In this document: one piece after another, positions 1 to 64,000 of the stretch
Layout of the letters: each line of letters begins with the position of its first letter
Numbering within the stretch: position 1 is the stretch's first letter
NCBI RefSeq assembly: GCF_019397265.1
Contig: NZ_CP068985.1
Span: forward strand, 6,750,001 to 6,814,000
Length of the DNA: 64,000 nt
DNA from: Nonomuraea coxensis DSM 45129
GTDB taxonomy: Bacteria > Actinomycetota > Actinomycetes > Streptosporangiales > Streptosporangiaceae
Direction: 5' to 3'
Translations under genes and position numbers: made by a program
Notes under the pieces: generated by a model
Told to the model about the DNA's origin: nothing
Database searches by the model: none
What the model saw: only the letters and a program-made list of their open reading frames with translations

Positions 1-1221
1 GGCCTGCACGCCGAAGTGGGCGTTGCCGTCGCGGCGCGTCCACTCCGTGTACGCCTCCCGCCGCGCCCCCCGCCAGCCGTAGGGCCGCAGGACGGTCCAG
101 CCGTCGGGCGACCGCCAGGCGCGTACGAGCGGCGCCGCCGCCCGCGTGACGCGCGGCGTGGCCGTCGGGCTCGCGCTGGGCGTGGGCGTGCCGGGCGTCG
201 CGACGGGGGTGAGCGGGGCGGTCGCGGCGGCGGCCGCGGTGCTGGCGCGCGGCGCCCCCTCGGCGGGCGTGGCGAACCTGAAGTAGCCGAACGCGCCCGC
301 GCCGATCACCACGACGGCGACCGTGGCCGCCGCGAGCAGGGCCCGGCCCCGGCCGCCGCGCCCGCGCCGGGGCTCGTCGCCGTCGTCGTAGGCGGGGCGG
401 GAGGCGGCGGCGAGCTCGGCCAGCAGCCGGTCGGCCTCCTCGGCGCCCAGCCGGTTCTCCGGCTCCTTCTGCAGCAGGCCGCGGAGCACCGGGTGCATGG
501 CGGGCGGGATGCGCCGGTAGTCGGGCTCCTCGTTGAGCAGGGCGTTGAGCGTGGCCATGGCCTCGCCCCGCTCGAACGGCGAGCGGCCCACCATGCAGGC
601 GTACAGCGTCGCGCCGAGCGACCACAGGTCGGAGGCCGGCCCGGCGGCGTCGGCGCGCACCCGTTCGGGGGCGAGGAAGCTGGGCGAGCCCGTGACCATG
701 CCGGTGCGGGTGAGCGAGGCGTCGCCCTCGACCGTGGCGATGCCGAAGTCGGTGAGCACCGCGCGGCCGTCGTCGGTCATGAGGATGTTGCTCGGTTTGA
801 CGTCGCGGTGCAGGATGCCGGCCTCGTGCGCGGCGCGCAGCGCCGACAGCACCTGGCGGCCGACGTCGGCGGCCTCGCGGATCGGCAGCGCGCCGGTGCT
901 GAGCACGACCTGCTCGACCGTGGGGCAGCTCAGCAGCTCCATGACGATCCAGGGCCGGCCGCCCTCCTCGACGACGTCGTAGACGGCGACGACGCCGGGA
1001 TGGTTGAGCTTGGCGGCGGTGCGGGCCTCACGGACCGTGCGCATGAGCTGACGTTCCCTGTCGCCCGCCGGCAGCCCGTCGGGCAGGACGACTTCCTTGA
1101 TGGCCACCTGACGGTTCAGCAGCGTGTCCCGGCCTTCCCAGACCACGCCCATCCCCCCGCGGCCCAGCTCGCGCACTAACTCGTAGCGCCTGGCGATGAG
1201 CCGGTTGCTATCCGATACCAT
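1..1221 (-). CDS. Serine/threonine protein kinase, membrane-anchored (C-terminus cut by window edge)
   Basis: Eukaryotic-type Ser/Thr kinase of the bacterial PknB-like group; 407 codons are visible and the gene continues beyond position 1. From the ATG at 1221 the protein begins with a glycine-rich loop (GRGGMGVVWEG), then the ATP-binding lysine in VAIKEVVLP, the catalytic HRDVKPSN loop and DFG. After an Arg/Pro-rich stretch there is one membrane helix (about 291-350 in DNA), followed by a Thr/Ala/Pro-rich linker and the beginning of an extracellular domain that does not look like a PASTA repeat in the part visible. The kinase domain would be cytoplasmic, with a sensor outside. The divergent racemase gene starts about 120 bp away. 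The ligand and targets cannot be told from the sequence. Confidence 0.93.
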   Translation of the reverse strand, partial: MVSDSNRLIARRYELVRELGRGGMGVVWEGRDTLLNRQVAIKEVVLPDGLPAGDRERQLMRTVREARTAAKLNHPGVVAVYDVVEEGGRPWIVMELLSCPTVEQVVLSTGALPIREAADVGRQVLSALRAAHEAGILHRDVKPSNILMTDDGRAVLTDFGIATVEGDASLTRTGMVTGSPSFLAPERVRADAAGPASDLWSLGATLYACMVGRSPFERGEAMATLNALLNEEPDYRRIPPAMHPVLRGLLQKEPENRLGAEEADRLLAELAAASRPAYDDGDEPRRGRGGRGRALLAAATVAVVVIGAGAFGYFRFATPAEGAPRASTAAAAATAPLTPVATPGTPTPSASPTATPRVTRAAAPLVRAWRSPDGWTVLRPYGWRGARREAYTEWTRRDGNAHFGVQA

Positions 1222-1339
1222 GTCCGTCCCCTGTAGACCACCACGAACAGTGGGCAAGTTTCCCATACCTGATGGGCGTGCGAGGGAAGCTCGCGAAGCC
1301 TGCTTGCACCAGATGACCGAATGTTGTTCTACTGTGCCT

Positions 1340-2461
1340 ATGACTGATGGACGTCGCGGCCCGCTGGCCGGTGTGCGCGTGCTGGAGCTCGCCGGGCTGG
1401 CCCCGGGGCCCTTCGCGGGGATGATGCTGGCCGACCACGGGGCCGAGGTGCTGCGGGTGGACCGGGTCAAGGCCGTCTCCGACCGGCCGCGCACCGACGT
1501 GATGGACCGGGGCAAGCACTCGATCGGGCTGGATCTGAAGTCGCCCGAGGGCGTGGCCGCGTTCAAGGAGCTGGCGCGGCACGCCGACGTGGTGATCGAG
1601 GTGTTCCGGCCCGGCGTCGCGGAGCGGCTCGGCATCGGCCCCGACGACCTGCACGCCGTCAACGACCGGCTGATCTACGGCCGGATGACCGGCTGGGGCC
1701 AGGACGGGCCGCTCGCCTCCACGGCCGGCCACGACATCGACTACATCGCGATCTCCGGCGTGCTGTCGATGCTCGGGCGCGAGGGCGGCAAGCCCACCCC
1801 GCCGATCAACATCCTCGGCGACTTCGCCGGCGGCGGCCTCATGCTCGCCTACGGCGTGCTGCTGGCGCTGTTCGAGCGGGAGCGCACCGGCAAGGGCCGG
1901 GTGATCGACGCCGCCATGGTGGACGGCGCGTCGATCCTGTTCGCGATGTTCTACCAGGGCGTGCAGAGCGGCTTCTGGGGGCCGCGTGGCACGAACCTGC
2001 TCGACACCGGCGCCCCCCAGTACGACACGTACGAGACCGCCGACGGCGAGTACCTGGCGGTGGGGTCGCTGGAGCCGCAGTTCTGGAAGGCCATGGTCGA
2101 GCTCATGGGCCTGACCGACCTGCCCGACCGCGACGACCGGGCGCAGTGGCCGGCGCTGCGGGCCCGGCTCGCCGAGGAGTTCAGGAAGCGCACCCGGGCC
2201 GAGTGGGAGAAGGTGTTCGACGGCTCGGACGCGTGCGTGTCGCCCGTGCTGTCCATGTCCGAGGCCGCCGCCCACCCGCACAACGTCGCCCGCGACTCCT
2301 TCACCGAGGTCGGCGGGCTCGTCCAGCCCCGGCCCGCGCCGCGCCTGCTGGGCGTGCCCGCCCAGGACCTGTCCCCCGCCACCCGCCTGACGGACCTGTC
2401 CGGCTGGGGCCTCACGCGGGAGGAGGCGGACCGGCTGCGCGAGCGGGGGATCCTCGGGTGA
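1340..2461 (+). CDS. mcr: Alpha-methylacyl-CoA racemase (CaiB/BaiF CoA-transferase family)
   Basis: Predicted to interconvert (2R)- and (2S)-2-methylacyl-CoA esters, needed for beta-oxidation of methyl-branched fatty acids or sterol side chains. The 373-residue protein has the class III CoA-transferase fold. The racemase signature is strong: GHDIDYIAISGVL with His131, the GDFAGGG loop with Asp161, and GSLEPQFW with Glu245. These match in spacing the His126/Asp156/Glu241 set of the mycobacterial racemase MCR, which separates it from true formyl- or carnitine-CoA transferases. The start is the ATG at 1340, just before the conserved GPLAGVRVLEL start of the family; GTG 1334 is a close alternative. 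No operon partner: the kinase is divergent and the next gene is convergent. Confidence 0.9.
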   Translation: MTDGRRGPLAGVRVLELAGLAPGPFAGMMLADHGAEVLRVDRVKAVSDRPRTDVMDRGKHSIGLDLKSPEGVAAFKELARHADVVIEVFRPGVAERLGIGPDDLHAVNDRLIYGRMTGWGQDGPLASTAGHDIDYIAISGVLSMLGREGGKPTPPINILGDFAGGGLMLAYGVLLALFERERTGKGRVIDAAMVDGASILFAMFYQGVQSGFWGPRGTNLLDTGAPQYDTYETADGEYLAVGSLEPQFWKAMVELMGLTDLPDRDDRAQWPALRARLAEEFRKRTRAEWEKVFDGSDACVSPVLSMSEAAAHPHNVARDSFTEVGGLVQPRPAPRLLGVPAQDLSPATRLTDLSGWGLTREEADRLRERGILG

Positions 2462-4495
<2,034 letters not shown>

Positions 4496-4510
4496 GCCGT
4501 ACCCTGGGGG

Positions 4511-5272
4511 TCAGGTGCGGCGCCAGCCGCCGGCCGCGTGGATGCCGCCGTCGACGTGCACCGTCGTGCCCGTGACGAACCTGGCCAGGTCGCCGGCCAG
4601 GAACACCGCCGCCCCCGCCGCCTCCACCGGATCGCCGAGGCGGCCGAGGGGCGGGAGGCGTACGGGCTCGTAGGGGAGGGAGCCGTCGGCGAGCATACGC
4701 TCGCGCACGCCCTCCTCGCCCTCGGTGGGCAGGGCGTCGGGCGCGATGGCGTTGACCCGGACGCCGCGCGGCGCCAGCTCCAGCGCCAGCGACCGGGTCA
4801 GGCTCTCCACGGCCGCCTTCATGGCCGCGTACACGGCGAAACCCGGCGCCGCCTGGTGCGCCTCGCTCGACGTCACGTTGATGATCGACGAGCCCGGCGC
4901 CATCAGCGGCAGCAGCCTGCGGATCATGGCGGTGAGCTGGGTGAAGTTCTCCTCGATCAGCGTACGCTCGCCGCGCGGCGACAGGCTCTCGAACGGGGCG
5001 TGGAAGGTGCCGCCCGCGTTGTTGACCAGCACGTCCACCCGCCCCCAGCGCTCGCCCACCGCGCGGGCGAACACCTCCGCCGCCACCGGGTCGCGCACGT
5101 CGAGCGTCATGGCCGGCTCCCCGAACGGCGGCTTGTCCCGGTCGCAGACGGCCACGTGCGCGCCGAACGCGGCGAAGGTCTCGGCGACGGCCAGCCCGAT
5201 GCCTCGCGCTCCGCCGGTGACGACGGCCACGCGGCCGGTGAGCAGGATCGCGTCGGGACTCAGAGCCGCCAT
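4511..5272 (-). CDS. SDR family NAD(P)-dependent oxidoreductase
   Basis: Classical short-chain dehydrogenase/reductase, 253 residues. Visible motifs are the Rossmann TGGARGIG nucleotide-binding loop near the N-terminus, NNAG, a Ser in NVTSSEA, and the catalytic YAAMK (Tyr-x3-Lys). The C-terminal end has the usual VTGTTVHVDGG. An acidic residue after strand 2 (CDRD) suggests NAD(H) rather than NADPH. Substrate is unknown. Start is ATG 5272; longer in-frame starts upstream would run into the promoter region of the divergent FKBP gene. It is convergent with guaB1, with stops only 15 bp apart. Confidence 0.9.
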   Translation of the reverse strand: MAALSPDAILLTGRVAVVTGGARGIGLAVAETFAAFGAHVAVCDRDKPPFGEPAMTLDVRDPVAAEVFARAVGERWGRVDVLVNNAGGTFHAPFESLSPRGERTLIEENFTQLTAMIRRLLPLMAPGSSIINVTSSEAHQAAPGFAVYAAMKAAVESLTRSLALELAPRGVRVNAIAPDALPTEGEEGVRERMLADGSLPYEPVRLPPLGRLGDPVEAAGAAVFLAGDLARFVTGTTVHVDGGIHAAGGWRRT

Positions 5273-5349
5273 GAACGCAGACGATATCCCGAGCGCATAG
5301 AGTCGTCGGGTCCGAATCACAACGTCAAGTCGCCGACAGGAGCACTTTC

Positions 5350-5724
5350 GTGGCACTCGAGAAGCCCGAGATCGACTTCCCCGAGGGCAACCCGCCCCAG
5401 GACCTTGAGATCGTCGACCTGGTCGAGGGCGACGGCCCCGAGGCCAAGCCCGGCCACAACGTCCGCGTCCACTACGTCGGCGTGGCCTTCTCCACGGGAG
5501 AGGAGTTCGACGCGTCCTGGAACCGGGGGGACGCCTTCGAGTTCCCCCTCGGCGGCGGGCGCGTCATCGCGGGCTGGGATCAGGGCGTCGCCGGGATGAA
5601 GGTCGGCGGGCGGCGCAAGCTCGTCATCCCGCCGCACCTGGGCTACGGCAGCCGCGGCGCCGGCGCCGCCATCAAGCCGAACGAGACCCTCATCTTCGTC
5701 GTCGACCTGCTCGGCGTCAGGTAG
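5350..5724 (+). CDS. FKBP-type peptidyl-prolyl cis-trans isomerase
   Basis: A 124-residue single-domain FKBP that speeds cis-trans isomerisation of X-Pro bonds during protein folding. It has the FKBP core: VHYVGVAFSTGEEFDASW, FEFPLGGGRVIAGWDQGVAGMKVGGRR and IPPHLGYGSRGAG, with the aromatic pocket residues present. There is no signal peptide, so it is cytoplasmic, similar in length to actinobacterial FKBPs. Start GTG 5350 follows an AGGAG at 5338-5342. The gene is followed by a stem-loop at 5735-5772. Confidence 0.95.
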   Translation: MALEKPEIDFPEGNPPQDLEIVDLVEGDGPEAKPGHNVRVHYVGVAFSTGEEFDASWNRGDAFEFPLGGGRVIAGWDQGVAGMKVGGRRKLVIPPHLGYGSRGAGAAIKPNETLIFVVDLLGVR

Positions 5725-5734
5725 TCCCGCGCTT

Positions 5735-5772
5735 CCACCGGCCGGCCTGCCCTGATGACGGCCGGCCGGTGG
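5735..5772 (+). terminator. Stem-loop after FKBP gene
   Basis: Perfect 12-bp inverted repeat (CCACCGGCCGGC / GCCGGCCGGTGG) with a 14-nt loop, beginning 11 bp after the FKBP stop codon. It has no U-tract, as is usual for high-GC actinomycete terminators. It separates the isomerase from the DNA ligase gene. Confidence 0.65.
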
Positions 5773-5819
5773 GTGCCCGGTAGGTAGGGAATGTCGGCCG
5801 CGTGAGGCACGATAGGCGT

Positions 5820-7343
5820 GTGCTTCTGATCGACGTGGTCCGAGTTTCCGAGGCGGTGACGCGCACGTCCGCCCGACTGGGCAAGATCGCGCATCTGGCG
5901 GAGCTGCTGGGCAGGGTCGGCCCCGACGAGGCGGAGATCGCGATCTCCTACCTGTCGGGCGAGCTGCCCCAGCGCCAGGTAGGCGTCGGCTGGCGCACCC
6001 TGGAGGACATCCCGCCGCCCAAGCTCGTCGCCACCGCCACCCTGACCACGGTCGACGCGCTGCTGACCAGGATCAAGGCCGTGTCGGGCCCCGGCTCCCA
6101 GGCGGCCCGCAAGGCGCTGGTGAGCGAGCTGTTCGCCGGGCTGACCAGCCAGGAGCAGCAGTTCGTCCGCCGCCTGCTCCACGGCGAGCTGCGGCAGGGC
6201 GCGCTCGACGGCGTCATGATCGAGGCGGTCGCCAAGGCGTCCGGGGCCCCGTCCGCCGATGTCCGGCGGGCGCTGACGCTGCGCGGCTGGCTGCCCGCGG
6301 TCGGCGCGGCCGCGCTGAGCGGCGGCGTGGAGGCGCTGCGCGCCTTCCGGCTGGAGGTCGGGCGGCCGGTCTCCCCCATGCTGGCCGGCAGCGTCCCCAA
6401 CGTCGCCGCCGCCCTGGACAAGGCGGGCGCGCCCGCGGCGCTGGAGTGGAAGCTCGACGGCATCCGGGTGCAGGCCCACCGGTCCGGCGAGGAGGTCCGG
6501 GTCTTCACCCGCACCCTCGACGACATCACCGCGCAGGTTCCCGAGCTGGTCGAGGCCGTGCTGGCGATGCCGTCGGACGACCTGGTGCTCGACGGCGAGG
6601 TGATCGCGCTGCGTCCGGACGGCCGCCCGCACCCGTTCCAGGTGACCGCCGCGCGGGTCTCCAGCAAGCTCAACGTCGAGCGGTTGCGCGAGCAGACCCC
6701 GCTCAGCGTGTTCTTCTTCGACGCGCTGCGCGCCGGCGGCGACGACCTCCTCGACCTCCCCTACGCCGAACGCCAGGAAGCGCTCTCCCGCACCGTCCCG
6801 CCGACCCTGCTGACGCCGCGCCTGGTGACGGGCGACGTGGCGGAGGCCGAGCGGTTCTTCACCGACGTGGTCAAGGCCGGGCACGAGGGCCTGGTGGTGA
6901 AGGCGCTGTCGTCGCCGTACGCGGCCGGGCGGCGCGGCGCGGGCTGGATCAAGGTCAAACCGCGGCACACGCTCGACCTGGTGGTGCTGGCCGCCGAGTG
7001 GGGCCACGGCCGGCGCGAGGGCAAGCTGTCCAACCTGCACCTGGGGGCGCGCGACCCGGAGGGCGGGTTCGTGATGCTCGGCAAGACGTTCAAGGGCCTG
7101 ACGGACGAGCTGCTGTCCTGGCAGACCGAACGCTTCCTGGAGCTGGCCGAGGGACCGACGGACGACTGGACGGTGCGGCTCCGCCCCGAGCTGGTCGTGG
7201 AGATCGCCTTCGACGGAGTGCAGCGCTCGCCCCGCTACCCGGGCGGGATGGCGCTGCGGTTCGCGCGGGTGCTGCGCTACCGGCCGGACAAGCGCGTGGA
7301 GGACGCCGACACCGTGGACACGGTCCGCTCCCTCATGATCTGA
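5820..7343 (+). CDS. ATP-dependent DNA ligase
   Basis: A 507-residue ATP-dependent DNA ligase of the actinobacterial LigB/archaeal-like group that seals nicks through an enzyme-AMP intermediate. The order is an N-terminal DNA-binding domain (about residues 1-180), adenylation domain with motif [14 protein letters not shown] (Lys211 takes the AMP), LDGEV (motif III), EGLVVK (motif IV), GWIKVKPRH (motif V), then an OB-fold ending in [12 protein letters not shown]. It is an accessory repair ligase; replicative ligation in these bacteria is normally by NAD-dependent LigA. The GTG at 5820 gives the family start [12 protein letters not shown]; an earlier GTG at 5802 is possible. No partner genes adjoin it. 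Confidence 0.93.
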
Positions 7344-7831
7344 CCTCCGCGCACCGCACCCCCTGAGCCTCCCGCCGGGGCCCGGGTCTTGTCGCCGGGC
7401 CCTGGGCGGCTGGCTTGCCCGCACCGGCGGCCGGGGCCTTCGAGGACCCTTTCGCTCTTCTCGCCCGATCTTCTCGTTTGCTCTTTCCCGGGACCCTGAC
7501 TCGGGCCTGGAGTTTCACCGCAGCGGCCTTTTCCTCATCAGGGACAGCAGCCTGTTCGCCCTGATCAAGCCCTCTTTTTGCGATCAAGGCGCAGCGATCG
7601 GCATTTCTGCGCAATGAAGAGATCAATGGCAGCTGATGCGATCTTGAGATCAAAGTGAGATATGTCACTAGATCTCATATTATGTTGTCTTTACTAGCTG
7701 TTTGTCCCGTATGTTCGTCCTCACCGCGCGGCATCCCCCGCCGCGCCGACGGAAACGGCCACCGTACGCCCCCACCCCCGCCCGGCCCGGCCTTTCCCTC
7801 CCCTATCCCCTAGCCAGGACCGTGGTTTACC
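7344..7831. other. 488-bp intergenic region with an A+T-rich patch
   Basis: No convincing gene. The left half is ordinary GC-rich sequence. About 7550-7705 is clearly A+T-richer than the rest of the window and contains many GATC tetramers and an inverted repeat TGAGAT(7656-7661)/ATCTCA(7672-7677). A TATTAT at 7678-7683 could be a -10 element for the rlpA-like gene downstream, giving a leader of roughly 140 nt. I looked for the c-di-AMP (ydaO) riboswitch often found before cell-wall hydrolase genes in actinomycetes and did not find its conserved blocks. Confidence 0.45.
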
Positions 7832-8563
7832 TTGGGCCAGCACTCCAACAAACCGTTCCTCGCCGGCAAGCGCCGCTGGACCGCCGTCGCAGCGGGTGCC
7901 GCCGTCATCGCCACCGCCTCGGCCTCCGCGTACGCGGCACTCGCCAACGACGACTCCTCCAAGCGCACGGTGACCGCCGCCAAGTCCGCCGCCAAGAGCG
8001 GCACACCCTCGGCGAAGACCGCGAACGAGGCGGGCCGCCAGTCGAGCCCGAAGCCCCTCCCCCCGGCTCCGGAGCCGCCGGCCGCCTCCCACCCGAACCC
8101 CACGACCCCCGCCCCACAGGCCACGACTTCAGAAGGCGCCTCGGCACAGGGCACGACGACAGACGGAGCGTCGCCGCAGGCTACGACGGCGAGCGAGGCC
8201 GGCAGCAAGACCGCCCGGTCCTCCGCCGACGCCGAGCCGGCCAAGCCCGTGGCCAAGAAGCGCAAGGCGAAGGTCATCTCCTCCGGCACCTGCGGCGCCT
8301 CGTACTACGACGAGCCCCAGATGACCGCCAGCGGCGAGCGCTTCGACCCGTCCGCCATGACGGCCGCCCACAAGACCCTCCCCCTGGGCAGCAAGGTCCG
8401 GGTGATCAACCCGAACAACGGCGAGTCGGTCACCGTACGCATCAACGACCGCGGCCCGTACATCGGCGGCCGCTGTCTCGATCTGTCCGCCGCCGCCTTC
8501 TCCGCCATCGGCAACACGAACGCCGGCGTCATGCGCGTGCGCTATCAGGTCCTGGCCCGCTGA
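7832..8563 (+). CDS. Septal ring lytic transglycosylase RlpA-like protein (DPBB domain)
   Basis: A 243-residue secreted or membrane-anchored protein. It has a basic N-terminus, one hydrophobic segment (about residues 17-37), a long Ala/Thr/Lys/Pro-rich linker (about 40-145), then a double-psi beta-barrel of the RlpA family. The barrel motifs are GTCGASYYDEPQMTASGERF, AAHKTLPLGSKVRV, VRINDRGPYI and RCLDLS. The DPBB fold suggests binding or cleavage of peptidoglycan glycan strands; the conserved Asp in NDRGPY is present. Start is TTG 7832, since no ATG or GTG fits before the hydrophobic segment. The start region lies directly behind CCTAGCCAGGACC, a weak ribosome-binding site. Confidence 0.85.
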   Translation: MGQHSNKPFLAGKRRWTAVAAGAAVIATASASAYAALANDDSSKRTVTAAKSAAKSGTPSAKTANEAGRQSSPKPLPPAPEPPAASHPNPTTPAPQATTSEGASAQGTTTDGASPQATTASEAGSKTARSSADAEPAKPVAKKRKAKVISSGTCGASYYDEPQMTASGERFDPSAMTAAHKTLPLGSKVRVINPNNGESVTVRINDRGPYIGGRCLDLSAAAFSAIGNTNAGVMRVRYQVLAR

Positions 8564-8591
8564 CCCCGTTGGCCGCCGGAGCGGGCTCCGG

Positions 8592-9194
8592 CTATTTGAC
8601 CAGGCGGACGGTCAGCGGGTAGCGGTAGTCGCCCTCGGTCAGGGAGTTGACGCCCGCGACGATCGAGAGGACGAACGCCGCCACCCAGATCACGGGCAGC
8701 AGCACCACGCCGATGATCGTGAACGGGAGCAGGATCGTCGCCCCGACCACCGTCAGCTGGAAGTTGAGCGCCTCCACCGCGTGCCGCCGGATGTAGGGCG
8801 ACGTCTTCCCGGCGGCGAGCAGCAGGATGAGCGGGCCGACGATCGGGAAGCCCAGGGCCAGGAGCAGGTGGCCGGCCGCGGCGCCGAGGCGTTCGTTGCC
8901 CTCCACGGCCCCCGCCGGCCGCGAGGGACAGGCCGGGGCCGGTCGCGGAGCGAGCCGCGGCACCGCCTGCGTGCCGTACAGCTCGGTCATGATGGGCATC
9001 AGGTCGCCGTGGGTGCGCGCCGTCATCGCCCGCTCAAGCCGGTCGTCGAATTCGAGCTTGTCGAACCGGCCCTCCGCGTACGCCGCCTTGACGTGCTCGA
9101 CCACATGCTCCCGGTCCTGGTGGGTGACGCGCAGGTGAGCTGGCGGCACCTCTCCCGGCCCGGGGGTTGTCGGTACCCCCGCCATAGTCGCCAT
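8592..9194 (-). CDS. DUF1707 and DUF4870 domain membrane protein
   Basis: A 200-residue protein with an N-terminal DUF1707 domain (LRVTHQDREHVVEHVKAAYAEGRF and FDDRLERAMTARTHGDL), common in actinobacteria, followed by a C-terminal DUF4870/Tic20-like domain with about three membrane helices (LLLALGFPIVGPLILLL; ILLPFTIIGVVLLPVIWVAAF). Function is unknown; DUF1707 is thought to sit in the cytoplasm and may mediate interaction. ATG 9194 is preceded by AAGGAG with a 4-nt spacer, which decides it over an upstream ATG at 9227. Confidence 0.85.
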   Translation of the reverse strand: MATMAGVPTTPGPGEVPPAHLRVTHQDREHVVEHVKAAYAEGRFDKLEFDDRLERAMTARTHGDLMPIMTELYGTQAVPRLAPRPAPACPSRPAGAVEGNERLGAAAGHLLLALGFPIVGPLILLLAAGKTSPYIRRHAVEALNFQLTVVGATILLPFTIIGVVLLPVIWVAAFVLSIVAGVNSLTEGDYRYPLTVRLVK

Positions 9195-9345
9195 GCCTCT
9201 CCTTCGGTAATCGGTGATGTCTTCCATACTGCGTCGCCGAGCGGCCGGAGGCCATCAGGAGAAACCCGGAGCTGTCCCCGAGATCACCCCTTGAAAAGAT
9301 CATTTCCCTTACGCGCGAAAGCGCCAGACGATATAAAAAGGACCT

Positions 9346-9690
9346 ATGAGATGGCGAGACCGGTATGGCCTTCGTCGATGGCGCGGCCCGAAGGTCGCCA
9401 AGTTCGACCGTGAAGCGACAGACGCCGACATCGAGGCGCTGATCGCATTCGCCCGTTCCCGGCGCGGCGTCGAGTTCTACGTCGAGCCGGAAACGTTCGC
9501 CACTGACACGACCGCCGTGGCCGTCGCCGACGACGGCGAGTGGACCAGGCGCCGGGTCGGGGCTCCCGCGGTGATTCACAAGGTCGCCCGCGACCTGGCC
9601 CTGCCGGTGTACGACGTCCAGCTCACCGGATATCCGCCCCGGATGAGGGCATTCAACGAACGGCGCCGCCGCGAAGAAGGCTCCCTCTAG
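9346..9690 (+). CDS. Conserved actinobacterial hypothetical protein
   Basis: A 114-residue basic protein of a small family that I recognise from actinomycete genomes but which has no known function. The conserved parts are SRRGVEFYVEPETFATDTTAV, DGEWTRRRV and DVQLTGYPPRMRAFN near the C-terminus. No signal peptide or membrane segment. It is divergent from the DUF1707 protein. An A+T-richer stretch (9290-9345) upstream probably holds its promoter. A minisatellite follows the stop codon. Confidence 0.75.
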   Translation: MRWRDRYGLRRWRGPKVAKFDREATDADIEALIAFARSRRGVEFYVEPETFATDTTAVAVADDGEWTRRRVGAPAVIHKVARDLALPVYDVQLTGYPPRMRAFNERRRREEGSL

Positions 9691-9701
9691 TCATCCCCCC
9701 T

Positions 9702-9869
9702 GGTTGCTCGCCGCCAGCCACTCCCTTCTGGTTGCTCGCCTCCGGTTGCTCGCCTCCGGTTGCTCGCCGCCAGCCACTCCCTTCTGGTTGCTCGCCGCCA
9801 GTCGCTCCCCTCCGGTCACTCCCCTCCGGTTGCTCGCCTCCGGATGCTCGCCTCCGGTTGCTCGGTCCA
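9702..9869. repeat. 14-bp minisatellite, 12 units
   Basis: Twelve contiguous 14-bp units with no gaps. The main types are GGTTGCTCGCCTCC, GGTTGCTCGCCGCC and AGCCACTCCCTTCT, with point variants in between. The array starts 12 bp after the stop of the preceding gene and fills the gap to the convergent DUF4192 gene. Several frames stay open on both strands through it because stop codons are rare in the unit; I consider it non-coding. Confidence 0.85.
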
Positions 9870-9996
9870 TCGCTCGGTGCGGTTTTCGCGGCATGCAGGC
9901 TCGGAGATCGGCGGCCTTTCCGTGAGGTGTTTGGGCGTGGGCTCGGTTGTTGCGGGCGTTTGTTCTTCCCCTGTTGCTCGTCGTACGCGCGAAGGC
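9870..9996. other. Intergenic tail between minisatellite and DUF4192 stop
   Basis: No gene seen. Contains short decayed copies of the repeat motif (tcgctcggtgcgg) and then unrelated sequence. It probably carries the terminators of the two convergent genes, but no clear stem-loop was found. Confidence 0.4.
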
Positions 9997-11142
9997 TCAG
10001 CCTCCGGGGACCGGGGTCTCGTCGTCCAGCAGGAGGCCCGACAAGGGCAGGAGCCAGCCCGCGTGGGCGGCGCCCATGGCGGCGTCCAGCTCGGCGGGGG
10101 TCGGCATGCGGTCGCGCAGGATCGCGGGTGAGAGCAGGTTCTGCACCGCGTGCATGAGCAGGTTGGCCATCGAGTAGCCCGGGTCGACGGCCAGGGCGCG
10201 TTCGAGAGCGACGGTGGCCAGGACGCTGTCACCCGACCGCCAGGCGGCCATGGCGAGCAAGGACGCGGCGGGCGGCGCGAAGCGCGGCTCCAGACGGCGG
10301 GTCAGGTCTTTCCACAGCCCCACGTGGGACTCGTGCATGAGCGTCCACGCTTCGTCGCGGATCCGGACGAGCGTGAGGTCGAGGCCCAGCCGGGCGGCCT
10401 CCCGGTCGGTGAGCCGGCCGCCCTCCTCATGGGTCGCCAGGGCTTCGCGGACGCGGGCCAGGCCCTCCGCGACGAAGCCGCGGGTGAAGGCGTCAAGGTT
10501 GGTGGCCGCCGCCAGCGCGGCCTTCACCTCGTCGGCCGCGTCGGACGTGGCGCGGCGCATCGCCAGCCGGACCGGGCCCGTGGCCGGGGCGAGGGTGCGT
10601 TCGAGGGTTTCGCGATCGGGGAGGGCGACCAGGCCGTGCACCGTGGCCTCGGCGGCGATGCGGCTGCTTCCTGGGTCGTACGGAGTGCCCTCGGCTGGGC
10701 AGCAGGAGGGGACGGCGCAGACGTAGGACCAGTAGCGGCCTTCGTGGGCGCGCAGTGCCTCCCCTACGCGGACGCCTGCCCCCGCCGCCACCCGTCTGAC
10801 CGCGTCCACGGCGGGGGTGACGGACTCTCCAGGGCCGTAGCCGATGGCGACCATCTCGGTGACGTTCGCCCGTCCGAACAGGGGCTCCAGGCCGTCGAGG
10901 GTGCCCGGGGGCAGGGGGAGGTCCCAGCGGACCACCATCGTGGCCCGGCCGTGCTCCAGGCCCACCACGACGAGGCTGGCGGAGGGGTGGAAGCCGACGA
11001 GGTAGGGGACGGCGGCCAGGATGTCGGCCGGACTGGTGAGGGCGAGGAAGGGGGAGGGCGAGGGTGAGGGTGGGGTGGGGCCGGAGGCGGAGGTCGAGGA
11101 AGAGGAGAAGGGGGGTGGGGGCGGGGAGATGTTGGTCGTCAT
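9997..11142 (-). CDS. DUF4192 domain-containing protein
   Basis: A 381-residue protein of the actinobacterial DUF4192 family, function unknown. After a low-complexity Pro/Ser N-terminus (about 30 residues) comes the family core with LTSPADILAAVPYLVGFHPSASLVVVGL and WSYVCAVPSCCPAEGTPYDP. The C-terminal half has repeat-like helices (LEPRFAPPAASLLAMAAWRSG; ALERALAVDPGYSMANLL) that resemble a TPR-type arrangement. No export signal. The ATG at 11142 lies just after the promoter gap; the Ser/Pro run is in a G-rich stretch of DNA that could be slippage-prone. Confidence 0.88.
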   Translation of the reverse strand: MTTNISPPPPPFSSSSTSASGPTPPSPSPSPFLALTSPADILAAVPYLVGFHPSASLVVVGLEHGRATMVVRWDLPLPPGTLDGLEPLFGRANVTEMVAIGYGPGESVTPAVDAVRRVAAGAGVRVGEALRAHEGRYWSYVCAVPSCCPAEGTPYDPGSSRIAAEATVHGLVALPDRETLERTLAPATGPVRLAMRRATSDAADEVKAALAAATNLDAFTRGFVAEGLARVREALATHEEGGRLTDREAARLGLDLTLVRIRDEAWTLMHESHVGLWKDLTRRLEPRFAPPAASLLAMAAWRSGDSVLATVALERALAVDPGYSMANLLMHAVQNLLSPAILRDRMPTPAELDAAMGAAHAGWLLPLSGLLLDDETPVPGG

Positions 11143-11341
11143 GGACCGTTAGGGTGCCCGGCGGCGTGGGGGCGGGATGAGCCGAAAGCGGTTCTGGGGA
11201 TAAGCGTGCGGGCAGCGGCTCACCCTGTGGACAACGCCCCCATGAGTGACGGCGATCGGGGACGTCAAATGGCGGCGCGGTGGGTGCCAGTCAGAGGATG
11301 CCGCAATCCGTGCGGGTCAGGGGTGGTGGGGTGGGTGCGGG
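11143..11341. other. Intergenic gap between DUF4192 and EI24 genes
   Basis: About 200 bp with no gene. The left part should carry the DUF4192 promoter. The right end is occupied by a 25-bp tandem repeat that runs into the downstream coding sequence. Confidence 0.4.
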
Positions 11342-11384
11342 TCAAGGGTGGTGGGGTGGGTGCGGGTCAGGGGTGGTAGGGGTG
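11310..11384. repeat. 25-bp tandem repeat, three units
   Basis: Three head-to-tail 25-bp units of the form GTGCGGGTCAGGGGTGGTGG..., differing at a few bases. The array overlaps the 3' end of the EI24-family gene, so its stop codon and last residues (ending HPPHHP) are repeat-encoded. Confidence 0.8.
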
Positions 11385-12103
11385 ATGTGGGTGCGGACCA
11401 GGAGGGCGGCGCCGGCTACTGCGGCGGGCATGGCGATCACCGCCACGAACGGCACCAGGAACAGGACGAACACCGCCACCCCGAACCCCAGCGTGACGCC
11501 CAGGTTGGCGCGCAGCAGCCGGAAGCGTTCCTTGCGCGCCACGCCCCGCCGCTCCAGCGCCAGCGTCGTGAGCTCGACGGTCAGGAAGAAGCCGGACACC
11601 GCCGCCCCGAGCACGGGCACCACGGTCTGCCCCAGCACCGGTACGAACCCCAGCACGAACAGCGGCAGCGTGAACAGCAGCACGTAGAAGAGCGTGACGA
11701 GGCTGTCCCTGATCGAGCGCGGCAGGGTGCGCCACCACGGCTGCTCGTTCTCGTCGTCCAGGGGGTCGGCCGCCGCCGACAGCCGCTCGTAGAACGGCTC
11801 CCCGATGGCGAGCGTGACCGCCGTGAACGTCACCACGGCCAGCGCCAGCCCGCCGAGGAACAGCACGATCCCGACCAGGGTGCGGAAGGCCGCCTGCCAG
11901 CTCCAGCTGTCGGCGAACGGGGTCAGGAACTCGGCCAGCTCGAACGCGTACGTGCCCAGGAAGATCAGCGCGACCACGTAGCCGGCGAACGCGATGAACG
12001 CGGGGATCAGCCCGAACCCCCACCACCGGCCGTTCCTGGCCACCCAGCCGAACCCCTTGAGGAAGAAGCCGATACCGGCCGAGAAGTCGCGCAATGATCG
12101 CAT
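11342..12103 (-). CDS. EI24/CysZ-like integral membrane protein
   Basis: A 253-residue protein of the EI24 domain family (related to the sulfate permease CysZ). It starts with SLRDFSAGIGFFLKGFGWVAR, typical of this family, and has about four to five membrane segments (around residues 30-55, 75-105, 140-165, 205-235). CysZ transports sulfate, but actinobacterial EI24 proteins are not proven to, so transport is only suggested. The final residues are Pro/His-rich and encoded by a tandem repeat. It is followed (upstream in the same direction) by the Maf gene with an 11-bp gap, suggesting one transcript. Confidence 0.85.
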   Translation of the reverse strand: MRSLRDFSAGIGFFLKGFGWVARNGRWWGFGLIPAFIAFAGYVVALIFLGTYAFELAEFLTPFADSWSWQAAFRTLVGIVLFLGGLALAVVTFTAVTLAIGEPFYERLSAAADPLDDENEQPWWRTLPRSIRDSLVTLFYVLLFTLPLFVLGFVPVLGQTVVPVLGAAVSGFFLTVELTTLALERRGVARKERFRLLRANLGVTLGFGVAVFVLFLVPFVAVIAMPAAVAGAALLVRTHITPTTPDPHPPHHP

Positions 12104-12113
12104 GTCCGGCAGG

Positions 12114-12695
12114 CTAGCGCCAGAACGCCGTCACCGCGTATCCGAGGTCGGCGAGCAGGTCGCGCAGCAGCGGCAGCGACAGGCCGAGCACGTTGCCGTG
12201 GTCGCCCTCGATGCCCTCGACGAACCAGCCGCCGCGCCCCTCGATGCTGAACGCCCCGGCGAGCCCGAGCGGTTCGCCGGTGGCGGCGTAGGCGGCGATC
12301 TCCTCGTCGGACGGCTGCCCGAAGCGCACCACGGTGGTCGCCACCTCGGCGGCCTGCCGTCCGGCGGCGACGTCGATGACGCAGTGGCCGGTCACGAGGC
12401 GCCCGGTGCGGCCGCGCATGAGCCGCCACCGCTCGACGACCTCCTCCTCGGAGGCCGGCTTGCCGTAGGCTCGGCCGTCGAGCTCCAGGATGGAGTCGCA
12501 GCCGATGACCACGCCCTGGTCGAGCCCGCCCGCGACGGCTTCGGCCTTGGCCCTCGCCAGCACGAGGCTGAGCGCGGCCGGGCTGTGCGCGGAGTAGGCG
12601 TCCTCGTCGACCCCGCTGACGATCACCTTGGGGTCGAGGCCGGCGTTGCGCAGCAGGGCCAGGCGGGCGGGCGAGGCGGAGGCCAGAACGATCAC
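12114..12695 (-). CDS. maf: Maf family nucleoside triphosphate pyrophosphatase
   Basis: A 193-residue Maf/Ham1-fold house-cleaning enzyme, predicted to hydrolyse non-canonical or modified NTPs to NMP and pyrophosphate. It opens with [17 protein letters not shown] (the SxSPxR motif), followed by [16 protein letters not shown], with the catalytic Asp in GCDS, and ends with [13 protein letters not shown]. The start is GTG 12695, which leaves the conserved VLAS strand at the N-terminus. It is cotranscribed with the EI24 gene (11-bp gap) and probably with the DUF937 gene upstream (28-bp gap). Confidence 0.93.
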
Positions 12696-12723
12696 CGGAC
12701 AAGCCTACCGGTCGCCATCGGGG

Positions 12724-13311
12724 TCACCAGTCGGGAAGGGACGTTCCGGGCAGTCCGCCGTAGATGCCGGGACGGCCGGGGCCGGGGCCGAAGATGTGGT
12801 CGAGCAGTTCGTCGAGGAGTTCGCGGCGCCGCTCCGGCAGGGCGGCGCGCTCGCGTTCGAGGTCGTCGACCAGGGCGTCGGCGTCGAGGTGGCGGCCGTT
12901 CGCCCGGGTGGCCAGCAGGTACATCACCATGGGGGCCACGAGCGGCAGCAGCTTCATCATGGCGCCGGTGTCGACGCCGAACAGCCGGCCGAGCCCGGTC
13001 GCCGCGACCTCGGTGCCCTGCCCGCCGAGCACGTGGCCGAGGATGCTGTGGCCGTCGCGGGTGAGCGAGGCGACGTCGCCGTCGAAGGGGTCGGCGTCGA
13101 CGTGGTCCTCCAGCGCGCCGGCCAGGGCGTCGGCCCCGTCGGGGTACTGCACGTTGCGGGCGAGGCCGCCGATGACGATGCCGGTGACGGCCTGGATGAC
13201 GTCGCGCGCCTTGTCCTCGTCGGTGCCGAGCATGGCGGCCGTCTGCGCCAGGCCCGGCCGCCCGAGCTGTTCGAGCAGTTGCTGGTCGAGGAGTTCGTCG
13301 TACGGCGTCAC
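12724..13311 (-). CDS. DUF937 domain-containing protein
   Basis: A 195-residue cytoplasmic protein with the DUF937 helix pattern (LLDQQLLEQLGRPGLAQTAAMLGTDEDKARDVIQ at the N-terminus, then GHSILGHVLGGQ). Function unknown. The C-terminal helix ERERAALPERRRELLDELLD could be a short coiled coil, then a Gly/Pro tail. The start is GTG 13311 with GGAGAGCC just before it. It is the first gene in a likely DUF937-maf-EI24 run. Confidence 0.85.
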   Translation of the reverse strand: MTPYDELLDQQLLEQLGRPGLAQTAAMLGTDEDKARDVIQAVTGIVIGGLARNVQYPDGADALAGALEDHVDADPFDGDVASLTRDGHSILGHVLGGQGTEVAATGLGRLFGVDTGAMMKLLPLVAPMVMYLLATRANGRHLDADALVDDLERERAALPERRRELLDELLDHIFGPGPGRPGIYGGLPGTSLPDW

Positions 13312-13408
13312 GGCTCTCCTCCGATCCTCGGCGCTCGAAGGCTCCTGACGCTACAGGTTCCCGTGACGTCGCCAGGCAACGCCCGCTTTGTGCTAATTCT
13401 CGGGAAAG

Positions 13409-15331
13409 TCAGGAGGTGACGCCGGCCTTCGACTGGCTGGTCAGGCCGGCCGCGGCGTAGGCGTCGGCCTCGTCCAGCGTCTCGTGCTCCAGCAGCGCGG
13501 CCACGATCGCGTCCAGCTTGTCGCGGTTGTCGCTGAGCACCTGGACCGCGCGCTCGTAGCACTGCTCCACGATGCGCCGCGCCTCCTCGTCGACGGTGGC
13601 GAGGGTGGCGGCGCTGGCCTGCGGCTGCGAGCCGTCGTTGGGCAGGATCGTCAGCGGGCCGACCTTCTCCGACATGCCCCAGCGGCCCACCATGCCCCGG
13701 GCGATCATGGTGACCTGTTCGAGGTCGTTCTCGGCGCCGGTGGTGATGACGCCGAAGACGACCTGCTCGGCCGCCATGCCGCCGAGCGCGCCGGTGATGC
13801 GGCCACGGAGGTACTGCTCGTCGTAGGCGTAGCGGTCGGTGTCAGGGGTGGACAGCGTCACGCCGAGCGCGCGCCCGCGCGGGATGATCGAGATCTTCCT
13901 GACCGGGTCGGCGCCCGGCTGGAGCATGCCGAGCAGCGCGTGACCGGCCTCGTGGAAGGCGGTGCGGGTGCGCTCCTCCTCCGGCATCACGATGCTGCGG
14001 GCCGCGCCGAGCTGCAGCTTCTCCAGCGCGTCGGTGAAGTCGGACCTGGTGACCTTCTCCTTGCCGCGCTTGGCGGCGAGCAGGGCGGACTCGTTGACGA
14101 GGTTGGCCAGGTCGGCGCCGGTCATGCCGGGCGTGGTCTTGGCGAGCTGGTCGAGGCTGACCTCGGGGTCCAGCGGGACGCCACGGGTGTGCACGCCGAG
14201 GATCGCGGTGCGCCCGGCGGCGTCCGGCAGCCCCACCTGCACGGTGCGGTCGAACCGGCCGGGGCGCAGCAGCGCGGGGTCGAGGATCTCGGGACGGTTG
14301 GTGGCGCCGATGACGATGACGCCCTCGGCCCCGGAGAAGCCGTCCATCTCGGTGAGGATCTGGTTGAGCGTCTGCTCGCGCTCGTCGTGGCCGCCGATGC
14401 CGCCCGCGCCGCCCCTGGCCCGGCCGATGGCGTCGATCTCGTCGATGAACACGATCGACGGCGCCACCTTGCGCGCCTCCTCGAACAGGTCACGCACGCG
14501 CGAGGCGCCCACGCCGACGATCATCTCGATGAACTCGGAGGCGGAGGCCGAGAAGTAGGGCACCTTGGCCTCGCCCGCGACGGCCCTGGCCAGCAGCGTC
14601 TTGCCGGTGCCGGGCGGGCCGGCGAGCAGCACGCCCTTGGGCAGCTTGGCGCCGAGCCTGCGGTATTTGCCGGGGTCCTTGAGGTAGTCGACGATCTCGA
14701 CCAGCTCGTTCTCGACCTCGTCAATGCCGGCGACGTCGTCGAAGGTGACCCGCACCTGCCCGGCCTCGACCGGCTTGGCCGCCTTGGACTTGCCGAGCCC
14801 GCCGAGCCCGCCGCCGCCCATCATGCTGGCGCCGCGCCGCATGATCCAGATCCACAGGCCGGCCAGCAGCAGCACGGGCAGCAGCGACAGCAGCAGGTTG
14901 GAGAAGAAGCCGCGGGTGAGGGGCTTGGAGGTGATCTCGACCTGGCCGCTGCGGAGCTGCTGGTCGAGCTGGTCGGTGTTGGCGAAGGCGGGGATCTCGG
15001 TGGAGAACCTCGTGTACGTCTCGCCGCCGTCGGGGTTCTTCGCCGGGTTCCTCAGGTCGCCCTCGACGGACAGGCCCTGGGCGAAGATGTCCTTGACGTT
15101 CTTGGCCTCGACCTGGCTGGTGAACTCGGTGTACGAGATGGTCTCGACCGACTCGTTGTCCACGAACGACGACACGACGAAGAAGGCGGCGTACACGACC
15201 AGCAGCGTGACGACGAACCGCCACCAGTTGATCTTGGGCCGGCCGCCGGGCGTGCCGGGCAGGCCCTCAGACCGCCAGGGCGGCTTGCCCTTGCCCTTGC
15301 CTGGTGCCGACGGCGGTCCAGAGCGTTCCAC
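13409..15331 (-). CDS. ftsH: ATP-dependent zinc metalloprotease FtsH
   Basis: A 640-residue membrane-bound AAA+ protease that degrades misfolded and regulatory proteins. Order: short cytoplasmic N-terminus, first membrane helix ([19 protein letters not shown]), extracytoplasmic domain, second membrane helix ([19 protein letters not shown]), Gly-rich linker, AAA+ module with Walker A GPPGTGKT, Walker [11 protein letters not shown] and the second region of homology [20 protein letters not shown], then the M41 protease domain with zinc motif HEAGH. All catalytic residues look intact. GTG 15331 follows GGGGAG at suitable distance; longer in-frame starts lack a binding site and enter the promoter. 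It ends near residue 640, typical for FtsH. Confidence 0.97.
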
Positions 15332-15369
15332 GGCGTCCCACTCCCCACGTCGCCGCAACCATGATCCTT

Positions 15370-16311
15370 CTAGCCTAGAACACGCACCCCCGAGGCCACG
15401 CGGGCGATGTCGCTCCACTGCTTGCGCTGCGCGTCAGGCACTGTCACGAACGCCAAACCCGGCTTGGACATTCCCCCGTCCACCACGGCCACCGCCGCGC
15501 GCGAGGAGCGCTTGCCGTACGTGACGCGGTAGACGAGCAGCCAGCCGTGCTTGACCGGCTGCGAGGCCAGCCAGGTGATCCGGGAGCCCTTCGGGTGGTG
15601 GTTGAGCGTCCAGCGGGCGGCCAGCAGCGCGGTGTCGCGCGGCGACTTCTGCTCCAGGATCGGCAGCGGGCAGGTGACGAACATGCCCCGCACCTTGCCG
15701 CCGCGCAGCCGCGGCAGCACCTGCCTGGTGGTGAACGGGGCCGGCCCGTACGTCTTCCAGGGCTTCGGCAGCTTCGGCACGGCGAGGCCGCTCCGCCGGT
15801 CCTTGGTCACCCGGCGGGAGGGGGACGGGAGCGACATGCGCCTGACCTTGGCGGTCAGCTTGGGGACGCGGGGGTCGGCGTACAGGGCCTCCATGGCGGT
15901 GTAGCCGGGGGCCAGGGACGCGCCGGGCGTGGGCGTGACCCGGGCGGCGGGCGCGGCCGGGGTCACGGTCTCCGACGGGGAGGCCGAGGACGACGCAGAG
16001 GACGACGCCGACGCCGATGCCGACGAGGACGCCGACGCGGAGGGGCCGGACGAGGGCTGCGCGGCCGGCGGCGCGGTTACCGGCCCCGCGACGACCTCGT
16101 CCGGCTCCGACGGGAGCACCGCGACCACCGCCACGGCGGCCGCCGCGAGGGCGGCGGCCACGGCGAGGCCCCGGTACACCGCCCGCATCCGGATGTCACC
16201 GATGCGGGAGCGTACGGGCGGAGAGGTAAGGGTTCTGGGCTTGGTCGCGGTTCTCACACGGGAACCCTTGATCTCATCTTCCCCATCGAGCACGACGGGA
16301 GCGTACGACAT
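15370..16311 (-). CDS. Single-pass membrane protein with Ser/Ala-rich linker, unknown function
   Basis: A 313-residue protein that I do not recognise beyond a general actinomycete pattern. It has a cytoplasmic N-terminus of about 45 residues, one membrane helix ([19 protein letters not shown]), a low-complexity extracellular linker rich in Ser, Ala and Pro, then an approximately 175-residue domain containing a cysteine ([12 protein letters not shown]) and a basic segment. The C-terminal domain is probably outside the cell. It lies 38 bp upstream of ftsH in the same direction and might be cotranscribed with it. Confidence 0.75.
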
Positions 16312-16328
16312 ATCCCGCCATTACGTAT

Positions 16329-17321
16329 GTGATGCGACCGAAGTGCAATCATGGCGTGGTGCAACAGGTGGAGCTCCGCTTCGATCACGCCTCGCGAGCG
16401 TCCCAGACCCATACGAACCTCTCGGCCATCCGCCAGAGCCCCCACGGCATCTGGGTCGCCGGCGACGAGACCGCCTCCTTCGAGCACCTGGCCTGGACCG
16501 GCGACCACTACGGCGGCCAGCGCACCTTCCGGCTCGCGGACCTCATCGACCTTCCCGCGGGCCCCGACGACGAGGCCGACATCGAGGGCATGGCGCGGGC
16601 CGACGGGCACCTGTGGGTGGTCGGCTCGCACAGCCTCAAGCGCAAGCGGGTCAAGTCGAAGGACCCGGCCAAGGCCGCCGCCCGCCTGGCCACCCTGGTC
16701 AGGGAGGAGAACCGTTACATCCTCGCCCGGCTCCCCCTGCACGGCGAGGAGCCGGGGGCGGGGGCGGTGCTGTCCGGGGAGCACGGCCTCGCCGCGCACC
16801 TGAGCGAGGACCGGCATCTCGCGCCCTTCCTGGCGATTCCCGGCAAGGACAACGGGCTCGACGTCGAGGGCATCGCCGTGGTGGGCGAGCGGGTCTACCT
16901 CGGGCTGCGCGGCCCGGTCCTGCGGGGCTGGGCGGTGCTGCTGGAGCTGCGACTGGAGGAGGCGGGACGGGGGCGGCTGCGGCTCGGCGAGCCGTACCGC
17001 AAGCACTTCCTCGACCTCGGCGGGCTCGGCGTGCGGGACCTGTGCCCCGACGGCGGCGGCGGGTTGCTGCTGCTCACCGGCCCGTCCATGGCGCTCGACG
17101 GCCCGGTGCACGTGCGGCGCTGGTGGCCGGGGCGGCGGTCGGGCGTGGTCCCGGCGGGCGAGCTGGAGGTCGTCGCGGAGCTGCCGTACGGGATCGGCTG
17201 CGACCATCCGGAAGGGCTCGCGCGACTGGCCGACGGCCGGCTGATGGTCGTCTACGACAGCCCGTCGCCGGCCAGGATCACCGCGGCCGGCGGCGTGCTG
17301 GCCGACGTCTTCACGATCTAG
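16329..17321 (+). CDS. DUF3616 domain-containing protein
   Basis: A 330-residue protein matching the DUF3616 pattern, probably a beta-propeller of unknown function. Features are LSAIRQSPHGIWVAGDETASFEHL, DIEGMARADGHLWVVGSHS, DNGLDVEGIAVVGERVYLGLRGP and DHPEGLARLADGRLMVVYD, which recur like propeller blades. No signal peptide, so probably cytoplasmic. The GTG at 16329 or ATG at 16332 gives the full length; internal GTG codons 16356/16359 cannot be excluded. It is divergent from the single-pass membrane protein gene, with only 17 bp between start codons. Confidence 0.82.
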   Translation: MMRPKCNHGVVQQVELRFDHASRASQTHTNLSAIRQSPHGIWVAGDETASFEHLAWTGDHYGGQRTFRLADLIDLPAGPDDEADIEGMARADGHLWVVGSHSLKRKRVKSKDPAKAAARLATLVREENRYILARLPLHGEEPGAGAVLSGEHGLAAHLSEDRHLAPFLAIPGKDNGLDVEGIAVVGERVYLGLRGPVLRGWAVLLELRLEEAGRGRLRLGEPYRKHFLDLGGLGVRDLCPDGGGGLLLLTGPSMALDGPVHVRRWWPGRRSGVVPAGELEVVAELPYGIGCDHPEGLARLADGRLMVVYDSPSPARITAAGGVLADVFTI

Positions 17322-17970
17322 TGACCCGGCCGCGCAGCCACGGCGCGTCGGCGACGAACGTGCACGAGCCCGGCTCGATCTCGGTGAACCCGGCGTCGCG
17401 GACGACCGGAAGCCCGGCCGCGGCCATGGCGTCGAAGTCGTCCCGCGCCGGGGCCGTGCGGACCGAGACCGTCAGCCCGGCCTCGCGCCAGGCCGCGCGC
17501 CCGGCGGCGTCACTGGCCCACCAGGCGAGCTGGGCCGCGTGCCCGGCCTGCGCCATGGCCTTGCCCGCGGTCATCTCCAGGCCGGGGTTGGCCCACAGGA
17601 CCGGCGGGACGGCGGGCGGCGGCTCGTGGGCGTCGGTCAGCTCGGTGCCGCCGACCTGCAGCCGGGCGAGGTCGCGCGGCCAGCCGTCCAGCGGCACCGG
17701 CGGGTGGACGCGGACCTCGGCGGTGCGGTGCGCGACCGTGCGGCCGGGCAGCGCGACCGCCCGCCGCCACTCGGCGCCGCGCGCCCGGCGCACGACCTTG
17801 CGGATCTTCCCGGTGGACTGCCAGGCGTGCAGCTCGGCGGCCCACTCCCCCGGGTCGTCGAGCAGGCCGAGCACCGCCATGGCGGCGGCCTCCAGCGCGT
17901 CGGTGCGTTCGGGGGGCGTGGCGCGCTCGATCCTGACGACCAGCGGCAGCACGTACAACTCATCGTTCAT
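17311..17970 (-). CDS. Peptidyl-tRNA hydrolase PTH2-family protein
   Basis: A 219-residue protein whose C-terminal 110 residues show the Pth2 fold signature: PGLEMTAGKAMAQAGHAAQLAWW (compare the MSAGKxAAQxAHA helix of archaeal/eukaryotic Pth2) and FTEIEPGSCTFVA at the end. Pth2 enzymes release peptides from peptidyl-tRNA; whether this actinobacterial version does so is inference. The N-terminal half is family-specific. The start codon overlaps the MFS transporter stop codon (ATGA at 17967-17970), so the two are translationally coupled. Its 3' end overlaps the convergent DUF3616 gene by 11 bp. Confidence 0.78.
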   Translation of the reverse strand: MNDELYVLPLVVRIERATPPERTDALEAAAMAVLGLLDDPGEWAAELHAWQSTGKIRKVVRRARGAEWRRAVALPGRTVAHRTAEVRVHPPVPLDGWPRDLARLQVGGTELTDAHEPPPAVPPVLWANPGLEMTAGKAMAQAGHAAQLAWWASDAAGRAAWREAGLTVSVRTAPARDDFDAMAAAGLPVVRDAGFTEIEPGSCTFVADAPWLRGRVTRS

Positions 17971-19253
17971 CGGTTCCTAGCATGCCTGATCGCCAGGGAC
18001 ATGCCGGCGGCGAGGAGGCAGAGCGCGCCCGCGCCGTACCAGGCGAGGTCGTAGGCGCCGAGGTGGTCGCGGGTGAGCCCGGCGCCGACGGCGGCGATCG
18101 CGGCGCCCACCTGGTGGGAGGCGAACACCCAGCCGAACACCACGGCTCCGTCCGCGCCGTAGACGCGGCGGCACAGCGCCACGGTGGGCGGGACGGTGGC
18201 CACCCAGTCCAGGCCGTAGAAGATGATGAAGATCAGCATGCTGGGCTCGGCCGTGGCCGCGAACAGGCCGGGCAGCACCATCAGCGACAGCCCGCGCAGC
18301 CCGTAGTAGAGGCCGAGCAGCACCTTGGGGTCGATCCTGTCGCTCAGCCAGCCCGAGGCGACGGTGCCGGCGATGTCGAAGATCCCGATGACGGCGAGCA
18401 GCCCGGCCGCGACGGGCTCGGCCATGCCGTGGTCGTGCGCGGCGGGGATGAAGTGGGTGCCGACCAGGCCGTTCGTGCTCGCGCCGCAGATCGCGAAGCC
18501 GCCCGCGAGCAGCCAGAACGGCCGCGTGCGCGCCGCCCGGCCGAGCACCCCGAGCGCCCGGAACGCCGCGTTGCCGCCGCCCGGGGCGGGGCGGGCCTGG
18601 CCCGGCTCCGCGCCGAGCGCCGTCGTGCCGACGTCCTCGGGGCGGTCGCGCAGCAGCCACCACACGAACGGCACCACCGCCAGCGCCGCCCCGGCGACCG
18701 CGAGCGAGGCCCAGCGCCAGCCGGGCCCCTCCGCCAACTGGGCGAGAACGGGCAGGAAGACGAGCTGCCCGGTCGCGCCACCCGCCGTCAGGATGCCGGT
18801 GACCAGCCCCCGATGCCGGACGAACCAGCGGTCGACCACGGTCGCGGCGAACACCAGCGCCATCGAGCCCGTCCCCAGCCCGACGAAGATGCCCCAGAGC
18901 AGCAGGAGGTGCCAGCTCGCGGTCATGAGGACGGTCAGCCCGCTGCCCGCGGCGATCAGCAGCAGGGCCAGCGCGACCACGCGGCGCATGCCGAACCGGT
19001 CCATGAGCGCGGCGGCGAAGGGGGCGGTGAGGCCGTAAAGGACCAGGTTGACCGACACCGCCAGCGAGACGGTGCCGGTGGACCAGCCGAACTCCGCGCG
19101 CAGCGGCGTGATCAGCACGCCCGGCGTGGCGCGGAAGCCGGCCGCGCCCAGGATCGCCACGAAGGCGACGGCCGCCACGTACCAGGCGCGGTGGGGGCCG
19201 CGGCGGGCCGGCCCGGCGGTGGTCGCGCGGGCGGGGGTGGTGCTGGAGGTCAT
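17967..19253 (-). CDS. MFS transporter (monocarboxylate/oxalate-formate antiporter-like)
   Basis: A 428-residue twelve-helix major facilitator. Motif A-like DRFGMRRVVALALLLIAAGS follows helix 2, and the fold and length fit the OFA/monocarboxylate group (LITPLRAEFGWSTGTVSLAVSV after helix 1 is characteristic). Substrate unknown. Start ATG 19253 leaves a short Thr/Ala-rich cytoplasmic tail; an upstream ATG at 19274 is less likely. It is divergent from a GlxA-type regulator, with a 71-bp gap, so that regulator may control it. Confidence 0.88.
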   Translation of the reverse strand: MTSSTTPARATTAGPARRGPHRAWYVAAVAFVAILGAAGFRATPGVLITPLRAEFGWSTGTVSLAVSVNLVLYGLTAPFAAALMDRFGMRRVVALALLLIAAGSGLTVLMTASWHLLLLWGIFVGLGTGSMALVFAATVVDRWFVRHRGLVTGILTAGGATGQLVFLPVLAQLAEGPGWRWASLAVAGAALAVVPFVWWLLRDRPEDVGTTALGAEPGQARPAPGGGNAAFRALGVLGRAARTRPFWLLAGGFAICGASTNGLVGTHFIPAAHDHGMAEPVAAGLLAVIGIFDIAGTVASGWLSDRIDPKVLLGLYYGLRGLSLMVLPGLFAATAEPSMLIFIIFYGLDWVATVPPTVALCRRVYGADGAVVFGWVFASHQVGAAIAAVGAGLTRDHLGAYDLAWYGAGALCLLAAGMSLAIRHARNR

Positions 19254-19324
19254 GCGGCAATCCTGGGGGTTCATCCCGGACGGGGACGAGTGGCCGGAAA
19301 GCCAATATGTGCAAGAATCCGGCC

Positions 19325-20278
19325 ATGCGCCGTCATCGTGTCGCCGTGCTCGCGCTCAACCACTTCGCCCCTCTCGACTTCGGCATCCCCGGCCAGGTCT
19401 TCTGGGCCGCCGAGACCCCTGACGGCGAGAAGCTGTACGAGGTGGTGACCTGCTCGGAGGGCGCCCGGCCGGTGCGCTGCTCGGCGGGCTACAGCGTGCA
19501 GCCCGACCATGACCTCGACGTGCTCGACACCGCCGACACCGTCCTCGTGCCCGGCATCCACGCGGGCCGGGTGCTCAAGGAGGGCACGCTCTCCGCCGGC
19601 CTGCGCGCCGCCCTGCGCGACCGGCCGCGGGTGATGTCGATCTGCACGGGAGCGTTCGTGCTGGCCGCGGCCGGGCTCCTGGACGGCCGCCCGGCCACCA
19701 CGCACTGGCGGGAGGCGCCCCGGTTCGCGGAGCTGTTCCCGGAGGTGAGGCTGGACGCGGACGTCCTGTTCGTGGACGACGGCGACGTGCTGACCTCGGC
19801 GGGCGTGGCCGCCGGCATGGACCTGTGCCTGCACGTCATCCGGCGCGACCACGGCAGCGAGGTCGCCAACCGCACCGCCCGCCGGTGCGTGATGCCGCCA
19901 TGGCGGGAGGGCGGCCAGGCCCAGTACGTCGAGCGCCCGCTGCCGCACCAGCCCACCGGCGGCACCGGCGCCACCCGGGAGTGGATGCTCGCCCACCTCG
20001 ACCGCCCGCTCGACCTCAACGCGCTCGCCGCGCACGCCCGGATGAGCGTGCGCACCTTCACCCGGCGCTTTCGGGAGGAGACCGGCGTGAGCCCGGCCCG
20101 GTGGCTGACGGCCCAGCGGGTGCAGCACGCCCGGCACCTGCTGGAGACCACCGGCCTCGGGGTGGAGGAGGTGGCCAGGCGGTCCGGGTTCGGCACGGCG
20201 GTCTCGCTGCGCCAGCATCTGCACGCGGCGGTGGGGGTGGCGCCGCTGGCGTACCGGCACACGTTCCGGCGGGTGTGA
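19325..20278 (+). CDS. GlxA family transcriptional regulator (DJ-1/PfpI + AraC HTH)
   Basis: A 317-residue regulator with an N-terminal DJ-1/PfpI-like sensor domain (VAVLALNHFAPLDFGIPGQVF; VMSICTGAFVLAAAGLLDGR, where the Cys lies at the nucleophile elbow) and a C-terminal pair of AraC helix-turn-helix motifs (LAAHARMSVRTFTRRFREET; VEEVARRSGFGTAVSLRQH). Such proteins usually activate or repress adjacent genes in response to small molecules. Start ATG 19325 begins MRRHRVAVLAL. It is divergent from the MFS transporter gene. Confidence 0.9.
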   Translation: MRRHRVAVLALNHFAPLDFGIPGQVFWAAETPDGEKLYEVVTCSEGARPVRCSAGYSVQPDHDLDVLDTADTVLVPGIHAGRVLKEGTLSAGLRAALRDRPRVMSICTGAFVLAAAGLLDGRPATTHWREAPRFAELFPEVRLDADVLFVDDGDVLTSAGVAAGMDLCLHVIRRDHGSEVANRTARRCVMPPWREGGQAQYVERPLPHQPTGGTGATREWMLAHLDRPLDLNALAAHARMSVRTFTRRFREETGVSPARWLTAQRVQHARHLLETTGLGVEEVARRSGFGTAVSLRQHLHAAVGVAPLAYRHTFRRV

Positions 20279-20315
20279 TCTTCCGCCGGGTACGAGTTCC
20301 CCCTACAGTCGGGGC

Positions 20316-21143
20316 ATGACCGAGACGGACCGCGTGCCGGCCGGGATCGACCCCAGCGTGCCGAGCGTCGCCCGCATGTACGACTACTACCTCGGCGGCC
20401 GGGACAACTTCGCCGTGGACCGCGTGGCGGCCGAGAAGATGATCGAGCTCGGGCGGCGGCTCGGCAACGACGCCCGCGAGATCGCCCTCGCCAACCGCGC
20501 CTTCCTCGGCCGGGCGGTGCGCATGCTGGCCGAGGCGGGCGTGCGCCAGTTCCTGGACATCGGCGCCGGGCTGCCCACGCAGGACAACGTGCACCAGGTC
20601 GCGCGGCGGCACGGGCCGGGCTCGCGGGTCGTGTACGTGGACAACGATCCCATCGTCCTCACCCACGCCCGCGCCCTGCTCGCCACGGCCCCCGACGTCA
20701 TCGCCATGGAGGGCGACCTCAAGGACCCCGACGCGATCTTCGACGACCCGCGGGTGGCCGGGCACCTGGACCTGTCGCGGCCGTTCGCCGTCCTGATGGT
20801 CGCCGTGCTGCACTTCATCCCCGACGACGCCGAGGCGGAGCGCATCGCCGCGCGGGTCAGGGAGCGGCTGGGGCCGGGCGGGCATCTCGTGCTGTCGCAC
20901 CTGTACGCGGGCGACGCCGGCGAGGACGCCGTCCTGGCCGGCCGCCAGGTGTACGCGAACACGCCCTCGGGCGGCCTCGCGCGGCGCGGCCGCGACCAGA
21001 TCGCCGCGTTCTTCGGTGACCTGGAGCTGGTCGGGCCCGGTGTGGTGCCGGTCGCCGGCTGGACGCCGGACGGCGCGCCCGGCGGCGACCACGACTACGT
21101 GAGGTCCGGCATCCTGGCCGGCGTCGGCCGCGCCCCCGCCTGA
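20316..21143 (+). CDS. SAM-dependent methyltransferase (DUF574 family)
   Basis: A 275-residue actinobacteria-specific methyltransferase-like protein. The family pattern is complete: PSVARMYDYYLGGRDNFAVD, ANRAFLGRAVR, QFLDIGAGLPTQDNVHQVA (the SAM-binding glycine motif), YVDNDPIVLTHARALL, and ILVAVLHFI-like core strands. Dozens of paralogues are common per genome, and substrates are mostly unknown. ATG 20316 is the only sensible start. It follows the GlxA regulator by 37 bp in the same direction and may be cotranscribed. Confidence 0.92.
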   Translation: MTETDRVPAGIDPSVPSVARMYDYYLGGRDNFAVDRVAAEKMIELGRRLGNDAREIALANRAFLGRAVRMLAEAGVRQFLDIGAGLPTQDNVHQVARRHGPGSRVVYVDNDPIVLTHARALLATAPDVIAMEGDLKDPDAIFDDPRVAGHLDLSRPFAVLMVAVLHFIPDDAEAERIAARVRERLGPGGHLVLSHLYAGDAGEDAVLAGRQVYANTPSGGLARRGRDQIAAFFGDLELVGPGVVPVAGWTPDGAPGGDHDYVRSGILAGVGRAPA

Positions 21144-21159
21144 CCCTCCCGGCCGGGGG

Positions 21160-22641
21160 TCACGCGGCCGGGACGAGGTGTTCGCCGAACCACGTCTCCA
21201 GGGCCGCGTCGAGCGTGTCGTCGGGGCGTCCCGCCCAGGCCACGTACCCGTCGGGCCGCACCAGCACCGCGTCCGGACCGTCGTGCGGCACCACCTCGAC
21301 GCGGTCGTGACGCACCCGCAGCCCGCCATCGGGGTCGAGCAGCACCGCCCGCGCGCGGCCCGCGGGCCCGGACGGCAGGTCGGCGAGGAACCGGCCCACC
21401 AGCGGATGCGCCGGCGCCGGCATCGGATAGGGCAGGTCCGAGCCCGCCAGCAGCCCGGCGATCCTGCGCCGGTTGCCCGCCTCCCCCAGCAGCTCGCCGA
21501 ACAGCTCGCGCAGAGCGGTCACCTCGGGCCCCGGCGCAGCCAGCGCGAGCTGGGCCTTGCTGTGCATCGCGACCCGCTCGGCGGCCGGGCGGCGCTCGGC
21601 GTCGTAGGTGTCGAGCAGGCCGGGCGGCGCCCAGCCCCGCACCTCGGCGGCCAGCTTCCAGGCGAGGTTGACCACGTCCTGGAGGCCCAGGTTGAGACCG
21701 GGCGCGCCCATGGCGGAGTGCACGTGGGCGGCGTCGCCCGCGACGAACACCCGGCCGGCCCGGTAGCGGTCGGCGATGCGGGTGTCGCGCCCGTTGAGCC
21801 GCCTGAGCAGGTGCGGGCCGGGCCCGGTGGGCGGGGCGAGGGGCAGCTCGACGCCGCCGAGCACGCGGGCCAGGCTCTCGCGCAGCTCGCCGAGCGTCAG
21901 GGGGACGTCGTCGTCGGGCGTGGCGACGTCCCACTCCATGCTGCTGATGGTGAAGGTGCCGGTCGCGTCGGGGCCGGGCATGGGCATCAGCGCGTACGCG
22001 CCCCGCTCGGTGCGGTGCCAGGCGTACAGCCCGTACGAGCCCGCGCCCGGCACCTCCAGCTCCATCCGCTCGGGGCGGAAGACCGATCCGGGGATCGTGA
22101 CGTGCGCCGCCCGGCTGACGATGCCGGCCCCGCTCACGCCGGGGAAGCCGATCCCGGCCGTCTTCCTGACCCGGCTGTGGGCCCCGTCGCAGCCGACCAG
22201 GTAGCGGGCGCGCAGCTCGTACGCACCCGCGTCCCGGGCCTCGACCTGGAGGGTCACGCCCGCGTCGTCCTGGGTGAAGCCCGTCAGCTCGTGCCCGCGC
22301 CGGATCTCCACCCCCAGCTCGGCCGCCCGCGTCTCGAACAGCGCCTCCAGGTCCGGCTGCCTGATGCCCATGGCGTGGAGGGGGTTGTCGTCGAGCCCGC
22401 GCAGGTCGAGCGGCATCGCGCCGAAGATGAACGCGGGCACGGCGGCGGTCGCGGCCCCGGCCAGCCCGCGCTGCTCCAGGAGCCGGACGACCTGCCCGAC
22501 GATGCCGTTGGCCTTGGGCTGGTCGCTGGGGCGCGGCAGCCGTTCGAGCACGACCGGCCGGACCCCGGCCAGGGCGAGCTCGCGGGCCAGCATCAGCCCG
22601 TTGGGGCCGGCGCCGGCGATGACGACGTCCATGACGTCCAT
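21160..22641 (-). CDS. FAD-dependent aromatic-ring monooxygenase
   Basis: A 493-residue group A flavoprotein hydroxylase (PheA/TfdB/polyketide hydroxylase type). It has the N-terminal dinucleotide fold VVIAGAGPNGLMLARELALAG, the DG motif YLVGCDGAHSRVRKTAGI, and the second FAD motif GRVFVAGDAAHVHSAMGAPGLNLGLQD. The C-terminal thioredoxin-like domain is present. It would use NAD(P)H and O2 to hydroxylate an aromatic or polyketide substrate. Its start codon overlaps the stop of the TetR gene (TGATG at 22639-22643), so the TetR protein is likely its regulator. A type III PKS gene lies 3.5 kb away. Confidence 0.9.
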   Translation of the reverse strand: MDVMDVVIAGAGPNGLMLARELALAGVRPVVLERLPRPSDQPKANGIVGQVVRLLEQRGLAGAATAAVPAFIFGAMPLDLRGLDDNPLHAMGIRQPDLEALFETRAAELGVEIRRGHELTGFTQDDAGVTLQVEARDAGAYELRARYLVGCDGAHSRVRKTAGIGFPGVSGAGIVSRAAHVTIPGSVFRPERMELEVPGAGSYGLYAWHRTERGAYALMPMPGPDATGTFTISSMEWDVATPDDDVPLTLGELRESLARVLGGVELPLAPPTGPGPHLLRRLNGRDTRIADRYRAGRVFVAGDAAHVHSAMGAPGLNLGLQDVVNLAWKLAAEVRGWAPPGLLDTYDAERRPAAERVAMHSKAQLALAAPGPEVTALRELFGELLGEAGNRRRIAGLLAGSDLPYPMPAPAHPLVGRFLADLPSGPAGRARAVLLDPDGGLRVRHDRVEVVPHDGPDAVLVRPDGYVAWAGRPDDTLDAALETWFGEHLVPAA

Positions 22642-23264
22642 CAGGTCTCCTCAGGTCGAAGGGGGGCGGGGAGGCCGGCGGCGAGCTGCCGCAGCGCCTC
22701 GCGCAGCAACGGCACGAGCGGCACCGGCGGGTCGGCGCGCAGCCAGTGCCCGACGGCCGCCTGCACGGCGGCGGTCGCGGCGGCGGCCACCAGGGACGGG
22801 TACAGGTCGCGGGCGGGATCGGTGCCGGTGCGCTCGGCGACGGCCGCGGTCAGCTCGCCGTCGGCCGCCAGCGCCACCCGCAGCGCCTCTGCCCGGAGGG
22901 CGGGCTCGGTGGACAACATCCTGATGCTCGCCAGCAGCTCGGGGCCGGGCGCGGCGCAGCCTTCGCCCGCGTGCCTGGCCCACGGCTCGGTCAGCGCCTC
23001 GGTCAGCGCGTCCCAGAACGGCTCCGTGGCCGGCCGGGCGCGCAGGGCGGCCACCGCGCCGCGCACGCGGTCGGTGTGGCGGGCGGCGATGGCCTCGTAC
23101 TTGCTGGCGAAGTAGTTGTTGTAGGTGCGGGGCGAGACCCCGGCCGCGGCCGCGATGTCCTCGACGCGGACGTGGTCCAGCCCGCGCTCCAGCGCCAGCC
23201 GCAGCGCGGCCGTCATCAGCGCCTCGCGCGTTTCCCGTTTCTTGCGTTCCCTGAGCCCGCTCAC
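22641..23264 (-). CDS. TetR family transcriptional regulator
   Basis: A 207-residue TetR repressor. The N-terminal DNA-binding domain reads GLRERKKRETREALMTAALRLALERG ... RVEDIAAAAGVSPRTYNNYFASK, with the recognition helix SPRTYNNYF. The C-terminal ligand domain is typical. Start GTG 23264 is preceded by TTGGAGG; an ATG at 23288 is also in frame. It is cotranscribed with the FAD monooxygenase by 1-nt overlap and divergent from the CGNR gene, so an operator is expected between 23265 and 23365. Confidence 0.9.
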   Translation of the reverse strand: MSGLRERKKRETREALMTAALRLALERGLDHVRVEDIAAAAGVSPRTYNNYFASKYEAIAARHTDRVRGAVAALRARPATEPFWDALTEALTEPWARHAGEGCAAPGPELLASIRMLSTEPALRAEALRVALAADGELTAAVAERTGTDPARDLYPSLVAAAATAAVQAAVGHWLRADPPVPLVPLLREALRQLAAGLPAPLRPEET

Positions 23265-23365
23265 GCCCTCCAACCTAGCGAGAATCATGCGTATTCCGCA
23301 AGATTTCGTATCGCGCAATTTTCGGCGTGGACGGCGGACGGTCCGGCCCGCAATAAGTTGGGAGC

Positions 23366-23935
23366 ATGTCCCTGACCCTCGATTTCGTCAGCACGATCAG
23401 GGCTGAGCGGTCCGGGCAGGTCGACCGCCTGGCCGATCCCGGCGGCCTGACCGCCTGGGCGCGCGAGCGCGCCGCCGGCCTGGACGTCGATCCCGGGTTC
23501 ACCGCCACGCCCGAGCTGTGGGCCGAGACCGTCCGGCTGCGCCAGGCGGTGCGCGCGCTGTTCGCGCGCGCGGTGGCCCCCGAGCCGCCCAGCCGGGCGG
23601 ACGCGGACGGACTGCCGGGCTTCGCCGAGTCGCTGGCGCTGGTCAACGCCCGCGCGCTGGCCGCGCCGCGCGCTCCGCAACTGTCCTGGGACGGGCGGCC
23701 CGCCCTCGTCACGGTGCCCGCCGTGCCCGCCGGGGAGCCGGAGCGGCTGCTCGGCGCGCTGGCCACGGACGCGGTCGAGTTCCTGGCGAGCCCGGAGCGG
23801 ATCCGGCTGCGCACCTGCCTCGCGCCGCGCTGCGTGCTCTATTTCCTGAAGGAGCACCCGCGCCAGGAGTGGTGCTCGACGGCCTGCGGCAACCGCGCGC
23901 GGGCGGCCAGGCACTACCGGGAGCACAAGAAATAG
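23366..23935 (+). CDS. CGNR zinc-finger / ABATE domain protein
   Basis: A 189-residue actinobacterial protein with an N-terminal ABATE-like domain (LTLDFVSTIRAE) and a C-terminal CGNR zinc finger: CLAPRCVLYFLKEHPRQEWCSTACGNRARAARHYR, with four cysteines for one zinc and the CGNR loop. These proteins are presumed transcription regulators that bind DNA through the CGNR domain. It is divergent from the TetR gene and followed 88 bp later by a VOC gene in the same direction. Confidence 0.88.
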   Translation: MSLTLDFVSTIRAERSGQVDRLADPGGLTAWARERAAGLDVDPGFTATPELWAETVRLRQAVRALFARAVAPEPPSRADADGLPGFAESLALVNARALAAPRAPQLSWDGRPALVTVPAVPAGEPERLLGALATDAVEFLASPERIRLRTCLAPRCVLYFLKEHPRQEWCSTACGNRARAARHYREHKK

Positions 23936-23964
23936 CCCGCACCTAACGCCATATCGCCCCTTTC

Positions 23965-23987
23965 GCCGTTATAGTCCCTGTAACGGC
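23965..23987. promoter_or_regulatory. Inverted repeat before VOC gene
   Basis: GCCGTTA (23965-23971) and TAACGGC (23981-23987) form a perfect 7-bp inverted repeat with a 9-nt spacer, in the 88-bp gap upstream of the VOC gene. It could be a regulator site or a weak stem-loop; there is no direct sign of which protein binds. Confidence 0.4.
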
Positions 23988-24023
23988 AACTCCGCCATGC
24001 ATCCGTGAGAAAGTAGGGGCGAC

Positions 24024-24464
24024 ATGTCGTTCGCGACCGGTCACATCGGGCTCAACGTCACCGACCTCGACACGTCCAAGGCGTTCTACCAGCGCGTCTT
24101 CGGCTTCACCGTGGCGGGCGAGTCGCAGCACGACGGGCGCAGGTACGCCTTCCTGGCCCAGGACGGCACGCTCGTGCTGACGCTCTGGCAGCAGAGCGAG
24201 GGCCGCTTCGCCACCGGGCTGCCGGGGCTGCACCACCTGTCGTTCCAGGTCGCCGACCTCGCGGCGGTGCGCGCGGCCGAGAAGGTCGTCAGGGAGCTCG
24301 GCGCACCGGTCTACCACGACGGCGTGGTGCCCCACGGCGAGGGCGCGCCCTCAGGCGGCGTCTTCTTCGAGGACCCCGACGGCATCCGCCTGGAGATCTT
24401 CGCCCCCGACGGCGCCGGCGACCGCCCCGCCCCCACGGCGGCCCCCACCTGCGGGTTCTTCTGA
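24024..24464 (+). CDS. VOC family protein (glyoxalase/bleomycin-resistance fold)
   Basis: A 146-residue vicinal-oxygen-chelate protein. It starts HIGLNVTDLDTSKAFYQRVFGFT, continues with LPGLHHLSFQVADLAAV and ends GGVFFEDPDGIRLEIFAP, giving metal ligands His (N-terminal), His (HHLSF) and Glu (LEIF). These suit a metal-dependent lyase, dioxygenase or resistance protein. Substrate unknown. The start ATG 24024 follows the AGTAGGGGCG leader closely. Confidence 0.88.
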   Translation: MSFATGHIGLNVTDLDTSKAFYQRVFGFTVAGESQHDGRRYAFLAQDGTLVLTLWQQSEGRFATGLPGLHHLSFQVADLAAVRAAEKVVRELGAPVYHDGVVPHGEGAPSGGVFFEDPDGIRLEIFAPDGAGDRPAPTAAPTCGFF

Positions 24465-24471
24465 TCCCTGA

Positions 24472-24897
24472 TCAGGACGGGACGTACGGGCTCACCACGT
24501 CCACCACCCAGGTGACGCCGAAGCGGTCCTTCAGCATGCCGTAGAGGGGCGCCCAGTCGGCGGGCCCGAACGGCCGCAGCACGCTCGCCCCGTCGGCGAG
24601 CCCGTCCCAGCAGGCGGTCACCTCGTCGGCGTCCTGGCCGCGCAGCGCGAGGAAGAACGCGTTCTGACCCTGGTCCCACGGCTGGCCCGACGGCACGTCG
24701 TAGGCCATAACGCGGAACCCGTTGGGGGCGCTCACCTGCCCCCACATGATCTGGTCGGCCTCGGCCGGGTCCTGGACGTTCCCGGCGTCCTTGTAAGTGA
24801 CCGCGACCAGGTCGCCGCCGAACACGGACCGGTAGAAGGCGAGCGCCTCGCGGGCGTCGCCACGGAAGTTGAGGTGGGTCACGGCGTCGACGGACAT
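24472..24897 (-). CDS. VOC family protein, PhnB-like
   Basis: A 141-residue PhnB/3-demethylubiquinone-type VOC protein: VTHLNFRGDAREALAFYRSVFGGD, then an internal MWGQV/FRVMAYDVPSG segment and a C-terminal FGPADWAPLYGMLKDRFGVTWVVDV, which is highly typical of PhnB-like proteins. Function unknown; this group often lacks metal ligands. ATG 24897 with GGAGCG just upstream fixes the start; longer frames upstream are not family-like. Its stop is 7 bp from the stop of the other, convergent VOC gene. Confidence 0.88.
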   Translation of the reverse strand: MSVDAVTHLNFRGDAREALAFYRSVFGGDLVAVTYKDAGNVQDPAEADQIMWGQVSAPNGFRVMAYDVPSGQPWDQGQNAFFLALRGQDADEVTACWDGLADGASVLRPFGPADWAPLYGMLKDRFGVTWVVDVVSPYVPS

Positions 24898-25045
24898 GAT
24901 CGCTCCTTGCGCGGTCGATGGACGGTCATCGAGCGGGCGGTCTGCCCTTCCCGCTCGATGACCACCGTGCCGGTCGAAGCGGCCAGGTCGTGTCCTCTTC
25001 CTGCCGCGACCTCCCGCGGCGGCCACAGCAGGAAACCGTCACCAC

Positions 25046-25068
25046 TATACGAACGCCAGTTCGATATC
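25046..25068. promoter_or_regulatory. Imperfect palindrome CTATACGAAC/GTTCGATATC
   Basis: Two arms with CGAAC and GTTCG at the core separated by GCCA, in the gap between the GlxA-type regulator stop and the VOC gene start, both read on the minus strand. It may be an operator for the VOC gene or the end of the regulator transcript. Evidence is limited to its symmetry. Confidence 0.35.
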
Positions 25069-25069
25069 G

Positions 25070-26050
25070 CTAGACGGCGAACGCCTTGCGGTACGCGGAC
25101 GGCGACGTCCGCATGGCCCTGGTGAAGTGGCGCCGGAACGTCACCGCGCTCTCGAACCCCACCGCCGCCCCGATCTCCTCCACCGGCGCCCCGGTGGACT
25201 CCAGCATCGGCAGGCTGGCCGCCACCCGCTGCGCGATCACCCACCGCAGCGGGCTGGTGCCGGTCCGCCGGTGGAAGTGCCGGATGAACGAACGCTGCGA
25301 CATCGTCGCCACGCGGGCCAGGTCGGCCACGGTGATCGGCCCGGACAGGTGCTCCAGGGCCCACGCCATCGCCCGCGCCACCGGGTCACCGCCGCCGACC
25401 GGCGCGACCGCCGCCTCGATGAACTGGGCCTGCCCGCCCTCCCGGTGCGGCGGCACGACCAGGCGGCGGGCGACGGCGTTGGCGACGCGCGGGCCGTGGT
25501 CGGTCCTGACGAGGTGGATCAGCAGGTCGAGCCCGGCGGCGCTGCCCGCGCTGGTCAGCACGTCGCCGTCGTCCACGTACAGGACCGAGGGGTTGACCCG
25601 GACGGCGGGGAAGCGCTCCTGGAGCAGGGCGGCGTACCTCCAGTGGGTGGTGGCGGGACGGCCGTCGAGCAGCCCGGCGGCGGCCAGCGCGAAGGCGCCC
25701 GAGCAGATCGACACCATCCGCGCGCCGCGCCCGTGCGCCCGGCGCAGCGCGGCGACGAGCGGGCCGGGCACCGGCCCGCGCACGTCCGCCACCCCGGGCA
25801 CGATCACCGTGTCGGCCTCGGCCAGCGCGTCGAGGCCGTGCCCGGCGGTCATGGTGAAGCCGCCCACCACGCGCAGCGGCTCGGGGGACGACGCGCACAC
25901 CTTGAGGTCGTACCAGGGCACGCCGAACTCCGCCAGCTCGGGACGCGGCAGCCCGAACAGCTCCACCACGCAGCCCAGCTCGAACGGCGCCATCCCGTCG
26001 AAGGCCAGCGCGGCGACCCGGTGCGGCCGGGCCGGGTCGGGGAGGAGCAT
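25070..26050 (-). CDS. GlxA family transcriptional regulator (DJ-1/PfpI + AraC HTH)
   Basis: A 326-residue regulator of the same architecture as the one at 19325: an N-terminal DJ-1/PfpI-like domain (VAALAFDGMAPFELGCVVELFG; MVSICSGAFALAAAGLLDGR) and a C-terminal AraC double HTH (LARVATMSQRSFIRHFHRRTG; VEEIGAAVGFESAVTFRRHF). It is upstream of and codirectional with the PhnB-like gene, which it may regulate, and divergent from the type III PKS operon with about 40 bp between start codons, so it may control that operon. Confidence 0.9.
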   Translation of the reverse strand: MLLPDPARPHRVAALAFDGMAPFELGCVVELFGLPRPELAEFGVPWYDLKVCASSPEPLRVVGGFTMTAGHGLDALAEADTVIVPGVADVRGPVPGPLVAALRRAHGRGARMVSICSGAFALAAAGLLDGRPATTHWRYAALLQERFPAVRVNPSVLYVDDGDVLTSAGSAAGLDLLIHLVRTDHGPRVANAVARRLVVPPHREGGQAQFIEAAVAPVGGGDPVARAMAWALEHLSGPITVADLARVATMSQRSFIRHFHRRTGTSPLRWVIAQRVAASLPMLESTGAPVEEIGAAVGFESAVTFRRHFTRAMRTSPSAYRKAFAV

Positions 26051-26092
26051 GAGCGCATGTTAGCCGGGCCCCTCCAGCGGCAGAGGAAGTGC

Positions 26093-27112
26093 ATGCATAT
26101 CTCGGCGGTACAGACGGTTCTCCCCGATCACCGCTACGAGCAGGCGGAGATCACGGAGGCCTTCGCCCGCCTGACCGACTGTGACGAGGACCTCCTGCGG
26201 CGCTTCCACGAGGCGACCGGCGTGACGGGCCGCAGTCTCGCGCTCCCGCTGGAGGAGTACGCCAAGCTCGACTCGTTCGGCCGGGCCAACGACGCCTACG
26301 TGGAGATCGGCCTCGACCTGACCGAGCGCGCGCTGACGGCGGCGCTCGACCAGGCGGGCGTGGAGCCGAAGAGGGTCGATCACCTGCTGTTCTGCTCGAC
26401 CACGGGCCTCGCCACGCCCTCGCTGGACGCGCGGCTGGCCAAACGGATGGGGCTGCGGCCGGACATCAAGCGGCTGCCGGTGTTCGGGCTCGGATGCGCG
26501 GCGGGGGCGGCCGGCCTCTCCCGCCTGTACGACTACCTGCGCGGCTGGCCCGACCACGTCGCGGTCCTCGTGTGCCTGGAGCTGTGCTCGCTCACCATCC
26601 AGCGCGACGACACCTCGATCGCGAACCTCGTGGCGAGCGGCCTGTTCGGCGACGGCGCGGCGGCCGTCGTGGCGACCGGGCGCGGGCGGGGGCCGGAGGT
26701 CGTGGCGACCCGCAGCCGCCTGTATCCCGGCACCGAGCACCTGATGGGCTGGGAGGTCGGCGGCCACGGCTTCCGCCTGGTGCTGGACGCCGACCTGACG
26801 AGTTTCGTCGAGGAGGTGCTGGCGGGCGACATCCGGGCCTTCCTCGCCGACTACGGGCTGACCCCCGACCAGGTCGGCACGTGGATCTGCCACCCCGGCG
26901 GCCCCAAGGTCATCGAGAAGATCGTGGAGACGCTGGACCTCCCGCCCAAGGCGGTCGAGGTGACCTGGCGCTCGCTGCGCCGGCACGGCAACCTGTCGTC
27001 GGTGTCGGTGCTCAACGTGCTGCAGGAGACGCGCGGCCGGCCGGGGGCGCCCGCGGTGCTGATGGCCCTGGGACCGGGCTTCTCCGCCGAGCTCCTCCTG
27101 CTGCACTGGTGA
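26093..27112 (+). CDS. Type III polyketide synthase
   Basis: A 339-residue chalcone-synthase-fold enzyme that condenses acyl-CoA starters with malonyl-CoA. The catalytic triad is visible: Cys135 in FGLGCAAGAAGLSR, His267 in ICHPGGPKVIEK and Asn300 in RRHGNLSSVSVL. The C-terminal GPGFSAELLLLHW is typical. Start is ATG 26093, with AGAGGAAG just before. It is the first gene of a tightly coupled operon with an ICMT-like methyltransferase and a TIGR03086 protein. In the Streptomyces srs and Bacillus bps systems this pairing makes O-methylated alkylresorcinols or alkylpyrones, so similar products are plausible. The starter unit cannot be read from the sequence. Confidence 0.93.
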   Translation: MHISAVQTVLPDHRYEQAEITEAFARLTDCDEDLLRRFHEATGVTGRSLALPLEEYAKLDSFGRANDAYVEIGLDLTERALTAALDQAGVEPKRVDHLLFCSTTGLATPSLDARLAKRMGLRPDIKRLPVFGLGCAAGAAGLSRLYDYLRGWPDHVAVLVCLELCSLTIQRDDTSIANLVASGLFGDGAAAVVATGRGRGPEVVATRSRLYPGTEHLMGWEVGGHGFRLVLDADLTSFVEEVLAGDIRAFLADYGLTPDQVGTWICHPGGPKVIEKIVETLDLPPKAVEVTWRSLRRHGNLSSVSVLNVLQETRGRPGAPAVLMALGPGFSAELLLLHW

Positions 27113-27621
27113 GCGCCTACCTGGTGCTGATCGGGCTGGTCGTCATGGAACGGCTGGCCGAGCTGGTCGTGGCCCGGCGCAACCTGGCGTGGGCGCGCTC
27201 GCGGGGCGGCGTCGAGCACGGCCGCGGCCACTATCCGTGGATCGTGGCGGCGCACGTGGGGCTCCTGGTGGCCGCGCCGGCGGAGGTGTGGCTGTTCGGC
27301 AGGCCGTTCGTGCCTGCGCTGGGCTGGCCGATGCTCGCCGTGGTGCTGCTCGCGCAGGCGTTGCGCTGGTGGTGCATCGCGACGCTGGGGCGGCAGTGGA
27401 ACACGCGGGTGGTCGTGGTGCCGGGGCTGCCGCTGGTGGGCGGCGGGCCGTACCGGTGGGTGCGGCACCCCAACTACGTGGCCGTCGTGGCGGAAGGGGT
27501 GGCGCTCCCGCTCGTCCACACCGCCTGGCTCACCGCGCTGGTCTTCACCGCGGTCAACGCGGTTCTTCTGACGATTCGGATCACCTCGGAGGACCGGGCG
27601 CTGGCATCCTGTAGCTCATGA
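27109..27621 (+). CDS. Isoprenylcysteine carboxyl methyltransferase (ICMT)-family O-methyltransferase
   Basis: A 170-residue integral membrane methyltransferase with about four helices and the family signature GGPYRWVRHPNYVAVVAEGVALP at the SAM site, plus IRITSEDRAL near the end. It resembles SrsB/BpsB, which methylate a hydroxyl of a type III PKS product at the membrane; this substrate is inferred from context. GTG 27109 overlaps the PKS stop (GTGA), and its stop overlaps the next ATG (ATGA at 27618-27621), so the three genes are translationally coupled. Confidence 0.9.
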   Translation: MSAYLVLIGLVVMERLAELVVARRNLAWARSRGGVEHGRGHYPWIVAAHVGLLVAAPAEVWLFGRPFVPALGWPMLAVVLLAQALRWWCIATLGRQWNTRVVVVPGLPLVGGGPYRWVRHPNYVAVVAEGVALPLVHTAWLTALVFTAVNAVLLTIRITSEDRALASCSS

Positions 27622-28166
27622 GAGAAGAGTTGCTGCCGATGCTGCGCGGGGCCGCCCAGCGCACCGCCGACCTGGTCACGAGCATCCCCGAGGAGGAGTT
27701 CGGCCGGCCGACGCCGTGCCCGGAGTTCGACGTCAGGGGGCTGGTCAACCATCTGGAGTGGGGCGCCTCGCTGTTCGAGTCGGTCGCGGGCGGCGGCGGG
27801 TTCCTCCCGCCCAAGGAGTACACCGGCGACTTCCCCGAGCGGGTCGAGCGCATGCTGATCGCCTGGGACAAGCCGGAGTCGTGGGAGGGCGTCAGCGAGG
27901 CCATGGGCGGGCTGCCCCGCATCGTCCTCGCCCACATGGCGCTCACCGACCTGGTCGCCCACGGCTGGGACCTCTCCCGGGCGACCGGGCGCGGCTACGA
28001 GGTGGAGGAGGCGACCGCGGCCAGGCTGCTCGCCTTCGCCAGGGACATGGCGCCGATCGGCCGGGCGCGCGGCGCCTTCGGCGAGGAGGTCTTCGTGCCG
28101 GACGACGCGCCCACGCTGGAGAGGTTCCTCGGCCTCATCGGCCGGGATCCGGCCTGGAGACCGTGA
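27618..28166 (+). CDS. TIGR03086 family protein (DinB/MDMPI-like)
   Basis: A 182-residue four-helix-bundle protein of the mycothiol-dependent maleylpyruvate-isomerase-like/DinB group. Matches include FGRPTPCPEFDVRGLVNHLEWGA (first metal His), HMALTDLVAHGWDLSRATGR (two further metal His residues) and a C-terminal GAFGEEVFVPDDAPTLERFLGLIGRDPAW, which is nearly diagnostic. It may bind a divalent metal and act as a thiol-linked transferase. As third gene of the PKS operon it may tailor or detoxify the product. Its 3' end overlaps the convergent asparagine-synthase-like gene by 32 bp. Confidence 0.88.
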   Translation: MREELLPMLRGAAQRTADLVTSIPEEEFGRPTPCPEFDVRGLVNHLEWGASLFESVAGGGGFLPPKEYTGDFPERVERMLIAWDKPESWEGVSEAMGGLPRIVLAHMALTDLVAHGWDLSRATGRGYEVEEATAARLLAFARDMAPIGRARGAFGEEVFVPDDAPTLERFLGLIGRDPAWRP

Positions 28167-29910
28167 TCGGCTCCAGCCCCTCGGGCTGCTTGCCGGGGTG
28201 GAGCCCGGTGAGGAGGCAGCTGACGGTGTAGAGGTGCCAGGCGAGCGCGGGCTTCTTGACCACCGGGTCGGCGAACAGGGCCCGCGCCTCGTCGGGGTTC
28301 ACGATGGGCGCGAGCGCGTCGAGGCTGCCGAGCACCTGCCGGCGCAGCACGTCGGTGAGCGCCGGTCCCGGGCTGGTCCGCCAGCTCCAGCCGCCGCCGG
28401 TCTTCACGGTCGGCATGTGCGGCGGCGGGACGTGGGTCCAGGGCAGCCGCCGGGTCAGGCCCTCCGCGAAGCGCCACGGCTTGCCCTCGATCGGCACGTC
28501 ACGCAGGCGGGGCGCGAAGCGCAGGACGAGCTGGTAGATCACCTCTTCCGACAGCCGCCAGCGCTGGTCGAGGGCGAGCGCCGCGCGCACCACCCGGTTG
28601 TCCAGGAACGGCCGCACCGGATCGCCGCGGCGCAGCGCCCCGGCGCGCGCGCTGGCCTGCCAGCGGCCGACCTTGTACCAGATGTAGATGTGGTCGAGGG
28701 CCTCCAGCCGGTCGGCCCGCTCCTGCCAGGGGCGGGCCAGCTCGCGGGCGTGCTCGTTGGCCGCGGCCGTGAACAGCTTGTCGTCCTTGACGAAGGTCGT
28801 GGTGATCCTGCGCAGCAGGGCCTTGTCGCCGAGATCGGTCTGCAGGAGGTTGAGGCTGCCCGCGCGCAGCGTCTCGCCGCTCTGCCCGGACATGGTGGGC
28901 TTGCCGGAGTACGGCAGGTAGCTCACGATCGACTCGTACGCCGAGGTCATGCCCTCGCACGTGCGCAACGTCTCCCAGGCGCGGGCCAGCGGGTGCTCCA
29001 CCAGCACGGCGTCCTTCGCGGCCGTCTGCGGCGGCGCGATGACCGTGTGCTCGACCTTCAGCTCGGCGGCGATCCGGCGCGCGATGATCACGTCGGGGTG
29101 GGTGTCGAGGCCGTTCGTCGTCACCCTGAACGGCACCCGCGCGGCGTGCAGCAGCGCCGCCAGGATCCGGGTGTCGCGCCCGCCGGTCAGCGCCAGGTTG
29201 ACCGGCTCGCCCAGGGAGCGCAGCGGCGCGACGGTGGCGAGCAGCGCGTCGGCCAGCTCGTCCACGGCGGCCCGCTTGGCCCGGCGGCTCGCCGGGGGCG
29301 GCGCCGCCTGCGGCAGCGGGGTCTCGGTGATCACGCGCCGGCCGTCGCGCACCTCGACGCGCGTGCTCGGCCGCAGCGCCGACACCCCCTTGTACGGCGT
29401 CTCGTCCGACAGGAAGAACCCCTGACGGGCCATCGTCTGGAGCGCCAGGACGTCGTGTTCGACGCGGTCGCCCGGCTGGGCCACCAGGTGCACGAGCAGG
29501 GCGCGGCTGCCGACGAGGTGCAGGTCGGGCGTCTCGGCGTGGAAGACGGGGCACACCCGGTTGATCGCCGTGCCCGCGCCCAGCTCGCCGTCGCGGGCGT
29601 ACCAGGAGGAGAAGCAGCCGCCCAGCGTCTCGCCGGGGCCGCCGGGCAGCCGGGCGACGTCGGCGGGGTCGGCCAGGTGGCCGTTCAGCCCGATGACCCG
29701 GCCGCCGTGCTCGGACAGCAGCGGCGGCTGCCGGAGGTCGTCGGGCTCGTTGGTCCAGCCGAGCAGGGAGACGCCTCTTCCGTGCCACTCCTTGCCGCGG
29801 ATGACGTCGGGGGGCACCGGGAAGGCGAGCTCGATGACGGAACGGGCCTTCTCCAGGACATGGAGAGGGATCTCACCGTGCTTCGCGGCTATACCGAGGT
29901 AGACGCGCAT
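28135..29910 (-). CDS. Asparagine synthase-like ATP pyrophosphatase protein
   Basis: A 591-residue protein with the C-terminal asparagine synthetase (PP-loop) domain: NLALTGGRDTRILAALLHAA is the ATP-binding loop, with MTSAYESIVSYLPYSGKPTMSGQSGE, FLDNRVVRAALALDQRWRLS and PIEGKPWRFAEG further on. The N-terminal part resembles the class II glutaminase fold (GRVIGLNGHLADP) but the sequence starts MRVYLG and has no Cys2, so it should not use glutamine as nitrogen donor. Such relatives make amide bonds through acyl-AMP (for example beta-lactam synthetase or lasso cyclase). No precursor peptide or NRPS genes are adjacent. Starts at GTG 29919 or 29946 are also possible. Divergent from the vWA gene. 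Confidence 0.85.
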   Translation of the reverse strand: MRVYLGIAAKHGEIPLHVLEKARSVIELAFPVPPDVIRGKEWHGRGVSLLGWTNEPDDLRQPPLLSEHGGRVIGLNGHLADPADVARLPGGPGETLGGCFSSWYARDGELGAGTAINRVCPVFHAETPDLHLVGSRALLVHLVAQPGDRVEHDVLALQTMARQGFFLSDETPYKGVSALRPSTRVEVRDGRRVITETPLPQAAPPPASRRAKRAAVDELADALLATVAPLRSLGEPVNLALTGGRDTRILAALLHAARVPFRVTTNGLDTHPDVIIARRIAAELKVEHTVIAPPQTAAKDAVLVEHPLARAWETLRTCEGMTSAYESIVSYLPYSGKPTMSGQSGETLRAGSLNLLQTDLGDKALLRRITTTFVKDDKLFTAAANEHARELARPWQERADRLEALDHIYIWYKVGRWQASARAGALRRGDPVRPFLDNRVVRAALALDQRWRLSEEVIYQLVLRFAPRLRDVPIEGKPWRFAEGLTRRLPWTHVPPPHMPTVKTGGGWSWRTSPGPALTDVLRRQVLGSLDALAPIVNPDEARALFADPVVKKPALAWHLYTVSCLLTGLHPGKQPEGLEPITVSRPDPGR

Positions 29911-30044
29911 GTCCGTCACATCTATCTCATTTGCTCCGATTGTCACAACTGATCACGTATCGATCGCGGTTTGTGCTCGCTTGCGTCACCGCCCCGGCGA
30001 ACGACAGGTCAGGTCCGTCGTAAGAGGTCGGAGGTGGTTGAGAG

Positions 30045-31523
30045 ATGAGAATCCGCCCGTTGGCCATCGGCGCCGGCTTGGTCACCGTCCTCGTGCTCGC
30101 CGGGTGCGGGGGCTCCGGCGGCAGCGCGGGAAGCGCCGAGAACGCCAACGCCCCGAGGGCGTCCCAGTTGCCTGTCCGTCCGGAGTCGACCAGCGCGGAC
30201 GAGCAGGACGAGCAGGAGACGGCCACGGCCCAGATCTCCACGTTCGCGCTGGACGTGGACACCGCCTCGTACGGCTACGCCCGCCGCGCCCTCGGCGAGG
30301 GCCGCTGGCCCGAGCCGGACCGGATCCGCCCCGAGGAGTGGGTCAACGCCTTCCGCCAGGACTACGAGCAGCCGCCGGACGACGGGTTCACGGTGCACGT
30401 GGACGGCGCCCTGCTGCCCGGCGGCCGGGACGAGGCCGTGCTGCGGGTGGGCCTGCAGACCCGCGCCACCGAGGCCGCCGCGCGCCGGCCCGTCAACCTC
30501 ACCTTCGTGGTCGACGTGTCCGGCTCGATGGCCGAGACCGGCCGCCTCGACCTGGTGAAGTCCTCGCTGCGCACGCTGCTCGACCAGCTCGCGCCCGGCG
30601 ACCAGGTGTCCATCGTGGCCTTCAGCGACGAGGCCGAGGTGCTCGCCTCGATGACCCCGCTCACCGCCCGCGCCGAGCTGCTCGCCGCCGTGGACCGGCT
30701 CGACGTCGAGGGCGGCACCAACCTGGAGAGCGGCCTCGTCACCGGCTACCAGGAGGCGGCCAAGGCGTTCCGCCCCGCCGCCACCAACCGCGTCATCCTC
30801 CTCTCCGACGGCCTCGCCAACCAGGGCGAGACCGCGTGGCAGGGCATCCTCGCCCAGGTGAAGGAGTACGCGGGCCGCCAGGTCACGCTGCTCACCGTCG
30901 GCGTCGGCCGCGAGTACGGCGACACCCTGATGGAACAGCTCGCCGACAACGGCGACGGCATGGCCGTCTACGTCAGCTCCCAGGAGGACGCCGACAAGCT
31001 CTTCACCACCCAGCTCACGGCCACCGTCGAGCTGCGCGCCCGCGACGCCAAGGCGCAGGTGGTCTTCAACCCGTCCGTCGTCGACACCTACCGCCTCATC
31101 GGCTACGAGAACCGCGCCCTGTCCACCGAGGAGTTCCGCGACGACAGCCGCGACGGCGGCGAGATCGGCCCCGGCCACGCCGTGACCGCCCTCTACGCGC
31201 TCAAGCTCAAGCCGGGGGCGCGCGGGCAGCTCGCCCAGGCCACGGTCCGCTGGCAGGACCCCGACACCCGCGAGGCGTCCGAGGCCGGCAAGTCGCTGCG
31301 GGCCGCCGACCTGGCCAAGGGCGTCTGGGACAAGGGCACGCCGGTCCGGCTCCAGGTGGACGTGCTGGTGGCGGCGTTCGCGATGTACCTGCGGGAGCGC
31401 GAGGCGTTCGGGCTCGGCCTGCCGGACCTCGCCGAGCACTCCTCCCGGCTCGCCTCCCTGTCGGAGGACCCGATGGTGACCGAGCTGACGACGCTCATCG
31501 ACAAGGCCCGCTCGGTCGGCTGA
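30045..31523 (+). CDS. von Willebrand factor A domain lipoprotein (YfbK-like)
   Basis: A 492-residue lipoprotein: hydrophobic signal and lipobox LVLAGC (Cys22), a Ser/Ala/Glu linker, then the N-terminal YfbK domain (FALDVDTASYGYARRALGEG, RIRPEEWVNAFRQDYEQP), the vWA domain with the MIDAS motif DVSGSM, GGTN and LSDG, and a C-terminal DUF3520-type domain. The MIDAS residues are intact, so it likely binds Mg2+ and protein ligands at the cell surface. Start ATG 30045 is preceded by GGAGG. It is divergent from the asparagine-synthase-like gene and followed by a hydrolase gene. Confidence 0.93.
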   Translation: MRIRPLAIGAGLVTVLVLAGCGGSGGSAGSAENANAPRASQLPVRPESTSADEQDEQETATAQISTFALDVDTASYGYARRALGEGRWPEPDRIRPEEWVNAFRQDYEQPPDDGFTVHVDGALLPGGRDEAVLRVGLQTRATEAAARRPVNLTFVVDVSGSMAETGRLDLVKSSLRTLLDQLAPGDQVSIVAFSDEAEVLASMTPLTARAELLAAVDRLDVEGGTNLESGLVTGYQEAAKAFRPAATNRVILLSDGLANQGETAWQGILAQVKEYAGRQVTLLTVGVGREYGDTLMEQLADNGDGMAVYVSSQEDADKLFTTQLTATVELRARDAKAQVVFNPSVVDTYRLIGYENRALSTEEFRDDSRDGGEIGPGHAVTALYALKLKPGARGQLAQATVRWQDPDTREASEAGKSLRAADLAKGVWDKGTPVRLQVDVLVAAFAMYLREREAFGLGLPDLAEHSSRLASLSEDPMVTELTTLIDKARSVG

Positions 31524-31584
31524 CCCCGGCGCCTCCAGGAAAACGGTTTGCGGGCCGCCCGCCGGGCCGAGCAAGGTGTCAGGC

Positions 31585-32430
31585 ATGACACGGCACGTCC
31601 TGATCACCCCACCGGTCCGGCTCGGCGAGACCGTCCTGCCCGACGGCCGCCGCCTGGCCCGCGCCGAATGGGGGCCGGCGACGGGGACACCGGTCGTGCT
31701 CTGCCCGGGGGCGGGCACGAGCCGGTGGCTCGGCTTCGGCGCGGACGTCGTGGACGAGCTCGGCGTCCGCCTCATCTCCCTCGACCGGCCCGGCCTCGGC
31801 TCCTCCGACCCCGACGCCGGCCGCACCCTGACCTCCTGGGCCGCCGACGTGGCCGCCCTTGGCCTGGACGAGCCGCGGGTGGTCGGCTTCTCGCAGGGAG
31901 CGCCGTTCGCGCTGGCGTGCGCGTTCGTCCCGGGCGTCCGCCGGGTGGCGGTCGTCTCGGGCGCCGACGAGGTCGCCACCATGACCGGCGCGCTGCCCGG
32001 CCACTTCCGCGAGCTGGTCGAGACGGTCGCCGCCGACCCGGCCGCCGCCGAGACGTTCTTCTCCTCCCTCACGCCCGACGCCCTCTGGGACATGATCGTC
32101 CCGAACAGCCCCGCCGTGGACCGGGCGGTCTACGAGCAGCCCGAATTCGCCCGCGCCTACCGCCGGGCCATGGCCGAGGCCTTCGCCCAGGGGCCGGCCG
32201 GCTACGCCCGCGACAGCGTGCTCGCCATGAGCCCCTGGCCGTTCCCGCTCGCCGAGGTCGCCGTCCCGGTCGACCTCTGGTACGGCGACCTCGACCTGCA
32301 CCACTCCCCCGACCAGGGCCTCACCCTCTCCCGCCGGATCCGCGGCGCCCGCCGCCACCTGGTCCCCGGCGCGGGCGGCTCCCTGCTGTGGACGCACGCC
32401 GGGCCGATCCTGCGCGCCCTGCTGGAGTAG
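31585..32430 (+). CDS. Alpha/beta hydrolase
   Basis: A 281-residue alpha/beta-hydrolase fold enzyme. The nucleophile elbow is GFSQGAP (GxSxG); the oxyanion segment is LCPGAGTSRWLGFG; the acid is probably the Asp in YGDLDLHHSP; and the catalytic His may be in LLWTHAGP near the end. Substrate not predictable. ATG 31585 follows AAGGTG; GTG 31576 is also in frame. The gene is in the same direction as the vWA gene with a 61-bp gap. Confidence 0.88.
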   Translation: MTRHVLITPPVRLGETVLPDGRRLARAEWGPATGTPVVLCPGAGTSRWLGFGADVVDELGVRLISLDRPGLGSSDPDAGRTLTSWAADVAALGLDEPRVVGFSQGAPFALACAFVPGVRRVAVVSGADEVATMTGALPGHFRELVETVAADPAAAETFFSSLTPDALWDMIVPNSPAVDRAVYEQPEFARAYRRAMAEAFAQGPAGYARDSVLAMSPWPFPLAEVAVPVDLWYGDLDLHHSPDQGLTLSRRIRGARRHLVPGAGGSLLWTHAGPILRALLE

Positions 32431-32476
32431 CCGGTCCGTGATGGTCGGGGAGTCCGATACACTCGTACTCACGCAA

Positions 32477-32549
32477 GGGGCTATGGCGCAGTTGGTAGCG
32501 CGCCTCCATGGCATGGAGGAGGTCTGGGGTTCGAATCCCCATAGCTCCA
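32477..32549 (+). tRNA. tRNA-Ala (GGC)
   Basis: A 73-nt cloverleaf: acceptor stem GGGGCTA/TAGCTCC with discriminator A, D-arm, anticodon stem CCTCC/GGAGG with loop ATGGCAT (anticodon GGC, reads GCC) and T-arm CTGGG GTTCGAAT CCCCA. No CCA is encoded. The sequence differs from the other tRNA-Ala of this window at one position near the D-arm (TGG versus TAG). A strong stem-loop terminator follows. Confidence 0.97.
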
Positions 32550-32564
32550 CAGACCACCCAGAGC

Positions 32565-32594
32565 AAGGCCCGTCCGATGGATCGGACGGGCCTT
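32565..32594 (+). terminator. Rho-independent-type terminator of tRNA-Ala
   Basis: Perfect 13-bp stem AAGGCCCGTCCGA / TCGGACGGGCCTT with loop TGGA, 16 bp downstream of the tRNA and followed by a C/T-rich stretch (CTTCCGTTC). The loop holds the ATG at 32577, which is the only start codon before the hydrophobic protein frame that follows. Confidence 0.85.
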
Positions 32595-33056
32595 CTTCCG
32601 TTCGCTCCCGCCCGGCGGCGCGTTAAGATCATCCGCATCGTCGCCTTACTCAGGGCCGCCGTCGCCCGCCACCGCTTCGGGCGTCCTGCCGCCGTCGCCG
32701 TCGCGCTCTACCTGACCGCCGTCGCCGTCGCCGCCGGGTACGACGACGGGCGGTGGTTCACCTTCGTCGCGACGACGGTCAGCTGGCCGCCGGACGACGG
32801 GGTGCGGCTCCTGGCCGCGGCGGTCGGCGTGCTCAACGCGTGGGCGCTGTGGCAGATCCTGCGCGGCCCGGCCTCACCGCGCGCCGGGCCGCTGCCCGAC
32901 CTGGCCGTCGCCGGTCCTGGCCACTACCGCCTGCGCGTCCACGCCCGCACGCTGCCGTGGGACGAGAACGACCCCGGCGCGCCGCTGGAGGAGCACCTGC
33001 TCGTCGTCTATCCCGGCCGCTCGGCGGAGAAGGTCGTGCACCGCCCGCGCGGCTGA
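32577..33056 (+). CDS. Small membrane protein, unknown function (start uncertain)
   Basis: An open frame that encodes about 160 residues with one or two hydrophobic segments (PAAVAVALYLTAVAVAAGY; LLAAAVGVLNAWALWQIL) and a polar C-terminal part ending HLLVVYPGRSAEKVVHRPRG. I do not recognise the family. The only ATG in frame lies inside the tRNA terminator loop, and there is no ATG, GTG or TTG between it and the first helix, so either translation starts there or a rare start is used. The protein looks genuine by GC-position bias but the start is unresolved. Confidence 0.5.
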   Translation: MDRTGLLPFAPARRRVKIIRIVALLRAAVARHRFGRPAAVAVALYLTAVAVAAGYDDGRWFTFVATTVSWPPDDGVRLLAAAVGVLNAWALWQILRGPASPRAGPLPDLAVAGPGHYRLRVHARTLPWDENDPGAPLEEHLLVVYPGRSAEKVVHRPRG

Positions 33057-33092
33057 CCGGCTCAGGAGCGGGTGGCAGGACGGGGGGCGCCA

Positions 33093-33485
33093 TCAGAGCG
33101 TGTAGTCGAAGGTGTAGGAGTGGCCGCCGTCCGGGCCGATGACGATCCGCATCTCGCCGCGCAGGCCGGTCAGCTCCCCGGTCGCCGAGTCCGGCACCAC
33201 CGACACGCGCAGCGCATGCACGTCCCGGTCGCTGACCGCGTTGTGCTGGACGACGAAGCTGCCCGACCGGCCGTGCAGGGAGCCCTCGACGCGCTCCAGC
33301 GCCACGTACGCGCGGGAGTCCTCCACCGGGGTCGTGGCGATCAACAGCGTGACGAGGCTGGTGCCGGTGAGGTCGCCGTGGAAGGTCTTCGTCATGGTGA
33401 CAAGGCCGAGCGTGACGCCGTCGCGGTCCTCGTAGGGCTGCTTGGCGTCCCAGTTCGCGGTGTCGAAGGTTCCCTTTGCGGTCAT
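33093..33485 (-). CDS. DUF3224 domain-containing protein
   Basis: A 130-residue beta-barrel protein of the DUF3224 family: KGTFDTANWDAKQPYEDRDGVTLGLVTMTKTFHGDLTGTSL, GSLHGRSGSFVVQHN, and a C-terminal GPDGGHSYTFDYTL. Function unknown; similar proteins are small and cytoplasmic. ATG 33485 gives the usual MTAKG start; ATG 33494 is three codons upstream. It is 27 bp after the LLM oxidoreductase gene in the same direction, probably one transcript. Confidence 0.85.
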   Translation of the reverse strand: MTAKGTFDTANWDAKQPYEDRDGVTLGLVTMTKTFHGDLTGTSLVTLLIATTPVEDSRAYVALERVEGSLHGRSGSFVVQHNAVSDRDVHALRVSVVPDSATGELTGLRGEMRIVIGPDGGHSYTFDYTL

Positions 33486-33521
33486 GGCGTCCATGCTGGC
33501 GGACGTACCTGTCAGGTTCCG

Positions 33522-34304
33522 TCAGGTTCCGGCGAGGAGTTCCACGACCGGGGCGAACGCCTCCAGGCAGGCGGCGCTGACGGTCACGTACGACACCCCG
33601 AGCCGGTCCCTGCGGCGGCGCAGCACGTCCGCCATCTGCGCGGGCGTGCCCCGCAGCACGCCGGTGGCCTCGGGGCCGAGCGGGCCGAGCCAGGCGGGCG
33701 GCTCCGTGCCGGCGGCGGCCAGGCCCATGCCGAGCTCCAGGTCGTGGAAGCGGTCGCCGGCCAGCTCGTACAGCTCGTCGAGCTTGGCCGCGACCTGCTC
33801 CTCCGTGCAGTGCGGCGGGACGGCGAGCGCGACCGTGTCCGCCCTGGCGGCGGCCAGCCGCAGCAGCCGGGTGCCGGCGGCGGCGACGAGGATCGGCACG
33901 TCCTTCGCCTCGGCGGCGACCGCGTCGATGGTGTCGGCGAGCCGGCGCACCCGCGCGCCCGCGGCGCCGAACGGCAGGCCCAGCTCGGCGGCGTCGCGCG
34001 CGGCGTCCGGGCGGCCGGCGCCGAGGCCCAGCTCGAAGCGCCCCCCGGACAGCTCGCGCAGCGTGGCGGCCTCCCAGGCGACGGCGCGGGGCGTGCGGTT
34101 GGCGACGCTCAGCACGTACGTCCCGAGCCGCAGCCTGCTGGTGGCCGCCGCCGCCGCGGCGACCGCGCTGAACGGCGCGTACGTGCCGAGCGTGTCGGGC
34201 ACCAGCAGCGTGGCGTAGCCGAGGTCCTCGGCCCGCCGGGCCAGGCCGCACCAGTCGGGGGCTCGTCCGGCGACCACGCCGAACCTGAACGGATGATCGG
34301 TCAT
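33522..34304 (-). CDS. LLM class flavin-dependent oxidoreductase
   Basis: A 260-residue luciferase-like monooxygenase or F420-dependent reductase. It has the TIM-barrel pattern RFGVVAGRAPDWCGLARRAEDLGYATLLVPDTLG, TSRLRLGTYVLSVANRTPRAVAWEAATL and GGRFELGLGAGRPDA. The short length and AGRPDA loop suit the F420-type relatives of actinobacteria, but the cofactor is not certain. Start ATG 34304. Upstream of and probably cotranscribed with the DUF3224 gene. Confidence 0.88.
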   Translation of the reverse strand: MTDHPFRFGVVAGRAPDWCGLARRAEDLGYATLLVPDTLGTYAPFSAVAAAAAATSRLRLGTYVLSVANRTPRAVAWEAATLRELSGGRFELGLGAGRPDAARDAAELGLPFGAAGARVRRLADTIDAVAAEAKDVPILVAAAGTRLLRLAAARADTVALAVPPHCTEEQVAAKLDELYELAGDRFHDLELGMGLAAAGTEPPAWLGPLGPEATGVLRGTPAQMADVLRRRRDRLGVSYVTVSAACLEAFAPVVELLAGT

Positions 34305-34415
34305 ACCCCAGACGATCGCCTACGGGCGGCTGCGGCGCATCGTCCCCGGGACCGGTGACCGGCTACGTCCGTGGACGCAGCGCGGACCCGGCGGACTACT
34401 CCTCCGGCGGTAGGG

Positions 34416-35630
34416 CTACTCCCCCAGGAGGCGGCGGGTGAAGTCGTTGGCGAACTTTCCCTCCGGGTCGAGCCGCCGGGCGAGCGACCTGAACCGCTCG
34501 GGGCACGACGGCCACCGGGTGAACAGCTTGCCCCAGTGCGGCCGCGGCGCGAACGGCGCCAGCGTCTCCTCCACCAGCTCCAGCACCGGCCGCACGCCCT
34601 CGGGGTCCTTGATCCAGGTGAAGTGGACGCCGACGCTGTCGCGCCCGTGGAAGGGGCTGAGCCACAGGTCGTCGGCGGCCACGGTGCGCACCTCGGAGAT
34701 GTGCAGCACCGGCCGGATGCGCTCGCCGATCGCGAACAGCGCGCGCAGCGCCGCGACCGCGTGCTCGCGCGGCAGGATCAGCTCCGACTGCAGCTCGTCG
34801 CCCGCGCCGCTGGGCTCGAAGTCGGCGCGGAAGTGCGGCAGCCGCTCGTGCCAGGGGCCCGGCACGCCGAGCTGGGTGGTGCAGGGGCCGGCGGGCATGG
34901 CGGGCAGCGGGTGGCGCGGGCCGTCGGCGGGGCGGGTGCCGTACCAGTCGGCGGGGAGTTCGGGCTGCTCGCCGGCGCGCTTGAGCCAGACGCGGGTGTC
35001 GCGCCAGTCGGTGAAGAGGCTGACGCTGTAGCCGGCGGCCATGATGGCGTCGAAGTGGGCCAGGGCCTCGACCGGCAGGCCCTCGCGGACGTACTGGCGC
35101 ACCTCGAAGGCGGGCACCACGTCGAGGGTGAGCGAGGTGACGATGCCGAGCGCGCCCAGCGCGACCACCGCGCCGGGGAAGTCGGCGTCGCCGCGGGCGA
35201 GGGTGAGCGGCGAGCCGTCGGCGGTGACGAGGTCGAGCGAGGAGACGGCGGCGGCGAGGCTCGGGATGGCGTCGCCGGAGCCGTGGGTGCCGGTCGCGAC
35301 CGAGCCGGCGACGGAGATGTGCGGCAGCGAGGCCAGGTTGGCCAGCGCGAGGCCGTGCGCGTCGAGCTGCCGGGCGAGCCGCGCGTACGTCGTGCGCGCC
35401 GGCACCCGGACCTGGGCGGCGGCGCGGTCGATCTCGACGGCGTCCGGCATCCGGTCGAGGACGACGAGGTCGCCCGTGGTGTCGGCGACGTCGTTGAAGG
35501 AGTGGCCGCTCCCGAGCGCCCGGATCCGGGCGCTGCCCGCGACGAGCCGGCGTAGTTCGTCGAGGGAGGAGGGATGGTGGACGTCACTTGCCCGGAATGC
35601 GGTGTTTCCCGCCCAGTTGCTCAGCGTCAC
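34416..35630 (-). CDS. aldO: Alditol (xylitol) oxidase-like FAD-binding oxidoreductase
   Basis: A 404-residue VAO-family flavoenzyme close in pattern to Streptomyces AldO, which oxidises xylitol and sorbitol to aldoses with release of H2O2. It has the PCMH FAD domain with RALGSGHSFND, where His43 matches the covalent-FAD His of AldO; HISVAGSVATGTHGSG; and the substrate-site residues Glu and Arg in ISEVRT and Lys in HWGKLF. The end reads FANDFTRRLLGE. It starts at GTG 35630. It is divergent from the PLDc_N protein and just outside the arabinose locus, which fits a wider pentose/pentitol role, though no operator is seen. Confidence 0.9.
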   Translation of the reverse strand: MTLSNWAGNTAFRASDVHHPSSLDELRRLVAGSARIRALGSGHSFNDVADTTGDLVVLDRMPDAVEIDRAAAQVRVPARTTYARLARQLDAHGLALANLASLPHISVAGSVATGTHGSGDAIPSLAAAVSSLDLVTADGSPLTLARGDADFPGAVVALGALGIVTSLTLDVVPAFEVRQYVREGLPVEALAHFDAIMAAGYSVSLFTDWRDTRVWLKRAGEQPELPADWYGTRPADGPRHPLPAMPAGPCTTQLGVPGPWHERLPHFRADFEPSGAGDELQSELILPREHAVAALRALFAIGERIRPVLHISEVRTVAADDLWLSPFHGRDSVGVHFTWIKDPEGVRPVLELVEETLAPFAPRPHWGKLFTRWPSCPERFRSLARRLDPEGKFANDFTRRLLGE

Positions 35631-35710
35631 GCGCTTACCTTCCCACAGCGGCCGCTTGTCAGCCCGGCCAGGTGCCGCTAGTTTCGTCTGGCCGCTGACG
35701 GAGGTGCGCC

Positions 35711-36055
35711 GTGCTCTACCTGTACGAGGCCATGGGCCTGGTCACGCTCGTGCTGTGGCTCTACTGCCTGTTCGACGTGATCACCACGCCCGAACCGCTG
35801 TGCCGCAACCTGCCCAAGATCTTCTGGCTGGTGATCGTGTTCCTCGCGCCGCTGGTCGGCTCGCTGGTGTGGCTGCTGGCCGGGCGCCCGGAGCGGCGGC
35901 CGGCGGCTCCGCCGAGCGCCTTCCCCGAGTACGACCGCCCCGGCCGCTTCGCCGCCACCAGCCCCGACGACGACGAGGAGTTCCTGCGCCGCTGCCGCGA
36001 ACGCGCCGAGGAGCAGCGCAGGAACGCCCCGCCGAAACCCACCGAGGAGGGTTAG
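35711..36055 (+). CDS. PLDc N-terminal domain membrane protein
   Basis: A 114-residue protein with two membrane helices of the PLDc_N type ([42 protein letters not shown]) followed by a charged cytoplasmic tail ([19 protein letters not shown]). Such proteins are small membrane proteins of unknown role, often near phospholipase D homologues but here alone. GTG 35711 follows GGAGGTGCGCC. It overlaps the convergent araA stop by 4 bp. Confidence 0.85.
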
Positions 36056-37509
36056 AAGCCCTGGGCCAGGCGGTAGTACGCCTGGTTCCAGCGCAGCTCC
36101 TTGGTGAAACGCTCGGTCGTGGTGCCGGCGTCGATGATCACCAGCTCCACGCCCAGCATCTCGGCCAGGTCCGTCAGCTCCTCGCGGGTGACCGCCATGG
36201 TGAGCACCGTGTGGTGCGGCGCGCCCGCGGTGAGCCACGACTCGGTGGAGGTGCGCAGGTTCGGGCGGGGCCGCCACACCGCGCGGGCCACGGGCAGCTT
36301 CGGCAGCGGCTCCGGCGGCGCCACGACGTCGATCTCGTTGGCCACCAGGCGGAACCGGTCGCCCATGTCGGCGAGGCCCACCACGATGCCGGGGCCGGGA
36401 GCGGCGTCGAACACCAGCCGCACCGGGTCCTCCCTGCCGCCGATGCCGAGCGGGTGGATCTCGCAGGACGGTGTGCCCGCGGCGATCGACGGGCAGACCT
36501 CCAGCATGTGCGCGCCCAGGATCAGCTCGTTGCCCGGCGTGAGGTCGTAGGTGTAGTCCTCCATGAACGACGTGCCGCCCGCCGGCGACATCGACTTCAG
36601 CGTCCGCAGCAGCACCGACGTCTTCCAGTCGCCCTCGCCGCCGAAGCCGTAGCCGTCGGCCATGAGGCGCTGCACGGCCAGGCCGGGAAGCTGGCGCAGG
36701 CCGCCGAGGTCCTCGAAGTTCGTGGTGAACGCCCGGTAGCCGCCGGCCTCCAGGAAGCCGCGCAGGCCCAGCTCGATCCTGGCGGCGTAGCGCAGCGACT
36801 CGACCCGCTCGCCGAGCAGCTCCGGGGCCACCCGGTACTGCTCCTCGTACTCCTTGACCAGCGCGGCCACGTCGGCGTCGGAGGCCGCGTCCACGGCCTC
36901 GACCAGGTCGTTGACCCCATAGGTGTTGACCGAGACGCCGAAGCGGAGCTGCGCCTCGACCTTGTCTCCCTCGGTGACGGCCACGTCGCGCATGTTGTCG
37001 CCGAAACGCACCAGCTTGAGCTGGCGGACCTCGGCCAGGCCCGTCGCGGCGCGCGCCCACGCCTGGATGCGCCCGCCCACGGCCGGGTCGCTGACGTGCC
37101 CGGCCACGGTCTTGCGCGGCACGCCGAGCCGCGTCTGCACGAACCCGAACTCGCGGTCGCCGTGCGCGGCCTGGTTGAGGTTCATGAAGTCCATGTCGAT
37201 GGTGCTCCACGGGAGCTCGACATTGGCCTGGGTGTGCAGGTGCAGCAGCGGCTTGCGCAGCGCGTCGAGCCCGGCGATCCACATCTTGGCCGGGGAGAAG
37301 GTGTGCATCCAGGCGATCACGCCGGCGCACGAGTCGTCCGCGTTGGCCTCCAGCATCACGCGCCGGATCGCGGCGGCGTCCGTGAGGACGGGCTTCCACT
37401 CGACCGCGACGGGCAACTGCCCGGCGATGCGCTGGGACTGCTCGGCCACCTGGCGGAGCGTGTCCTCGCCGTACAGCCCCTGGCTGCCGGTCAGAAACCA
37501 GATCTTCAA
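36052..37509 (-). CDS. araA: L-arabinose isomerase
   Basis: A 485-residue AraA that converts L-arabinose to L-ribulose, using Mn2+. Matching motifs: [23 protein letters not shown] at the start, [45 protein letters not shown]-like [33 protein letters not shown], and SFMEDYTYD, with metal ligands Glu and His in place ([20 protein letters not shown]). Start is TTG 37509, with AGGAG 7 nt upstream, and it overlaps the araD stop codon (TTGA). It is the last of seven minus-strand genes from chvE to araA. Confidence 0.96.
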
Positions 37510-38162
37510 CGCGGGCTCCTCTGTCCGTAGACGTTCTGGTAACGGTCGTACAGGCGGTCGATGTCGTCCTGGGCGATGGGCAGGGGCTCGCCGAGCTGGC
37601 GGGCCACGTGCACGGTACGGGCCACGTCCTCGCACATGACGGCGGCCTTCACCGCCGCCTTGGCGTCCTTGCCGATGGTGAACACGCCGTGGTTCCGCAT
37701 GAGGACCGCCTTGGAGCGGTGGCCCTTGAGCGTCTCGACGATGCCCTGCCCGATCGAGTCGTCGCCGATCAGCGCGAACGGGCCGACGGGGATCTCGCCG
37801 CCGAACTCGTCGGCCATGGCGGTGAGCACGCACGGGATCGCCTCGCCGCGGGCGGCCCAGGCCGAGGCGTACGTCGAGTGGGTGTGCACGACGCCGCCGA
37901 CCTCGGGCAGGTTGCGGTAGACGTAGGCGTGCGCGGCGGTGTCGCTGGAGGGGGCGTGCTCGCCCTCGACCAGGTTGCCGTCGAGGTCGCACACCACCAT
38001 GTTCTCCGGGGTCAGCTCGTCGTAGGAGACGCCGGAGGGCTTGATGACGAACAGGTCCTCGCCGGGGACCCGGCCGGAGACGTTGCCGGCGGTCCAGACC
38101 ACGAGGCCGTACCTGACCAGCTCGGCGTGCAGGTCGGCGACCGCTCTGCGGATGTTCTTCAT
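37506..38162 (-). CDS. araD: L-ribulose-5-phosphate 4-epimerase
   Basis: A 218-residue class II aldolase-fold epimerase that converts L-ribulose 5-phosphate to D-xylulose 5-phosphate. It has [65 protein letters not shown] (two zinc His residues) and [19 protein letters not shown] (third His), which are the zinc and phosphate sites of AraD. Start ATG 38162 overlaps the AraB stop codon (ATGA), so araB, araD and araA are tightly coupled. Confidence 0.96.
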
Positions 38163-39793
38163 GCCTGGGCCTCGTTCCTGATGGCGCGCAGCGTGTGGAG
38201 CATGCGCCCGTCCGCGAAGAAGTCGTGGAGCCTGCGGTACTCGGCGTAGAGCCGGTCGTAGGCGTCGGCGCGGTCCGGGTCCGGCGTGTACGCCGCCTCG
38301 GTCCGCTTGCCCATGGCCGCCGCCGCCTCCTCGATGCCCGGGTAGGCGCCGGCGGCGACCGCCGCGTGGATGGCCGAGCCGAGCGCGGGCCCCTGGTCGG
38401 AGCCGATCACCGACAGCGGCCGGCGCAGCACGTCGGCGTAGATCTGCATGAGGAAGGGGTTCTTCAGCAGCCCGCCGGCGACGACGAACTCCTCGACCGG
38501 CACCCCGGCCGACTCGAACGTCTCGACGATCATGCGGGCGCCGTACGCGGTGGACTCGATGAGCGCGCGGTAGACGTCCTCCGGCCGCGTGGCCAGGGTC
38601 TGGCCGACGATGACGCCGGACAGGTTGTGGTCCACGAGCACCGAGCGGTTGCCGCCGAACCAGTCGAGCGCCACCAGGCCGTGCTGGCCGACGGCCTGCT
38701 TCTCGGCGAGCGCGGTCAGCTCCTCGTGGCCGAGCCCGCAGCTCTCGACGTACCAGGCGAAGATGTCGCCGACCGCCGACTGCCCCGCCTCGTAGCCCCA
38801 CAGGCCGGGGACGATGCCGTCGCGGACGACGCCGCACATGCCGGGCACCTCGGCGAGCCGGTCGCTGGGCATGATGTGGCAGGTGGAGGTGCCCATGATG
38901 GCCACCATCTGGCCGGGCCTGACGGCGTCCGCGGCGGCGGCGGTGACGTGCGCGTCCACGTTGCCGACGGCGACCGCGATGCCCTCGGGCAGGCCGGTCC
39001 AGCCGGCCGCCTCGGCGGTCAGCCGGCCGGCGAGGCCGCCGAGCGGGGCGAGCGTGACGCCGCCCTCGTCGGGGCCGACCCTGCCCGTGGCGAGCTTGTC
39101 CACGAAGCCGGCGAAGCCGGGGTTGAGCTCGGCGAGGAACTCCTTCGACGGGTAGGCGCCGTCCTGGAAGACGCCCTTGTAACCGGCCGTGCAGATGTTG
39201 CGGCTCTCGACGCCGGTGAGCTGCCAGATGATCCAGTCGGCGGCCTCGATCCAGCGCTCGGCCCGCGCGTAGACGTCGGGAGCCTCCTCCAGAACCTGCA
39301 GCGCCTTGGCGAACTCCCACTCCGAGGAGATCTTGCCGCCGTAGCGCGGCAGCCAGCTCTCGCCGCGGCGCGCGGCCAGCTCGTTGATGCGGTCGGCGTG
39401 CGGCTGCGCGGCGTGGTGCTTCCACAGCTTGGGCCAGGCGTGCGGCAGCTCGGGGGTCTCCACGCAGAGGGGTGTGCCGTCGGCCGTGGCCGGCAGCACG
39501 GTGCAGGCGGTGAAGTCGGTGCCGATGCCGACGACCTGCCCGGCGGGCACGCCGGCGGCGGCGAGCGCGGCGGGCACCGCGTTCCTCAGCACCTCCAGCC
39601 AGTCCTGCGGCGACTGCAGCGCCCAGTCGGGGCCGAGCCGCACACCGGAGCCGGGCAGCTCCCGCTCGATGACGCGGTGGGCGTACTCGTGGACGGCGCT
39701 GCCGAGCTCCGCGCCGTCGCTGACCCGGACGACGACCGCGCGCCCGGACAGCGTGCCGAAGTCGACTCCTACCACATAGGTGTTAGCGTTCAC
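38159..39793 (-). CDS. araB: L-ribulokinase
   Basis: A 544-residue FGGY sugar kinase that phosphorylates L-ribulose. Motifs: [19 protein letters not shown] at the ATP site, [19 protein letters not shown]-like [17 protein letters not shown]-like [18 protein letters not shown] (typical of AraB) and [19 protein letters not shown] near the C-terminus. GTG 39793 follows GGAGAGCAAT; upstream ATG codons exist but are poorly supported. The start codon lies inside a LacI-type operator site (39781-39794). The gene is 36 bp after lacI. Confidence 0.96.
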
Positions 39794-39794
39794 A
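39781..39794. promoter_or_regulatory. Putative LacI operator at araB start codon
   Basis: Plus-strand TGTTAGCGTTCACA; on the coding strand it reads TGTGAACGCTAACA, so GTG-AAC-GCT-AAC are the first four codons of araB. The 14-mer is identical to the site at 49690-49703 and matches 12 of 14 positions of the perfect palindrome at 50931-50944. Binding here would block transcription through, or translation of, araBDA. Confidence 0.7.
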
Positions 39795-39828
39795 TTGCTC
39801 TCCAGGGGAAATTCCGGGGGCATGCCCA

Positions 39829-40875
39829 TCATCTACCGGCCGGACGTTCGGGTGCGGGCGCGGGTGCGGGTGCGGTGCTGGAGCGCACCACCAGGCGGGG
39901 CGGCACGACCAGGCGCCCGGACGCGCCGCGCCCGCTCTCGATCTGCCGCAGGAGCACCTCGATGCAGTGCCGGCCCACCACGTCGAAGTCCTGCCGGACC
40001 GTGGTCAGCGGCGGCGAGAAGAACTCCGACTCCGGGATGTCGTCGAAGCCCACCACGCTGATCCGCTCCGGCACCCGCACGCCCGCCTCGCTGAGCGCGC
40101 GCAGCACGCCGAGCGCCATCTGGTCGTTGGCCGCGAAGACCGCGGTGACGCCCGCCATCGCGGCGAGGCTGCGCCCCGCCTCGTAGCCGGCCCGCGGGCT
40201 CCAGTCGCCGGCCAGCGGCTCGGGCACCGGCCGGCCCGCCTCCTCCAGCGCGGCCCGCCAGCCCTTCAGCCGGCCCTCGGTCTCCAGCCAGTCGGACGGG
40301 CCGCTGACGTGCCAGACCGTCTCGTGGCCCAGCTCCAGCAGGTGGCGGGTGGCCAGCCGGGCGCCCTCGGCCTGGTCGATGCAGACCACCGGGATGTCGT
40401 CCCGGCGCGAGCCGCCCTCGACCGCGACCGCCGGCATCCCGACCGGCAGGCTCTCCAGGGCCTGGGCGGCCGAGCGCTGCGGCGCCACCACCACGACCCC
40501 GTCCACGCCCTGCTCGGCCAGGTACGCGATGGCGTCGCGCACGCTGTCGGCGTCGATCGACTTCAGGCTCACGATGCTGACGAAGTAGCCCGCGGTCCTC
40601 GCCGCCTGCTCGATGCCGTACACCGTGCTGGCCGGGCCGTACAGCGTGGTGTCGAAGCTCACCACGCCGAGCGTCCGCGACCGCTTGGTCACCAGGGCGC
40701 GGGCGACCAGGTTGCGCCGGTAGCCCAGCCGGACGATCGCCGCCTCCACCCGGGCCCGGGTGTCGGCCCGGACGTTCGGATGGTCGTTGAGCACCCGGGA
40801 GACGGTCTGGTGCGACACGCCCGCCTCCTTGGCCACGTCGGCCATGACCGGCAGGCGGCGCTTGGATGCCGTCAC
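39829..40875 (-). CDS. LacI family regulator of the arabinose operon
   Basis: A 348-residue LacI repressor with N-terminal helix-turn-helix and hinge (MADVAKEAGVSHQTVSRVLNDHPNV, RARVEAAIVRLGYRRNLVARALVTKRS) and a periplasmic-binding-protein-like ligand domain (DDIPESEFFSPPLTTVRQDFDVVG is typical). It sits within the operon between mmsB and araB, GTG 40875 with AGGAGACGCCT upstream. It is very similar to the LacI at 49745, and the recognition helix VSHQTVSRV is identical, so both probably read the TGTTAGCGCTAACA-like sites here. Inducer probably L-arabinose or a derivative. Confidence 0.92.
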   Translation of the reverse strand: MTASKRRLPVMADVAKEAGVSHQTVSRVLNDHPNVRADTRARVEAAIVRLGYRRNLVARALVTKRSRTLGVVSFDTTLYGPASTVYGIEQAARTAGYFVSIVSLKSIDADSVRDAIAYLAEQGVDGVVVVAPQRSAAQALESLPVGMPAVAVEGGSRRDDIPVVCIDQAEGARLATRHLLELGHETVWHVSGPSDWLETEGRLKGWRAALEEAGRPVPEPLAGDWSPRAGYEAGRSLAAMAGVTAVFAANDQMALGVLRALSEAGVRVPERISVVGFDDIPESEFFSPPLTTVRQDFDVVGRHCIEVLLRQIESGRGASGRLVVPPRLVVRSSTAPAPAPAPERPAGR

Positions 40876-40919
40876 AGGCGTCTCCTCTCGCTGGGCGCTC
40901 GTCGCGGATGGGGTCGTGC

Positions 40920-42194
40920 TCAGCGCGTCGCGCCGGCCCGGCGCTTGGTCCAGACGTCGAACGCGACCGCCGCCAGGAGCACCGCGCCCTTGACCAGCAT
41001 GACCCGCTCGCTGGGCGAGCCGATCAGCGACATGCCGTTGTTGATGACCGCCATGATCAGGCCGCCGGTGATCGCGCCGGCCACCTTGCCGACGCCGCCC
41101 TGCACGGCCGCGCCGCCGATGAACGCCGCCGCGATGGCGTCCAGCTCGAAGCTGTTGCCCGCCGTCGGACCCGCCTGGTTGAGCCGGCCGGCGAAGATGA
41201 TGCCGGCGATCGCCGACAGCACGCCCATGTTGACGAAGATCCAGAAGACGACCGACTTGACCTTCACGCCGGACATGACCGCCGCCTGGAGGTTGCCGCC
41301 GATGGCGTAGATCTGGCGGCCGAAGACCGTGCGGCCGGCCAGCAGCGAGTAGCCGAGCACCAGCACCGCGAGCAGCACGAGCACCCACGGCAGGTTCTTG
41401 AACCTGGCGAGCTGCACGACCAGGAACAGGATCAGCGCGGCGCCTGCCGCCATCTTGAGCGCGAACAGCGCCATCGGCTCGACGGCCTGGCCGTAGCCCT
41501 TGCGGGCGTTGCGGGTGCGCAGCTGCGCGACCACCATGCCGGCGATCGCCACCAGGCCGATCAGCAGGCTGAACAGGTCGGCGCCGCCGAGCGGGCCGAG
41601 ACCGACGTTGCCGAGGTAGCCGTTGGTGAAGCCGTTGGCCAGCGTGCGGACCTGGTCGGGGAACGGGCCGATGCCCTGGTTGCCCAGCACGGTGAGGGTC
41701 AGCGCCCGGAACAGCAGCATGCCGGCCAGCGTCACGATGAACGCCGGGATGCCGAAGTAGGCGATCCAGTAGCCCTGCCACGCGCCGATGAGCGCGCCCG
41801 CGACCAGCGTGATGAGCAGGGCCAGCGGCCACGCCACGCCCATGTTGACCATGAGCACGGCGGCCAGCGCTCCGGTCACGGCCACCACCGAGCCGACCGA
41901 CAGGTCGATGTGCCCGGCGATGATGACGAGGATCATCCCGATCGCGAGGATCAGGACGTAGGAGTTCTGGACGATGATGTTCGAGATGTTCTGCGGCTGC
42001 AGCAGCGCGCCGTCGGTGAGCACCGAGAACAGCACGATGATGAGCGCGAACGCGATGTAGATGCCGCTGGAGCGCAGGTTCAGCGACAGCCCGCCGAGCG
42101 ACACCCTGCCCGGCCGGCGTGGCGCTCCCCCGTCGCCGCCCTTCGCGCCGGTCGCCGTGTCGGCGGGCACGTCGGCGGGCGTGATGCTGCTCAT
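40920..42194 (-). CDS. mmsB: Sugar ABC transporter permease (MmsB/XylH-like)
   Basis: A 424-residue integral membrane permease of the multiple-monosaccharide ABC transporter group, with about ten helices. Family motifs are [36 protein letters not shown] and [39 protein letters not shown]. The N-terminal 40 residues are cytoplasmic. Start ATG 42194 follows AGGAGAAGC and overlaps the mmsA stop codon (ATGA). It works with the ChvE binding protein and MmsA; sugar specificity by context is L-arabinose, though relatives also carry xylose, glucose and galactose. Confidence 0.93.
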
Positions 42195-43729
42195 GAGAGC
42201 TTCTCCTGTCCCTTGGTCATGAGGTACATGAGCCGTTCCTGGGTGGCGTCCTCGCGCGCCACCTCCCCGGTGATGCGACCCTCGGAAAGCGTGTAGATGC
42301 GGTCGCACAGGCCGAGCAGCTCAGGCAACTCACTGGAGATCACCAGCACGGCCTTGCCCTGGTCGGCGAGGCGGTTGATGATCGTGTAGATCTCGTACTT
42401 GGCACCGACGTCGATGCCGCGGGTGGGTTCGTCGAGGATGAGCACGTCCGGCTCGGTGAGGATCCACTTGGAGAGCACGACCTTCTGCTGGTTGCCGCCG
42501 CTCAGCTTGCCGACCACGCTGTTCACGGTGGGCGCCTTGATGTTCATGCTCTTGTGGAAGGTCTCGGCGACCTTGTACTCCTCGTTCTCGTTCACCCAGC
42601 CGCGCCTGGCCAGGCCCTTGAGCCCGGCGGCGCTGATGTTGCGCTTGATGTCGTCGATGAGGTTGAGGCCGTAACGCTTGCGGTCCTCGGTCGCGTACGC
42701 GAGGCCGTGCCTGATCGCGTCCTGGACGTTGCGGATCTCGATCGGCCGGCCGTCCTTGAAGATCCTGCCGGAGATGTTCACCCCGTACGTCCGCCCGAAC
42801 ACGCTCATGGCCAGCTCGGTGCGGCCGGCGCCCATGAGGCCGGCCAGGCCCACGATCTCGCCGCGGCGCACGGTGAGCCCGGCCCCGTCGACGACCTTGC
42901 GGCCGGGCTGGCTCGGGCTGTGCACGGTCCAGTCCTCGATGCGCAGCACCTCCTCGCCGATCGACGGCTCGTGCGGCGGGAAGCGGTTGTCCAGCGCGCG
43001 GCCGACCATGCCCGAGATGACGCGGTCCTCGGTCACGTCGTCGGTCGCCATGTCGAGCGTCTCGATGGTCCGGCCGTCGCGGATGATCGTGACGGAGTCG
43101 GCGATCGCGATGACCTCGTTGAGCTTGTGGGAGATGATCACGCAGGTGATGCCCTCCTCCCGCAGGCCGCGCAGCAGGTCCAGCAGGTGCGCGGAGTCGT
43201 CGTCGTTGAGCGCCGCGGTCGGCTCGTCGAGGATGAGGAGCTTGACCTCCTTCGACAGCGCCTTGGCGATCTCCACGAGCTGCTGCTTGCCCACGCCGAT
43301 GTCGGCGATGGGCGTGGTGGGGTTCTCCCGCAGGCCGACCCGCTTCATGAGGGCGGCGGCCTCGTAGTTGGTGCGGTTCCAGTCGATGATCCCGCGCTTG
43401 GCGCGCTCGTTGCCGAGGAAGATGTTCTCCGCGATCGACAGCTGCGGGCTGAGCGCCAGCTCCTGGTGGATGATGACGATGCCGGCGTGCTCGCTGTCGC
43501 GGATGCCGCCGAACTCGACCCGCTCGCCCTCGAAGACGATCTCGCCCTCGTACGTGCCGTGCGGGTAGACCCCGGACAGCACCTTCATCAGCGTCGACTT
43601 GCCGGCGCCGTTCTCGCCGCAGATGGCGTGGATCTCGCCCCGCCGGACGGACAGGTTGACGTCCTGGAGTGCCTTGACGCCGGGGAAGGTCTTGGTGATC
43701 CCGACCATCCGCAAGATGTGCTCGGTCAT
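42191..43729 (-). CDS. mmsA: Sugar ABC transporter ATP-binding protein (MmsA/XylG-like)
   Basis: A 512-residue protein with two fused nucleotide-binding domains. The first has Walker [10 protein letters not shown] and Walker [12 protein letters not shown] but a degenerate signature ([15 protein letters not shown]); the second has a degenerate Walker A ([12 protein letters not shown]), signature [14 protein letters not shown] and Walker [13 protein letters not shown]. This arrangement is normal for monosaccharide importers. ATG 43729. It lies 60 bp after chvE, with a strong stem-loop (43755-43781) in the gap, and is coupled to mmsB. Confidence 0.94.
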
Positions 43730-43754
43730 ATGCCCCTCGCTCAGCTCAGGGAGG

Positions 43755-43781
43755 CCCCCGGGGACCCGCGGTCCCCGGGGG
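43755..43781 (-). terminator. Stem-loop between chvE and mmsA
   Basis: Perfect 12-bp inverted repeat CCCCCGGGGACC / GGTCCCCGGGGG with a 3-nt loop, 8 bp after the chvE stop codon. Its location in the operon suggests partial termination or 3'-end protection, giving more binding protein than membrane components. The other transporter operon has a hairpin at the same relative place. Confidence 0.75.
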
Positions 43782-43789
43782 CGCGGCCC

Positions 43790-44905
43790 TTACTGGAGCT
43801 GGTCCTCGGTGTAGTAGTTGCCGCCGACGATGATCTCCTTGTAGTTGGACTTGTCGACGATCACCGGGTCGAGCAGGAACGACGGGACGACCTTGTTGCC
43901 GTTGTCGTAGTCCTTGGTGTTGTTGACCTCGGGCTGGCCGCCCTTCAGCACGGCGTCGGCCATCTTCACCGTCTGCTCGGCGAGCTTGCGGGTGTCCTTG
44001 AAGATCGTGGAGTACTGCTCGTCGGCGATGATGGACTTGACCGAGGCGAGCTCGGCGTCCTGGCCGGTCACGATCGGGTAGGGCTGGCCGCTGGTGCCGT
44101 AGCCGGAGCTCTTGAGCGCCGACAGGATGCCGATGGACAGGCCGTCGTACGGCGAGAGCACGCCGTCGACCTTGGCGTTGCCGTAGGTGCTGGTGAGGAT
44201 GTCCTCCATGCGCTTCTGGGCCGTGGCCGGGTCCCAGCGCAGGATGGCGGCCTGCTTGAAGTCGGTCTGCTTGCTCTTGACGACGATGGTGCCGTCGTCG
44301 ATCTTCGGCTGGAGCACCGACATGGCGCCGTTCCAGAAGAACGTGGCGTTGTTGTCGTCGGGGGAGCCGCCGAACAGCTCGACGTTGAACGGGCCCTTCT
44401 TGCCCTCCTCGACGCCGAGGCCCTTGAGCAGCGAGGTGGCCTGCTGCACGCCGACCTTGAAGTTGTCGAAGGTGGCGTAGTAGTCCACGTTGGGGCTGTT
44501 GCGGATCAGCCGGTCGTAGGCGATGACCGGGATCTTGTTGTCGGCGGCCTGCTGGAGCTGCGAGGTGATCGCGGTGCCGTCGATCGAGGCGATGATCAGG
44601 AGCTTGGCGCCCTTGGTGATCTGGTTCTCGATCTGGTTGGCCTGGGTGGGGATGTCGTTCTCCGCGTACTGGAGGTCGACCTTGTAGCCCAGCTTCTCCA
44701 GCGCCGACTTGACGTTGTCACCGTCGTGGATCCAGCGCTCCGACGACTTGGTCGGCATCGTCACGCCGATCAGCGCTCCGGCGCTGCCGGCGGCGGAGGA
44801 CGCGGAGGCCTCGGCGTCGACCGTCTTCTGGCTGGAGCCACAGGCCGTCATGGTCGCGGCGAGGGCGATGGCCGTGACCACGCCCCCGATCCGTCCCAAC
44901 CTCAT
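43790..44905 (-). CDS. chvE: Sugar ABC transporter substrate-binding lipoprotein (ChvE-like)
   Basis: A 371-residue lipoprotein: signal peptide [14 protein letters not shown] with lipobox Cys, then a periplasmic-binding-protein type I fold. Characteristic segments are [51 protein letters not shown] and [10 protein letters not shown], all typical of ChvE/XylF. ChvE relatives bind arabinose, xylose, glucose and galactose. ATG 44905 with AAGGAGATGAC just before. First gene of the chvE-mmsA-mmsB-lacI-araB-araD-araA run; promoter and operator at about 45025-45052. Confidence 0.94.
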
Positions 44906-45024
44906 GTCATCTCCTTGCGATGGGGGTCGCGGCAGGCGCGTGGACACGGCGGCTGCCGATGTAGAACATCAATTCGCCACAGAACGTGACGAACAAGAAC
45001 AAACTTCGCGTTCGTTTCCGCCGA

Positions 45025-45052
45025 TTGTTATCGCTAACAAAGACTATGTCAA
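45025..45052 (-). promoter_or_regulatory. Promoter of the chvE-mms-ara operon
   Basis: On the minus strand there is a perfect -35 TTGACA (45052-45047) followed by 16 nt and TAACAA (45030-45025) as a probable -10. The LacI-type operator fills the spacer and overlaps the -10 element, as expected for direct repression. A leader of about 110 nt lies between this and the chvE ATG. Confidence 0.65.
45026..45039. promoter_or_regulatory. Putative LacI operator upstream of chvE
   Basis: TGTTATCGCTAACA, 13 of 14 positions as in the perfect palindrome at 50931; flanking T and A extend symmetry to 16 bp. Overlaps the spacer and -10 of the promoter of the chvE operon. Confidence 0.75.
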
Positions 45053-45111
45053 CGTTGGGGCGTCACCCGCCGGAAACATTCAGGTAACGCCCAACCGCGT
45101 CTCTGCCCTGT

Positions 45112-46095
45112 TCAACGCCTGGCCCGCCCGGAGAACGGGCGCTGCAGGAGGATGAACACGAAGAGCAGCAGTCCGATAAAGATCTTGGTCCACCAGGAGT
45201 TGAGGGTGCCCTCGAAGCTGATGATCGTCTGGATCAGCCCGAGCACCAGCACCCCCAGCACGGTGCCGAGCAGGAACCCGGTGCCGCCGCTGAGCAGCGT
45301 GCCGCCGATCACCACGGCCGCGATCGCGTCGAGCTCCATGCCCACCGCGTGCAGGCCGTAGCCCGAGAGCATGTAGAACGACAGCAGCACGCCGCCGAGC
45401 GCCGAGCAGAAGCCGCTGACCGTGTACACCGTGATCTTCGTACGGGCCACCGGCAGCCCCATGAGCAGCGCCGACTGCTCGTTTCCGCCGGTCGCGTAGA
45501 CCGACCGGCCGAAGCGCGTGTAGTGCAGCACGTACGCCGCCACCGCCACCACGACCAGCGCGATGACCACGCTCGGCGAGACCCACAGGTCGGCGAACAG
45601 GTCGATCCTGGTCTGCGCGAACGCCGTGAACGTGGCGTCCCTGATCGGGATGGAGTCCGTCCCGATCGTGTAGCAGAGCCCGCGGGCCAGGAACATGCCC
45701 GCCAGCGTCACGATGAACGGCTGGATGTCGAAGGCCTGGACGATCCAGCCCATCACCAGCCCGAGCCCCGACCCGATGAGCAGCACCAGCGGCACCACCA
45801 CGTAAGGAGGCCACCCCGGCCCCTCCATCAGGCTGGCCGCGATCATCGTCGACAGCGCCACCACGGAGCCCACCGACAGGTCGATGCCGCCCGTCAGGAT
45901 CACGAACGTCATCCCCACCGCCACCACCAGCAGGAAGGCGTTGTCGATGAAGACGTTGAGCACGACCTGCCCGCTGGCGAAGCCCTCGTAGCGGATCCCG
46001 CCCGCCACGAACATCGCCACGAACAGGCATCCGGTCACCAGGACCGGCAGGTACTTGACCGGGACGGAGGCCCGCCCGAACGTCAGCGCGGTCAC
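45112..46095 (-). CDS. yjfF: Furanose-sugar ABC transporter permease (YjfF-like)
   Basis: A 327-residue permease with about ten helices. It resembles E. coli YjfF closely in several places: [50 protein letters not shown], and SFEGTLNSWWTKIFIGLLL near the C-terminus. YjfF and YtfT form the heterodimeric membrane part of the galactofuranose importer; here arabinofuranose is a likely ligand. GTG 46095 overlaps the end of ytfT. Last gene of its operon. Confidence 0.92.
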   Translation of the reverse strand: MTALTFGRASVPVKYLPVLVTGCLFVAMFVAGGIRYEGFASGQVVLNVFIDNAFLLVVAVGMTFVILTGGIDLSVGSVVALSTMIAASLMEGPGWPPYVVVPLVLLIGSGLGLVMGWIVQAFDIQPFIVTLAGMFLARGLCYTIGTDSIPIRDATFTAFAQTRIDLFADLWVSPSVVIALVVVAVAAYVLHYTRFGRSVYATGGNEQSALLMGLPVARTKITVYTVSGFCSALGGVLLSFYMLSGYGLHAVGMELDAIAAVVIGGTLLSGGTGFLLGTVLGVLVLGLIQTIISFEGTLNSWWTKIFIGLLLFVFILLQRPFSGRARR

Positions 46096-47117
46096 GCCGT
46101 GCCTCCTCGGCCTGCCAAGACTCTCTCCTCAGGGGTCGGTTCCACGGGTGCGGGCCGGCCGCGGCGCCGGAACGCCTTGGCGCGGAAGGACGGGGACTGG
46201 ATGAGACAGACGGCCGTCACGACCAGCGCCTTGAACAGCAGCGTGGTCTCCGGCGGCACGCCGATCGAGTAGATCGTCGTGGTCAGCGTCTGGATGATCA
46301 GCGCGCCCAGCACGGTGCCGGACAGCGAGAACCGGCCGCCCGCCAGCGAGGTCCCGCCGATCACCACGGCGAGGATCGCGTCCAGCTCGATCCACAGGCC
46401 GGCGTTGTTGCCGTCGGCGCTGGAGACGTTCGAGCTGATCATCAGCCCGGCCACGCCCGCGCACAGCGCCGCGAACGCGTAGACCATGATGACGATCCCG
46501 CGCGCCCGGATCCCGGCCAGCCGGCTGGCCTCGGCGTTCCCGCCCACCGCCTCGATGAGCATGCCCAGCGCCAGCCGCCGGGTCAGGAACGCGGTGATCC
46601 CCAGCACCGCGATCACCACGAGGATGCCGAACGGCACGGTCAGCCAGTAGCCCCCGCCGATCACCTTGTACGCCGGGTCGTTGATCGTGATGATCTGCCC
46701 GTCGGTGATGAGCTGCGCGAGGCCCCGCCCGGCCACCATGAGGATCAGCGTGGCGATGATCGGCTGGATGCCGACGGCGGCCACCAGGAACCCGTTCCAG
46801 GCCCCGAGCACCAGGCACAGCCCGAGCGCCGCCGCCACCGCCGTGGCCACGCCGGCGTCCTCGCTGATCTGGAGGCAGGCGAGCGCCCCGGAGATCGCCA
46901 CCACCGAGCCCACCGACAGGTCGATGCCCCCGGTGGCGATGACCAGGGTCATGCCGATGGAGACCAGGATCAGCGGCGCGCCGAAGCGCAGGATGTCGAT
47001 CAGGCTGCCGTACAGGTGGCCGTCCCTGACCTGGACGGAGAAGAAGCTCGGCGTGAAGAAGATGTTGAGCGCCAGCAGCAGCACGAGGACCACGGCCGGC
47101 CACAGCAGGCGTCTCAT
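46092..47117 (-). CDS. ytfT: Furanose-sugar ABC transporter permease (YtfT-like)
   Basis: A 341-residue permease with about ten helices, including [28 protein letters not shown] and WIELDAILAVVIGGTSLAGGRFSLSGTVLGALIIQTL, which fit YtfT. It follows the ATPase gene with an ATGA-type 4-bp overlap and overlaps yjfF by 4 bp, so the permeases are made together. The C-terminal tail is Arg/Pro-rich and cytoplasmic. Confidence 0.92.
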   Translation of the reverse strand: MRRLLWPAVVLVLLLALNIFFTPSFFSVQVRDGHLYGSLIDILRFGAPLILVSIGMTLVIATGGIDLSVGSVVAISGALACLQISEDAGVATAVAAALGLCLVLGAWNGFLVAAVGIQPIIATLILMVAGRGLAQLITDGQIITINDPAYKVIGGGYWLTVPFGILVVIAVLGITAFLTRRLALGMLIEAVGGNAEASRLAGIRARGIVIMVYAFAALCAGVAGLMISSNVSSADGNNAGLWIELDAILAVVIGGTSLAGGRFSLSGTVLGALIIQTLTTTIYSIGVPPETTLLFKALVVTAVCLIQSPSFRAKAFRRRGRPAPVEPTPEERVLAGRGGTA

Positions 47118-48625
47118 GACACTCGCCCTCCGCTGGCGATCGTCTCCAGCAGGACGTCGGTGGTCAAGGTCTCGTCGTTGGGCAGCTCGGCCACCAGGCG
47201 GCGGTCGCGCAGCACCTCGACCTTGTGGCTGAGCCGCAGCACCTCCTCCAGCTCGGCGGAGATGAACAGCACCGCCATGCCGCCGTCCGACAGCTCGGCC
47301 ACCAGCCGCTGGATCTCGGTCTTGGCCCCGACGTCGATGCCGCGCGTGGGCTCGTCGAGGATGAGCAGCCGGGGTTCGAGGATGAGCCAGCGGGCCAGCA
47401 CCACCTTCTGCTGGTTGCCGCCGCTCAGGTTGCGCACCGGGATCTCGGGGTTGGGCGGGCTGATGCGCAGCGCCTTGACGTACTTGCCGACCAGGTCGTC
47501 CTGCGTCTCGCGGGGCACCGGGCGGGTCCAGCCGCGGGTGGCCTGGAGCGCCAGCACGATGTTCTCGCGGACGGTGAGGTCGGGGATGAGCCCGTCCTCC
47601 TTGCGGTTCTCCGAGCAGAACGCGATGCGGTGGGTCATGGCCGCGCGCGGGGTGCGCAGCGACGCGGGCGCGCCGCCGATCGCGATGTCGCCCGAGCCCG
47701 GGTGGTCGGCCCCGAACAGCAGCCTGGCGACCTCGGTGCGGCCCGAGCCGAGCAGCCCGGCGAGGCCGACGACCTCGCCCTCGTGGATGGTCAGGCTGAA
47801 CGGCTCGATCGCCCCGGCCCGGCCGAGCCCGCGCGCCTCGACCAGGGGGCGGTCGAAGGTCTTGTGCTCGCCGTGCAGGCGTTCCAGCGCGGCCAGCTCC
47901 TGGCCGATCATCTTGGCCACGAGCTGGACCTGGCTGAGCTCGCTGGTCGGGTACTCGCCGACCAGCCGGCCGTTGCGCAGGATCGTCATGCGGTCGGAGA
48001 TCTCGTAGATCTGGTCGAGGAAGTGGGAGACGAAGAGGATCGCGATCCCCTCCTCCTTGAGCCGCCGCATCACGCGGAAGAGCTGCTGGACCTCGTCGGC
48101 GTCGAGGCTGGAGGTCGGCTCGTCGAGGATGAGCACGCGGGCGTCGATGTCCACGGCCCGCGCGATCGCCACCATCTGCTGGACGGCCAGCGAGTAGACC
48201 GACAGCGGCGCCGACACGTCGAGCCGCACGTCGAGCCGGGCGAGCAGCTCGCCGGCGCGGGCGCGCATGCGCTTCCAGTCGATGCGCCCCCGGCGGCGCG
48301 GCTCGCGGCCGAGCAGGATGTTCTCCGCCACCGAGAGGTTGGGGCAGAGGTTGACCTCCTGGTAGACCGTGCTGATGCCGGCCTGCTGCGCCTCCAGCGG
48401 GCTGCCGAAGGCGACGGTCCGGCCGGCCAGCTCGATGGTGCCCGCGTCGGCGGGGTGCACGCCCGTGAGCACCTTGATGAGGGTGGACTTGCCCGCGCCG
48501 TTCTCGCCCATGAGCGCGTGCACCTCGCCGGGGAGCAGCCGCAGGTCCACGTCGTCGAGGGCCTTCACCCCCGGGAACTGTTTGCCGATCCCGCTCATCG
48601 TCAGGACCGGCGCGGGTACTGCCAT
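47114..48625 (-). CDS. ytfR: Furanose-sugar ABC transporter ATP-binding protein (YtfR-like)
   Basis: A 503-residue duplicated ATPase: first domain Walker [15 protein letters not shown] and Walker [12 protein letters not shown], second domain with degenerate Walker A GLLGSGRTEVARLLFG, signature [15 protein letters not shown] and [12 protein letters not shown]. The first signature (YSLAVQQMVAIARAV) is degenerate, as usual for sugar importers. ATG 48625 with GGAGG upstream. Separated from the binding-protein gene by 55 bp that contain a hairpin. Confidence 0.94.
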   Translation of the reverse strand: MAVPAPVLTMSGIGKQFPGVKALDDVDLRLLPGEVHALMGENGAGKSTLIKVLTGVHPADAGTIELAGRTVAFGSPLEAQQAGISTVYQEVNLCPNLSVAENILLGREPRRRGRIDWKRMRARAGELLARLDVRLDVSAPLSVYSLAVQQMVAIARAVDIDARVLILDEPTSSLDADEVQQLFRVMRRLKEEGIAILFVSHFLDQIYEISDRMTILRNGRLVGEYPTSELSQVQLVAKMIGQELAALERLHGEHKTFDRPLVEARGLGRAGAIEPFSLTIHEGEVVGLAGLLGSGRTEVARLLFGADHPGSGDIAIGGAPASLRTPRAAMTHRIAFCSENRKEDGLIPDLTVRENIVLALQATRGWTRPVPRETQDDLVGKYVKALRISPPNPEIPVRNLSGGNQQKVVLARWLILEPRLLILDEPTRGIDVGAKTEIQRLVAELSDGGMAVLFISAELEEVLRLSHKVEVLRDRRLVAELPNDETLTTDVLLETIASGGRVS

Positions 48626-48643
48626 GAAGCCTCCAGGTGAAGA

Positions 48644-48669
48644 CCGGGCCGGCAGGGTCGCCGGCCCGG
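48644..48669 (-). terminator. Stem-loop between ytfQ and ytfR genes
   Basis: Perfect 10-bp inverted repeat CCGGGCCGGC / GCCGGCCCGG with a 6-nt loop, starting 11 bp after the stop codon of the binding-protein gene. Position matches the hairpin after chvE and probably serves the same purpose of raising binding-protein output. Confidence 0.7.
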
Positions 48670-48680
48670 CGTCCTTGCGA

Positions 48681-49670
48681 TCAGTACTGGCGGGAGGACA
48701 GGACCTGCTTGGCCTGCTCCTGGGTGAACGTGGTCTCCTCGGTCACCACGCGGGCCGGCACCTCCTCGCCCTTGACGACCTTCTTGGCGAGATCCATGAG
48801 CTGCGGGCCGAGCAGCGGGGAGCACTCGACGATGAAGTTGATCTTTCCGTCGGCGAGCGCCTGCATGCCGTCCTTGACCGCGTCGACCGTGATGATCTTG
48901 ATGTCCTTGCCGGGGACCTTGCCCGCGCCCTCGATGGCCTCGATCGCGCCGAGGCCCATGTCGTCGTTGTGGGCGTAGAGCACGTCGATGTCCGGGTTGG
49001 ACTTCAGGAACGCCTCCATGACCTCCTTGCCCTTGGCCCGGGTGAAGTCGCCGGTCTGCGAGGCGATGATCTTGAACTTGGGATCGGCGCCGATGACCTC
49101 CTGGAAGCCGGCCTTGCGGTCGTTGGCCGGGGCCGAGCCGGTGGTGCCCTGCAGCTCGACGATGTTCACCGTGTCCTGGCTGTCCTTGTACTCCTCCACC
49201 AGCCACTGACCGGCCTTCTTGCCCTCCTCAACGAAGTCCGAGCCAAGGAAGGTCTTGTAGAGGGAGGTGTCCTTGGAGTCCACGGCGCGGTCGGTCAGGA
49301 TGACCGGGATCTTGGCGTTCTTGGCCTCGTTGAGCACCGGGTCCCATCCGGACTCCACCACCGGCGAGAAGGCGATGACGTCCACCTTCTGCTGGATGTA
49401 GGAGCGGATGGCCTTGATCTGGTTCTCCTGCTTCTGCTGGGCGTCGGAGAACTTCAGCGTGATGCCCGCGCTCTTCGCCGACTCCTGGACGGACTTGGTG
49501 TTCGCGGTCCGCCAGCCGCTCTCCGCGCCGACCTGGGCGAAGCCCATGGTGATGGTGTCGTCGCCGCCACCGCCCGTGCCGGCGCTGGTGGTGCCGTCGC
49601 CGCCGCCGCAGGCCGTCACCGACAACGCGGTGAGGCCGGCGAGGACCAGGGCCGAGATCCTCTTGAACAC
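48681..49670 (-). CDS. ytfQ: Furanose-sugar ABC transporter substrate-binding lipoprotein (YtfQ-like)
   Basis: A 329-residue lipoprotein: signal ALVLAGLTALSVTAC with lipobox Cys, Gly/Thr linker, then a type I binding fold. Family-typical segments include GFAQVGAESGWRTANTKSVQESA and NQIKAIRSYIQQKVDVIAFSPVVE, which match the galactofuranose-binding YtfQ. GTG 49670. Leader contains an operator (49690-49703). First gene of ytfQ-ytfR-ytfT-yjfF; the lacI gene upstream ends 74 bp before. Confidence 0.93.
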   Translation of the reverse strand: MFKRISALVLAGLTALSVTACGGGDGTTSAGTGGGGDDTITMGFAQVGAESGWRTANTKSVQESAKSAGITLKFSDAQQKQENQIKAIRSYIQQKVDVIAFSPVVESGWDPVLNEAKNAKIPVILTDRAVDSKDTSLYKTFLGSDFVEEGKKAGQWLVEEYKDSQDTVNIVELQGTTGSAPANDRKAGFQEVIGADPKFKIIASQTGDFTRAKGKEVMEAFLKSNPDIDVLYAHNDDMGLGAIEAIEGAGKVPGKDIKIITVDAVKDGMQALADGKINFIVECSPLLGPQLMDLAKKVVKGEEVPARVVTEETTFTQEQAKQVLSSRQY

Positions 49671-49689
49671 TTGGGGGGTTCCCTTCTGA

Positions 49690-49703
49690 TGTGAACGCTA
49701 ACA
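49690..49703. promoter_or_regulatory. Putative LacI operator upstream of ytfQ
   Basis: TGTGAACGCTAACA, centred about 27 bp before the ytfQ start codon, in the gap after the second lacI gene. A 17-nt stretch ATGTGAACGCTAACACC is identical to the araB site, in opposite orientation with regard to the gene. Confidence 0.75.
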
Positions 49704-49744
49704 CCCCTGATGGGGCCAGGGGCCGCCGTCGTCGCGGACGGCCG

Positions 49745-50770
49745 CTAGCGACCTTCCGGGGGCCGGGCCGTACTGGCCCTGCACACGAACGCCGGCGGCA
49801 CCACGAGCCGCTCCCGCTGCTGGAGACCGTCCTCCAGCAGCCGCACGAGCACCTCGATGCTGTGTCTGCCGACCGCGTCGAAATCCTGTCTGATGGTCGT
49901 GAGCGGCGGCGAGAAGTACGCCGACTCGGGGATGTCGTCGAAGCCGACGACACTCACCTGGCCGGGCACGCTCACCCCCTGCTCGGTGAACGCCCGCAGC
50001 ACTCCGAGCGCCATCTGGTCGTTGGCGACGAAGACCGCGGTCACGTCCGTCATGCGCGCCAGGCTGCGGCCCGCCTCGTATCCCGAGCGCGGGCTCCAGT
50101 CCCCGGCGAGCGGGTGCGGGGCCTCGCGGCCCGCCTGCTCCAGCGCGGCCCGCCACCCGGCCACGCGCCCTTCGGCCTCCAGCCAGTCCGACGGGCCGCT
50201 GACGTGCCAGACCGTCTCGTGGCCCAGGGAGAGCAGGTGCTCGGTGGCGAGCCTGCCCCCCGCGACCTGGTCCACGCTGACCACCGGCACCTCCCCCGCC
50301 TGGCCGCCCTCGACGGCGACGGTGGGGATGGCGAGCGGCAGGTCGGCGAGGGCCCGGGCGGCCGAGCGCTGCGGCGCGACCACCACGACCCCGTCCACGC
50401 CCTGGTCGGCCAGGTAGTCGAGGGCGTCGCGGACGCCCCCGGGATCGATGGACTTGAGGCTGACGATGCTGACGAAGTAGCCGGCCGCCCTGGCGGCCTG
50501 CTCGATGCCGTACACCGTGCTGGCCGGGCCGTACAGCGTGGTGTCGAAGCTCACCACGCCGAGCGTCCGCGACCGTTTGGTCACCAGGGCGCGGGCGACG
50601 AGGTTACGGCGGTAGCCGAGCTTGTCGATCGCCTGGAGCACCCGGGCGCGGGTCTCGCTGCGCACGTTCGGGTGATCGTTGAGCACGCGGGACACGGTCT
50701 GGTGCGACACGCCGGCCTCCCTGGCCACATCGGCCATGACCGGTGAGCGACGTCCCAGGCGGGATCCCAC
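49745..50770 (-). CDS. LacI family regulator (second copy)
   Basis: A 341-residue LacI repressor. HTH region MADVAREAGVSHQTVSRVLNDHPNV and hinge GYRRNLVARALVTKRSRTLG are virtually the same as in the regulator at 39829, as is much of the ligand domain (LYGPASTVYGIEQAARAAGYFVSIVSLKSID). An 80-bp DNA stretch is identical between the two (40604-40683 and 50496-50575). Start 50770 with GGAAGGAG about ten bases before. An operator lies 32-45 bp upstream of its start codon, suggesting autoregulation. Confidence 0.92.
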   Translation of the reverse strand: MGSRLGRRSPVMADVAREAGVSHQTVSRVLNDHPNVRSETRARVLQAIDKLGYRRNLVARALVTKRSRTLGVVSFDTTLYGPASTVYGIEQAARAAGYFVSIVSLKSIDPGGVRDALDYLADQGVDGVVVVAPQRSAARALADLPLAIPTVAVEGGQAGEVPVVSVDQVAGGRLATEHLLSLGHETVWHVSGPSDWLEAEGRVAGWRAALEQAGREAPHPLAGDWSPRSGYEAGRSLARMTDVTAVFVANDQMALGVLRAFTEQGVSVPGQVSVVGFDDIPESAYFSPPLTTIRQDFDAVGRHSIEVLVRLLEDGLQQRERLVVPPAFVCRASTARPPEGR

Positions 50771-50801
50771 TGCCGTGCTCCTTCCCTGGCTTGGCCCCGA
50801 C

Positions 50802-50815
50802 TGTGAACGTTAACA
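50802..50815. promoter_or_regulatory. Putative LacI operator upstream of second lacI
   Basis: TGTGAACGTTAACA. A TTGACG at 50829-50824 on the minus strand may be a -35 box, which would put the operator in the core promoter of lacI. Confidence 0.65.
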
Positions 50816-50868
50816 ACCGGTTCCGTCAAGAGGTCGCCTGATTACGGTCGGGTTACACAGGCTCGCTC

Positions 50869-50898
50869 TTGACGTGCAGGGGGGCCGGTATCTACCGT
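50869..50898 (+). promoter_or_regulatory. Putative promoter of the arabinofuranosidase gene
   Basis: TTGACG (50869-50874), an 18-nt spacer and TACCGT (50893-50898), about 70 bp upstream of the ATG at 50968. Two operators follow downstream of the predicted transcription start, which would give a road-block type of repression. Confidence 0.5.
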
Positions 50899-50913
50899 GG
50901 CGCGGATCGCCGA

Positions 50914-50927
50914 TGTTAACGCTCACT
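50914..50927. promoter_or_regulatory. Putative LacI operator (upstream half of a pair)
   Basis: TGTTAACGCTCACT, 11 of 14 positions as the consensus palindrome. Its centre lies 17 bp from the next operator, so two dimers could bind side by side. Confidence 0.6.
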
Positions 50928-50930
50928 TGT

Positions 50931-50944
50931 TGTTAGCGCTAACA
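50931..50944. promoter_or_regulatory. Perfect LacI operator palindrome
   Basis: TGTTAGCGCTAACA is a perfect 14-bp palindrome, 24 bp before the ATG of the arabinofuranosidase-like gene. It is the best example from which the other sites of the locus were recognised. Confidence 0.8.
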
Positions 50945-51712
50945 CGACTTGAGGAGCCCCCCGACTCATGACGCGCATCGCCCTGTCGGCCCTGCTGGTG
51001 GCCGCCCTGCTCGTCGCGCCACCCCCGGCGGCCGCGCTCGCCGACCCCGTGCCCGAGGGCGCGGTCGTCGACCAGTTCGACGGCGACACCCTCGGGCAGG
51101 ACTGGACCGTCCTGTCCCCCGACGAGTCCCGCTGGAGCCTGTCCGACGGGGCGCTGCACCTGGACACCCTCACCGGTGACACCCACCAGGGCACCAACAA
51201 CGCGCGGAACCTGTTCCTCGTCGACGTCCCCGACGGCGACTTCGAGGTGGTCACCAGGCTGAGCGCGCCCGTCTCCCTCGACTACCAGAGCGCGGGCCTG
51301 CTGGCCTGGCAGGACTGGGACAACTACGTACGGGCCGGGCTCGCCCACGTCGGCTTCGCCGGCGGGCCGGTGATCGAGACCGCGACCGAGGTGGGGGCCG
51401 CCTTCACCTCGGCGTTCGCGGCCCGGCCAGGATCCACGGCTGAGACGCTGAAGCTGGCGCGCAGCGGCGACGAGTTCACCTCCTCGTACTGGGACGGCAC
51501 GGCCTGGGTGCAGGCGTCCCGCATGACGGCCCGGCTGGAGGTGCGCCAGCTCGGACTGTTCGGGCTCTCGGCGCAGAACGGGCAGACCTCCCAGGGGGCG
51601 TGGTTCGACCGGATGTGGCAGTTCGCCCACGACCAGAAGGCCGACCTCGTGGACGAGCACTACTACAACAACCCCGACTGGTTCCTCGCCAACAACCACC
51701 GCTACGACACCT

Positions 51713-51840
51713 TTGACATCCTCCCCCTCGTGAACAAGGGGGATTCCGACCGTCGCCGGTCGGTCTTCCTGCTTCACCGCCGGCCGCCCGCCCGGGAGGA
51801 GGACTCCCGTTGAGGTCTTACACCAGCTCCACAGGCGTTT
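51713..51840 (-). ncRNA. Putative omega RNA (right-end RNA) of the tnpB element
   Basis: TnpB nucleases use a guide RNA made from the 3' end of tnpB plus the right end. Between the tnpB stop and the end are three stem-loops: CGGGAG/CTCCCG (51793-51809), CCGACC/GGTCGG (51746-51763) and CCCCCT/AGGGGG (51723-51742). The guide part would begin at 51712 on the minus strand. The 5' limit inside tnpB cannot be fixed from the sequence. Confidence 0.5.
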
Positions 51841-52946
51841 CAGCTCTCCGCCAGCCCGGCGGCGAGCAGGTTTCTGGCCGCGTTCACGTCCCGGTCATGG
51901 ACCGCGCCGCACGCACAGGCCCACGCACGGACGCTCAACGGCATCTCGTTCCGCAGGGCCCCGCAGACCGAGCACAACCTGGAGGAGGGGAACCAGCGGT
52001 CCGCCACCACCAGGGTGCGCCCGTACCAGGCAGCCTTGTACTCCAGCATGCTGCGCAGCTCCCGCCAGCCCGCATCCGAGATGGCGCGAGCCAGCCTGCG
52101 GTTCTTGACCAGGTTGCGGACACCCAGGTCTTCCACGGCGATCACTTGATTCTCGGAAATCAGCCGTGTGGTGACCTTGTGCAGGTAATCGCGCCTGCGG
52201 TCAGCGATTTGGGCATGTACCCGTGCGACCTTCAGCCGGGCCTTGGCCCGGTTGTTCGACCCCTTCTCCTTGCGGGCCAGCGCCCGCTGCGCCTTGGCCA
52301 GCCTGCGCCGCTCACGACGCTCATGACGCGGATTGACGATCTGCTCAGCGCACGACAGCGTCGCCAGCATGGTGAGGCCCGCGTCCACCCCGACGGCCTG
52401 CTCGACCGGCGCCAACGGCGCGATCTTCTCTTCCACCAGCAGGGACACGAACCACCGCCCCGCCGCGTCCCTCGACACCGTGACCGTGGACGGCTCAGCC
52501 CCCTCCGGAAGTGGACGCGACCACACGATGTCCAGCGGCGCGCCCATCTTGGCCAGGGTGAGCCGGCCGTCGCGCCAGCGGAACGCCGAGCGGGTGTATT
52601 CGGCCGACGCCCGCGACCTCTTCCTGCTCTTGAACGTCGGGTATTTGGCCCGTTTGGCGAAGAAGTTCGCGAACGCCGCCTGCAGATGCCGCAGCGTCTG
52701 CTGGAGCGGCACCGACGACACCTCGCGCAGAAACGCCAGCTCGGGCGTCTTCTTCCACGCGGTCAGCGCGGCCGACGACTTGGCGTAGGAGACACCTCGG
52801 CCTTCCTGGGTGTAGGCGCGGGTCCGCTCCTCCAGGGCCTTGTTGTACACCAGGCGCACGCAACCGAACGTCCGGACAAGCTCTCCGGCCTGCTCGGGAG
52901 TCGGGTGGAAGCGGTACTTGTAGGCCCGCTTCACCAGCTGCGCCAC
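51840..52946 (-). CDS. tnpB: TnpB family RNA-guided endonuclease (IS605 OrfB)
   Basis: A 368-residue TnpB, the ancestor type of Cas12. N-terminal RNA-binding region (KRAYKYRFHPTPEQAGELVRTFGCVRLVYNKALEERT), then the RuvC domain with all three acidic residues: Asp in VGVDAGL, Glu in IAVEDLGVRNL and Asp in HDRDVNAARNL, and the zinc ribbon CSVCG/CACG between the latter two. All active residues are intact, so the protein may be functional. GTG 52946; a start at GTG 52934 would also fit. The gene is the only gene of the element and runs against the disrupted host gene. Confidence 0.95.
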   Translation of the reverse strand: MAQLVKRAYKYRFHPTPEQAGELVRTFGCVRLVYNKALEERTRAYTQEGRGVSYAKSSAALTAWKKTPELAFLREVSSVPLQQTLRHLQAAFANFFAKRAKYPTFKSRKRSRASAEYTRSAFRWRDGRLTLAKMGAPLDIVWSRPLPEGAEPSTVTVSRDAAGRWFVSLLVEEKIAPLAPVEQAVGVDAGLTMLATLSCAEQIVNPRHERRERRRLAKAQRALARKEKGSNNRAKARLKVARVHAQIADRRRDYLHKVTTRLISENQVIAVEDLGVRNLVKNRRLARAISDAGWRELRSMLEYKAAWYGRTLVVADRWFPSSRLCSVCGALRNEMPLSVRAWACACGAVHDRDVNAARNLLAAGLAES

Positions 52947-54184
52947 CTTTGGATTCTATGTACGAGATCGCTTGCGCACCGGCCGATTCCGAAAGACGGC
53001 GGTCCGCCTGACGGCGTATCGCCTGCTCCTGCCCTGCCCGGAAGGAGTCCGATTCCTGCCCCGCCTGAAGGCGGGGGTCTCCTCGGAGGTATCTGATGAC
53101 CGCAGCGGGCCCAAGGTGTTCGTCGGCGAGTACGCCTCGCGCGGCAACGCCTTCTCCAACGCCCTCGCCGAGGCGTCGTTCCTGACCGGCATCGAGCGCA
53201 ACGCCGACGTGGTCGAGCTGGCCTCGTACGCGCCGCTGCTGGCCGACGTCGACTACGTGGACTGGACGCCCGACCTCATCTGGTTCGACAACGACCAGGC
53301 GTACGGCTCCCCCAGCTACCACGTGCAGCGGCTGTTCTCCCGCCACGTCGGCGACCGGGTGCTGCCGAGCTCCTTCAAGGGGGAGGCCAGGCCGGTCGAG
53401 GACATCAGCGGCGCGGTCGGGCTGGGCTCCTGGCGCACCCAGGTCCGCTACGACGACGTCAAGGTGACCGCCGCCGACGGGACGGTCCTGCTCGCGGAGG
53501 ACTTCTCGGCGGGCGCGCCCGGCTGGACGCCGGGCCTCGGCACCTGGGCGGTCCAGGACGGCGCCTACACGCAGAGCGCCCTGGTCGAGGACGCCCGCTC
53601 GACCGCGGGCTCGGCCGGCTGGTCGAACTACACGGTCGAGGTGACCGCCCGCAAGACCGGCGGCGACGAGGGCTTCCTGGTGATGTTCGGCGTGCGGGAC
53701 ACCGGAAACTTCTACTGGTGGAACGTGGGCGGCTGGAACAACACCCAGACGGCGATCGAGAAGGCCGTCGACGGCGGCAAGTCGGCGCTCGTCACCTCGG
53801 CGGACACCGTGGAGACCGGCCGTGACCACCGCCTCAAGGTGCAGGTGGACGGGCGGCGGATCACGACCTGGCTGGACGGGCGCAAGGTGCACGACTTCGT
53901 GGACAGCGCCCAGGTCGAGCCGCTGTACCAGGTGGTGTCCAGGGACCGCGACAAGGTGACGCTCAAGGTCGTCAACGCCCAGGACAGCGCGGTGCGCACG
54001 GCGGTGGACCTCGGCGGCTCCCGGTTCCGGCCGACGGCCGTGATCACCTCGCTCACCGGGGCGCCGTCCGACGTCAACACGCTCGCCGAGCCCGACCGCG
54101 TCGCGCCGGAGGAATGGCGGCAGAGCGGCCTGTCCGCCTCCTTCGGCTACGACTTCCCGGCCCACTCGGTGACGTTCATCGAGC

Positions 54185-54937
54185 TCACGGAGCGGTGACC
54201 ACGCGGTAGTGGGTGGTCGTCCTGCCCTCGTCGTCGAGCACGTGGAAGGCGAGCGACGGGGGCAGGGCGTAGTCGAGGCAGGTCTCCCACGTGGTGCCGC
54301 CCTCCCAGGGCAGCGTCAGGGTGGAGACCACGCCCGGCGCGACGAGGAGCGGCCGGCCGGCGAAGGTGGTGGCGGCGGCCGTGTGCGCGTGGCCGACCAG
54401 AACGGCCGCCACGTTGGGGTGGCGGGCCAGCTCCTCCAGGCGCGGGCTGGGGCGCAGCATGATGCCGTCGATCAGCGGCGCGTGCAGCGGCACCGGCGGG
54501 TGGTGGAAGGCCACGAACACCGGGCGGTCGCTGCCCGCCAGCACCCCCTCCAGCCAGTCCAGGGTCTCCTCGTCCAGGTGGCCGGGGTTCTGGCGGGGGA
54601 TGGAGGAGTCGCACATGGCGTAGATCGCGCGGGGGGTGCGCAGGACCTGGTTGACCGGGCCTGGTCCAGGATCGGGCTCGCTGAGCAGGACGCGGCGGAA
54701 CTCCTCGCGCACGTCGTGGTTGCCGGGGCCGATCAGGACGGGGTGACGGGAGGCGAGCAGCTTGCGGGCCTGCTCGTACTCGTCGGCGGTGCCATGGTCG
54801 GCGATGTCGCCGGTCACCAGCACGGCGTCGAGGTCGGCGGGGAGCGCGTCGAGGTGACGCATGACGGCCCGCGCGCGTGCGGCGCTCTCGGGGGTGGCGC
54901 CGAGGTGGATGTCACTCAGGTGGGCGATCACGATCAT
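54185..54937 (-). CDS. Metallophosphoesterase, CpdA-like
   Basis: A 250-residue calcineurin-like phosphoesterase with the dinuclear metal motifs HLSDIHLG, VLVTGDIADHG, GPGNHD, FHHPP and VGHAHTAA. This arrangement matches 3',5'-cyclic nucleotide phosphodiesterases of the CpdA group, so cAMP degradation is likely but unproven. Start ATG 54937 begins with IVIAHLSD, the usual family start. It is convergent with the arabinofuranosidase remnant (14-bp overlap) and divergent from the DUF4236 pair. Confidence 0.9.
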   Translation of the reverse strand: MIVIAHLSDIHLGATPESAARARAVMRHLDALPADLDAVLVTGDIADHGTADEYEQARKLLASRHPVLIGPGNHDVREEFRRVLLSEPDPGPGPVNQVLRTPRAIYAMCDSSIPRQNPGHLDEETLDWLEGVLAGSDRPVFVAFHHPPVPLHAPLIDGIMLRPSPRLEELARHPNVAAVLVGHAHTAAATTFAGRPLLVAPGVVSTLTLPWEGGTTWETCLDYALPPSLAFHVLDDEGRTTTHYRVVTAP

Positions 54938-55019
54938 GCACTCCACCGTACGCCGGGACGCCGACGGAACTCGGGTCACCCGCCGCCCGTTGAACGGGGC
55001 GAACGGCGAAGGAGGGGCC

Positions 55020-55223
55020 TTGGGCTGGCACTACAGAAAATCCATCAAAGTAGGACCGTTCCGGATCAACCTCTCGCGGCATGGCATCAGCCACAGCTAC
55101 GGCAACCGGCGCTTCCACGTCACCGCGACCCCCGACGGCCGGCGGCACGTGTCGGTGCGCCTGCCCGGCGGCTTCCACGTCGGCAAGACGTTCGGCGGCA
55201 GGAGATATCGCGGACATCACTGA
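55020..55223 (+). CDS. DUF4236 domain small protein
   Basis: A 67-residue protein with the complete DUF4236 pattern: GWHYRKSIKVGPFRINLSRHG followed by VRLPGGFHVGKTF. Function unknown. Start is TTG 55020, directly preceded by AAGGAGG with a good 5-7 nt spacing, which decides the start. A paralogue follows 67 bp downstream, so this looks like a tandem duplication. Confidence 0.8.
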   Translation: MGWHYRKSIKVGPFRINLSRHGISHSYGNRRFHVTATPDGRRHVSVRLPGGFHVGKTFGGRRYRGHH

Positions 55224-55290
55224 ACCCCGATACAAAGCGCTTCCGGTGGGTAGTGGAGTGCCCTCGCGAATTCGATGGAGGAGTTTCGAG

Positions 55291-55476
55291 ATGGGCTGGA
55301 GCTACCGTAAGTCGATCAAGGTGGGCCCCTTACGGCTGAACCTGTCCCGCGGCGGGGTCGGCCACAGCTGGGGCAACCGGCTGTTCCGGGTGACGCGAAG
55401 GGCGGACGGGCGTCGTACGCTGTCGGTCAACCTGCCCGGAGGCTTTCACTGGCGCAAGACCACCAACGATCGCTGA
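55291..55476 (+). CDS. DUF4236 domain small protein (second copy)
   Basis: A 61-residue paralogue of the preceding protein: GWSYRKSIKVGPLRLNLSRGG and SVNLPGGFHWRKT. ATG 55291 with GGAGGAG 10 nt before. Function unknown. Ends shortly before a strong terminator at 55492-55524, so the two small genes probably form one short transcript. Confidence 0.82.
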   Translation: MGWSYRKSIKVGPLRLNLSRGGVGHSWGNRLFRVTRRADGRRTLSVNLPGGFHWRKTTNDR

Positions 55477-55491
55477 TCGTTCGCCATACAC

Positions 55492-55530
55492 GACGGACCG
55501 GAGGGGACTCCCCTCCGGTCCGTCCCTTTT
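55492..55530 (+). terminator. Strong terminator after DUF4236 pair
   Basis: Perfect 15-bp stem GACGGACCGGAGGGG / CCCCTCCGGTCCGTC with a 3-nt loop, followed by CCTTTT. It is the clearest terminator in the window. Confidence 0.88.
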
Positions 55531-55591
55531 GCCCGCCGGAGCGGCCTGGAAGCGCGATCATGGACGGGCGGGCGACGACCAAGGAGGACAG

Positions 55592-56284
55592 GTGACCGAT
55601 CGGGTGATGGAGGTGCTGCGGCGACTGCGGGCCGGGCGGGAGGCGTTCGCGCCGGGCCCGGCGCTGCCCGTCGTGGACCAGGTCGTGGCGACCGTCCTGT
55701 CCCAGGCCACCTCGGACGTCAACTCCGGCCGCGCCTTCGCCCGCCTCAAGGCCAGGTTCCCGGCGTGGGAGCAGGTGGCGGACGCGCCGCCCGAGGAGGT
55801 GGCCGACGCCATCCGCTGCGGCGGCATCGCCGAGCGCAAGGCCCGCCGCATCCAAGAGATCCTGACCGCGATCGAGGACCGCGAGGGCGCGATCACGCTG
55901 GACCGGCTGGACGGGCTCGACGACGAGGCGGCGGAGGCGTACCTGACCTCGCTGCCGGGTGTCGGCCCGAAGACCGCGGCCTGCGTGCTCATGTTCTCGA
56001 TGGGCCGGGAGGCGTTCCCCGTGGACACCCACGTGCACCGCGTCACCACCCGGCTCGGCTGGATCCCGGCGGGCGTCTCCGCCGAGCGGGCGCACCGCCT
56101 CCTGCGGCCCATGGTGCCGCCGGAGGTCCGGCACGAGCTGCACCTCGCGCTGATCCGGCACGGGCGCGCGGTCTGCCGGGCGCGGCAGCCCCGGTGCGGG
56201 GAGTGCGTGCTGCGCGAGGTGTGTGCGTACGGACTGAGCGCGCTCAGTCGAAGAAGTGAGCCACCCGGAAGGGGCGCACCGTGA
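55592..56284 (+). CDS. Endonuclease III-like HhH-GPD DNA glycosylase
   Basis: A 230-residue HhH-GPD protein with the helix-hairpin-helix LPGVGPKTAACVLMF (catalytic Lys), the Asp in FPVDTHVHRV and a [4Fe-4S] cluster pattern Cys-x6-Cys-x2-Cys-x5-Cys near the C-terminus (CRARQPRCGECVLREVC). This fits base excision repair of damaged pyrimidines. GTG 55592 follows AAGGAGGACAG. It may be an extra paralogue beside a housekeeping Nth. It overlaps the convergent secreted-protein gene by 41 bp. Confidence 0.92.
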   Translation: MTDRVMEVLRRLRAGREAFAPGPALPVVDQVVATVLSQATSDVNSGRAFARLKARFPAWEQVADAPPEEVADAIRCGGIAERKARRIQEILTAIEDREGAITLDRLDGLDDEAAEAYLTSLPGVGPKTAACVLMFSMGREAFPVDTHVHRVTTRLGWIPAGVSAERAHRLLRPMVPPEVRHELHLALIRHGRAVCRARQPRCGECVLREVCAYGLSALSRRSEPPGRGAP

Positions 56285-56699
56285 TCGGCACGACGTACCA
56301 GCTGATCAGTTTGAGCTTCTTGAGCCGGGTCTTCTTGTCGATCTTGTCCTGGACGCACCGCAGCACGACCTCGTAGTCACCGGGCGGGGTGAAGTACGAG
56401 ATGCCCACGGTCTTCCTGCCGAGCCCCCGGTTGGAGAGCGAGATGCCGACCTCACGGTAGGGCCGCCATGACGACCTGAGCATGAAGGCGGTGGAGGTGA
56501 GCGTCGCATGCTCGGCCGGCGACGGGCAGTGCACGAAGACGCGGACGAAGTCGTTCTGCTGAGGGTCGTCGGGCACCACGCGCAGCGAGGTGCGGTGCTT
56601 CCAAGGAGGAGGGATCTGGTCGGCGAGGGCCGGGAGCGCCACGGCGACCTGCCCGATCAGGAGAGCGGCGACGGCTCCCGTCCAGATGGCGGCACGCAT
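56244..56699 (-). CDS. Small secreted protein, unknown function
   Basis: A 151-residue protein with a clear signal peptide (MRAAIWTGAVAALLIGQVAVALPALA, cleavage before DQI). The mature part has a beta-rich look, with one Cys pair (VHCPSPAE; LRCVQDK) that could form a disulphide. I do not recognise the family. ATG 56699 is chosen since the signal peptide starts there; an ATG at 56735 is in frame but spoils the signal. The open frame further upstream runs into the tRNA gene and is not coding. Confidence 0.75.
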   Translation of the reverse strand: MRAAIWTGAVAALLIGQVAVALPALADQIPPPWKHRTSLRVVPDDPQQNDFVRVFVHCPSPAEHATLTSTAFMLRSSWRPYREVGISLSNRGLGRKTVGISYFTPPGDYEVVLRCVQDKIDKKTRLKKLKLISWYVVPITVRPFRVAHFFD

Positions 56700-56765
56700 G
56701 TGCGCCACGTTAGGCGGAGCGCGGAACGAAGCCATGGAGGCCACGCCGGTGACCTGCGGAAAGGG

Positions 56766-56838
56766 TGGAGCTATGGGGATTCGAACCCCAGACCTCCTCC
56801 ATGCCATGGAGGCGCGCTACCAACTGCGCTATAGCCCC
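56766..56838 (-). tRNA. tRNA-Ala (GGC), second copy
   Basis: A 73-nt tRNA with acceptor GGGGCTA/TAGCTCC, anticodon loop ATGGCAT (GGC) and T-arm identical to that of the tRNA at 32477. It differs from it by one base (CTATAG versus CTATGG). CCA is not encoded. It lies in opposite orientation and 24 kb away, and just 50 bp downstream of an alanyl-tRNA editing gene in the same direction. Confidence 0.97.
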
Positions 56839-56888
56839 TTGCGATCACCAAGTGTATAGGACTTCCGGAGCGCCCGCGCCCCGGAAAG

Positions 56889-57713
56889 TCAGCCGCAGGT
56901 GGTGTGCATGGTCAGGGTGGCCTCGTCGAGCGTGAGCGTGACCTGGACCCGGCCCAGTTCGCCGGTGCGGGCGACGTGGGTGCCGCCGCACGGGATGGCC
57001 GCCTCGCCCTCGGGCAGCTCGCAGCGCCAGGTGCGGCGGGCGGTCAGCTCGGGACCGGGGACGTCGAGCCGGACGGGGGCGTCGGCGGCGACCCAGGTCT
57101 TGAGCCGGTCGTTCACCTCGCCGGCGACCGCGGCGGCGTCGAGGCCCTCGGCGGAGAAGCCCTTCTTCCGCAGCGACTTGCCGAGGCGGTAGACGTCGAC
57201 GCTGCCGCGCTCGGCGATGCGCGAGGAGGTGATCGCGGTCTGGTCGAAGTCGGGGTGGCCGAGCCGGTCGAGCGGCGCCTCCTTGCGCCAGCGGCCGGCG
57301 AGGGCGGCGTTGAGCGCGAGCGCGGCGAGGTGGCAGGCGGTGTGGCCGGCCGAGAGCGCGGCGCGGTGGGCGGCGTCCACCTCCAGGTCGACCTCGGCCC
57401 CCACGGGCGGCGGCGCGTCGCCGGTCACGTGCACGACGAGCCACCGCCAGCCCTCGTCCCCGCGCCGCACCGGGATGTCCGCCCCCAGGAAGGTCTCGCC
57501 GGTCGCCGACTGGGCCCCTGTCACGCAGTCGAGGACCGGCGCCCCGCCGACCGTGCCGCGGTCGGCGGGCTGGTCGGGCCAGGTGTGGTCGAGAGGGTGG
57601 AAGGGCGTCTCGGCGACGACGATCCCGTGCCGGTCCCCCACCGGCACGACCGCGACGACCTCGGAACGGCCCGAGACCCGGCCGCTGGGGAAGGTGACGA
57701 GAGTCGAGTTCAT
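56889..57713 (-). CDS. Alanyl-tRNA editing protein (AlaX-like)
   Basis: A 274-residue stand-alone editing domain of the AlaX/tRNA-SAD type, which hydrolyses Ser- or Gly-tRNA-Ala. Zinc-binding motifs SAGHTACHL (HxxxH) and the C-terminal CGGTHV (CxxxH) are intact. N-terminal beta-barrel resembling the C-terminal part of AlaRS. Start ATG 57713. It sits immediately upstream of tRNA-Ala in the same direction, which matches its substrate. A 7-bp gap separates it from the MFS gene. Confidence 0.9.
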   Translation of the reverse strand: MNSTLVTFPSGRVSGRSEVVAVVPVGDRHGIVVAETPFHPLDHTWPDQPADRGTVGGAPVLDCVTGAQSATGETFLGADIPVRRGDEGWRWLVVHVTGDAPPPVGAEVDLEVDAAHRAALSAGHTACHLAALALNAALAGRWRKEAPLDRLGHPDFDQTAITSSRIAERGSVDVYRLGKSLRKKGFSAEGLDAAAVAGEVNDRLKTWVAADAPVRLDVPGPELTARRTWRCELPEGEAAIPCGGTHVARTGELGRVQVTLTLDEATLTMHTTCG

Positions 57714-57720
57714 CCGTCCA

Positions 57721-58932
57721 TCATCCCAGTGCCCGCTCGTCCTCCAGGTGCCGCTCGCGGCCGGCGTACAGGCCGGCGGCGAGCTGGACGGCCAGCACCA
57801 CGAAGATCAGCGTGTACGGCAGCGCCCACCCTCCCGACCAGTCCCGCAGCACGCCGACCAGCAGCGGCCCGCCGCCCGCGATGAGGTAGCCGGCGCTCTG
57901 CCCGAACGCCGACAGCGCGGCGGTCACCTCCGGCGTACGGGTGCGCAGCCCCAGCATCACCAGCGCCAGCGGGAACGACCCCATGCCGATGGCGATGAGC
58001 GTCACCCAGAGCGGCGCCCACGACGCCGGCCCCGCCCAGAGCCCGCCGAAGCCGGCCGCGTAGAAGGCGACGAGCCCGGACACCACCGGCCGCTGGTCGC
58101 GGAACCGCGCGGCGATCACGGGCACGGCGACCGACACCGGGATGTTCAGCGCGGTGAACACGCCGAGGAGCAGCCCGGCCTCGGAGGTGCTGTAGCCCCC
58201 GTCGGTGAGGATGGTGGCGAGCCAGCCGAACATGATGTACGCGATCATCGACTGGGTGCCGAAGTAGATCGCGATCGTCCAGGCCAGCTGGCTGCCCAGC
58301 ATCCGCCGTACTCCGGCGTCCCTGCCTCCCGTGTCCCGCTCCGGCTCACTGCGCAGCAGCGCAAGCCACGGAATGGCGGCCACGGCGGCCAGGGCCGCCC
58401 ACACGCCGAGCGCGACGTGCCAGTCCCCCGACGCGCGCTCGATCGGCACGGTCGCGGCGGCGGCCAGCATGGTGCCCGTCGCCAGGGCCGTGGTGTAGAC
58501 GGTGGTCATGATCCCCGTACGCGCGGGGAAGTGCCGTTTGATCAGCGTCGGGATCAGCACGTTGCCCACGGCGCCGCCGGACAGCGCGACCGCGCTGCTC
58601 AGCAGGAACACGGGGGCCGAGCCGACCAGCGACCTGACCAGCAGGCCCGCGCCCAGCGTGACCAGGGCGAGCAGGAGCAGCCGGTGCTCGCCGACGCGCC
58701 GGGCGAGCGCCGGGGTGACGGCGCCGACGCCGGCGAAGGCCAGCACCGGGAGGGTGGTGAGCAGGCCCGTGCCGACGCTCGTCATGCCGAGCGCCCCCGC
58801 GAGCTGGTCGAGGAGGGGGCCTACGCTGGTGACGGCGGTCCGCAGGTTGAGTGCGGCGAGGACGATTCCCAGCACGAGGAGCCAGGCGAGGGGTGTGGTC
58901 CTGCCTCTGCGCTCCGACGCCAGAACACTCAT
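57721..58932 (-). CDS. CynX/NimT family MFS transporter
   Basis: A 403-residue twelve-helix MFS protein. Family features are LVLGIVLAALNLRTAVTSVGPLL and GGAVGNVLIPTLIKRHFPARTGIMTTVYTTALATGTMLAAA, which match CynX/NimT (2-nitroimidazole or cyanate transporter) proteins. True substrate unknown. ATG 58932 begins MSVLASERR. It is upstream of the AlaX gene with 7 bp between, so likely cotranscribed. Confidence 0.9.
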   Translation of the reverse strand: MSVLASERRGRTTPLAWLLVLGIVLAALNLRTAVTSVGPLLDQLAGALGMTSVGTGLLTTLPVLAFAGVGAVTPALARRVGEHRLLLLALVTLGAGLLVRSLVGSAPVFLLSSAVALSGGAVGNVLIPTLIKRHFPARTGIMTTVYTTALATGTMLAAAATVPIERASGDWHVALGVWAALAAVAAIPWLALLRSEPERDTGGRDAGVRRMLGSQLAWTIAIYFGTQSMIAYIMFGWLATILTDGGYSTSEAGLLLGVFTALNIPVSVAVPVIAARFRDQRPVVSGLVAFYAAGFGGLWAGPASWAPLWVTLIAIGMGSFPLALVMLGLRTRTPEVTAALSAFGQSAGYLIAGGGPLLVGVLRDWSGGWALPYTLIFVVLAVQLAAGLYAGRERHLEDERALG

Positions 58933-59038
58933 GCCGGGCAATTCCTCCATTCATCAAGTCATGGGACGAATCACCACCCTAACAGGAGCGAAATGCGGCT
59001 TTATTCCACCCGGCGCGCCGGCCTCCCGGCACACGACA

Positions 59039-59061
59039 GCGGCCGCCACGCGGGCGGCCGC
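59039..59061 (-). terminator. GC-rich stem-loop after SRPBCC gene
   Basis: Perfect 9-bp inverted repeat GCGGCCGCC / GGCGGCCGC with a 5-nt loop, about 50 bp downstream of the stop codon of the SRPBCC gene. No U-tract. Separates that gene from the MFS gene. Confidence 0.55.
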
Positions 59062-59081
59062 CGTTCGGGTCGAAGGGGGAT

Positions 59082-59121
59082 CGCTTACAGGACCTGCTTG
59101 CAGGACCGCGCTTACAGGACC
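59082..59121. repeat. Three near-repeats of CTT(A/G)CAGGACC around a stop codon
   Basis: Three direct copies of an 11-base core (CTTACAGGACC, CTTGCAGGACC, CTTACAGGACC), spaced 13-14 bp apart. The third includes the stop codon of the SRPBCC gene, whose last residues are GPRPVL; the first would supply another stop in the same sequence. Confidence 0.6.
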
Positions 59122-59759
59122 GGCCGGGGCCCCTGCGGCGGCTCGTCGCGCGGGGGGAAGTGGCCGGGGGCCGGCAGCGTCGTGTCGCCGCCCGGCATGG
59201 ACGGATCTGTGCCGCCGATCGTGCCGGGCGGCACCTGCTGCGCGCCGCCGTACGTGGAGCCGGGCTCGTGCGTGCCGGTGCCGGGGGCGGCGCCGTCGCG
59301 CTGGTGCGGGCCGGGCACGTCGCCGCGCCAGCCGCCCGTCTCCGAGCCGCGCGACTCGATGAACTGCTTGAACCGCTTGAGGTCGCCGTTGACCCGCATG
59401 CGGACCAGCTGCAGCCAGTCGCCGGCGGTCTCGACGAAGCCCTCGGGGTCGTACTCCATCTGGAGCGTGACCCGCGTGCGGCCGTCGTCGACGCGGTGGA
59501 AGGTGACGACGCCCGCCTGGTTCGGCTTGTCGACGCTGCGCCAGGCGACCCGCTCGTCCGGGTGCTGCTCGGTGATGTCGGCGTCGAACTCGCGCCTGAC
59601 CCCGGCGATCTCCGCCACCCAGTGCGTACGGGTGTCGGTCACCTGTTTGACCGACTCGACCCCTTCCATGAACTCGGGGAAGCTCTCGAACTGCGTCCAC
59701 TGGTTGTAGGCCACCCTGATGGGGACCTCGACGTCTACGGAGTGCTCGATCGTGCTCAT
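59112..59759 (-). CDS. SRPBCC family (polyketide cyclase/START-like) protein
   Basis: A 215-residue protein. The N-terminal 145 residues are a START/Bet v1-like domain: VPIRVAYNQWTQFESFPEFMEGVESVKQ, HWVAEIAGVRREFDADITEQ, VTLQMEYDPEGFVETAGDW and LKRFKQFIESRG, which is nearly diagnostic for this cyclase/dehydrase group. The C-terminal 70 residues are Gly/Pro-rich and disordered. Ligand unknown. ATG 59759 is chosen; GTG 59771 four codons before is possible. Confidence 0.88.
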   Translation of the reverse strand: MSTIEHSVDVEVPIRVAYNQWTQFESFPEFMEGVESVKQVTDTRTHWVAEIAGVRREFDADITEQHPDERVAWRSVDKPNQAGVVTFHRVDDGRTRVTLQMEYDPEGFVETAGDWLQLVRMRVNGDLKRFKQFIESRGSETGGWRGDVPGPHQRDGAAPGTGTHEPGSTYGGAQQVPPGTIGGTDPSMPGGDTTLPAPGHFPPRDEPPQGPRPVL

Positions 59760-59790
59760 GGGTTCAGCCACTTCCCGGCCGGGCCGGAGG

Positions 59791-60165
59791 TTAACGCTTT
59801 CGCCGCAGCCAGAGGAGCCCGACGAACGGGAGCACGAGCGGGATGAAGAGGTAGCCCTTGCCGTAGGCGGACCACACGGTCTCGTCGGGGAAGGCCGCGG
59901 GGTCGAGGAGGCTGACGGTGCCGATGATCAGCACCCCGGCCAGCTCGACCAGGAGCGCGGCCAGCGCCAGCCGCCGCGCGCCGCGCCAGAGCGCGACCGT
60001 GAGCAGGACGTAGACGGCCGCCGCGAACGCCGACAGGCTGTAGGCGAGCGGCGCCTCCCCGAACCTCGTGGCGATCTGCACCGCGGCGCGCGCGCCCGCC
60101 GCCAGCGAGAACAGGCCGTAGACCGCGATCAGCGCCCGCCCGGGGCCGCTGCCGATGGAGCTCAT
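59791..60165 (-). CDS. Small membrane protein, four helices, unknown function
   Basis: A 124-residue integral membrane protein with about four hydrophobic helices (IAVYGLFSLAAGARAAVQI; FAAAVYVLLTVALW; LALAALLVELAGVLIIGTV; YLFIPLVLPFVGLLWL) and a basic C-terminus. Not recognised beyond this, although similar proteins are common in actinomycetes. Its start (ATG 60165) overlaps the stop of the gene upstream (ATGA), so the two are coupled. Confidence 0.75.
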   Translation of the reverse strand: MSSIGSGPGRALIAVYGLFSLAAGARAAVQIATRFGEAPLAYSLSAFAAAVYVLLTVALWRGARRLALAALLVELAGVLIIGTVSLLDPAAFPDETVWSAYGKGYLFIPLVLPFVGLLWLRRKR

Positions 60166-60524
60166 GCCGCGCCCTGCCAGATCTGCCCGAGGCGGGCGTT
60201 CATGACCGCGATCGCGAACCCCGCCACGACCAGGATCGCGGTCCCCCACCGCGACCGTTCGGCCAGCGCCAGGAACACCGCGGCGGGCGGGATGACGACC
60301 TCGCCGATGAGGTAGCCCCACAGCGTGGCCGGCTCAGGCGACTCCGCTCCCCCGGCCACCGCCGCGATCACGAAGCCGACCTGCACCAGCACGGCGACCT
60401 CCAGCACGGCGAAGCCGACCAGCAGCACCATGCCCATGGGCCGGTCGCGGATCGCGGTGACCAGGCTCGCCAGCATGAGCAGCAGCGCGACGGTGATGAC
60501 GATCGCGGAGACGGTGGTGTTCAT
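60162..60524 (-). CDS. Small membrane protein, unknown function
   Basis: A 120-residue protein with about four membrane helices (AIVITVALLLMLASLVTAI; MVLLVGFAVLEVAVLVQVGFVIAAVAGG; GEVVIPPAAVFLALAE; AILVVAGFAIAVMNARL). Coupled to the downstream membrane protein by a 4-bp ATGA overlap. Both may form one membrane complex, but there is no functional hint. Confidence 0.75.
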   Translation of the reverse strand: MNTTVSAIVITVALLLMLASLVTAIRDRPMGMVLLVGFAVLEVAVLVQVGFVIAAVAGGAESPEPATLWGYLIGEVVIPPAAVFLALAERSRWGTAILVVAGFAIAVMNARLGQIWQGAA

Positions 60525-60558
60525 CGGGGGTAAGGCTATCGCCCGGCGGTGGCGCCCC

Positions 60559-60798
60559 TCATCGCGGCAGCTCGCGCTCGATGCCGTCGAGCAGCCGGCG
60601 CAGGCCGCGCTCGAAGTTGTCGTCCGCACCGGGGACGCCCCGCTCCAGCAGGGGCGCCAGGTGCGGCGGCTCGGCGTCGCTGACGCCCTCGCGCCTGGGC
60701 GCGGAGCGCTCCTGCGCCTCACGGACCATGTAGCCGGTCATGTAGTCGGTGCAGGCGGTCAGGAAGCGCCAGGCGGCGGGCGCGGCCCGGCCCTTCGC
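60559..60798 (-). pseudogene. TetR regulator remnant, C-terminal part only
   Basis: The open frame encodes about 79 residues that resemble the C-terminal ligand-binding domain of a TetR repressor (AAWRFLTACTDYMTGYMVREAQ ... DDNFERGLRRLLDGIERELPR). There is an in-frame TAG at 60799-60801, and nothing resembling the N-terminal DNA-binding domain is found upstream before the DUF523 promoter. It is probably a decayed gene left after a deletion. Confidence 0.6.
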
Positions 60799-60870
60799 CT
60801 ACGCCTTCGGCTGCGCCGCCGCGCCGGCCGCGCTCTCGCCGGCGCCGATCCTGCTCATAGGATCGAAGAC

Positions 60871-61365
60871 GTGGAGAAGATCCTCGTCAGCGCCTGCCTG
60901 ATGGGCCGCAAAGTCCGCTACGACGGCGGCGCGAAGACCAGCTCGGCCGCCGTGCTCGCCGGATGGCGGACGGAGGGGCGGCTTGTGCCGTTCTGCCCCG
61001 AGGTGTCGGGCGGGCTGCCGGTGCCGCGCCCGGCCGCCGAGATCGAGGGGGGCGCGGGCGGGGCCGCCGTGCTGGAGGGCGCGGCCCGGGTCCTGACGTC
61101 CGGCGGCGACGACGTGACGGAGGCGTTCCTCGCGGGGGCGCGGGCGGCGCTGGAGGCGGCCAGGGCGGCGGGCGCCAGGATGGCGGTGCTCAAGGAGGGC
61201 AGCCCGTCGTGCGGCGCGCTGGCCGTCTACGACGGCTCCTTCGCCGGCCGCAGGACGCCCGGTCAAGGGGTCACCACGGCGCTGCTGGAGCGGCACGGCA
61301 TCCGGGTGTTCGGCGAGGACCGCCTCGCCGAGGCGGCCGGCTACCTGCGCACCCTGGAGACGTAG
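60871..61365 (+). CDS. DUF523 domain-containing protein
   Basis: A 164-residue DUF523 protein, function unknown, with the conserved cysteines in VSACLMGRKVRYDGGAKT and KEGSPSCGALAVYDG, and the central VPFCPEVSGGLPVPRPAAEI. The cysteine set may bind a metal or cluster. GTG 60871 is only 7 nt after TAGGAT, a possible -10 box, so the transcript may be leaderless. It overlaps the convergent membrane protein gene by 25 bp. Confidence 0.9.
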   Translation: MEKILVSACLMGRKVRYDGGAKTSSAAVLAGWRTEGRLVPFCPEVSGGLPVPRPAAEIEGGAGGAAVLEGAARVLTSGGDDVTEAFLAGARAALEAARAAGARMAVLKEGSPSCGALAVYDGSFAGRRTPGQGVTTALLERHGIRVFGEDRLAEAAGYLRTLET

Positions 61366-61724
61366 AAGGCCGCGCCGAGGCCGGCGGCGAGGAAGGTCGC
61401 GATCGTGCCGTGATACCACAGGAGCGGCGTGCTGCCCCGCGTGCCCGGCGCGAGCGCCGTCGCCAGGATGCCGAGCAGCACCCCGCCCAGCGCGGCCGCG
61501 TGCGTGTAGATCAGCCCGTCCCACGCCCACGGGCGGGCCTTCAGCGCTCCGTACGCGCCGGTCAGCATCGCGGCGCAGCACAGCGCCTCCACGATCACCG
61601 CGGGCGGAACCGGGGGCTGGCGCAGCGGGCCGGGACCGGCCCCGGCGTGCAGCAGCGCCGCCGCCAGGAAGATCAGCGCGTACAGCAGGGAGAGCCGGCC
61701 CAGGGCTCTGCGGATCGCGTCCAT
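61341..61724 (-). CDS. Small membrane protein, four helices, unknown function
   Basis: A 127-residue membrane protein with hydrophobic segments LLYALIFLAAALLHAGAG, VIVEALCCAAMLTGAYGAL, GLIYTHAAALGGVLLGILATAL and TIATFLAAGLGAAFYVS. No recognised family. ATG 61724 follows GGGAGCG at good spacing. Divergent from the peroxidase gene. Confidence 0.72.
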   Translation of the reverse strand: MDAIRRALGRLSLLYALIFLAAALLHAGAGPGPLRQPPVPPAVIVEALCCAAMLTGAYGALKARPWAWDGLIYTHAAALGGVLLGILATALAPGTRGSTPLLWYHGTIATFLAAGLGAAFYVSRVRR

Positions 61725-61903
61725 GGCACCACGCTCCCACCGGGGGGCACGGCCGGCCATCGTCCCGGGGGAGGCCGTCGGCGTACGTCCGGCGCGGTAG
61801 CGTCCGCCCGGCGCCTCACGGGGGAAACTTTCTCCGCCTCCCGGGAGTCCTAGAAGTGGGGGCTCGGAAAACTCCATTCCGAAACGGGGAAAGGGACTTG
61901 GCG

Positions 61904-63274
61904 ATGCCAGTCGACCTGAACAACGCACGACCCCTGGCCTGGGACTCGGCCACGCTCGACGCGGACACCAAGGCGATGCTCGACAACCTTCAGCCGAACA
62001 TCCTGCGCGCGCACGTACGCGAGCACCTGGCCGTCCTGTTCGTCCGGTTCAACGACGCGGCCGAGGGCCGGGCGTTCCTCCGGCACGTGGCCACCGCGAG
62101 GATGAAGTCGGCGCGCGAGCACCTGGAGGAGGTGCGCGACTTCGCCGGCCGGGGGCGGCGCGGCACCCCCTACGTCGGGATCGGCATCAGCAAGGCCGGC
62201 TACCGCGACCTCGGCCACTCGGTCGAGCAGGTGCGGGCCTTCGGCGACCAGGCGTTCCGCGACGGCATGAAACGGCGCGTCGCCGAGGTCGAGGACCCGC
62301 CCGTCGAGCAGTGGGACCGCGCCTACCAGCGCGAGATCCACGCCGTCGTGCTCATCGGCGACGACCGGCCGGGACCGGTGGCGGCACTCCGCGAGGAGAT
62401 CATCGGCGCGCTGCCGGCCAGCGCCAGGCTGCTCGGCGAGGAGACCGGCCGGGGCATGCGCAACCCGGCCGGCGACGGCATCGAGCACTTCGGCTACGTG
62501 GACGGCCGCAGCCAGCCGCTGTTCCTCAAGGACGAGGTGGACCGCGAGCCGAGAAAGCACTGGGACCCGGCCTTCCCGCTGGCCAACGTGCTGGTGCCCG
62601 ACCCCTTCTCGCCGGACCCGCGCCGCCACCACGGCAGCTACCTGGTCTTCAGGAAGCTGGAGCAGAACGTACGGGCGTTCAAGGAGATCGAGGAGCGGCT
62701 CGCCGACGACCTCGGGCTGAAGGGCGGCGACCGCCACCGGGCGGGCGCGATGCTCGTCGGCCGCTTCAAGGACGGCACGCCGGTGACCGGCCGGGCCAAG
62801 GCCGGCGGCGGCCCGGTGGCCAACGACTTCACCTTCGACGGCGACGACGGGAGCAAGTGCCCCTTCAGCGGCCACATCAGGAAGACCAACCCGCGCTCGT
62901 TCGGCCGCGAGGTGCTCATGGCGAGACGCGGCCAGACGTACGGGCGGCGCGGCGACGAGCCGTGGGACGACGCGCCCCCGGAGACGCGGCCCAGCGGCGG
63001 GGTCGGGCTGCTGTTCATGGCGTTCAACAGCAGCCTGGTCGACCAGTTCGAGTTCACCCAGCGGAGCTGGGCGGGCAATCCCGACTTCGAGCACCCGGCG
63101 ACCGGCCACGACCCGGTCATCGGGCAGGGCGAGCGGGCGATCAAGGTGACGTTCCCGAAGGTCTGGGGCAAGCCCGAGCAGTCGCCGCCGCAGGCCCAGG
63201 TGGCGCAGACGGTCACGATGAGGGGCGGGGAGTACTTCTTCGCGCCGTCGCTGGCCTACCTGCGCACCCTGTGA
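61904..63274 (+). CDS. DyP-type peroxidase
   Basis: A 456-residue dye-decolorizing-type heme peroxidase. It has the GxxDG motif in FGYVDGRSQP (catalytic Asp), the proximal heme His in CPFSGHIRKTNPR, and the LLFMAFNSSLVDQFEFTQ segment near the C-terminus. There is no signal peptide or Tat motif, so it is cytoplasmic or needs a partner for export. Length and the N-terminal LNNARPLAW suggest the larger C/D-type DyPs. ATG 61904 is preceded by GGGGAAAGGGAC. Not adjacent to an encapsulin gene in this window. Confidence 0.92.
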   Translation: MPVDLNNARPLAWDSATLDADTKAMLDNLQPNILRAHVREHLAVLFVRFNDAAEGRAFLRHVATARMKSAREHLEEVRDFAGRGRRGTPYVGIGISKAGYRDLGHSVEQVRAFGDQAFRDGMKRRVAEVEDPPVEQWDRAYQREIHAVVLIGDDRPGPVAALREEIIGALPASARLLGEETGRGMRNPAGDGIEHFGYVDGRSQPLFLKDEVDREPRKHWDPAFPLANVLVPDPFSPDPRRHHGSYLVFRKLEQNVRAFKEIEERLADDLGLKGGDRHRAGAMLVGRFKDGTPVTGRAKAGGGPVANDFTFDGDDGSKCPFSGHIRKTNPRSFGREVLMARRGQTYGRRGDEPWDDAPPETRPSGGVGLLFMAFNSSLVDQFEFTQRSWAGNPDFEHPATGHDPVIGQGERAIKVTFPKVWGKPEQSPPQAQVAQTVTMRGGEYFFAPSLAYLRTL

Positions 63275-63368
63275 CCCCGTGAGCGCGCCCGGCCTGCATC
63301 GAAGGATGTACGCCAGGTTCGGACCGGCGTAGGAGGCGGGGGCGGGCACCGGCCGTGATGATCGTGTC

Positions 63369-64000
63369 ATGACGATCGGCCTGATGCTCACCCTCGCCGC
63401 CTTCGCACTGGTGGACAGCACCAGCTTCGGGACGCTGGTCATCCCCCTCTACCTGCTGCTGTCCGGCGGGCGGTCCAAGGTGCCGGGGCAGCTCGTCTAC
63501 CTGGCGACGATCGCGGCGTTCTACTTCCTGGTCGGGGTCGCGCTCATGCTGGGCCTGTCCGCGGCCATGGACGGCCTCGGCGAGGCGCTGCACAGCAAGG
63601 TCGCGTACGGCGTGCAGCTCGCGCTGGGCGTGGGCCTGTTCGCGCTGAGCTTCAGGTTCGACCCCAAGTACCGGGCCAAGCGGGGCCTGCCCGAGCGCCG
63701 TTTCGAGCCGCGCACCGGCGGGCCCGGGACGATGGTGCTGCTCGGGCTGACGGCCGGCGCGGTCGAGGTGGCCACGATGGTCCCCTACCTGGCGGCGGTC
63801 GGCATCATGACCACCGCCGGCCTGTCCGCCGCGCAGTGGCTGCCGCTGCTGGCCGGGTACGTGCTCGTCATGATCGTGCCGCCGCTCGCGCTCATCGGCC
63901 TGCGCGGCATGACCGGGGCCCGGCTGGAGCCCCGGCTGGAGCGGCTGCGGGCCTGGCTGACCAGGCACTCGGCGTCGATGGTGAGCTGGGCGCTCGGCAT
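63369..64000 (+). CDS. GAP family membrane protein (cut by window edge)
   Basis: The first 210 residues are visible. It resembles the actinobacterial GAP (Sap, sulfolipid-addressing) family of membrane proteins: LTLAAFALVDSTSFGTLVIPLYLLLSG at the N-terminus, then about five helices including FYFLVGVALMLGLSAAM and LLGLTAGAVEVATMVPYLAAVGIM. Family members export cell-wall lipids or peptides in mycobacteria; the role here is unknown. Start ATG 63369. Continues beyond the window. Confidence 0.8.
   Translation, partial: MTIGLMLTLAAFALVDSTSFGTLVIPLYLLLSGGRSKVPGQLVYLATIAAFYFLVGVALMLGLSAAMDGLGEALHSKVAYGVQLALGVGLFALSFRFDPKYRAKRGLPERRFEPRTGGPGTMVLLGLTAGAVEVATMVPYLAAVGIMTTAGLSAAQWLPLLAGYVLVMIVPPLALIGLRGMTGARLEPRLERLRAWLTRHSASMVSWALG

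Follow-up and report, generated by a model that had tools for sequence, protein, structure and literature searches.

Three short genes in the window, the 64 kb stretch of DNA analysed here from a 9.07 Mb single-contig genome, follow one another on the same strand with overlaps of four bases, raising the question of which of them belong together. The original prediction read them as one coupled operon of a type III polyketide synthase (PKS), an ICMT-like methyltransferase (MT) and a third gene of a mycothiol/DinB-type family. The three ORFs and their overlaps, i.e., GTGA at 27109-27112 between PKS and MT and ATGA at 27618-27621 between MT and the third gene, were found in the sequence as described, and profile scores bear out all three identities: Pfam Chal_sti_synt_N/C at 79.6/51.9 bits for the PKS, Pfam ICMT (PF04140) at 103.2 bits for the MT, and NCBIfam TIGR03086 at 120.8 bits (cut-off 83) with Pfam MDMPI_N at 47.5 bits for the third gene. 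All orthologues returned at 74% identity or more belong, in the named collection, to Nonomuraea or "[Actinomadura] parvosata", and we therefore take the host to be a Nonomuraea. The PKS of this locus is referred to as PKS-B, and the features discussed are collected in Table 1.

Table 1. Features in and around the PKS-B locus, in coordinates of the window.
Feature	Position	Strand	Remarks
Type III polyketide synthase (PKS-B)	26093..27112	+	ATG start, 339 aa, C135/H267/N300, W220
ICMT-like membrane methyltransferase (MT)	27109..27621	+	GTG start, 170 aa, GTGA overlap with PKS
TIGR03086 (MDMPI/DinB-fold) protein	27618..28166	+	ATG start, 182 aa, invariant H45, D111, H115
AraC-family regulator with DJ-1/PfpI domain (FtrA-like)	25070..26050	-	Divergent from PKS
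Conserved GCATGTTAGC element	26055..26064		Within AraC-PKS spacer
Asparagine-synthase-like gene	28135..29946	-	Convergent, 32 bp overlap with TIGR03086; syntenic context
YfbK-type VWA protein	30045..31523	+	Syntenic anchor of locus
Rifampin-monooxygenase-like FAD hydroxylase (earlier SrsC candidate)	21160..22641	-	Judged outside system
TetR/MftR-type gene adjoining hydroxylase	22641..23216	-	Start uncertain; judged outside system

The overlap between PKS and MT is widely shared: of 20 genus loci for which a simple gene caller gave an MT, 17 have its start 4 bp within the PKS, and the PKS closes with GTGA in every one of the 28 loci with an MT that were checked. We nevertheless give this motif little weight as a sign of coupling, since the PKS ends in Trp-stop, which is why GTGA is universal at these gene ends. 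Four-base gene overlaps are, moreover, common in such genomes. Stronger evidence for the pairing of PKS and MT comes from their co-inheritance.

A PKS orthologue (at least 69% identity) is present in 45 of 54 Nonomuraea genomes, the copy in G195 being frameshifted. Beside it, tblastn finds the MT in 29 genomes, TIGR03086 in 20 and both in only 16, so the row of three genes is not a natural or conserved unit. These MT counts rest on tblastn, some MT absences reported by the gene caller being calling failures (G012, for instance, has an MT); the MTs of G157 and G243, for which an internal TGA had been reported, aligned without an internal stop. Outside the genus, eight of the nine loci holding the closest PKS relatives (B-type loci) have PKS followed by MT, L068 being the one without MT, and in none of the nine does a flavoprotein of cluster c2 directly follow the pair. 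In four non-genus genomes (G075, G147, G161, G183), a PKS matches at roughly 58-68% identity and no MT does. PKS-MT co-inheritance dates back beyond the genus, and PKS and MT alone make up the conserved core, as in a bpsAB-type arrangement.

Such pairs are known from other bacteria. In srsABC of Streptomyces griseus a type III PKS is followed by a methyltransferase, together with a hydroxylase, and bpsAB of Bacillus subtilis has a two-gene layout of PKS and methyltransferase. SrsB reportedly carries out decarboxylative methylation of alkylresorcylic acid, and the MT, which lies directly downstream of the PKS, would therefore act directly after it. The catalytic Cys-His-Asn triad of PKS-B is intact, and in the PDB it is matched best by Pks11 of M. 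tuberculosis (371 bits, residues 4-339), which has the same catalytic residues and a tryptophan, Trp230, aligned with W220; the gene context of Pks11 differs from that of the window operon. The proposed likeness of the pair to srsAB and bpsAB is supported by the nearest structure, the shared tryptophan and co-inheritance beyond the genus.

The likeness has its limits. As in srsABC and pkqABC, a methyltransferase follows a type III PKS with tryptophan at the resorcinol position, but the third gene of those systems is a flavin hydroxylase or oxidoreductase, whereas that of the window is a TIGR03086 gene. Unlike BpsA's operon in layout it is not, yet the window PKS is actinobacterial, close to Pks11 and equipped with the resorcinol-type tryptophan. 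An excerpt of PMC9927152 gives the order PKS-MT-oxidoreductase for pkqABC in Mycobacterium smegmatis and Streptomyces sp. MNU77, and proposes polyketide quinones as alternative respiratory carriers in actinobacteria. The window operon also lacks the agq-type genes (flavoprotein, UbiA, geranylgeranyl-reductase-like) that a second operon of other Nonomuraea carries, with no UbiA prenyltransferase among the genes scanned beside the window PKS.

This second operon (pkq/agq-type) consists of a PKS, an MT and a flavoprotein; a UbiA prenyltransferase gene runs divergently from it, and the Nonomuraea loci also hold a gene resembling geranylgeranyl reductases. Its gene content is like that of the agq cluster of Actinoplanes missouriensis (alkyl-O-dihydrogeranyl-methoxyhydroquinones), in which, according to PMC10896814, AgqA products are prenylated and hydroxylated. 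Searched for by its flavoprotein, with 39 first-look candidates scored per genome, the operon was found in 22 of the 54 genus genomes. The window genome (G000) yielded no match to this flavoprotein at 1e-40 among the 39 of its 93 candidates scored. A second PKS of the window genome, at 2.83 Mb, was considered as a possible second operon and proved to be DpgA (649.6 bits vs. a cut-off of 425).

Across the genomes with PKS-B, the second operon and the MT beside PKS-B follow what we call the METHYLTRANSFERASE rule. Of the 16 genomes that also have the second operon, N. deserti and N. montanisoli being examples of species with both, 15 have no MT next to PKS-B, the exception being G300; without it, the MT is kept in 28 of 29, the exception being G304. 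Once G304, which is only 63% complete, is left out of the tests, the MT is absent in 0 of 28 genomes lacking the second operon, and the resulting table (28 and 1 with MT, 0 and 15 without MT, for second operon absent and present) gives a Fisher value of 7e-11, not corrected for kinship. A self-coded Pagel-type likelihood test, with some rates at their bounds, favored dependent over independent evolution (LR 36.7, p 2e-7), and the same test with TIGR03086 as a control gave p 0.53 against the second operon and 0.34 against the MT. The tree used for these trait tests was built from the PKS and VWA proteins and is not a species tree; each trait changes at least eight times on it. On its starred, strongly supported branches there are four independent pairs, concordant in 3.9 on average and never opposed, too few for significance. 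Among PKS-B genomes with a completeness of 90% or more and a contamination of 5% or less, the rule holds in 35 of 35.

Counted over whole genomes, the MT is close to single-copy. Exactly one MT match was found in 48 of the 54 genus genomes, two in G300 and none in five (G299, G303, G304, G305, G311), of which G303, G305 and G311 also lack a PKS match at 1e-60. Within the family set an MT match occurs in 153 of 297 genomes, once in each. In the 14 two-operon genomes with one MT left and the second-operon MT seen, the lost copy is PKS-B's each time. The loss of the MT beside PKS-B is not random.

The absences reflect losses, as deletion scars show. Set against the MT gene of G100, the sequence after the PKS in G269 still matches at about 40 bases of its start and about 60 of its end, with the middle gone. 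G284 and G289 retain about 40 bases of the MT start and an inner piece of 28-29 bases before the sequence jumps past TIGR03086. In G299, about 14 bases of the MT start, about 40 of its end and pieces of TIGR03086 remain, and in G222 what is left is some 34 bases of the MT start. No certain MT remnant was recognized in the other MT-less loci compared (G003, G217, G309, G255, G234, G275, G304). The deletion junctions differ, and several separate deletions are therefore likely to have taken place.

Several genomes with damaged or incomplete loci deserve mention. G264 keeps its MT beside PKS-B, and its second operon is a wreck in which the PKS could be matched to residue 253 only and neither MT nor flavoprotein was found. 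In G299, the second operon is seen as a flavoprotein fragment only (residues 62-336), ending 2 bases from the contig end, with the rest of the operon out of view, and no MT match was found anywhere in this genome. The second-operon flavoprotein is split between contigs in G269 and G179. G300, with a contamination of 9%, carries both MTs, and the incomplete G304 has neither an MT nor any sign of the second operon.

The simplest reading of this pattern, judging from gene content, would be that one MT serves both synthases. The two kinds of MT, B-type and second-operon type, split at support 99 in a quick tree (SH-aLRT only), and the PKS-MT pair is therefore old. Compared over 28 and 27 rows, the two MT types have 71 invariant positions in common and a fixed difference at just 3, few enough that sharing would need no new specificity. 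We accordingly lean, with modest confidence, toward the following explanation as a whole: that 26093-27621 would be a two-gene phenolic-lipid operon whose MT is interchangeable and shared with the second operon, and from which TIGR03086 is separable. PKS-B would extend a long-chain acyl-CoA-type starter, probably to an alkylresorcinol or alkylresorcylic acid, and the ICMT-like membrane methyltransferase would O-methylate this product, with substrates, product and methylation position all putative. In genomes with both operons, a single MT would act in trans for the two synthases, and the one next to PKS-B would be deleted; where PKS-B is alone, as in the window genome, its MT would be kept. 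G300 with both MTs, G304 with neither and G299 without an MT match count against this explanation, as do the four non-genus genomes with a PKS match and no MT match.

The strongest competing reading is that of a functional shift, in which the PKS-B product of two-operon genomes needs no methylation, so that its MT decayed, and the PKS-B-MT pair of single-operon genomes substitutes for the missing pathway. It accounts equally for the complementarity and for the fact that the lost MT is always PKS-B's, and the fate of PKS-B itself bears on it from both sides. PKS-B is intact in the 16 genomes without an MT beside it, and its median dN/dS is 0.29 without the MT (14 genomes) vs. 0.21 with it (26), in pairs that are not independent; the gene is under purifying selection even without its MT, though with a higher dN/dS. 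The higher value is also compatible with a PKS for which methylation has become dispensable. On the other hand, every one of the 44 genomes whose PKS-B gene is unbroken keeps the triad and W220, and the MT types hardly differ in fixed positions, and we regard a functional shift as doubtful, if worth keeping in mind.

Under the shared-MT explanation, the two phenolic-lipid pathways might even merge at methylation, with one MT acting in trans on two non-identical type III synthases, the PKS-B product of two-operon species passing on to hydroxylation, prenylation and a mixed quinone/hydroquinone pool, and single-operon species stopping at methoxyresorcinol. We put this forward tentatively, as a possibility. 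The PKS-MT pair is of a known kind; the one-methyltransferase-per-genome rule is unexpectedly strict. Being near-perfect, it amounts to a natural experiment over about 50 species, and it predicts a tailoring enzyme common to two type III PKS pathways and a one-gene knockout that alters both product families in two-operon species. If sharing is true, gene loss here would track pathway sharing and not pathway loss. Among the results listed by literature searches on known systems there was no report of MT/second-operon complementarity, and searches on TIGR03086, on type III PKSs of Nonomuraea and on methyltransferase sharing listed nothing on point.

As for the product, an O-methylated alkylresorcinol-type lipid would be the most likely one. 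We consider it unlikely to be an alkylpyrone methyl ether of the bpsAB kind instead, despite the fact that a two-gene PKS-MT operon without a hydroxylase matches the bpsAB layout and that the PDB entries of Pks11, the closest solved relative, carry the name alpha-pyrone synthase. The same name weakens the tryptophan as a clean resorcinol marker, given that Pks11 has it. Against a pyrone, the position of ArsB Trp281 and MMAR_2474 Trp230, i.e., that of W220, is tryptophan in every aligned row, 44 for PKS-B and 26 for the PKS of the second operon. Per an excerpt of PMC5916927, FtpA, SrsA, PKS10 and PKS11 all conserve this tryptophan, which ArsB requires to form resorcinols, and per an excerpt of PMC6274091, ArsB W281G switches from resorcinol to pyrones.

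The third gene stands apart from this core. The predicted structure of its product is an MDMPI/DinB fold (mean pLDDT 96.6), in agreement with its TIGR03086 score and with the family named in the original prediction. The best fold match is 2nsg (TM 0.66 by query), one of the maleylpyruvate isomerase entries 2nsf/2nsg; mycothiol-dependent maleylpyruvate isomerase and the DinB-fold mycothiol S-transferases have the fold predicted here, but the TIGR03086 protein is a single domain and only 16% identical to 2nsf/2nsg. H45, D111 and H115 are invariant in 44 aligned rows, and, going by the MDMPI ligands, they probably form a metal site. That the protein forms one functional unit with PKS and MT, as the original prediction implies, and modifies, detoxifies or transports the methylated product seems improbable to us. 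In its favor are the 4-bp overlaps, the clear fold with its invariant residues, the direct adjacency of TIGR03086 to the PKS in four MT-less genomes (G003, G179, G217, G269) and, going by PDB titles, the precedent of DinB-fold ClbS as the self-resistance protein of a biosynthetic cluster. The synteny tells otherwise: beyond the minority of genus genomes with adjacency (20/45), TIGR03086 lies beside PKS or MT in none of the 22 genomes outside the genus that match it at 1e-55 (contigs and coordinates compared by hand), and it persists in G305, where AraC, TIGR03086 and VWA genes are present and neither PKS nor MT was found. It lies about 4-7 kb from the PKS in G212 and G240 and elsewhere in G255, and the Pagel-type test shows no correlation of it with MT or second operon.

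TIGR03086 copies of at least 62% identity and copies of 51-57% located elsewhere are, moreover, nearly mutually exclusive whichever PKS is present (both in 3 of the 54 genomes, the first only in 21, the second only in 21, neither in 9; Fisher 2.6e-5, not corrected for kinship), which fits a separate, roughly single-copy role. We judge TIGR03086 to be an accessory or bystander outside the conserved core, probably co-transcribed in the window and separable, with a function of its own that is probably metal- and thiol-linked. Overlapping genes in one operon, as here, do not necessarily belong to one pathway.

A TetR-controlled hydroxylase 3.5 kb away had also been proposed for the role of SrsC. 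Hydroxylase and adjoining TetR gene are indeed there, 3.45 kb from the PKS (the TetR bounds are those of a simple caller, the ORF list giving a TTG start at 23318); the SrsC role is not supported. The enzyme groups with rifampin monooxygenases at 323 bits, short of the cut-off of 800, while the second-operon flavoprotein, in the PkqC position, resembles geranylgeranyl reductases at 109 bits, short of the cut-off of 158.8. A match of at least 66% occurs in 17 other genus genomes, on the PKS contig 5-24 kb downstream in 14 and on another contig in 3, a loose regional linkage that is the one point favoring the SrsC idea; unlike those 14 downstream copies, the window hydroxylase lies upstream of the PKS on the opposite strand. 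That the methylated resorcinol is turned into a quinone by this or another nearby or unlinked hydroxylase is very improbable in view of its own TetR gene, its different flavoprotein group, the absence of a match of at least 66% in the two nearest relatives (G207, G237) and the negative flavoprotein search of the window genome, this regional linkage notwithstanding.

The operon adjoins a divergent AraC/DJ-1-type regulator, absent from the original prediction, that starts 42 bp upstream of the PKS and probably sets the expression of the operon. We set it aside as a partner of TIGR03086, since most of the 51-57% copies elsewhere adjoin a different AraC-type regulator (identified from sequence). 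Of the 45 genus loci, 29 have the regulator close to where the PKS begins (tblastn table), and the spacer between the two genes holds the conserved GCATGTTAGC element, which reads ATGTTAG in all but one of the 33 loci listed.

The spacer between the type III PKS gene (PKS-B) and its divergent AraC/DJ-1-type regulator gene holds a short conserved element, and ATGTTAG was found there in 32 of the 33 loci compared, also at some with no adjoining AraC gene. At the far end of the three-gene stretch, the -32 spacing between TIGR03086, the third gene, and the asparagine-synthase-like gene was seen again in many relatives. At the G195 locus (L089), PKS-B and the ICMT-like methyltransferase (MT) gene both seem to carry frameshifts, the tblastn match falling into two pieces, which may reflect either decay or sequencing error.

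A second operon, with the same genes as at L082, was found at 20 more Nonomuraea loci. Compared by layout, it resembles the agq cluster of Actinoplanes, and related PKS-MT-flavoprotein loci occur in further genera within the family (L073, L074, L076, L077, L091, and L092). The other type III PKS in the window genome is DpgA, a hint of a cluster for an antibiotic of the glycopeptide type that contains dihydroxyphenylglycine.

Features with coordinates
Feature	Position	Details
AraC-PKS spacer	window 26051-26092	42 bp, containing the conserved GCATGTTAGC element
TIGR03086/asparagine-synthase-like overlap	window 28135-28166	tail-to-tail, 32 bp
Second operon	L082:4739-9531	geranylgeranyl-reductase-like gene, divergent UbiA prenyltransferase, PKS, MT, flavoprotein
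DpgA	L198:7495-8535	649.6 bits

Most of the TIGR03086 copies of 51-57% identity located elsewhere in genomes of the genus (L199-L218) have another AraC-type regulator divergent from them, a pair that recurs across these loci.
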